Source of the DNA: Methylococcaceae bacterium NSP1-2 | Lineage (GTDB): Bacteria; Pseudomonadota; Gammaproteobacteria; Methylococcales; Methylomonadaceae | DNA: 35,885 nt | Assembly: GCA_002256685.1 (NCBI GenBank) | Contig: NQJH01000001.1 | Coordinates: 1-35,885, forward strand | Direction: 5' to 3' | Shown here: positions 1 through 35,885 of the stretch, piece by piece | How the letters are laid out: every line of letters begins with the position of its first letter | Position numbering within the stretch: the stretch's first letter is position 1 | The notes under the pieces: generated by a model | The model's database searches: none | The model's input: only the letters and a program-made list of their open reading frames with translations | What the model was told of the DNA's origin: nothing | Made by a program: the position numbers and the translations under genes

Positions 1-160
1 AAGTGTTGACACATCATTATAAATCTTTATGGGTGGATTAAAATGTACAAATCTTGGTTTTTCGGGTTTAGGAAGTTCCCTAGAAAAGAAAATCGCTTAC
101 AAATGGGAAGAATTCCCGCAAAAAATGATAAGTTCATAACAATAAATTTCCATGTATAAA

Positions 161-279
161 AACCTCGCAAGTTTATATACATGCGGACTTTTTACTAAGA
201 ACTTAACTGAGTTTAATAAAACGCTGGTTAAGTTTTAGCAAAAAGTCAGCGTGTATAAATCACTCAAACCTGCGAGGTC
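161..279. repeat. Imperfect long inverted repeat (MITE/REP-like)
   Basis: Left arm aacctcgcaagtttatatacatgcggactttttactaagaacttaac (from 161) pairs imperfectly with right arm gttaagttttagcaaaaagtcagcgtgtataaatcactcaaacctgcgaggt (to ~280); innermost AACTTAAC/GTTAAGTT is perfect. Confidence 0.6.
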
Positions 280-299
280 TTTAAGACCTTGCAGGTTTA
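267..299. repeat. Near-perfect palindrome, 16-bp arms around one base
   Basis: AAACCTGCGAGGTCTT-T-AAGACCTTGCAGGTTT, one mismatched pair; overlaps the right arm of the larger inverted repeat. Confidence 0.75.
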
Positions 300-391
300 T
301 TTATACAGTCAGATTTATTGATATGAGCTTATCAATTAATACTCAAAACATTATCAATGTCATTGCACTGATAAAAAATGGTTAATTTATT

Positions 392-1564
392 ATGATGAAA
401 CTTGAAATTATTGATAATATTCTGGATTTTGAAAAACTAATCCCCGCTTGGGATAAAATATATAACGCGCTTTCTTTACAACCTCCTTTTTCTGTCAGTG
501 ATTGGAATTTAACGTGGTGGAAACATTATGGTAAAGACAATCAATTATTTATTTTAACTATTTATCAGGATAATGAACTTTGCGGCATTGCACCTTTATA
601 TATTCAGAAAAAAAATGGCATAAAAACCATTAAATTTCTGAGTTCAGGTGAATCAGATTATTTGGACTTTTTATTTCTACCAGAGCGAGAAAAAGAATGT
701 CTTGCTTTTATTTTTGATTATCTTTTTAAACAAAAAAACTGGGATATATTGGATTTAACTGATATTCCAGAACAATCTGTATTAGCTCAAAATTACACTG
801 AACTTCTTTCCCCTTTATCCACAGCAGGAATGACGCTGCTTCCTGATATTATTTGTCCTTATCTGCAATGGGAACAAAGTTATGATGAGTTCTTAAAATC
901 GAAAAGTAGTAACTTTCGTTATGATTTAAAAAGAAAACTTAAACGAGCAAAGCAGTTAGGCGAGGTTTCTTTTCGAGTAATTGAAAATATGGATGACTGT
1001 ATTAGCTTCGCTAAAATTGCAGAAATTTATCAGAAACGCTGGGAAAAAAAAGCAACGGACTCTATAATTCGTAGCGATATTGGTCAACAATTTTTGGAAG
1101 AAATGTGCAAAATTTGGGAAACTAAAAAATATCTAAAAATACCTGTCATGACAATAAATGATAAACCAGTGGCTTTTTGCTTAGGGTTTATTGAGCATAA
1201 TAAATTTTATTACTATATTCCTTCATTTGATACCGAATTTGTTAATATTTCCCCTGGAAATCTATTGATAGAATTTATTGTAGAAAACTTTCAAAATTTA
1301 GGAATTACTGAACTTGATTTTATGAAAGGAGAAGAATCCTACAAATTGAAATGGAGTTCTACTTTCCGCACAAATTATCGACTACTCGTTGCTAATAATT
1401 TAATAAAAAGTAAACTTATTTATTTAAGCCAATTAAATTATATTAAGTTTAAAAACATAGCAAAAACTTCAGAAACTTTGCGCTGGATACGTTTCGATTT
1501 GTTGGGAAAAATAAAATATTTATTGAAGACAATAAGTAATAGTACGTTGACGCATAAAAACTAA
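392..1564 (+). CDS. GNAT-family acyltransferase, CelD/BcsL / FemAB-like (Acetyltransf_6 type)
   Basis: 390-aa ORF; N-terminal PPFSVSDWNLTWWKHYG...LFILTIYQDNELCGIAPLYI and C-terminal FYYYIPSFDTEFVNISPGNLLIEFIVE typical of this family in polysaccharide loci. Confidence 0.75.
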   Translation: MMKLEIIDNILDFEKLIPAWDKIYNALSLQPPFSVSDWNLTWWKHYGKDNQLFILTIYQDNELCGIAPLYIQKKNGIKTIKFLSSGESDYLDFLFLPEREKECLAFIFDYLFKQKNWDILDLTDIPEQSVLAQNYTELLSPLSTAGMTLLPDIICPYLQWEQSYDEFLKSKSSNFRYDLKRKLKRAKQLGEVSFRVIENMDDCISFAKIAEIYQKRWEKKATDSIIRSDIGQQFLEEMCKIWETKKYLKIPVMTINDKPVAFCLGFIEHNKFYYYIPSFDTEFVNISPGNLLIEFIVENFQNLGITELDFMKGEESYKLKWSSTFRTNYRLLVANNLIKSKLIYLSQLNYIKFKNIAKTSETLRWIRFDLLGKIKYLLKTISNSTLTHKN

Positions 1565-1815
1565 TAACTTGAAACCGTCATTGCAGCAGAGAGCGTATAG
1601 TGAGGATTCACCGCAATCCAGAAGCCAAGGATGGCATGGACAGTCATATCCTCGGATTGCCCTCGCTTCGTGATGTGGCTACACTAAACTAGACACACTA
1701 ACTTAACCTGAGTTCGACATAAAAAAAAGCAGCCTTTTTAAAAATCTGAAAGGATATGAAGTTGTTCATACCCAAATTATTTCAAAAAAGACTACCCAAA
1801 ATGATTTTACATTAA

Positions 1816-2223
1816 CTATTCTGTGCCACCACCCATTGCTTTATCCATACAAGCTATTATTTTTTCAGCTAGGATTTTGACATGAGGCTCTGCACACAAC
1901 TCATGATGCGCTCCAGTAACCTGATGAACCTCTAGTTTATCCCCCAAAAGTTCTTTCCATGCTTGTTCTGGAGAGGCAAAACTAAAAAACATTGATCCCC
2001 TGTCAGATGCTTGAAATAAGGTCACACGGTTATTATAAGTTTTTAGCTGATAACCCTTACGACACGCTAAGTCAGGACCTAACGCATAAATGTGAGGTTT
2101 GAAATCGATGTCGGTGTATCGATCCTTTTTTGTTTGCAGATAATCAATTTTATTTTTAACCAGCTCCAAGAATTGGCTTGGCTTCAGTTTAAAAAACTTT
2201 TGGATAATTCGACGATAGGGCAA
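1816..2223 (-). pseudogene. C-terminal part of NRPS thioesterase domain, out of frame with upstream NRPS ORF
   Basis: 135 aa with ...FSFASPEQAWKELLGDKLEVHQVTGAHHELCAEPHVKILAEKI (TE His region GAHHEL); continues the TE begun in ORF 2189..5797 (GFSFGGMIAYEMACQLLTNGHQVT) in another frame. Confidence 0.75.
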
Positions 2224-5200
2224 TAACTGTTCTTCGGGTCACTTGGTGTCCATTTGTAAGTAGTTGGCAAGCCATTTCATAGGCAATCATGCCACCAAAA
2301 GAAAATCCAATTAAATAGTAAGGTCCTTGCGGCTGTACCTGTTGCATTTCCTTAATATAGTGGCTAGCCAGTTCTTTCAATGTGGGCAGCTGGAGAGACT
2401 GATCACTAATTACCGCTGCCATGCCATAGCGCAGAAAATAGAGCGGCTGATCCTTTCCCAAATGTCGTGTCAAGTCTTCCAGTATGACGGTGTGAATTGC
2501 AAATAGGGGGGGACGCGAACCTTGGGTCTGAATGGGAATAAGAGAATACCATGAAGGTTGCTGCTCGCCTGACGATATTATTTTTCCCAGGGCTTCAATT
2601 GTTGGAGATTGGTAAAATGCACCTAGGGGTAAGTCAATATCGAATAGTTTATTAACTTCAACAATGAACTTAACCGCTAACAAGGAATGCCCACCCAACT
2701 CGAAGAAATTATCGTGAATACCAACACGATCAATCCCCAATGTATTACCCAAAATATCGGCTAGCCGTTGCTCTACTTCATTGCGTGGAGCAATAAAACC
2801 AGCATCCATAATCTGTAGACTGGTATCAGGTGCTGGCAATGCTTTTCGATTCAATTTGCCATTAGGGGTAAGTGGCAGAGCATCAAGGAACATAAACGCA
2901 GAAGGGATCATGAACTCAGGCATTCTCTCCTTAAGGAAGTCGCGTAACTCGGAGATACTTGGCGTGACATTGTCTTTTGGCACTAGATATGCCACTAACC
3001 GCTTTATCCCACCGTCTTCGTGTACCAACACGGCAACTTCACGCACCGCTGGGTGTTCCAATAGCTTCGCTTCGATATGCCCTAGTTCAATCCGAAAGCC
3101 GCGTATCTTGACTTGGAAGTCGTTACGACCAAGGTATTCAATAGTGCCGTCAGCCAACCAACGAACTAAATCGCCCGTTTTGTACAGCCGTGGGTTAGAG
3201 TCTTCTGAGAACGGGTCGGCAACAAATTGTTCTTCAGTCAGATCGGGGCGTTTGAAATAGCCTCTCGCTACGCCCGCTCCGCCGATGTAAAGTTCGCCTG
3301 CCACGCCGATGGGAACAGGTTGTTTAGTGGCATCGAGTATATAAATGCGAGTGTTAGCAATGGGACAACCGATGGATTGCCAACTCAGCGCATTGACGGA
3401 TGTTTCATGAATGGTCGAATTAACGGTAGTCTCGGTGGGTCCGTAGGCATTAAATAATGTTGGACGATAACTTTTGCGTTCAAACCAAGCGGCTAACACG
3501 TTGCTGTTCACTGCTTCGCCACCTATTATGTTCAGGCGAATAGTGGAGGGGATAGTAACGTGTTCTTCTTGAATCAATTGTTGCCAGAATGCAGTGGGTA
3601 GTTTAACAACGGTGACGGCATTCTTTTCGCACAATGCCCAAAAATTGTCTGCACCCGATAGCCAGTTGTCGCTACTCGATGCCCAGTCGTCGCTGCGTAG
3701 TACTAATCCAGCACCCGAAGATAAGGTAATAAATATCTCTTGTACCGACACGTCGAAAGCTATTGGAGAAAACTGTAGCATTCGGTCTGTAGCACTCATA
3801 GCGTAACGCTTTCTTATGTCAGTAATCATACTGCACACGCCGCTATGCTCGATCATCACGCCTTTGGGTTTTCCAGTAGAGCCAGAGGTGTAAATTATGT
3901 AAGCTAGGTGTGTTGGAGTAAGCCCTATATCGTGGCAGTTTAGGTTGGTGCTAGGCTGAGTTGCCCACGGAGGTGACTGCGCGTCCAGATCGATTACTGG
4001 CAATGTTTTTGCTAGGTTCACAAACAGATTTTCGAGCCGACTGTGCGTTAGCAAAGCAATAGGCGCACTGTCCTCAATAATCGTGGTGAGCATGTCGATT
4101 GGATAGGACGGATTCAGTGGCACATAAGTACCGCCCGCCTTGAGAACAGCCAATAGTCCGACTAACATATTCAAACTGCGCTGGACGCAGATGGCGACCA
4201 TCACTTCTGGTTTAACGCCCAATTCGCGCAGGTAATGTGCCAATTGGTTGGCTTGCGCATTCAGTTCGGCGTAGGTGAGTTGCTTGCCTTCATACACCAC
4301 CGCCACCGCCTGTGGAGTCTTCGCTACCTGTTCTTCAAACAGTTCGTGGATACATTTATCTTGCGGATAGTCAGCGTTAGTGGCATTCCATTCGACCAAT
4401 AATTGCTGACGTTCAGGTGCGGTAAGTAGCGGTAATTCAGCAATGCTTGTTTCTGGGTGCGCGACTATGGCTGCCAGTAATATTTGAAAATGCCCCGCCA
4501 GTCGGGTAATGGTTTCCGCATTGAATAAATCCGTGCTGTATTGAATCGTACCCGTTAGACCATCGGCATGTTCGACTAATGAAAGCACCAAATCAAACTT
4601 GGCAGTCTCCTTGGTTACCTTTAATTTGTTAATCGTTAGATTAGGCAGTTGCATGTCGTGCTGCACGCTAGTGGATTGTTGCAAAACGAACATGACTTGA
4701 AACAACGGATGACGGCTCATATCGCGTTGTATTTGCAATTCAGCGACCAGTTTCTCAAAGGGCATGTCTTGATGTGCGTAGGCACTTAAGCAGACCTCGC
4801 GCACTCGACTTAACAACTGGTTAAAACTGGGCGACCCTGATAAATCGGTGCGTAATACCAGTGTATTGATAAAAAAACCTATTAGATTTTCAATTTCCTG
4901 CTGATTACGACCCGCAATCGCCGTGCCGACCACAATGTCATCCTGACGGCTGTAACGGTGTAATAGCAGTTGAAAAGCCGCTAATAGGGTCATGAATAAA
5001 GTCACGTTTTGCCGTTGACTCAAGGTTTTTAAACCTTGGGTTAGTGCGGCTGATAAGTGAAAGGTTTCTCGCGTACCCTGATAAGACGGCTGCTTCGGAC
5101 GGGGTTTATCCGTCGGTAATTCCAGTGTGGTCAGCTCAGCCAGTTGGGTTTTCCAATAGCTGATCTGTTTTTCCAATACTTCACCCTGTAGCCATTCCCG

Positions 5201-5797
5201 TTGCCAGACCGAATAATCCGCATACTGAATGGGCAGTTCAGGTAACGTACTCGTTTGACTTTGGCTAAACGCGGTGTAAAGACTTGCCAATTCTCGCCTA
5301 AACACGTCCATAGACCAACCATCAGACACAATATGATGGATGGTTATCATTAGGACATGTTCCTGAGCGGATAGCTTGATTAGCAAGGCTCGCATTAACG
5401 GAGCTTGTTTGAGATCAAACGCTTTGTTTGCTTCTGCATCGAGAATACCTTGGACTTCACTGTCTCGATATTCTTGAGGCTGTGCCGATAAGTCCATCAA
5501 GGTACATTCAAAAGGCAGAGCTGCCATGATGACTTGAAGCGGTTCGCCGTCCTGTTCAATAAAGTAAGTACGCAATACTTCATGACGAGTGACAATCTCA
5601 TTAAGGCTCTGCTGCAATGCAGACACATTCAGCTCGCCGTTGAGTTGAACGCACCAAGGCATATTATAATTACCACTCTCTCCCAGTAGGCGATCCAAAA
5701 ACCATAGCCGTTGTTGGGCGAATGAGGTGGGAAAAGTGTATGTGTTATCAGCAGATTCTTGTAAAGAATCATCGTCATTTTGTTCTTGATAGCTCAT
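2189..5797 (-). CDS. NRPS module C4-A4-T4 plus N-terminal half of TE (frameshifted C-terminus)
   Basis: C domain HHIVSDGWS; A domain IIYTSGSTGKPKG, NAYGPTETT, YKTGDLVRW, NGKLNRKALP; T domain DNFFELGGHSLLAVK; TE GFSFGGMIAYEMA then out of frame. Confidence 0.9.
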   Translation of the reverse strand: MSYQEQNDDDSLQESADNTYTFPTSFAQQRLWFLDRLLGESGNYNMPWCVQLNGELNVSALQQSLNEIVTRHEVLRTYFIEQDGEPLQVIMAALPFECTLMDLSAQPQEYRDSEVQGILDAEANKAFDLKQAPLMRALLIKLSAQEHVLMITIHHIVSDGWSMDVFRRELASLYTAFSQSQTSTLPELPIQYADYSVWQREWLQGEVLEKQISYWKTQLAELTTLELPTDKPRPKQPSYQGTRETFHLSAALTQGLKTLSQRQNVTLFMTLLAAFQLLLHRYSRQDDIVVGTAIAGRNQQEIENLIGFFINTLVLRTDLSGSPSFNQLLSRVREVCLSAYAHQDMPFEKLVAELQIQRDMSRHPLFQVMFVLQQSTSVQHDMQLPNLTINKLKVTKETAKFDLVLSLVEHADGLTGTIQYSTDLFNAETITRLAGHFQILLAAIVAHPETSIAELPLLTAPERQQLLVEWNATNADYPQDKCIHELFEEQVAKTPQAVAVVYEGKQLTYAELNAQANQLAHYLRELGVKPEVMVAICVQRSLNMLVGLLAVLKAGGTYVPLNPSYPIDMLTTIIEDSAPIALLTHSRLENLFVNLAKTLPVIDLDAQSPPWATQPSTNLNCHDIGLTPTHLAYIIYTSGSTGKPKGVMIEHSGVCSMITDIRKRYAMSATDRMLQFSPIAFDVSVQEIFITLSSGAGLVLRSDDWASSSDNWLSGADNFWALCEKNAVTVVKLPTAFWQQLIQEEHVTIPSTIRLNIIGGEAVNSNVLAAWFERKSYRPTLFNAYGPTETTVNSTIHETSVNALSWQSIGCPIANTRIYILDATKQPVPIGVAGELYIGGAGVARGYFKRPDLTEEQFVADPFSEDSNPRLYKTGDLVRWLADGTIEYLGRNDFQVKIRGFRIELGHIEAKLLEHPAVREVAVLVHEDGGIKRLVAYLVPKDNVTPSISELRDFLKERMPEFMIPSAFMFLDALPLTPNGKLNRKALPAPDTSLQIMDAGFIAPRNEVEQRLADILGNTLGIDRVGIHDNFFELGGHSLLAVKFIVEVNKLFDIDLPLGAFYQSPTIEALGKIISSGEQQPSWYSLIPIQTQGSRPPLFAIHTVILEDLTRHLGKDQPLYFLRYGMAAVISDQSLQLPTLKELASHYIKEMQQVQPQGPYYLIGFSFGGMIAYEMACQLLTNGHQVTRRTVIALSSNYPKVF

Positions 5798-5816
5798 AGG
5801 TTCATTATTTTATTGG

Positions 5817-6578
5817 TTAACGTTTGCGCGGTAATACTTTAATCGCAGTCCTAACATTGTCAGGAATTTTTTGTTCTAGTGTATTTTCCAATTTTACTGA
5901 TAACTCCGCAATAGTGGGGGCATCAAACAATGAAGACAGCGGAAATTCAATTTGATAGTGTTTATTAATACGCACAATCAACTGCACTGCCAATAATGAA
6001 TGACCGCCTAATTCAAAGAAATTATCATGAATACTAATTTGGTCAATATGAAGAACTTCTTGCCAAATAGTAACCAGTTTTTCTTCAATCGGAGACCGTG
6101 GCGGCACATAAGAATGTCTGACTTCAGCGTGGCTTTGATCGGGTTCAGGCAATGCTTTTCTGTCTAGCTTACCATTAGGAGTAAGCGGCAGGGCATCGAG
6201 ATACACAAATGTTGATGGAATCATGTACTCTGGTAATAGCGGCTTAAGAAAGTCTCGCAACTCAACAGTACTTGGTACTTCCGTATTGTGCGCTATCAAA
6301 TAGGCTACCAAGCGTTTGTCCCCAGTAGCTGGTTCGTACACGCCAACCGCCACTTCTCGTAGTTGCTGATGCTGACATAACGTAGCTTCTATATCGCCCA
6401 GCTCAATACGAAATCCGCGTATTTTTACCTGAAAGTCATTGCGTCCAAGGAATTCTATGGCACCGTCTGCACGCCATCGTGCAAGATCGCCGGTCTTGTA
6501 CATATAGGTTTCGGGTTCGCTGACAAATGGGTCAGTCAGAAAGCGTTCGGCTGAGTTCGGGTTTGCCCAAGTAGCCAC
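5817..6578 (-). pseudogene. NRPS C-terminal part of A3 plus T3, frameshifted from 6532..7647
   Basis: YKTGDLARW, NGKLDRKALP, DNFFELGGHSLLAVQ; N-terminus ...SAERFLTDPF continues GYLGKPEL of the overlapping ORF after removal of one base. Confidence 0.85.
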
Positions 6579-7647
6579 ATGCTACGCCAGCACCGCCGAT
6601 ATAAAGTTCGCCTGTTATCCCTATGGGTACTGGTGCGTTGTTAGTGTCAAGAATATAGATTTGTGTGTTAGCAATAGGACGACCAATAGGCGGCAATATC
6701 TCCCAATCTTCATACTTTTCGGGTAGCGTAAATGCTGTGACCACATGGGTTTCAGAGGGACCATACTGATTGATTAGATGACATTCACGAAGACCCGCGA
6801 AAAAGTCGCTGATCTCAGGTGTAATACGCAACTGTTCGCCAGCGGTGATAACTTCTCGAAGACAGTCTGGATAATGTCCCACGGCAACCGCTGAACGAGC
6901 CAGATGTTCAAGTGCGATGAAGGGCATGAATAGCCGCTCAACACGTTTCTGCTCCAGATATTGTAACAATATCCACGGATCACGGCGTGCCTCTTCACTA
7001 ATTAGTACCAACAAGCCGCCACCGCACCAAGTGGAAAATAGTTCTTGAAAGGAAACATCGAAACTAATTGGGGAATATTGAAGCGTACAAGCGGTGGATG
7101 CTACTCGCGCATTGTTCATCTGCCAGATAATCAGGTTAACCAAGGCTCGATGAGGCATGGTTACGCCTTTAGGCTGCCCTGTAGACCCAGAGGTATAGAT
7201 CACATAAGCAAGATTGGCTGGGGTAAGTCCTATTTCGTGATGATTCAAATTGCTGGTTGGCTGACTCACCCACAAAGATGGAGCGACATCTAAATCAATT
7301 ATTGGCACGGTTTTTGTTATGTCACTAAACAAACTTTTGAGCTTACCTTGCGTAAGTAACGCCACTGGCGCACTGTTTTCGAGCATGAATAATAAGCGTT
7401 CTTTTGGGTAAGCGGGATCGATTGGTACATAAGCCCCACCTGCCTTAAGAATAGCCAACACGCCCACTACCATATTCAAGCACCGATCAACACAGATAGC
7501 GACCCGTGCATCGGGCTTAACGCCTAACGCACGAAGGTGATGCGCTAGCTGGTTAGCTTGGGCGTTCAATTCAGTATAGCTGAGTTGGCTATCTTCATAC
7601 ACGACTGCCACCTTGTGTGGCGTTTTTGCGACTTGCGCCTCAAACAA
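6532..7647 (-). pseudogene. NRPS N-terminal part of A3 domain
   Basis: VIYTSGSTGQPKG, FDVSFQELF, LREVITAGEQL, NQYGPSETHVV; frame lost at both ends relative to flanking NRPS ORFs. Confidence 0.85.
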
Positions 7648-10600
7648 TTCGTGGACACATTTATCTTTGGGATAGTCAGTTTTAGTGGCATTCCATTTGG
7701 GTGTGCGACGACGGCGGTCAATAGGGTTTGAAAATGCCCTGCCAGTCGCGCTATGGTGTCACTGGTGAATAAGTCGGTGTTGTATTCAATCGTCCCCGTT
7801 AAACCATCCGCCTGTTCCCGCAATGAAATGGCTAAATCAAATTTGGCAGAGTCATGGGGGATGCTGAGTTTATTAACGGTTAGCCCTGTTAAGTCAACGT
7901 CTTGCTGGTCGGCAGGTTGTAACACCAGCAGGACCTGAAATAGCGGATTTCGACTCATATCGCGTTGCACTTGCAATTCTGCAACCAGTTTTTCACACGG
8001 CATCTCTTGGTGCGCGTAGGCATCCAAACACACCGCCCGCACACGGCTTAACAGTTGTTCAAAACTGGGTGTGCCTGATAAATCGGTACGCAATGCCAGT
8101 GTATTGACAAAAAAACCAATCATATTTTCAAGTTCTTGCCGATTGCGACCTGCAATCGCCGTCCCAACCACGATGTCCTCTTGCCCACTGTAGCGGTGTA
8201 ATACCACTTGAAACGCCGCCAATAGTGTCATGAATAAAGTGACGTTTTGCTGTTGACTCAGCGTTTTTAAACCCTGCGTCAGATCGGCGGACAAGTGAAT
8301 CGCCGCTTTCGTACCTTGATAAGATTGCTGTTTAGGACGCGGTTTATCGGTGGGTAATTCCAGTACCGTCAACTCCGCCAATTGGCTTTTCCAATAACTG
8401 AGCTGTTTTTCCAACACTTCGCCTTGTAACCATTCGCGTTGCCAAACCGCATAATCCGCATATTGAATCGGCAGTTCAGGTAATTCAGCGGTTTTATTTT
8501 GGCTAAACGCGGCATAAAACGCGGCTAATTCCTGCCGAAACACCCCCATAGACCAACCATCAGAGACAATGTGGTGAATGGTGACGAGCAGAATATGTTG
8601 TTGTGCCGATAACTTAATCAACAAAGCACGGATTAACGGGGCTTGTTTTAAATCAAAGGCTTTATTTTCTTCGGTCTGTAAAATAGCTTGGCTTTCGCTG
8701 TGCTGTTGCGGTTGCGGCAATGCCGATAAATCGATTAACGGGCATTCAAAAGGCATGGATGCTTTAATAACTTGAATCGGTTCAGCATCCTGTTCAGCAA
8801 AATAAGTGCGCAATACTTCATGTCGAGCAACAATCGCTTTCAGACTTTGTTGCAAGGCTGGCACATTCAGATCGCCGTTCAACTGTAGTACTCTCGAAAT
8901 ATTGTAAAGCCCACTCGCTCCCAGCAGCCGATCTAAAAACCATAGCCGCTGTTGGGCGAAGGAAGCAAGAATCGGCAGGTCGCGGTTAATGGTGGCAATG
9001 GGTGTGTACACTGCGGATGTTTGTTCAAGCATGGCAGTTAATAACGTGGCTAACCCTGCAATGGTTGGCTCTTCAAACAACAAGTACAGTGGAAAATCAA
9101 GTTGATAGTGTTTGTTAATACGCACCAGCAACTGCATTGCCAGTAAGGAATGTCCGCCTAATTCAAAGAAATTATCATGAATGCCAATCTGGTCAATATT
9201 AAGAATATCTTGCCAAATAGCGACCAGCATTTCTTCAATCGGAGATCGTGGCGGCACATAAGAATGTCTGACTTCAGCATGGCTCTGATCTGGTGCGGGC
9301 AATGCTTGGCGATCCAGTTTGCCATTGGGTGTAAGCGGCAAGGCATCGAGGAACACAAACGCAGAAGGGATCATGAATTCAGGTAGGTGTGGCTTAAGAA
9401 AGTCTCGCAGTTCCAAAGGGGTTGGGATGACCGTTCCTTGCGGCACTACATAAGCGGCAAGGTGTTTGTCGCCTGAAACACGCTCATACACACCAACTAC
9501 CGCTTCGCGTAGTTGAGGATGTTGGCGCAATGCTGATTCTATTTCGCCAAGTTCGACGCGAAATCCGCGTATTTTGACTTGGAAATCATTGCGCCCTCGA
9601 TATTCAATTGTACCGTCGGCTAACCAACGCCCCAAGTCACCCGTCTTGTACATCATCGCGTCGGCTTGTGCGCTGAACGGATCATGCACAAAGCGTTCCG
9701 CAGTCATTTCTGGTTGGTTCAAGTAACCACGACCCACTGGCGCACCGCCAATATGAATTTCTCCCACCACACCAATGGGTACGGGTTGTTGGTAGCTATC
9801 CAAGATGTAAATTCTGGTGTTCCAAATGGGTTTTCCAATGGGCATGGAACGGTCGCGATAATACTCAAGGTTAGGCGGCACTTGGTAATAGATAGCAGTA
9901 CCCGCACATTCAGTCGCGCCATAATTATTGACAATTTCTGGGCGTGGTTTTGAAAGTGCCAACAACTGGGAAGGGTTCATAGGCTCGCCTGCCAACGTTA
10001 TGCGCCGCAGTCTGCTCAGATGACCATCGGCATTGACAGTAATCAAGGCATTCAGTCCGCTCTGGGTAATATTTATCATGCTGACGTGTTCTTTTACTAG
10101 CAAGCCCATAATCGCCTGCGAATCAAACGGCTCGGTTGCTAATACCAGTCTAGCTCCAGCGAGTAACGCACTGAAAATAGCTCGTTGCGTAAAGACATAA
10201 GCACAGGATGTGACTATCAGAACAGCATCATTAGATGAAAGTTGAGATTCATGAATATGCCAAGTAATCAGATTTTGTAAACCTTTATGTAGTACGCAAG
10301 TTCCCTTAGGTTTTCCCGTAGAACCAGAGGTGTAGATGATATATGCTAGACTTTCAGGATTAAGTCCTACCTCGTTATTATTCAAATTGCTAACAGGCTG
10401 ATTTGCCCATAAAGCAACGGTTTCGTGTAGATCGATTATGGGTAACGTTTCCGCTATATCCGCGAACAGTGGTGCAAATTTACTTTGAGTCAACAAGGCA
10501 ACGGGGTTGCTGTCTTGAAGCATGAATGCAATGCGTTCTTCTGGGTAGGCAGGATCAAAAGGCACACAAGCTCCACCCGCCTTAAGGATAGCCAGCAATC

Positions 10601-13361
10601 CAACCACCATATCTAAAGAGCGTTCCACACAGATACCCACCCGTACTTCTGACCCTACGCCAATAGTGCGTAGATGATGCGCCAGTTGGTTGGCTTTAGC
10701 GTTGAGTTCGCCATAAGTCAGAGGTTGGTCTTGATAAACTGCTGCCACTGCTTGAGGTGTACGTTCAACCTGTTGTTCAAACAATGAATGAATGAAGTGG
10801 GCATCGGGAAGCTCTACGGTCGTAGCATTCCATTCCACCAACAATTGTTGGTTCTCGGATTCAGTTAGCAGGGGTAATTCGGATAGACGCGCTTCTGGGT
10901 GAGCGATGATACCTTCAAGCAACATTTGAAAATGCCCGATTAGACGGGTAATGGTTGCAGCCTCGAATAAATCAGTTGCGTAAGTTATATGGCATTCAAT
11001 ACCCTCAGACGATTCAAATACATAAAGAGCGAGGTCGAATTTGGCACTCTCTTCAATCGTTAAAAGGCATTCGACACTGAGATTATTGAGCTGTAGTTCA
11101 GTCTGGTCGGTATTTTGCAATACGAACCAGACCTGAAACAGTGGATTACGACTTCGGTCAGGTTGCAGACGCAGCTCTTGGATTAGTTTCTCAAACGGCA
11201 TATCTTGGTGGGCAAAAGCACCCAGTGTCACCTCTCGCATTTGCATCAGTAGTTCATGGAAACTCGGATTACCTGACATATCCGCACGCATTACCAAGGT
11301 GTTGACGAAAAAACCGATTAAGCTTTCAAGTTCTAAACGACTCCGCCCAGCACTTGCTGTACCGATTACAATGTCGTCCTGACCACTATAGCGGTGTAAC
11401 AAAACTTGAAAAGTTGCTATCAAGGTCATAAACAAGGTCACGCCTTCTTGCCGATTCAGGGCTTTCAATCCCTTGACTAAATCGGGCGACAGGCTGAATT
11501 TCTGTTGTTCCCCACAGAGTGACTGTACCGCTGGACGTGGTTTATCAGTGGGCAATTCCAGCGTACTGACATCCGCTAGCTGCGTTTTCCAGTAATCCAG
11601 TAGCTGTTCCATTGCCTCGCCTTGTAGCCATTCCCGCTGCCAGACGACATAGTCGGCATACTGAATCGGCAGTTCAGGCAAGGGAGAGGGCTGTCCCTGA
11701 CTTAACGCTGCGTACAGTGCCGATAACTCGTGTACGAATACATCCACTGACCAACCATCAGAAATGATGTGATGGAAAGCAAATAAGAAAATGTACTCTT
11801 CCTTTCCTAATCGTAGCAATTGAGCGCGTAGCAGTGGACCTCTTTTCAGATTGAAAGCAGCTGTCTTATTCTCCTGAACCAGCCGTATCAGCTCAGATGC
11901 TTTGCGTTCTTCGGAATACTCACAAAAATCCACTATCGGCAAAGGCATTGAAAGTGACGATTGGATTACCTGCATCGGTATACCATCTTGCTCGGTGAAA
12001 TAGGTGCGCAGTGCCTCGTGACGGTGAATAATTGTGTTTAGGGCAAGTTCCAAGGCATCGACATCCAGTCTTCCCCGAAGTCGTTGCACCCTATAAATAT
12101 TGTAGTTTGCGCTGGTCTCTTTTAACTTATCCACAAGCCACAATCCCTGTTGTGCAAAGGATAATGGGGAAATGAATTGGTCGATAGCTGAATCGGCTTT
12201 CTCTGTTGCTGAAATAGTTAAAGACTTGTCAGTCTTGTAAACTGATCGCTGCTGAGTAGTAATACGTTTGGGTCGGTTTGATATTCCCGCTTCTGTATTT
12301 TCAATGAGCTTCGCCAATTCCTCAATAGTTGGAAACTTAAACAGGGAGTCGAGCGAAATTTCCACAGATAATTGTTCATCAACACGAACGATTACCTGCA
12401 TGGCGAGTAATGAATGCCCGCCTAAATCGAAGAAATTGTCGTGAATGCCGACACGATCAATCTTCAAAACATCGTGCCATATCTCGGCTAACTGGTTTTC
12501 CACTGGACTGCGTGGAGCGACAAAGTCAACTTGCAGATTCTGATTGCTTTGATCTGGTGCTGGCAAGGCTTTGCGATTCAATTTGCCATTGGACGTAAGC
12601 GGCAGGGCATCGAGGAACACAAAGGCTGAAGGAACCATGAATTCTGGTAACTTGGGCTTAAGAAAATTTCGCAGCTCCGAAGGAGTTGGATTAGAAGTAT
12701 CTTGGGATACCAAATAGGCGACTAGGCGTTTGTCATCAGGAATGGGTTCATACACATCAACTACTACCTCGCGTAGTTGCGGATGCTGACGCAACGCCGC
12801 CTCGATTTCACCTAGTTCAATACGGAAGCCCCTGATCTTGACTTGGAAATCGTTGCGACCAATGTATTCGATGGTGCCATCAGCCAACCACCGTCCCAAG
12901 TCGCCAGTTTTATACATTTTTGCATCGGCTTTTGAAATGAACGGGTCGTGTACAAAACACTTTGCTGTCAATTCTGGTTGATTCAGATAACCACGCCCGA
13001 CTGGCACACCGCCTATATAAATTTCTCCCGATACGCCAATCGGTACTAAGTGCTGGTGGCTATCTAAAATGTAAATACGGGCGTTAGCAATTGGCTTGCC
13101 AATCGGTACGGATCGATTGTGGTATTGTTCAAGATCAGAAGGTACCCTATAAAACGTAGCGGTAGCGGTACACTCAGTTGGTCCGTAGTTGTTGACAAAT
13201 TCTGGGCGAGGTATTGGTAGTTCTAACAGATTAGAGGGTTGCATCGGTTCACCACCCAGAAAAACACGGCCCCGGTGGAGGTTCCGGGGCCGTGCAGTCG
13301 AGCGTGCTATTTCGGAGGAAACTCCCCCAGGGGAGACGCTCGGGAGTGGTCGGGAGATCAA
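7566..13361 (-). pseudogene. NRPS segment: 3' part of A1-T1-C2-A2-T2-C3 up to C3/A3 linker
   Basis: 1931-aa ORF: NNYGPTECTATATF, T domains DNFFDLGGHSLLAMQ and DNFFELGGHSLLAMQ, C domains HHIISDGWS and HHIVSDGWS, A2 IIYTSGSTGKPKG. The first ~33 codons are not NRPS-like and come from the GC-rich insert. Confidence 0.85.
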
Positions 13362-13378
13362 GGCACGATTTTGCCGTC
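13260..13378. other. GC-rich, hairpin-rich segment replacing the core of A1; includes a terminator-like structure on the minus strand
   Basis: CACGGCCCCGG(13265-13275)-tggaggtt-CCGGGGCCGTG(13284-13294), perfect 11-bp stem, with A5 on plus at 13260-13264 (= T5 after the stem on minus); second stem CGAGCGT(13299-13305)/ACGCTCG(13336-13342) enclosing CTCCCC-CA-GGGGAG(13322-13335). Confidence 0.65.
13265..13294 (-). terminator. Intrinsic-terminator-like hairpin, sense orientation, inside the NRPS A1 coding region
   Basis: 11-bp perfect GC-rich stem, 8-nt loop, followed on the minus strand by TTTTT. Confidence 0.45.
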
Positions 13379-14806
13379 AGTAAGATCAAAAGCCATTGAT
13401 GTTACGAGTAAAACGGTATCTTCACACGAAAGACGTGTCTCTTTGATGTACCAAGGCAGTAGGTTTTGTAAGCCTCGATGTAGAACGCAGCTTCCCTTTG
13501 GTTTTCCAGTCGATCCAGACGTGTAGATTACATAAGCCAGATTTTCAGGAGTCAGTCCTACACTACTGTGCTCAGGGTTGGTATCAGGCTCATTCGCCCA
13601 CGCGGGAAACTCGGTTGATAGATCAAGTATTGAAGGGCATTTTGCTATATCCGAGAATAGTTCTTCGAACTGTCCTCGTGTCAGTAATACCAGCGGCGCA
13701 CTGTCTTCGAGCATATATGCCAAGCGTTCTTTGGGATAGGCGGGGTCAAGTGGCACATAAGCACCCCCAGCCTTAAAGACAGCAAGCATTCCAATTATCA
13801 TAGTAGCTGAGCGTTCAAGACAGATAGCCACCAACACCTCTGGTTTAACGCCCAATTTTCGCAGGTGGTGTGCTAATTGGTTGGCTTGTGTATTCAGTTC
13901 AGCATAGGTGAGTTGCTTGCCTTCATGTACCACTGCCACTGCTTCAGGCGTGCGTTCAACCTGTTGTTCAAACAATGAATGAAGGAAGTGGGCATTGGGA
14001 AACTCTACGGCTGTATCATTCCATTCCACCAATAATTGTTGGCACTCGGATTCAGTTAGCAAGGATAATTCGGACAGCCTTGCTTCTGGGTGAGCGACAA
14101 TGCCGTTGAGCAGGGTCTGAAAATGACCGATTAGACGGTCTATGGTCGCGGTTTCGAATAAATCAGTGGCGTATTTTACACTACCTATCAGCCCGTGCGG
14201 AGTTTCCGATAGTTCGATGGTGAGGTCACATACAGCAGTGCCAGTATCGACATTCGGGATAGACTGTGGCTTATCATGAAATATGAACATGACCTGAAAC
14301 AGTGGATTGCGACTGCTGTCATGTTGAGGATTGAGAGTCTCGACCAGTTTTTCAAACGCTATATCTTGATTGGTGTATGCCCCTAGCACGACTTCTCGCA
14401 CCTGTATCAGTAGCTCACGAAAACTTGGATTGTTTGAAACATCAGTACGCAATACCAAAGTATTAGCGTTTTCAGGCTCTAAACGACTAGGTTGTTCAGC
14501 ACTCAATGTACCGATTACAATGTCATCTTGACCGCTATAGCGATGTAACAGAACTTGAAAAGCCGACACTAGGGTCGAGAATAAGCTCACACCTTCGCAC
14601 TGACTTAGGGATTTCAGTTCCTCGGTCAAGTCGAGTGACACGTTAAATTGCTGAGTCCTGCTGTTGAATGACTGTACTGCTGGACGCGGTCTATCGGTGG
14701 GCAATTCTAAGGTTGGCGCATTTGCCAGCCGTACCTTCCAATAATCCAAAAGCCGTTCCATTGCTTCGCTATTACCTATACTATCGATCTGGTCTTTCAT
14801 AATCAC
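13358..14806 (-). pseudogene. NRPS N-terminal fragment: 5' truncated C1 plus first part of A1
   Basis: Begins at GNSEAMERLLDYWK, equivalent to the middle of the other C domains; no HHxxxDG. A1 has YVIYTSGSTGKPKG then ends TSMAFDLT-DGKIVP* at the GC-rich insert. Confidence 0.85.
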
Positions 14807-15042
14807 TCAATTTCACTTTTCAAAATATTAGGATAAGAATAATTGATGATGGGTCAAATCTGCAACTTGGCGCAAGTCCTTCTTCCGTGTAGCAACCCAA
14901 TCAATAGAGGTATTTTTCCAAGATGATAGGTTATAAGAAATACAGGTTTTACCCACTACCGCTTTTTCCTCTTCAGTTAGTAAACACTTTAGATATAGAG
15001 ATTAATAGCGATTACTAAAAAAGCTGGAAGTTTTCCCTGTTA

Positions 15043-16473
15043 TTGTGTCATTATTTACAATATTACTCAAAGCCAAAATCAAATCATTATCCTATGCGAC
15101 TTTATCCGCATCCATTATTCCACTTGATACAGCAAATACTTACGCCGGTAACTGCTGTCATTACATTTTTTTTAGTTTGTTTCTTTGACAAAGTTCCTGT
15201 TGCTGATGATAAAAACATAGCGTTGGCGGTTGTCATTTTTCTGATAGTTGCACAATTACTAAATGACATTGATGTTGAGCTGTCTTGTAAAAATGTCCCC
15301 ACTCATATAGGTAGCTTGATTCTTCTACGTTGGTTTATTGTAGTGGCAATATTAATAACACTCGGTTACGTTACGGGTTTTTCAAAGTTGTTTAATCCTT
15401 ATGTTCTATTGCAATGGACGACCATAACTCCCCTTGTTTTGATATTGATGCACTTAACAGTACGCAGCTTATTTTATCGATTTTTTGTTTTTCAGGAGTC
15501 GTTTGATAAAGCAGTGATTGTGGGTGTTAATGAATTGAGTGTCGCACTTGCCAAAAAATTGCTAGAACAATCGAATTATGAAATTGATTGTCTGGGTTTT
15601 TTTGATGATCGTTGTAGAACACGCTTGCCCAATAATCAAGCACTGTTAGGGGATATAAAAAGTACTTGTCAATTTGTTAGAGAACAAAAGGTTAAAGTTG
15701 TCTTTATTGCCTTACCTATGTCACTACAGGATCGCGTCAATGCGGTATTGGAAGGTTTACGCGATACCACAGTTTCTGTTTATTATTTGCCCAATTTCCT
15801 TATGATTGATATGATTCAATCAAGGTCTTTTGATGTTGAAGGCGTTCCAGTCATCGCACTCTGTGAAAGTCCATTTACCGGCTATAAAGCCATTGTCAAG
15901 CGATTATCTGATATAGTGTTATCTATTCTTATCCTGCTATTGGTTAGTCCTATCTTATTAGTATGTGCTATTGGTGTTAAACTGAGCTCACCAGGTCCAA
16001 TATTGTTTCAACAAAAACGCTATGGATTAGATGGTGAGGAAATTAATGTCTATAAATTTCGCAGTATGACGGTTTGTGAAAATGGTAAAGATGTTAAGCA
16101 GGCAACCCGCAATGATGCTCGTGTAACACCTTTTGGTAATTTTTTACGAACCAAATCACTAGACGAATTGCCGCAGTTTATTAACGTGTTGCAGGGTAGA
16201 ATGAGTATCGTAGGTCCACGCCCTCATGCCGTTGCTCATAATGAACTATACCGAAAACAGATTAAGGGCTACATGATTCGCCATAAAGTTAAACCGGGTA
16301 TTACTGGTTGGGCGCAGGTAAATGGTTCTCGTGGCGAAACCGACACCATCGAGAAGATGGAAAAACGCATTGACTACGATCTTGATTATTTACGAAAATG
16401 GTCGCTAGCTATGGATTTACTTATTATTCTGAAAACAATAGGTGTTGTTATTAAAGATGAAAATGCTTATTAA
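15043..16473 (+). CDS. Undecaprenyl-phosphate sugar phosphotransferase (WcaJ/EpsB-like polyprenyl glycosylphosphotransferase)
   Basis: N-terminal TM helices, CoA-binding-like middle domain, C-terminal KRLSDIVLSILILLLVSPILLV...FKFRSM-type VYKFRSMTV...DELPQFINVLQGRMSIVGPRPHAVAHNE...KPGITGWAQVNG. The true start may be the internal ATG at 15094. Confidence 0.92.
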   Translation: MCHYLQYYSKPKSNHYPMRLYPHPLFHLIQQILTPVTAVITFFLVCFFDKVPVADDKNIALAVVIFLIVAQLLNDIDVELSCKNVPTHIGSLILLRWFIVVAILITLGYVTGFSKLFNPYVLLQWTTITPLVLILMHLTVRSLFYRFFVFQESFDKAVIVGVNELSVALAKKLLEQSNYEIDCLGFFDDRCRTRLPNNQALLGDIKSTCQFVREQKVKVVFIALPMSLQDRVNAVLEGLRDTTVSVYYLPNFLMIDMIQSRSFDVEGVPVIALCESPFTGYKAIVKRLSDIVLSILILLLVSPILLVCAIGVKLSSPGPILFQQKRYGLDGEEINVYKFRSMTVCENGKDVKQATRNDARVTPFGNFLRTKSLDELPQFINVLQGRMSIVGPRPHAVAHNELYRKQIKGYMIRHKVKPGITGWAQVNGSRGETDTIEKMEKRIDYDLDYLRKWSLAMDLLIILKTIGVVIKDENAY

Positions 16474-17257
16474 TAGAACTGTGCGTATTTTCGTCGCATT
16501 CGTGATGGCTTTTTGCTTGGTAAGTGCTGTGCGTGCCGAATATCTCATTGGCACGGATGATGTTGTTCAAGTTAAAATCTACGGCTACGATGATCTGACG
16601 ACCTCCATGCGGGTTTCCGAAAATGGTCGTATTGTTTTTCCGCTGATAGGCGAAGTAGAAGTCGGTGGACAAACAGAATTTGAAGCGGCGCGTAAAATCA
16701 CTCAACTATTGGCAAAAGGTGGTTTTATTCAAGATGCCAATGTCACCGTGACAGTGTTTGAATATAAAAATCAACAAGTCTCGGTACTCGGACAAATTAA
16801 AGCACCGGGTATTTATGTTCTGAAATCAAAAACCACACTGGTTGACATGATTGCTATGGCGGGAGGTCTTGCTGAACTAGGTGATAATCGGGTTATTATC
16901 ACCCGACTGATTAATGGCAAACCGGTAAAACTGGAGGTTGATTTGCGTGCTGCCTTAGAATCACCTGAGCATAGCGAAAAAATTTTTATCGAAAGAGGCG
17001 ATGTTATTTATATTCCCAAAGCCCCTGTATTTTATATCTATGGCGAAGTTCAGCATTCGGGCAGTTTTCATCTCGAACCCAACATGACAGTTGCTCAGGC
17101 ATTGTCGTTGGGCGGTGGATTAACGCCACGAGGCACACTGCGCGGTATTGTTGTTGAGCGGCGTGATGTTAACAATGCGTCTAAAACAATTGATGTTGAA
17201 TTGTCCGATAAAGTATTAAAGGACGATGTTATCGTCGTTGACGAACGGTTGTTTTGA
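16457..17257 (+). CDS. epsE: Polysaccharide export protein EpsE (Wza/BexD-like, SLBB)
   Basis: Signal-like MKMLINRTVRIFVAFVMAFCLVSAVRA then EYLIGTDDVVQVKIYGYDDLTTSMRVSENGRIVFPLIGEVEVGG; SLBB-like GEVQHSGSFHLEPNMTVAQALSLGGGLTPRG. ORF is open from 16442. Confidence 0.88.
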   Translation: MKMLINRTVRIFVAFVMAFCLVSAVRAEYLIGTDDVVQVKIYGYDDLTTSMRVSENGRIVFPLIGEVEVGGQTEFEAARKITQLLAKGGFIQDANVTVTVFEYKNQQVSVLGQIKAPGIYVLKSKTTLVDMIAMAGGLAELGDNRVIITRLINGKPVKLEVDLRAALESPEHSEKIFIERGDVIYIPKAPVFYIYGEVQHSGSFHLEPNMTVAQALSLGGGLTPRGTLRGIVVERRDVNNASKTIDVELSDKVLKDDVIVVDERLF

Positions 17258-17258
17258 T

Positions 17259-18662
17259 ATGAGTTTGCAACAATTATTGCTTATTTTCTGGGCGCGTAAA
17301 GGACTGGTTGTTGCCTATTTATTAGTGACCATGATAACAACCTTGATACTGAGCTTGAATACCCCTAAACAATATGTTGCCAGTACTTCGTTGGTCTCAG
17401 ACCAGCCAGGTACTAATCCCATTACGGGTGAGCAACTACCGACTCAGTTAACAGCAGGGTATATGGCAACTCAAACGGATATTATTAAAAGTCCTATGGT
17501 AGCCATGACTGCTGTCGATATTTTAGGATTGATCAACGACAAAACGCTACAAGCCTCTTTTAAAAAAGACAATGAAGGTGGTGATCTTCGTCATTGGATT
17601 GCAGACGGTCTGATGAAAAAACTAGAAGTAATACCTTCGCGTGAAAGTAGTATTCTCAGTATTGATTTTTCAGCAACAGACCCCGAATTTGCAGCAAAAG
17701 CCGCCAATGCCTTCGCTCAAGCCTACATTCAAGTGTCTAATGAGTTAAAACGTCAACCCGCTCAACAAACTGCCGATTGGTTTGAAGAACAATTAAAAGT
17801 GTTACGAGAGCGCGTGGAAAAGACGAGAGAGGTGTTGTCCGATTTTCAACAAACGCATGACATTATCGCAACCACTAATGAAAGGATCGATTTAGAAGAT
17901 GCTAAGTTGGCTGAGCTATCCAATCAATTAGTTAAAAATCAACTGGAAACCACCGATCTTTTGTCTAAAAGGAAACTATTAACAGAAAGCTTAATGAATC
18001 CAGAATCATTAAAGTCATTGCCTGAAATATTAAGTAGTCCAGTTTTGCAAGGATTGAAAGCCAGTCTTGCTAGTAGCGAAGCAAAATTTGCCGATTTGTC
18101 ACTGCGTTTTGATCGCAACCATCCTCAGTATCGGCAGGCGGCAGCAGAAATAGCCGATTTAAAGAAGCAAATTAAAGCGGAAATGAATACTGTGTTACAT
18201 GGTTTCAATAGCAATATTGAAGCGTCAAAAAATCGGGATATGAGTCTTGCGAACGCGCTGTCTAATCAGAAAGCCAGAGTGCTACAGCTTAAAAAACAGT
18301 ATAACGAAATTGAAACACTGCAACGTGAGGTTATCAATGCGCAGACTGCTTATGATGCCGTTAATCAACGTTCTATTCAGATGCGTATGGAAAGTGAGAT
18401 AAGGCAATCGAATATTGCGGTCTTAGATGCAGCGATGCCACCAAAAACAGCTGCTAAACCCCAGATAAAGTTAAATATGATTCTCTCGGTTCTTCTAGGA
18501 GCAATATTGGGAGTAGGTGCTGCGTTGTTTGCAGAAATTATGGATCGGCGAGTACGTTCTCCCGCTGATATTATTGGGGCGTTAGATTTACCGGTTTTTG
18601 GTGTTATTACGGCTGATCGCCCTTCTAAAAAATTTCCTTGGTCATTTGGAGTGCGCTCTTGA
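17259..18662 (+). CDS. epsF: Chain-length determinant EpsF (Wzz/GumC-like)
   Basis: MSLQQLLLIFWARKGLVVAYLLVTMITTLILSL N-terminal TM, coiled coil, C-terminal TM plus DRRVRSPADIIGALDLPVFGVI. ORF is open from 17226. Confidence 0.85.
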   Translation: MSLQQLLLIFWARKGLVVAYLLVTMITTLILSLNTPKQYVASTSLVSDQPGTNPITGEQLPTQLTAGYMATQTDIIKSPMVAMTAVDILGLINDKTLQASFKKDNEGGDLRHWIADGLMKKLEVIPSRESSILSIDFSATDPEFAAKAANAFAQAYIQVSNELKRQPAQQTADWFEEQLKVLRERVEKTREVLSDFQQTHDIIATTNERIDLEDAKLAELSNQLVKNQLETTDLLSKRKLLTESLMNPESLKSLPEILSSPVLQGLKASLASSEAKFADLSLRFDRNHPQYRQAAAEIADLKKQIKAEMNTVLHGFNSNIEASKNRDMSLANALSNQKARVLQLKKQYNEIETLQREVINAQTAYDAVNQRSIQMRMESEIRQSNIAVLDAAMPPKTAAKPQIKLNMILSVLLGAILGVGAALFAEIMDRRVRSPADIIGALDLPVFGVITADRPSKKFPWSFGVRS

Positions 18663-19486
18663 AATCATCAAATATAGGCGATTTACTGGTCAAGGAAGGC
18701 AAAATCACTCAAGCAGAAGCAGAGAAAATTTTGCAATTGCAACAACAACAAGGACTGCGCTTTGGTGAAGCTGGCAAAGCTTCAAAATTAATCAGCGAAA
18801 AAGATATTCAGCACGCCTTATCGCAACAATTTAATTTTCCGTTTTTAACTAACACTAATAGTGGGCTAAGTCAGAATTTGATTGCTGCTTATCAGCCATT
18901 TAGTCCACAAGTAGAAACATTACGCACTATACGCAGTCAGTTAATGTTACGCTGGTTTCATGATGACAAAAAAACTTTAGCAATAGTAAGCCCAAATAAT
19001 ACAGAAGGGCGTAGTTACTTTTGTGCAAATTTGGCAATTGTATTTGCTCAATTAGGTCAACGTACATTGTTAATTGACGCTAATTTACGTCAACCATGCC
19101 AACATTTATTGTTTAATTTGGGCGAGGGTCAGGGTTTGTCGGATTTTTTAGCTAATCGAGTGAATACTTCAGTGATTAGAAAAATACTCGAACTGCCCGA
19201 TTTATCGATATTACCAGCAGGAACAATTCCGCCTAATCCGCTGGAGATTATTAGTCGGGGTCTAAATAATTGCTTAGAAAAGCTTGCTTTAAACTACGAT
19301 GTCATTTTATTAGATACGCCTGCTGTCTCACAAGGCTCTGACGTACAACTACTTGCCCGAGGTGCTAGCGGCGCACTGTTGTTGGCAAGAAAACACCAAA
19401 CACGACTTGCTGATATGGAAGCCATGAACGCGTTTCTTGAAAAGTCAAGCGTTGTTTGCGTTGGTGCCATCATTAACGATTTCTAA
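18638..19486 (+). CDS. epsG: EpsG-type chain-length/BY-kinase-like ATPase with N-terminal MshEN/GspE_N-like domain
   Basis: IGDLLVKEGKITQAEAEKILQLQQQQGLRFGEAGKASKLISEKDIQHALSQQFNFPFL then ETLRTIRSQLMLRWF...NNTEGRSYFCANLAIVFAQLGQRTLLIDANLRQP...YDVILLDTPAV. Confidence 0.82.
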   Translation: MVIWSALLKSSNIGDLLVKEGKITQAEAEKILQLQQQQGLRFGEAGKASKLISEKDIQHALSQQFNFPFLTNTNSGLSQNLIAAYQPFSPQVETLRTIRSQLMLRWFHDDKKTLAIVSPNNTEGRSYFCANLAIVFAQLGQRTLLIDANLRQPCQHLLFNLGEGQGLSDFLANRVNTSVIRKILELPDLSILPAGTIPPNPLEIISRGLNNCLEKLALNYDVILLDTPAVSQGSDVQLLARGASGALLLARKHQTRLADMEAMNAFLEKSSVVCVGAIINDF

Positions 19487-19578
19487 CAATACGGGTAGCT
19501 GAGTAAAAAATAGCGTAATACTCCAAGAGTTTTCGGAGTAAATAAGTGTTTTTCCAACAAATTATGGCAACGCAATAG

Positions 19579-20817
19579 ATGGGAAATATTCTAACGACTC
19601 AGGCAAAAACAAAGCGAATTATCCGTCATGTCATCATTATGGGTGGAATAAGTTTACTAATAAGTCAAAAAGTTTTAGCAGCGGCACTGTTTGATCACAT
19701 TGTTCAACCTTATGTGGGAACACAGCTGATTTATGATAGTAACCTGTTGCGCTTACCTAAAAATTCACTCCTTGGAACGGTTAATAGCAAAGGCTCTTTT
19801 ATTGAGCAACTTAAAGCAGGACTCGCGATAAACTGGCAAATAAGTCAACAACAACTGAAGGTCGATGCGAATATTAATCAAAATTGGTTTTCAACATTTA
19901 ATACGCTTAATTATACAGGTTACAATGTATTAGCCCAATGGGATTGGCGGCTAACACAGAAATTAAAAGGTGAACTAAGCTACAACAACAGTTTAGTATT
20001 AGGTTCATTTCAGCAAATGAACGCACTAATAAATAACTTAAGAAACCGAGAAATTTATGTGGCTAACGGGGCTTATGAGATATTGCCTGATTGGTTTTTA
20101 CGCGCTGGATTTACTCGTGACAGCACAAGCTATCCAGCGAGAGAACTACAAATAAATGATTTAGTGGAAAACCGCATAGATTTTGGTTTTCGTTATGCTA
20201 ATCCTCTCGAGAACATGGTGGGTTTTCATGTTACCCTAACCGATGGAAAATACTCTAACCGTGCTGAGTCTTCAATTCTTGATAATGCCTACACTCGAGT
20301 AGATTACAACCTAGAAGGCGTGTGGAATTACAGTGTAAAAACCCGAATTAGGGGACAAATAGGCTACACGTCTCAAACCTTTGAGCATATAAAAAGCCGT
20401 AATTTTTCCGATATAATCGCTACAGGTGATATTTTATGGCAGGCTACTCGTAAATCATCGCTGTACCTAGAATTTTGGCGAGACATCTCCGCTGCCGATA
20501 ACTTAACGGCTAGTTTTCAGCTAAACCAAGGTGTTAGGCTAACGCCCGCTTGGACATGGTCAGAGACACCTATGATTCAAGTTGAATTACCGATTTCCTA
20601 TGAGCAACAAAGCTCTCTTGGTGCACTTGACTTTGGCAATACATCGATTCCTTTGCAACAAGCTAATAATTCAATGATTCAGCTTAATTTAAATTATACG
20701 CCGATACCCAATGTCAAAATGACCGCATTCGCGCTTTATGAAGAGCGTCGATCTAATAACCCATTACAGAGCTACCAGCATCAATCGGTTGGACTTACTA
20801 TGAATGTCAGTTTCTAA
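19579..20817 (+). CDS. EpsL-like outer-membrane beta-barrel protein of EPS locus
   Basis: DHIVQPYVGTQLIYDSNLLRLPKN, alternating beta-strand pattern, C-terminal HQSVGLTMNVSF; position between epsG and wzy. Confidence 0.72.
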   Translation: MGNILTTQAKTKRIIRHVIIMGGISLLISQKVLAAALFDHIVQPYVGTQLIYDSNLLRLPKNSLLGTVNSKGSFIEQLKAGLAINWQISQQQLKVDANINQNWFSTFNTLNYTGYNVLAQWDWRLTQKLKGELSYNNSLVLGSFQQMNALINNLRNREIYVANGAYEILPDWFLRAGFTRDSTSYPARELQINDLVENRIDFGFRYANPLENMVGFHVTLTDGKYSNRAESSILDNAYTRVDYNLEGVWNYSVKTRIRGQIGYTSQTFEHIKSRNFSDIIATGDILWQATRKSSLYLEFWRDISAADNLTASFQLNQGVRLTPAWTWSETPMIQVELPISYEQQSSLGALDFGNTSIPLQQANNSMIQLNLNYTPIPNVKMTAFALYEERRSNNPLQSYQHQSVGLTMNVSF

Positions 20818-22325
20818 TGCACCTATTAGGATTTAATGGTTCACTCAAAATGACAAACCTGCTATCAATATCTTTCTTTAAGACATATTCAGCATGGCTA
20901 CTGCTACCGTTTTTAGGCATTTTTTTTGGTGTACTCGCGTCTACTGCTGACCCACTTGCTATTGGCATGAGTGCATCCTCTTTCATTGGTATCGCACTAC
21001 TCAGTAAACCGACATGGAATGTTGACCTGATTATTGTCTTAGGCTTATTTGTCTCTGGACTTGTCACGTTGTTTTTTGGTGATCTAGCGACCAAGATGAT
21101 GTGGGGAGTGTCTATTTTAGGCTTTGTGTTGCTGATGACTGCTTTTTACCGATTGATAACGACACCACAACTGATTAAATCTACGCCCGCTTTTGTTTGG
21201 ATAGCGTTGTTATTTTTTATTTACACGCTAGTCGATAGCGTTTTACAGCTCTATACAGCAAAAGAAATAATTGGTGGCTTTAAGCGTTACTTTCAAGCAT
21301 GGGGCTTGTTGTTTGGCCTGTGCTGGCTGGATTTTAATAAAAAAAATGTCGATCGATGGTGTCTACTGGTGCTGGGTATTTGCTTGCTACAAGCCCCTTT
21401 TTGTCTGTATGAAAAGCTTGTTTTAGTCCCGTTTCGCGAAGGTTATGTTGAGTCTCTTCCAGGCTTAGAGGCGATTGATGTCGTAGCAGGGACTTTTGGC
21501 GCGCTTATGTTGGGCGGCGGCAATAGTGCTGAAATGGCGGTCGCATTGATTATGATGTTTGCTTTTCTGTTGGCGCGGTATCAAGCAAATATGATGCCTA
21601 GCAAACAACTACTGTGGCTTTCTCTATTATTGTTATCACCACTGGGAATGGGTGAGACTAAAATTGTCGTTATTTTTTTTCCACTGATGATCGCAGTGCT
21701 TTATCGTAAAGAATTTCTCTCTCGTCCACACTATCTAGTCGTTGCGTTAATTTTTGGCACACTATTCACCGCTATCACGCTTAACGTCTATATGATTATT
21801 AACAAAACGACATTGGATGGATTAATTTTTGATACGCTTAAGTACAATGTTTATGAAGTTGGCTACGGCAGTTTTTATCTTAATCGTACTACCGTACTGA
21901 CTTTCTGGGCGGAGCATCAAAGCTCTGCTAATCCACTCTCTTTTTTATTTGGCAATGGCTTAGGTAGCACGCAAGAGGGCGATTCTTCAGGTCCTGGCGG
22001 TCATATCAGTATGCGCTATCCGAGTTCTGGTCTTGGTTTTACGGGAGCAGCAATGCTGTTGTGGGAACTCGGTGTTTTTGGTGTGAGTCTGTTTTTGTTG
22101 ATGATAGCACTGGCGTGGCGTTGTGCGAATCGAGTGATAAAAGTAGCCGTTGATCCCGTAGCACGCGCTGATGCGACTGCCATTCAAGCGGGACTTTTTT
22201 TATTTGCTATTTACCCGTTCTATTTGAATTCACTATTCAATCAATTTAGTTTTCAAATGCTCTTTACGTTCATGCTAGGCTATCTAGCATGGCTACATAA
22301 ACAATCTGTCGAGAATGAATCATGA
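20817..22325 (+). CDS. Multi-spanning membrane protein, probable O-antigen ligase/Wzy-like polymerase
   Basis: About 12 hydrophobic segments with a large periplasmic loop (FLFGNGLGSTQEGDSSGPGG); operon context. Confidence 0.65.
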   Translation: MHLLGFNGSLKMTNLLSISFFKTYSAWLLLPFLGIFFGVLASTADPLAIGMSASSFIGIALLSKPTWNVDLIIVLGLFVSGLVTLFFGDLATKMMWGVSILGFVLLMTAFYRLITTPQLIKSTPAFVWIALLFFIYTLVDSVLQLYTAKEIIGGFKRYFQAWGLLFGLCWLDFNKKNVDRWCLLVLGICLLQAPFCLYEKLVLVPFREGYVESLPGLEAIDVVAGTFGALMLGGGNSAEMAVALIMMFAFLLARYQANMMPSKQLLWLSLLLLSPLGMGETKIVVIFFPLMIAVLYRKEFLSRPHYLVVALIFGTLFTAITLNVYMIINKTTLDGLIFDTLKYNVYEVGYGSFYLNRTTVLTFWAEHQSSANPLSFLFGNGLGSTQEGDSSGPGGHISMRYPSSGLGFTGAAMLLWELGVFGVSLFLLMIALAWRCANRVIKVAVDPVARADATAIQAGLFLFAIYPFYLNSLFNQFSFQMLFTFMLGYLAWLHKQSVENES

Positions 22326-23845
22326 GTGATAACCCTTATTCGGGTTCTGCAGTTAAACGCAGTGCAGGTCATTTTCTTGTTGGAAAAATTGTTTCTGCAC
22401 TGCTAACGTTTACTATTTTGCTATGGTTAGTCCGTTTATTAAACGTTCCCGACTATGCCACCTATGTCACTTTAGCAGTAAGCTTAGATATGACACTCTT
22501 TATCTCTGGCATCGGACTTCCTTGGATGGAATCACGCTATTTGCCTGAATTTCGACTACATGCCTCTAAAACAATACTGATTCGTTTTATTGTGCAATTG
22601 ATACAATCTCAGGTAGCACTGCTACTATTGGTTGCTATTTCAGCATGGCTCTGCTTGGATTGGTTACTGTTAAAAATGAACATGACAGCTTATTCGGAGG
22701 TCGTGCAACTCTGTCTAATAATGCTGGTTGTGGACGGTACGGGTCGCCGTCTTCGCGATAGTACCTTAAGTGCGCTACTACAACAGGGCTTAGCTCAAAT
22801 CAGTTTAGTGATTCGTAACTTATTATTTATCATAGCCTTGGCTATACTGGTTTATAGCGGCGAAGTCAGTTTGATTCATGTAATCACTGCTGACCTGTTA
22901 GCTGCGTCAGTTAGTTTATTAATTTCGCTGGTCGGGTTATGGCGACATTTAAAACGTATCAATATCAGTGAAAATCCCAACTGGATAGCACCTAAGTGGT
23001 CACAAATGTGGGCAGTGGCAAGAAATATGTATTTCAGTTCAATGGTCACACAAGCGTATAGTTCACAAGTATTTACCCTGATTATTCGCTACAATCTTGG
23101 CGTAGAAGCGACTGCCGCTTTTGGCTTTTTACGCAATCTCTACAGCCAAGTGACGAGTTATTTACCTGCAACCTTGCTATTTGGCTTGATACGCCCCAAA
23201 TTGATTGCCTCCTATGTTGGCGATGGGGGTATTGTTGAACTCACTCGTAATGCTAACATCATCGGTAAATTTAGCCTGTTTGTTCTCATGCCACTGCTAG
23301 TGTTTGCTTGGTTGATGGGCGAACAGTTAGTCGCACAGTTAAGCGGCGGTAAATTTCCACAATCTGGCTATTACTTGGCAGGGTTACTGTGTGCCGCAAT
23401 ACCATTGAGTCAACGGCAAATATTAGAGACGGTGGCGGTACTCACTGGCAACAGCCATCTGTGTAATTACGCCTCGCTACTGGGTATTTTGACCTTGCCC
23501 ATGGCTTATGGACTCATACAAATTGGTTTTGATTTGTGGGCACCGATTATTGCCACTGCGTTGGGCAATCTACTTTTTTGTAGTACGATAGCTAAAGGTG
23601 TAACGAAAAACACCTTATATCACGCCGACTTATTAGGATATTACAAAATGCTGTTAGCGGCACTGCTTGGCTATTTAGCCAGTATGCTGATAATTTTTCC
23701 CGCGCAGGGTTGGGTGTCGATTATTGCAGTAGCAATATTGGCATGTTGCACTTTTTTACTAGCGGCGGCGATTATAAAACCTTTCTCAGAAACTGAGCGG
23801 TTACGCATTAATCAGCTTATCAAACGTAACTTATTTATATGGTAA
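22322..23845 (+). CDS. Oligosaccharide flippase (Wzx/polysaccharide biosynthesis protein)
   Basis: SAVKRSAGHFLVGKIVSALLTFTILLWLVRLLNVPDYATYVTLAVSLDM with many TM segments; ATGA overlap with the upstream gene. Confidence 0.78.
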   Translation: MSDNPYSGSAVKRSAGHFLVGKIVSALLTFTILLWLVRLLNVPDYATYVTLAVSLDMTLFISGIGLPWMESRYLPEFRLHASKTILIRFIVQLIQSQVALLLLVAISAWLCLDWLLLKMNMTAYSEVVQLCLIMLVVDGTGRRLRDSTLSALLQQGLAQISLVIRNLLFIIALAILVYSGEVSLIHVITADLLAASVSLLISLVGLWRHLKRINISENPNWIAPKWSQMWAVARNMYFSSMVTQAYSSQVFTLIIRYNLGVEATAAFGFLRNLYSQVTSYLPATLLFGLIRPKLIASYVGDGGIVELTRNANIIGKFSLFVLMPLLVFAWLMGEQLVAQLSGGKFPQSGYYLAGLLCAAIPLSQRQILETVAVLTGNSHLCNYASLLGILTLPMAYGLIQIGFDLWAPIIATALGNLLFCSTIAKGVTKNTLYHADLLGYYKMLLAALLGYLASMLIIFPAQGWVSIIAVAILACCTFLLAAAIIKPFSETERLRINQLIKRNLFIW

Positions 23846-25074
23846 AACCAATGTCAATTCGACTCCTGTATATAACTGCCGAAGCTTTTCCAACGTATCA
23901 TGCTGATCTGGCGGTTTTATTCGGCAAGTACTTGCCGCGCTTAGGGCTATTTACCGACATAGTAACCGAGGCAAACTCCTCTGATACCTCAAAATCCACC
24001 ATTAACTGGGACGGTGGTGAAGCATTGCTTTGTCAAGTGCCAGCTAACCGAGGTTTCTACCACATTGTTAAATTTATGCACAATGTAAACAGTTTACTGC
24101 GTTGTGATTCACAAAAATACGATGCGATACAAGTACGTGACTTGCCAGTCGCTGCTTTATTTGGCTTAATCATTGCTCGTTACAAAAAATTACCTTTTTA
24201 CTACTGGATGTCGTATCCACAATCAGAAGGACAAATACATCGTGCTAAATCGCGGGGCTGGCGTGCAGGTATACGGTATTTTTTCCCTTTAATACTAGGG
24301 CATATCGGTAAATTTATACTTTATAAGATTGTCATGCCCTACGCGGATCACAACTTTGTACAAAGTACCAAAATGCGTGAGGATTTAGTGCAGCTCGGCT
24401 TACCTTTTGAAAAAATGACTCCTGTGCCAATGGCGGTAGACTTAGATACCGCTAAAATTGAAGACATACAGCCCATCAATGATGTCAGACTGGCAGGTAA
24501 ACGCGTGGTTATTTATATGGGTACTTTAGGTCGCAATCGACAAATCGAAGTGCTATTTGAAATGCTCGCCTTAGTCAGAAAAAAACTGCCTGATATTTTG
24601 TTAGTTATTGCTGGTAGTACCGAAGATGCGGGACATTTAGCGTGGTTAAAAAAAGAAGCAGAACGTATTGGAGTGAATGATGCGATTGTGTGGACAGGAT
24701 GGATACCGATGTCTGAGGCATGGCGTTATGCGCGGACAGCTGAAGTCGGACTGTCGCCCGTTCCAAGAGGTTTTTTGTTAGATATGGGAATTCCCACTAA
24801 AGTACTTGAATATATGGCTCTTAATGTTCCCGTGCTATGCAACGACAATCCTTATCAAGAACAAGCTGTTAAAGAAAGTGGTGCAGGGCTTTGTGTCAGT
24901 CTAAGCGCAGAAAACTTCGCCGAAGCCTTGCTGGAATTATTAGAAAATACCGCCCAGCGCAAACGTATGGCAACAATGGGGCGGCAATATATCACCGAAT
25001 TTTGGAATTATGAAAAACTAGCGGCGGATGTTTTTACTGTTTATCAGAATTTGCTAAAGCCTCATAGTATTTAA
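23839..25074 (+). CDS. Glycosyltransferase family 4
   Basis: VVIYMGTLGRNRQIEVLFEMLALVRKKLPDILLVIAGS...GLSPVPRGFLLDMGIPTKVLEYMALNVPVLCNDNPYQEQAVKESGAGLCV. Confidence 0.88.
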   Translation: MVKPMSIRLLYITAEAFPTYHADLAVLFGKYLPRLGLFTDIVTEANSSDTSKSTINWDGGEALLCQVPANRGFYHIVKFMHNVNSLLRCDSQKYDAIQVRDLPVAALFGLIIARYKKLPFYYWMSYPQSEGQIHRAKSRGWRAGIRYFFPLILGHIGKFILYKIVMPYADHNFVQSTKMREDLVQLGLPFEKMTPVPMAVDLDTAKIEDIQPINDVRLAGKRVVIYMGTLGRNRQIEVLFEMLALVRKKLPDILLVIAGSTEDAGHLAWLKKEAERIGVNDAIVWTGWIPMSEAWRYARTAEVGLSPVPRGFLLDMGIPTKVLEYMALNVPVLCNDNPYQEQAVKESGAGLCVSLSAENFAEALLELLENTAQRKRMATMGRQYITEFWNYEKLAADVFTVYQNLLKPHSI

Positions 25075-25084
25075 GGAAAATACA

Positions 25085-25363
25085 GTGAGTCAATCATCAA
25101 AAGGCGAATTAATCGTAAAAAGCGTAGCGACGGCTGTCGTTGCAACCACTATTGTAGAAACGGGTCTAGGTTTTAGTAAAACCCTCGCTAAGCAGCCTAT
25201 TATTTTGTTTGGTTTAGGTTTAGTAGCCGGCTATTTTACCCATAAATACCGTAAAGAAATTATCACACTTGCGGGTCATACTACTGAACAAAGCAAAGAT
25301 TTTATCCTGCAACAAAAAAATAATGTCAGCGAGTTGTTGGCAGAAATTCAAGACAATAAATAG
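25085..25363 (+). CDS. Small membrane-anchored protein (DUF5132/YtxH-like), paralogue of 33148..33408
   Basis: KQPIILFGLGLVAGYFTHKYRKEIITLAGHTTEQSKDFILQQKNNVSELLAEIQ; one TM plus amphipathic tail. Confidence 0.75.
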   Translation: MSQSSKGELIVKSVATAVVATTIVETGLGFSKTLAKQPIILFGLGLVAGYFTHKYRKEIITLAGHTTEQSKDFILQQKNNVSELLAEIQDNK

Positions 25364-25453
25364 AGAGCAATAAATATTCACCCCGAATTTGAGTGACTTA
25401 TGGATTCCAAGGTTTAAGTTAAAACAGCTATTTATTTCAAAAACGGCGATTAT

Positions 25454-26479
25454 TTACTTATTATTCAAAAGTTTAACTATTTCATCAGCCGCAAGTTTGT
25501 GGGCAACTGGATTCCAATGACCATCCATCGGTAGAAAATCCATGCGTTCGCGCTGTTCATCCCAATGGCGTTTAAACACAGGCTGCATGTCCACTACATC
25601 AAGTTCCTGTTGCAAAGCCAGTTTTGAGAACAATTGACGATCATTTGTATTCCATGACCGTTCACGATTTTTAGAATAAATGGCTTTGCGATCACCATCG
25701 AGCAAAAACACCACGCGGAAACCATTTGCAGCACTTAGCAAGCGAAGCTCTGAAAAATAGTAGTTAAGCACCAACGCTTTTTTTGTTGAGAGGTCGTCCG
25801 TTTTATTAACCTGTGGCGTATTGCCACGAACGGACTTCAATGCTTTCGATGCCCAATCTGGAAACTTCAGGTTGTAGTAAAGGTAACGAATCAATGCTGA
25901 CTTCAAGAGTCGCTTTTTATTAGGCGATTCGGTGTAGGGGTCATGTGTCACAGAGACATCTGTTTCATTAGTCACAAAAAAGCCACTGTGTCCTACGCTA
26001 GGCTTTGAAAGCAGTTGAGATAAATCGAATGGCTCAACAAAGAGTACCACGACAGCAGGTTTAATTTGTGGCGCAAAGTATTTAAGAATGTCCAGCGTGT
26101 CTGCCAAACCATTACCCGAAGCGGCTATTGCCTGAACTTTCTTTGGAAATTTTTCCTCTAAACGCCCTTGAACAGTGTCTGGAAAGTCAAGCATGAAACT
26201 TTCGATATAACTGTCGCCAATAACAAGCACCCCGCCTTTTTCCGATGAATCTGGCGAGTTGTTGAATCCCAGACTATTAGTAGTGCCAGTTCGAGCAGTT
26301 CCCATCGCCCACCCGTGAGACTCAACGTAATCTTGATTTGGAAGACAGCGAGCAAATGGTTTTTCAATGCTGGTTGCCTCCATACGCATACCAGAATTAA
26401 CTGGCAGGAAGCGTAGCAAACCTTCCAGCATGGCAAGACAAACAAGCACACCCAAACTAATACCAAGAAAAAAGCGCAT
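25454..26479 (-). CDS. SGNH/AlgJ-like hydrolase, probable partner of MBOAT O-acetyltransferase
   Basis: N-terminal TM, VLVIGDSYIESFMLDFPDTVQGRLEEKFP (GDS box), C-terminal MDGHWNPVAHKLAADEIVKLL (DxxH block); next to the MBOAT gene. Confidence 0.78.
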   Translation of the reverse strand: MRFFLGISLGVLVCLAMLEGLLRFLPVNSGMRMEATSIEKPFARCLPNQDYVESHGWAMGTARTGTTNSLGFNNSPDSSEKGGVLVIGDSYIESFMLDFPDTVQGRLEEKFPKKVQAIAASGNGLADTLDILKYFAPQIKPAVVVLFVEPFDLSQLLSKPSVGHSGFFVTNETDVSVTHDPYTESPNKKRLLKSALIRYLYYNLKFPDWASKALKSVRGNTPQVNKTDDLSTKKALVLNYYFSELRLLSAANGFRVVFLLDGDRKAIYSKNRERSWNTNDRQLFSKLALQQELDVVDMQPVFKRHWDEQRERMDFLPMDGHWNPVAHKLAADEIVKLLNNK

Positions 26480-26491
26480 AGCGACTGTCAG

Positions 26492-27964
26492 TTAGAAATT
26501 GAAATAGAGAAACTCTGATACACCACGAGTCTCACTAATTGCTAGAAGTATGAAAGTGATAACGAGGGCGAATCCTAGAACCACACCGCCGATACCACCG
26601 TTTAGTCGCTCCTCGTAGGATGGGAGGATGCCTTTACCAAGCATTATATAAGCATTGGGTACGAAGAATGCAATTGCCGCACAAGCAGCAATCCATACAG
26701 CGCACTCGTCAATGTCCATGATTCGATTAATGCCAAGTAAACTGTCACTCGAAGAACCGTTGAATGTCCCCATTGTCATTGCGTGTAGAATGTTGAGGGC
26801 AATATCTATAGAGGTGGCACGAAAGAACACCCAAGAGACGACCACAGCCACGAAGGTCAGTAACCAACCAAGAGAAGTAATGGTAATATTTTGCCTTTCA
26901 CCTAATAGATGGCGAATAGCATGATTGATAATCAAGTAAATGCCATGCAACGCACCCCAGATAACAAACGTCCAGCTTGCGCCATGCCACAAGCCACCGA
27001 GGAGCATAGTCGTCATTAAATTGATATGTCGCCGTGTTGCACCAAGACGATTCCCACCTAGCGGTATATACAAATAATCACGCAGGAAGGTAGAGAGCGT
27101 GATGTGCCAGCGTCGCCAGAAATCAATAATGGATCGCGCCTTGTAAGGTGAATTAAAGTTAATCGGCAGAATAATACCAAACATATAAGACAAACCGTAA
27201 GCCATATCCGAATAGGCTGAAAAATCAAAATAGAGCTGAAAGGTATAGGCAAGTGAGCCGCACCACGCTTCAAGAACAGTAAGATTAGCATAATTAAGAT
27301 CAAATACAGGACCTACAAATTGAGCAACGCCGTCTGCTAGTATGACTTTTTTAAACAACCCAATGATAAAAAATAGCGTTCCAACCACTAAGCGACCACG
27401 AGAAAAAATGTGTGATTCAGCTCGATCAAACTGAGGCATCATGTCTTTGTGATGCAGAATCGGTCCTGCTATTAAATGCGGGAAGTAGGTAACAAACAAT
27501 CCGTAGTTTTCCGCTTTATATTCACGAATTTTCGCCACATGGCAATCGACCAGATAAGCGATTTGCGTAAAGGTGAAAAATGAAATACCAATGGGTAGCG
27601 TGATGCCAAGTGGTGTGTAATCAGCCCCGACCACCCATGCTAGACTCTGGGCAAAGAAATTGAAATACTTGAAAAAGCTCAACAAGCTAAGATTGAACAC
27701 CAGCCCCGTGATTAACGCTATCTTTGCTTTGCGATCGTTTTTCGCTTCCTTTTCTCGGCTAATCCACTGACCTATCAAGTAATTCACTACGATAGAACCC
27801 AGTAACAAGGGCAGGAAATTGATATTCCAGTAAATGTAAAAACCGATGGATGCCAGTAGCAGGAAGACAATAGACAAACGTAAGGAAAATTTCGAAAGGA
27901 GAAAATATCCAAGTAATGCTAAAGGCAAGAAGGCAAAAACAAATAGAAAAGTATTGAATAGCAT
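26492..27964 (-). CDS. MBOAT-family O-acyltransferase (AlgI-like)
   Basis: TPLGITLPIGISFFTFTQIAYLVDCH, FPHLIAGPILHHKDMMPQF, FDFSAYSDMAYGLSYMFGI, DFWRRWHITLSTFLRDYLYIPLGGNR, LLGGLWHGASWTFVIWGALHG. Confidence 0.94.
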   Translation of the reverse strand: MLFNTFLFVFAFLPLALLGYFLLSKFSLRLSIVFLLLASIGFYIYWNINFLPLLLGSIVVNYLIGQWISREKEAKNDRKAKIALITGLVFNLSLLSFFKYFNFFAQSLAWVVGADYTPLGITLPIGISFFTFTQIAYLVDCHVAKIREYKAENYGLFVTYFPHLIAGPILHHKDMMPQFDRAESHIFSRGRLVVGTLFFIIGLFKKVILADGVAQFVGPVFDLNYANLTVLEAWCGSLAYTFQLYFDFSAYSDMAYGLSYMFGIILPINFNSPYKARSIIDFWRRWHITLSTFLRDYLYIPLGGNRLGATRRHINLMTTMLLGGLWHGASWTFVIWGALHGIYLIINHAIRHLLGERQNITITSLGWLLTFVAVVVSWVFFRATSIDIALNILHAMTMGTFNGSSSDSLLGINRIMDIDECAVWIAACAAIAFFVPNAYIMLGKGILPSYEERLNGGIGGVVLGFALVITFILLAISETRGVSEFLYFNF

Positions 27965-28043
27965 CTACAAATCAATCGCTAGTTTGGACTTAAGGGTATT
28001 GCGCTAGAAGTATACTGAACATGTATAATCATTACAATTTAAC

Positions 28044-29381
28044 TTACACGCTTTGCCACACGCCAATAAGTTCATCTACATAAGTCGATGTGGATTTTGG
28101 TTGTTGCGCTTGAGTGCTGAGATGCTCAATCAAATGCGGTTCATTAATCAGGCGGAACAATTGTTCTGACAATGCCATTACATCGCCGGCTTTAAACAAT
28201 AAACCGTTGTCTTCGTGGCGGATAACATCGGATAGCCCCGCAAAGTTTGATGCAACCACAGGGCAACGCGCCGCCTGTGCAGAATAAACCACTAACGGGG
28301 TATTTTCGTACCACAATGAGGGCACAACCAATACATCTAAATCAGCTAACACGTCCGCAATATTCGCATTAGGAAACGTGCCACAAAATTCTATCGCATT
28401 ATCATTACCTGCAAGTTGCTTTAATCCGTTGGCATAATCAGGAAAATCTGTTGGACTTCCATATATTTTTAAAATCGCTCGCCCAGATGCTAAGGTTTTA
28501 AACGCCTCGATTAGAACATGACAACCTTTATGTGTAGCCAGTGTGCCGATAAAACCAATTCTTAACGGTTGTCGGGGTGATGATCTCAGAGTATTAGTTG
28601 CCGTCACATCAATACCGAAAGCAGATTGTAGAATGCGTTCGGGCAAAACCCCGTATTTAACTAACCGCTCCGTCATCAACGCGGTGGGACTGACAATACG
28701 ATTTAATTGATTGAGTCTAGCCATATTAACGCCCAATCGATTACCCGCCGCTTTTACTTCTATTCGATGCGGATAAGCGGGCATCACGCCTATTTGAGTT
28801 AGATACACTAAAAAATCGACTAAGGGAGTCGGTAAATAGCGTGCTATTTTGCCCAGTAGACCTTTGCGGGTATTTTGAACAAAATGTTTAACGCAGTTAC
28901 CCGAATAACGGCTAGGTCCTGAACACAACTGACCATCGCACAATAACAGCTGAGCGGTGCTACAAATCGTCCAGAAATCGGTCGGTGTCATAAAAGCGGG
29001 AATACCCGCTTCTACCGCTTGTTCAATTAATCCTGTCCCTAAGCGATGCAAATTAAAAAAATGCACTACATCAGGGTTGAAACTGTCGAGAATTTGGCGA
29101 AAATACTGAGCGGCGAGGTGATTATCATAATCGATTTCCAGCAGCGAAGTCTGATTACCCATTGGCGTATAGGTATGATGAAAACGGTAGACGTGCAGAC
29201 CCTCAAAATAATATTCATCACATCTATTCGCATCATTTAACGCGTGAGGTGCTGGATAACCTGTTAAAACGCGCACCTCATGACCACGCTTAAGCAGTTC
29301 GCGGGCGACTGAATAAGTGAGTATTTCAGTACCAGCGGCAAATTGCGGAAAAAACTGATGAACAGTGAGTAGTATTTTCAT
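28044..29381 (-). CDS. Glycosyltransferase family 4
   Basis: HQFFPQFAAGTEILTYSVARELLKRGHEVRVLTG; LRIGFIGTLATHKGCHVLIEAFKTL; VVPSLWYENTPLVVYSAQAARCPVVASNFAGLSDVI. Confidence 0.92.
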   Translation of the reverse strand: MKILLTVHQFFPQFAAGTEILTYSVARELLKRGHEVRVLTGYPAPHALNDANRCDEYYFEGLHVYRFHHTYTPMGNQTSLLEIDYDNHLAAQYFRQILDSFNPDVVHFFNLHRLGTGLIEQAVEAGIPAFMTPTDFWTICSTAQLLLCDGQLCSGPSRYSGNCVKHFVQNTRKGLLGKIARYLPTPLVDFLVYLTQIGVMPAYPHRIEVKAAGNRLGVNMARLNQLNRIVSPTALMTERLVKYGVLPERILQSAFGIDVTATNTLRSSPRQPLRIGFIGTLATHKGCHVLIEAFKTLASGRAILKIYGSPTDFPDYANGLKQLAGNDNAIEFCGTFPNANIADVLADLDVLVVPSLWYENTPLVVYSAQAARCPVVASNFAGLSDVIRHEDNGLLFKAGDVMALSEQLFRLINEPHLIEHLSTQAQQPKSTSTYVDELIGVWQSV

Positions 29382-29394
29382 ATCATTGGAAAGT

Positions 29395-29431
29395 AGTCAG
29401 GCTAAGTTTCTAGCAAAAAGTTAGCCTGACT
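29395..29431 (-). terminator. Inverted repeat downstream of epimerase, candidate terminator
   Basis: AGTCAGGCTAA(29395-29405) / TTAGCCTGACT(29421-29431), 11-bp perfect arms, immediately after the epimerase stop on the minus strand. Confidence 0.5.
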
Positions 29432-29434
29432 CTA

Positions 29435-30370
29435 TTAAGATTTAGCCAGTTCGCTTTCCATCCACGCGGCAGTGCGGATTAGACCATTTGTCATAGAGGT
29501 TAACGGAGTCCACTGCAATTGTTCTTGTGCTAATTGATTGCATAATACGCTCACCGGTACATCAAATGGGCGAGCAGGTAAATAGCGGCAAGCGATGGAT
29601 TTTCCTAACACATTTTCCAACAAGACAATCAGTTCGTTTAAGCTGATGCCTTGCCCTGAGCTAATGTTAAAAACGCTGTGTGAACCGGTATAGTTCACTG
29701 CTTTAACAAACGCTTCTGCGACATCGCTGATGTGAATGTAATCGCGCGTGACACTGCCATCACCCCAAATCTCAATCGGTATGTCCTTAAGGGCATGGTG
29801 TAAAAAAACACCGACTGCACCTTGTGCGGTTTCTATGCGTTGCCGTTCACCATAAGGATTGGCAACGCGCAAGGCAATCGATTGAATGCCATGTAAGCTC
29901 TCAAACATGCGCAAATATTTTTCAATCATCAGCTTGGTAATGCCATAAGAAACCAGCGGATCCGTCGGATGCTGCTCATCAATGGGCAAATATTTTGGTA
30001 TACCGTACACCGTACCACCCGAAGAGATAAAAATAATCTTTTGAACCTTGTTAGCCACCATTGCATTGAGCATTTGCAGTGTGCCTACCACATTGCTCTG
30101 TACGTCATAAATGGGATCATCATTAGAGCTTTTAGGTAAGGTGGTAGACACTAAGTGCAGCACGACATCCATGCCTTCAATAGCGGCATTTAAATCGTGA
30201 TTACTCAGAATGTCCCCTGTCATCCATTCGACGGCTTCGTTATCAGCAAACTTTCGATAAGGTTCAACGCGAGGTCGCTCAAAAATTCTAAGTTCATGAC
30301 CTTCCAGTAATAAACGATCCGCGATAGTTGAACCAATAAAGCCACCGCCGCCAAAAATAACACATTTCAT
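29435..30370 (-). CDS. NAD-dependent epimerase/dehydratase (extended SDR, GalE/WcaG-like)
   Basis: MKCVIFGGGGFIGSTIADRLLLEGHELRIFERP (GxxGxxG); ISSGGTVYG, SYGITKLMIEKYL (YxxxK), RVANPYGERQ, RDYIHISDVAEAFVKA. Confidence 0.92.
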   Translation of the reverse strand: MKCVIFGGGGFIGSTIADRLLLEGHELRIFERPRVEPYRKFADNEAVEWMTGDILSNHDLNAAIEGMDVVLHLVSTTLPKSSNDDPIYDVQSNVVGTLQMLNAMVANKVQKIIFISSGGTVYGIPKYLPIDEQHPTDPLVSYGITKLMIEKYLRMFESLHGIQSIALRVANPYGERQRIETAQGAVGVFLHHALKDIPIEIWGDGSVTRDYIHISDVAEAFVKAVNYTGSHSVFNISSGQGISLNELIVLLENVLGKSIACRYLPARPFDVPVSVLCNQLAQEQLQWTPLTSMTNGLIRTAAWMESELAKS

Positions 30371-30390
30371 TTTTTTTATACTTCCTCAAA

Positions 30391-30414
30391 CGTCCAGAAC
30401 TTAATATCTGGACG
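30391..30414. repeat. Hairpin between mscL and the epimerase gene (possible terminator)
   Basis: CGTCCAGA-acttaata-TCTGGACG, 8-bp perfect arms. Confidence 0.45.
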
Positions 30415-30445
30415 TAACTTGTTTAAGATGATAAGACTAGGTCGA

Positions 30446-30862
30446 TTATTTTTTCAGCAAATCGCGGATTTCTGTTAACAATATTTCTTCGTTGCTAGGT
30501 ACTTTTACAGGTTCAGCAGCGGCTTCTTCAGCTTTTTTCTTCATTGAGTTCATCAACTTAATCACTAAAAAGATAATTGCCGCCACAATGGTAAAATCAA
30601 TGACGGTTTGAATAAACTTTCCATAGCCGATAACAACAGCAGGGACATCAATGCCCGCCGCCGTTTTCGTGGCTTCTTTAAGGGTAATTGCTAAATCAGA
30701 AAAGTTGACTCCGCCTAATAGCACGCCGATAGGCGGCATAATGACATCAGCCACAATCGATGACACAACCTTTCCAAAAGCACCACCAATAATGACACCG
30801 ACCGCCATATCAACGACATTACCTTTTAGTGCAAACTCTTTAAATTCTTGTAGCATACTCAT
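30446..30862 (-). CDS. mscL: Large-conductance mechanosensitive channel MscL
   Basis: [57 protein letters not shown]...FLVIKLMN; Shine-Dalgarno TAGGAG upstream of the ATG at 30862, so the longer ORF start (30946) is unlikely. Confidence 0.96.
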
Positions 30863-30950
30863 AGTAAACGCTCCTAAGTTTGTAATTAGATATTGAATTT
30901 GTATCGGCAACACTTTGTTGTCTAACAAATTATCGCACAAAATCACCTGT

Positions 30951-32243
30951 TCACACTGTAGCGATAATCACCACCTGAGCAAAGCCACCGCCGACCGTGC
31001 GAAAATTGGTAGTTTGCCCTTGATATAACCGGCTACTGGCTAATAATATTTGTTCCCCGTAAGTATACAAACGTAGATCAAATTTAAGCGTTGTTGACGG
31101 TAAGTGTCGCTCGCTGGGTGGCACTAAGGTTTGCGCAACATAATCACTGTGCAGAATCTCTGAAAATACTCGCTTAGTGAGTTTATCACCGCGATAAACC
31201 GCTTTGCTACCGTAGCCTTTATTGGGTTTGAAAAATAGTTGCTTACGCTTTGCCCACAGGGTTTCGGCATCATTTTTATCAACACAGATGGTCGGCGCAA
31301 TACCGGCTAACAACGTGTTTATGGTGTCGCACTCCACACCTAATTCTTGTAATAGATTCCGATTTGTTAATATCGCTAAGTTTCTTTTATCGGCGTACAG
31401 CGCGTGTGCCCTTGGATGAGGCGTAACCACCACAGCGTTAGCAAGATAGGCTGCGCGTAATGCTTGTTGTGCCGGTTCATCGAAGCCAAAATCCGTTAAG
31501 CGATTATAGATAAGATCAATCCGTAAATTACCATGCCAAACAGCATTATCACGGTAAATAAGCGCGCTAGGATCACAGACAACTGCGTTAATGTTATGCC
31601 GTTCAAAAAGTGTCTGAAATAAAATAAATTCGGGTAGTAAATATTGGCTATCTGGATTTTCATCGACTATAGCAATAGAACGTAACGGTTGTTGACCGCG
31701 TTCCAGCTGCCATTCGTTATGAAACATGGCGATAAAAGCGGCTTCTGGATCAGCTGTTTTGTGAGTTGTTAATTCAGTATGGATGGTTTTTTTCGATTGT
31801 ATTAATAAGGCGTTGAGTAACGCACCACCCGCATTGGTATTAATTTCTATCAGTTGTGAACCGGTTGGCGTTAAATGAAAATCGTAACCCAGAAAAACGC
31901 CGTGTGCTTTAGGAATAAACGTGGCTGAGTGCGGTGAGTAGGCTAAAACATGTTCTTGATAACTAGGTAAAGCAATCACTTTTTCTATTGCGGCAATAAG
32001 ATGACGCTGTTTTTCAATAATGGTGTCGCAAACAAACACCGCCACATCGGCGAAAAGATGCGGACGGTCTTCCACCAGCATTTGATAGAGCCTTGCGTTA
32101 CCCTGTTTAACTAAGTTGGCGCGTAAAGCGTCTTTATCGATTGCAATACAACGACACTGGTCATTAAGCTGTTGGGCTTTCTGCTCACAGGTATAATCGA
32201 AGTCAAGTTGACCGGTAGTTTTAGAAAGGTTGGGCGATTTCAT
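30951..32243 (-). CDS. ATP-grasp-like / glutathione-synthetase-fold protein of unknown function
   Basis: 430 aa; [66 protein letters not shown] and [36 protein letters not shown] resemble ATP-grasp motifs. Confidence 0.6.
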
Positions 32244-32374
32244 GAGTTACGAACAAAGGTTCGGAATAAACAGCGGTTATGGGGCTGATGAAGATAAACC
32301 ACAATGTACATTTGGGCTATGATTATTTAATAAGTTGAGGCAGCGTGTTTTCGCTGCTATGTCTTATAACGCAT

Positions 32375-32398
32375 AAACTACGTTATATAACATAGTTT
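32375..32398. promoter_or_regulatory. 24-bp palindrome, candidate operator upstream of the small-protein/metal ATPase run
   Basis: AAACTACGTTATATAACATAGTTT reads the same on the opposite strand except one pair; lies in the divergent intergenic region 32244-32520. Confidence 0.35.
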
Positions 32399-32520
32399 AA
32401 TAAAAATAACAGGCGGTTGATTTTTAAAAGGATAATTAAATCAATCAGTTATTTTTTTGGCATTAGTTATGCTTTTATATCGCCATATTTAGCCATTTAA
32501 TTGTATAACAGAGGTGAAAA

Positions 32521-32760
32521 ATGAATCAGGAATTAGCACAGTCAGACGTTAAAAGAAACAATAGCGGTTCTTTGCTATTGGGAACTGGTTTAGCAGTGGC
32601 ATCGATGATTTTAGTCCCCGCATTGGCTATGCGGCTGGGTTTAGGTGCGAGTTTGACAGGAGCGTTAAGAATCGCATTAATGAAAGCATCAAGTCGTGCC
32701 GTCTGTGGTAGCCCAACAACGCCTAATGAATCAACTTTGTCAGATAACAGTTGTCGCTAA
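32521..32760 (+). CDS. Small hydrophobic protein of unknown function
   Basis: 79 aa, SGSLLLGTGLAVASMILVPALAMRLGLGASLTGALRIALMKAS; purine-rich AGAGGTG before the ATG. Confidence 0.6.
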   Translation: MNQELAQSDVKRNNSGSLLLGTGLAVASMILVPALAMRLGLGASLTGALRIALMKASSRAVCGSPTTPNESTLSDNSCR

Positions 32761-32933
32761 GTCTTGCCATACCAATAAACTTTGTTAATCGTGGAATCTT
32801 CAATAAATTAGATGAATGCTCTGTTACCAGCGGTTTAGGGAATGGTCTCGCTTTCTGTTGTTGTCAAAGGTAAACTTTGTTAGCATAATAAATGAACTAA
32901 CATAAGGAATGGGTTAACTAAATAGGTTTTACC

Positions 32934-33107
32934 ATGAGCGAAGCTAAAAAAACGTGTGATCTTTGCGGCTTGACCGTTGAAGTACCAAATTTCACGTTAA
33001 AAACTAAAGAGGGCGAAAAATCATTTTGTTGCGAAGGCTGTCTAGGTATTTACCAGATGCTACATGAAATTGAAGAGACGAGTGAATCCGACAACAAGCA
33101 GTCGTAA
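32934..33107 (+). CDS. 57-aa Cys-rich metal-binding protein resembling the N-terminal domain of CcoI/FixI-type P-type ATPases (not in the ORF track)
   Basis: My translation: MSEAKKTCDLCGLTVEVPNFTLKTKEGEKSFCCEGCLGIYQMLHEIEETSESDNKQS*; CxxC + FCCxGCxxxYQML pattern; co-directional in a tight small-gene run. Confidence 0.72.
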   Translation: MSEAKKTCDLCGLTVEVPNFTLKTKEGEKSFCCEGCLGIYQMLHEIEETSESDNKQS

Positions 33108-33147
33108 TTATTCGCTACTCATTCACATAATTTAAGAAAAAATAAAT

Positions 33148-33408
33148 ATGAAACACGCTAAAGTAGCTAACGAAATCATTAAAGGGTCTATGACTTCAGC
33201 AACGATACACAGTGGGAGAAGATTGATGGGTAATATTGCTAAACATCCAGTGTTAGTTTTTGGCTTAGGGGTAGCAGCTGGCTATCTGGTTTACAAATAC
33301 CGTAAAGAAATCGTTTCTAGTACGACTAAAGTCGTGGATGCGGGTAAAGATTTTGTCTTACAACAAAAAGAAAATCTGGAAGACATTATTGCGGAAACCA
33401 AGGAATAA
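33148..33408 (+). CDS. Small membrane-anchored protein (DUF5132/YtxH-like), paralogue of 25085..25363
   Basis: KHPVLVFGLGVAAGYLVYKYRKEIVSSTTKVVDAGKDFVLQQKENLEDIIAETKE aligns with the 25085 ORF. Confidence 0.75.
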   Translation: MKHAKVANEIIKGSMTSATIHSGRRLMGNIAKHPVLVFGLGVAAGYLVYKYRKEIVSSTTKVVDAGKDFVLQQKENLEDIIAETKE

Positions 33409-33483
33409 TAAATCCGCACCGCTTAACTCATCATCAATGGATGTCTTTCTGTCAGTTACTGTCAGGGCATCCTTTTTGTTTTT

Positions 33484-34119
33484 ATGACTCGCATCACTAT
33501 GTCTATTCAAAAAGAATTTGTACTGCGTTATCAAATAGACGGGCATGTCAGGTTTCAAATACCCGCGCGGATTTGTGAAACGACTATCGCTAAAGCAATC
33601 ACCGATGGCATTTTGGCAATAGACGGTGTGTATCGCGTCAATCTCTATCGTAACCAACATAAATTGTCGATTCGTTTTCAAGAATCAGTGTGTGATTTTA
33701 AGACACTGGCACGGCAACTATCTGAGTTGCTTGCTGATTTAGAAAAAAACGGTGAGTTTGAGCAAAAAACGGTTGCCGAAACGGGACGAATCTTGGCGTG
33801 GAAAGAACGCGCCAAAGCTAAATTAAATAGTTTTAAAGCCACGCGCTGGGCGAAAGAAAAATACGGCGATGTGAAAGAAACCGTGCAGGCGGCTAAAATC
33901 ATTACTAAGTTGGGTATGAAAAAACCCTCAGCGTTTGTTAATGATCCCGAAAAAGCCATGATTGATTTTTTCAATGATATTTTGGTGCTGTTTCTCATTA
34001 GACTCCATTGGACAAATATCACCCAACAATGGTTATTAAAGCCGCTTAAATATCGTTATGAATGGATGGCTTTATTTTATATGTTCTTCTTATTGGTACG
34101 TTCGCGTAAAAAGAAATAG
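33484..34119 (+). CDS. HMA2-like (Cys-less heavy-metal-associated fold) protein with C-terminal hydrophobic segments
   Basis: GHVRFQIPARICETTIAKAITDGILAIDGVYRVNLYRNQHKLSIRFQE has HMA-like babbab spacing without CxxC; C-terminal WMALFYMFFLLVRSRKKK. Confidence 0.62.
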   Translation: MTRITMSIQKEFVLRYQIDGHVRFQIPARICETTIAKAITDGILAIDGVYRVNLYRNQHKLSIRFQESVCDFKTLARQLSELLADLEKNGEFEQKTVAETGRILAWKERAKAKLNSFKATRWAKEKYGDVKETVQAAKIITKLGMKKPSAFVNDPEKAMIDFFNDILVLFLIRLHWTNITQQWLLKPLKYRYEWMALFYMFFLLVRSRKKK

Positions 34120-34176
34120 TTTTTGGTACGCAGTGAATCACTGTTATTAAGTTAATAACACACGTTGTGCAGGAGT

Positions 34177-34196
34177 AAAACAGCTTTAGCTGTTTT
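34177..34196 (+). terminator. Intrinsic terminator candidate after the HMA2-like gene
   Basis: AAAACAGCT-tt-AGCTGTTTT followed by TT; a second palindrome CCAATAGCT-aa-AGCTATTGG follows at 34201-34220. Confidence 0.5.
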
Positions 34197-34310
34197 TTAG
34201 CCAATAGCTAAAGCTATTGGATTCCTGTCATTGCTTAATACTTGGCTAAAACCCTCGGAGGTTTATCCAACTACCTCGCTACACACACTCACTCTGAGAG
34301 TTCTACAGTC

Positions 34311-35885
34311 ATGGACATGCAAACCTTCACCCCGACACACTACAAGCTCATTCACCAATTAACCAGACGAATCAGAATCATTTCGCCTGTGTTAAAAAAC
34401 GATGCTGAACGCAGCACCATTTTTGAAATCATTCTCAAAAAAAGACCTGAAATAAAAAAAGTTCGTTCAGTCGTTGCCTTGGGTTGTGTGATTATTGAAT
34501 TCGATCCAGCAGGATTGCCGAAAAAGAATTTATTTATTTTACTAGATGCCGTGTTGGGCAATATTGCTCAAAGGCAGGATAGTTCTCACACACCGCATAA
34601 AAAAGTATTCGATGGCAAAGTAAACGAAATAGACCTCGCGGTGGAAGGCATGAGCTGTGCCTCATGTGCCTTGCTGATTGAAATGGTACTCAAGCGTGAT
34701 GCCAGAGTAAAACAAGCCAGCGTTAATTTCGGCACATCCACGCTTACGGTACACGGGCAATTATCCAAAGCCGATGTAGACGAAAAAGTAGCGGGGTTAG
34801 GTTATAAAACCTATGCAATGGACACACTATCGCAACGCAGAAACTTAATAGATAAAGAATACCAACGCATTGCCGATGCTAAACGCCGTTTTATCTGGTC
34901 TAGTGTATTAAGTTTTCCTGTCGTCGTGGTCGGTATGAGTATGCCCAGTACCCGCTGGTTACATTGGATGCAGTTCGCGCTCACCACGCCTGTGGTGTTT
35001 TGGGCAGGTCGGTCATTTTTTATCAAAGCGTGGCGATTAGCCAAACAACGCACGGCGAATATGGATTCACTGATTGCCTTGGGTGTGGGTTCAGCTTACG
35101 GCTACAGCTTACCCGCGCTACTCAATCGCAGAGGACATCTGTATTTTGAAGCAGGCGCTGCAATTATCAGCTTTGTATTATTGGGGCGATTTTTAGAAGA
35201 ACGTGCCAAAGGCAAAGCGGGTGAAGCGATACGCCAATTGGTCGATTTACAACCGCAAACCGCTACCCGCATAACCGATGATAAAGAAACCATTGTTGGT
35301 ATTGATGACATCATCATTAATGACATCCTATTAGTCAGACCCGGTGAAAAAATTCCTACTGACGGTATTGTGATACAAGGGCTATCCACCGTTGATGAAT
35401 CAATGGTGACGGGCGAAAGTGTGCCAGTCATTAAAGACATTGGCAATAAAGTTATTGGCGGTTGTGTGAATGGTAGCGGCGTGTTACGCATACGCGCCAC
35501 CGCTGTCGGCATGGATACCGTATTAGCGGGCATTGTTCACATGGTCGATCAAGCACAATCCACTAAATTACCGATACAAAAACAAGTCGATAGAATTTCA
35601 GCGGTGTTTGTGCCGTCCGTGATGGTGTTGTCTGGATTAACAATGGCAGGTTGGTTATTGGTCGGTGCGCCGTTTGGTTTCGCGTTTGGCAATGCAATTA
35701 CTGTATTACTGATTGCTTGCCCTTGTGCATTAGGTTTAGCAACACCTGCCGCGATTATGGTCGGTGCTGGACAAGCAGCGCGGGAAGGCATTTATATTCG
35801 TAACGGCGAAAGCTTAGAAACTGCCGCTAAACTCAACGTTATCGTATTCGACAAAACGGGAACGATTACCGAAGGCAAACCCAAA
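34311..35885 (+). CDS. Heavy-metal-translocating P1B-type ATPase, 3' truncated by window end
   Basis: My translation from ATG 34311 (absent from the ORF track because no stop is reached): MSCASC HMA motif, TGES (VTGESVPV), CPC TM motif [20 protein letters not shown], phosphorylation motif [12 protein letters not shown]. Confidence 0.93.

Follow-up and report, generated by a model that had tools for sequence, protein, structure and literature searches.

Small membrane partners of P1B-type metal pumps are known from the PacL1-CtpC system, in which a small transmembrane (TM) protein stabilises the pump in membrane patches (PMC9374683; PMC13043812). For copper pumps, a division between CopA1 and CopA2, the dependence of the cbb3 oxidase on CcoI, and the placement of PacS in thylakoids have been reviewed (PMC7558416). 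Copper also controls methane oxidation in methanotrophs, where its intracellular routing is poorly known. Here, we characterize a locus at the end of a 35,885-bp contig of Methylococcaceae bacterium NSP1-2 (this entire contig is termed the window), in which four small genes, termed sm79, tr57, tm86 and hm206, precede a P1B-type ATPase (Table 1). In our best reading, which is drawn by analogy, these proteins and the pump would form a module comparable to the mycobacterial PacL-Ctp effluxosome.

Table 1 Location and supporting evidence of the operon genes, their paralogs and an associated repeat
Feature	Location	Strand	Evidence or remark
sm79, 79 aa, single TM	window 32521..32760	+	KD 19-mer maximum 2.15; dN/dS well below 1
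tr57, 57 aa, stand-alone PF12156 (ATPase-cat_bd) metal-binding domain	window 32934..33107	+	profile match, conserved position
tm86, 86 aa, single TM with GxGxxxG helix, KYRKE, acidic DFVLQQKENLEDIVAE tail	window 33148..33408	+	alignment, hydropathy; paralogs
hm206, HMA fold lacking CxxC at the N-terminus (8-83), then a helical linker and hydrophobic helices at the C-terminus	window 33499..34119	+	profile, predicted fold
211-aa ORF form of hm206	window 33484-34119	+	ORF call
Dispersed palindromic repeat, 87 bp, between hm206 and ATPase	window 34150-34236		46 matches across draft genome; fold -31 kcal/mol
P1B-type ATPase, cut by contig end	window 34311..35885	+	Pfam profiles, motifs, predicted fold, solved-structure matches
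Third tm86 paralog, 92 aa, GTG start	window 25085-25363	+	directly behind glycosyltransferase gene, polysaccharide-type cluster
Second module of tm86 paralog and HMA_2 ATPase	L195 (own genome, contig C343) 4445-7274		ATPase split over two frames (frameshift or assembly error)

The initial annotation had described five co-directional genes (ORFs of 79, 57, 86 and 211 aa followed by the P1B ATPase), and this description was borne out: all five are present, coding and, by dN/dS against relatives, subject to purifying selection. Comparison of the four small genes with their relatives gave dN of 0.03-0.29 and dS of about 0.3-1.6, and their substitutions pile up at third codon positions. Because purifying selection coincides with a gene order that recurs across dozens of genomes, we take the genes to be real rather than chance ORFs. 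Among the 66 loci with enough flanking sequence (family f92 included), 57 carry all five genes in identical order and every one retains the tr57-tm86-hm206 trio; the nine exceptions have no sm79 nearby (6 loci), no ATPase (2) or neither gene (1). With the neighbourhood this strongly conserved, neither of the outcomes that the initial annotation had named as counting against its reading (a neighbourhood not conserved across genomes, or small ORFs assigned to unrelated folds) was observed.

A sixth gene, encoding a DsbD_2/TauE-SafE membrane protein with a GHCxGMCG motif, directly follows the ATPase in 65 of the 68 loci that have sequence past it, and one representative of its products matches DsbD_2 (PF13386, E 2e-38). 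This recurrent position argues for a six-gene operon, the last gene of which falls outside the window, past the contig edge. Judged from comparative sequence analysis, the five- or six-gene set is a conserved operon of Methylococcales methanotrophs. Co-transcription is only putative, since the intergenic gaps measure 90-191 bp and a repeat element lies ahead of the ATPase; matches to consensus promoters and terminators near the genes did not exceed chance. Two insertions were also noted by eye: a HicB/HicA-like pair in the hm206-ATPase gap of two congeneric genomes (L024 2420-2892 and L029 6822-7258, operon orientation), and, in family f92, a possible NifQ-like protein encoded between sm79 and tr57 (L131 5151-5873).

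Across the order Methylococcales, 21 of 41 genomes encode hm206. When the class was sampled evenly, it turned up in 5 of 369 genomes, with a single family, f92, as the sole occurrence outside the order; an equally even sample of the phylum gave 3 of 399, one of them from another class. A scan of GTDB contigs recovered 98 relatives, and among 80 of these the named records are nearly all Methylococcales. The cultured carriers Methylotuvimicrobium buryatense 5G and Methylomonas sp. LW13 make the operon experimentally testable, and its four accessory proteins, of which three could not be placed confidently in any family, provide concrete targets.

The window being the entire contig, the ATPase is truncated, with 525 of about 816 residues (the length in relatives) encoded. 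Its more likely start is the ATG at 34311 (MDMQTF), which sequence comparison favours over a TTG at 34242. The first ~90 residues had been read as HMA-like without CxxC and followed by an MSCASC domain, and this layout held up: residues about 11-90 are HMA_2-like and CxxC-less, at 28.2 bits and so below the cutoff of 30, and a canonical HMA domain with MSCASC occupies residues 105-169, ahead of a TM region with CPC and DKTGT. AlphaFold2 likewise predicted two consecutive alpha-beta domains in the N-terminal part. CPC in TM6 is present in the window copy and invariant in relatives, across which the P1B-1 signature (CPC, NL.WAF.YN and M(I)As.AMA.SSVSV) was recovered; YN (TM7) and MxxSS (TM8) are conserved in full-length relatives, and the window copy ends before both. 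The nearest solved chains are copper ATPases. By these motifs the family is assigned to the P1B-1 Cu(I) class, and Cu(I) transport is predicted. In a tree, the operon ATPases and the HMA_2 paralogs formed one clade (100/100), and the CopA-like pumps encoded in the same genomes fell outside it; a single CcoI was included, and the rows for CcoI, ZntA-like and CopB-like pumps have long branches and unsure placement.

The reading of the 57-aa product as a stand-alone CcoI-type domain is upheld by a PF12156 match above the gathering score (30.7 bits against 27; E 5.4e-7) that covers only positions 1-40 of the 86 in the profile. CDLC and FCC.GC are invariant in the tr57 alignment (the window copy reads CxxC...FCCEGC), and a search for resembling solved structures returned none that was convincing. 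Of the 41 genomes of the order, only 2 carry PF12156 within a long, ATPase-size frame. In the window's own genome, a further stand-alone tr57 paralog (contig C140; L002 411-587) sits beside a 175-aa protein starting MKACESCSASRVEIGKNH, and it was seen in genome G004 too.

Since homologues begin MSIQ, the 211-aa protein is more likely a 206-aa product initiated at the ATG at 33499. Its proposed HMA-like, CxxC-less character agrees with both profile and structure prediction: of the 47 family members, 27 match the HMA_2 profile at E<=1, the best of them at 3.8e-5, and AlphaFold2 gave residues 8-83 a ferredoxin-like HMA fold at pLDDT of about 80-89. Foldseek placed CopZ (2qif) at the top of the matches to this region, together with RAN1 MBD3 and ATP7B; probabilities were about 1.0 and TM by target 0.6-0.74, with a best E of only 6e-3. 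CxxC is absent from the 9 family members compared residue by residue. The conserved hydrophobic helices of the C-terminus are probably membrane-associated. Relative to the ATPase N-terminus, hm206 shows identical predicted element order and topology (AlphaFold2), with an hhalign probability of 3.4% (E 0.013).

Several tm86 relatives have a His/Met-rich N-terminus, a feature almost absent from the window copy. sm79 shares the conserved stretch SLLLGTGLAVASMILVPALAxRLGLGASLTGALRIALMKAS with its relatives, many of which end C-terminally in SCH or SCR, and it matched no family in Pfam. Membership of tm86 in the PacL families DUF1490/DUF6110 was considered and rejected, neither being among the 25 families listed at E<=1 for 34 tm86 members. 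Both in the same genome and in genome G022, a second HMA_2 ATPase is immediately preceded by a tm86 paralog, a pairing that supports one TM partner per pump, as in PacL-Ctp; FtsX-like and ABC-like genes were noted near the former module. Because the third paralog adjoins a glycosyltransferase gene, the tm86 family is not confined to ATPase partners. A similar arrangement of paralog and glycosyltransferase was seen at locus L025, and the window also contains, at 25454-27964 on the minus strand, paired genes for an AlgX-like SGNH hydrolase and an MBOAT acyltransferase, a combination known from polysaccharide acetylation. Overall, the initial annotation is partly supported: its domain identities and five-gene set stand, and its membrane-associated relay, made of domains separated from the pump, is hypothetical. 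It had missed the sixth gene, the analogy to PacL, the P1B-1 motifs and the other pairing of a TM protein with an ATPase in the same genome.

Given the observed gene conservation, domain identities and ATPase class, we consider it moderately probable that the operon encodes a membrane-assembled module for both loading and exporting Cu(I), that is, a P1B-1 pump with its own membrane-tethered accessory complex; the protein contacts, metal binding, direction of use and partner roles are proposed as follows. tm86, and perhaps sm79, would oligomerise via their TM helices, and the resulting assemblies may collect the pump in a patch of membrane or stabilise it there, a role that PacL plays for CtpC. 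tr57, together with the His/Met-rich part of tm86 where present, would bind Cu and hand it over to the ATPase HMA domain, and the CxxC-less HMA parts (hm206 and the ATPase N-terminal domain) may serve as docking or regulatory modules, not carriers. The pump would then move Cu(I) from the cytosol to the periplasm or the intracytoplasmic-membrane lumen, for tolerance or for cuproenzyme supply, and the DsbD_2-type partner could hold the site or the copper in a reduced state.

In two distant lineages (L202 1898-11300 and L203 1833-9986), an ABC/FtsX permease set was observed between sm79 and the tm86/hm206/ATPase genes; the insert also encodes a small conserved protein bearing an RYTRH motif and, in L202, an AhpC/TSA-like one. 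Among the distant homologous loci, a thioredoxin-like gene occupies this same interval in one, and NosL is close by in one (downstream in L202). The FtsX-type ABC, thioredoxin-like and NosL neighbours lean towards cuproenzyme supply over plain detoxification. Only tentatively do we extend the proposed module to a Gram-negative, effluxosome-like copper machine of separate origin from mycobacterial PacL, in which TM scaffolds would cluster the Cu pump in methanotroph membranes and metal-binding or regulatory N-terminal modules would act in trans. If true, pump scaffolds of the PacL type and pump domains that act in trans would occur beyond the PacL families.

Other explanations place the same pump in a more familiar context. 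The P1B-1 motifs of the ATPase and the many relatives of CopA-type pumps would suit plain copper detoxification, with a second CopA and extra chaperones induced by excess copper and no special assembly. However, the same genomes already hold a separate canonical CopA-like clade, and four conserved accessory genes plus DsbD_2 exceed what, from general knowledge, known detoxification operons usually need; we regard this explanation as unlikely. Slightly less likely is a split CcoI/FixI (CopA2-type) pump, whose N-terminal domain would have become the separate tr57 and whose operon would supply Cu to cytochrome oxidase or another cuproenzyme. The CcoI-type identity of tr57, the rarity of PF12156 in ATPase-size frames and the DsbD_2-type protein downstream speak for such a split, but the ATPase groups apart from the one CcoI in the tree, itself a long branch, and no cbb3 genes were seen by eye beside the operon.

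We rate as improbable a dedicated copper loader for pMMO, in which the pump would deliver Cu for the enzyme into the lumen of the intracytoplasmic membranes, in the manner of PacS in the thylakoid. Such a role would account for an operon almost restricted to Methylococcales, whose main enzyme pMMO requires copper, and in a plasmid collection the best matches were mainly heavy-metal ATPases from cyanobacteria, one of which is annotated PacS. Presence of the operon within the order nevertheless does not track pMMO (both in 15 genomes, operon only in 6, pMMO only in 16, neither in 4; Fisher p=0.72), the operon-only count being soft because pMMO genes are often absent from MAGs. That 16 of the 31 pMMO-positive genomes have no operon argues against an obligatory role for it in pMMO function, and family f92 carries the operon and lacks pMMO; a strict operon-pMMO link is unsupported.

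Returning to the membrane-assembled module, its closest parallel is PacL-Ctp of Mycobacterium tuberculosis. As with PacL, tm86 is a small single-TM protein with a small-residue helix-packing motif and a charged cytoplasmic-type tail, it is encoded beside a P1B ATPase, and more than one such pair occurs per genome. The two differ in the spacing of the TM motif (K-x7-G-x2-G in PacL, with K9, G17 and G20, against GxGxxxG in tm86) and in the position of the metal motif, which is C-terminal in PacL, whereas relatives of tm86 carry His/Met N-terminally and the tail is E/K-rich. In addition, the PacL-Ctp pump is P1B6-like (Zn) rather than P1B-1 (Cu), and tr57, hm206 and sm79 are extra partners here.

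The locus shares with CcoI/FixI (CopA2-type) the PF12156 metal domain, a P1B-1-type pump and a DsbD_2-type neighbour. In CcoI/FixI, however, PF12156 is fused to the pump, whereas here it forms a separate 57-aa gene and the pump carries a CxxC-less HMA_2-like domain instead; no ccoNOQP or ccoGHS neighbours were seen at the operon. The combination of CopA with the CopZ chaperone likewise pairs a P1B-1 pump bearing an HMA domain with an HMA-fold partner, although hm206, unlike CopZ, lacks CxxC and ends in a helical C-terminus that is probably membrane-bound. CupA-CopA of Streptococcus pneumoniae, in which a Cu ATPase has a copper partner anchored in the membrane (PMC7558416), may be a further analogue, differing from the present locus with its several small partners. 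Our search of the open-access literature (the operon, PF12156, PF19991 and methanotroph copper ATPases; subscription papers and preprints lay outside its scope) found no earlier description among the hits listed. The parts are of known kinds, and their combination is new.
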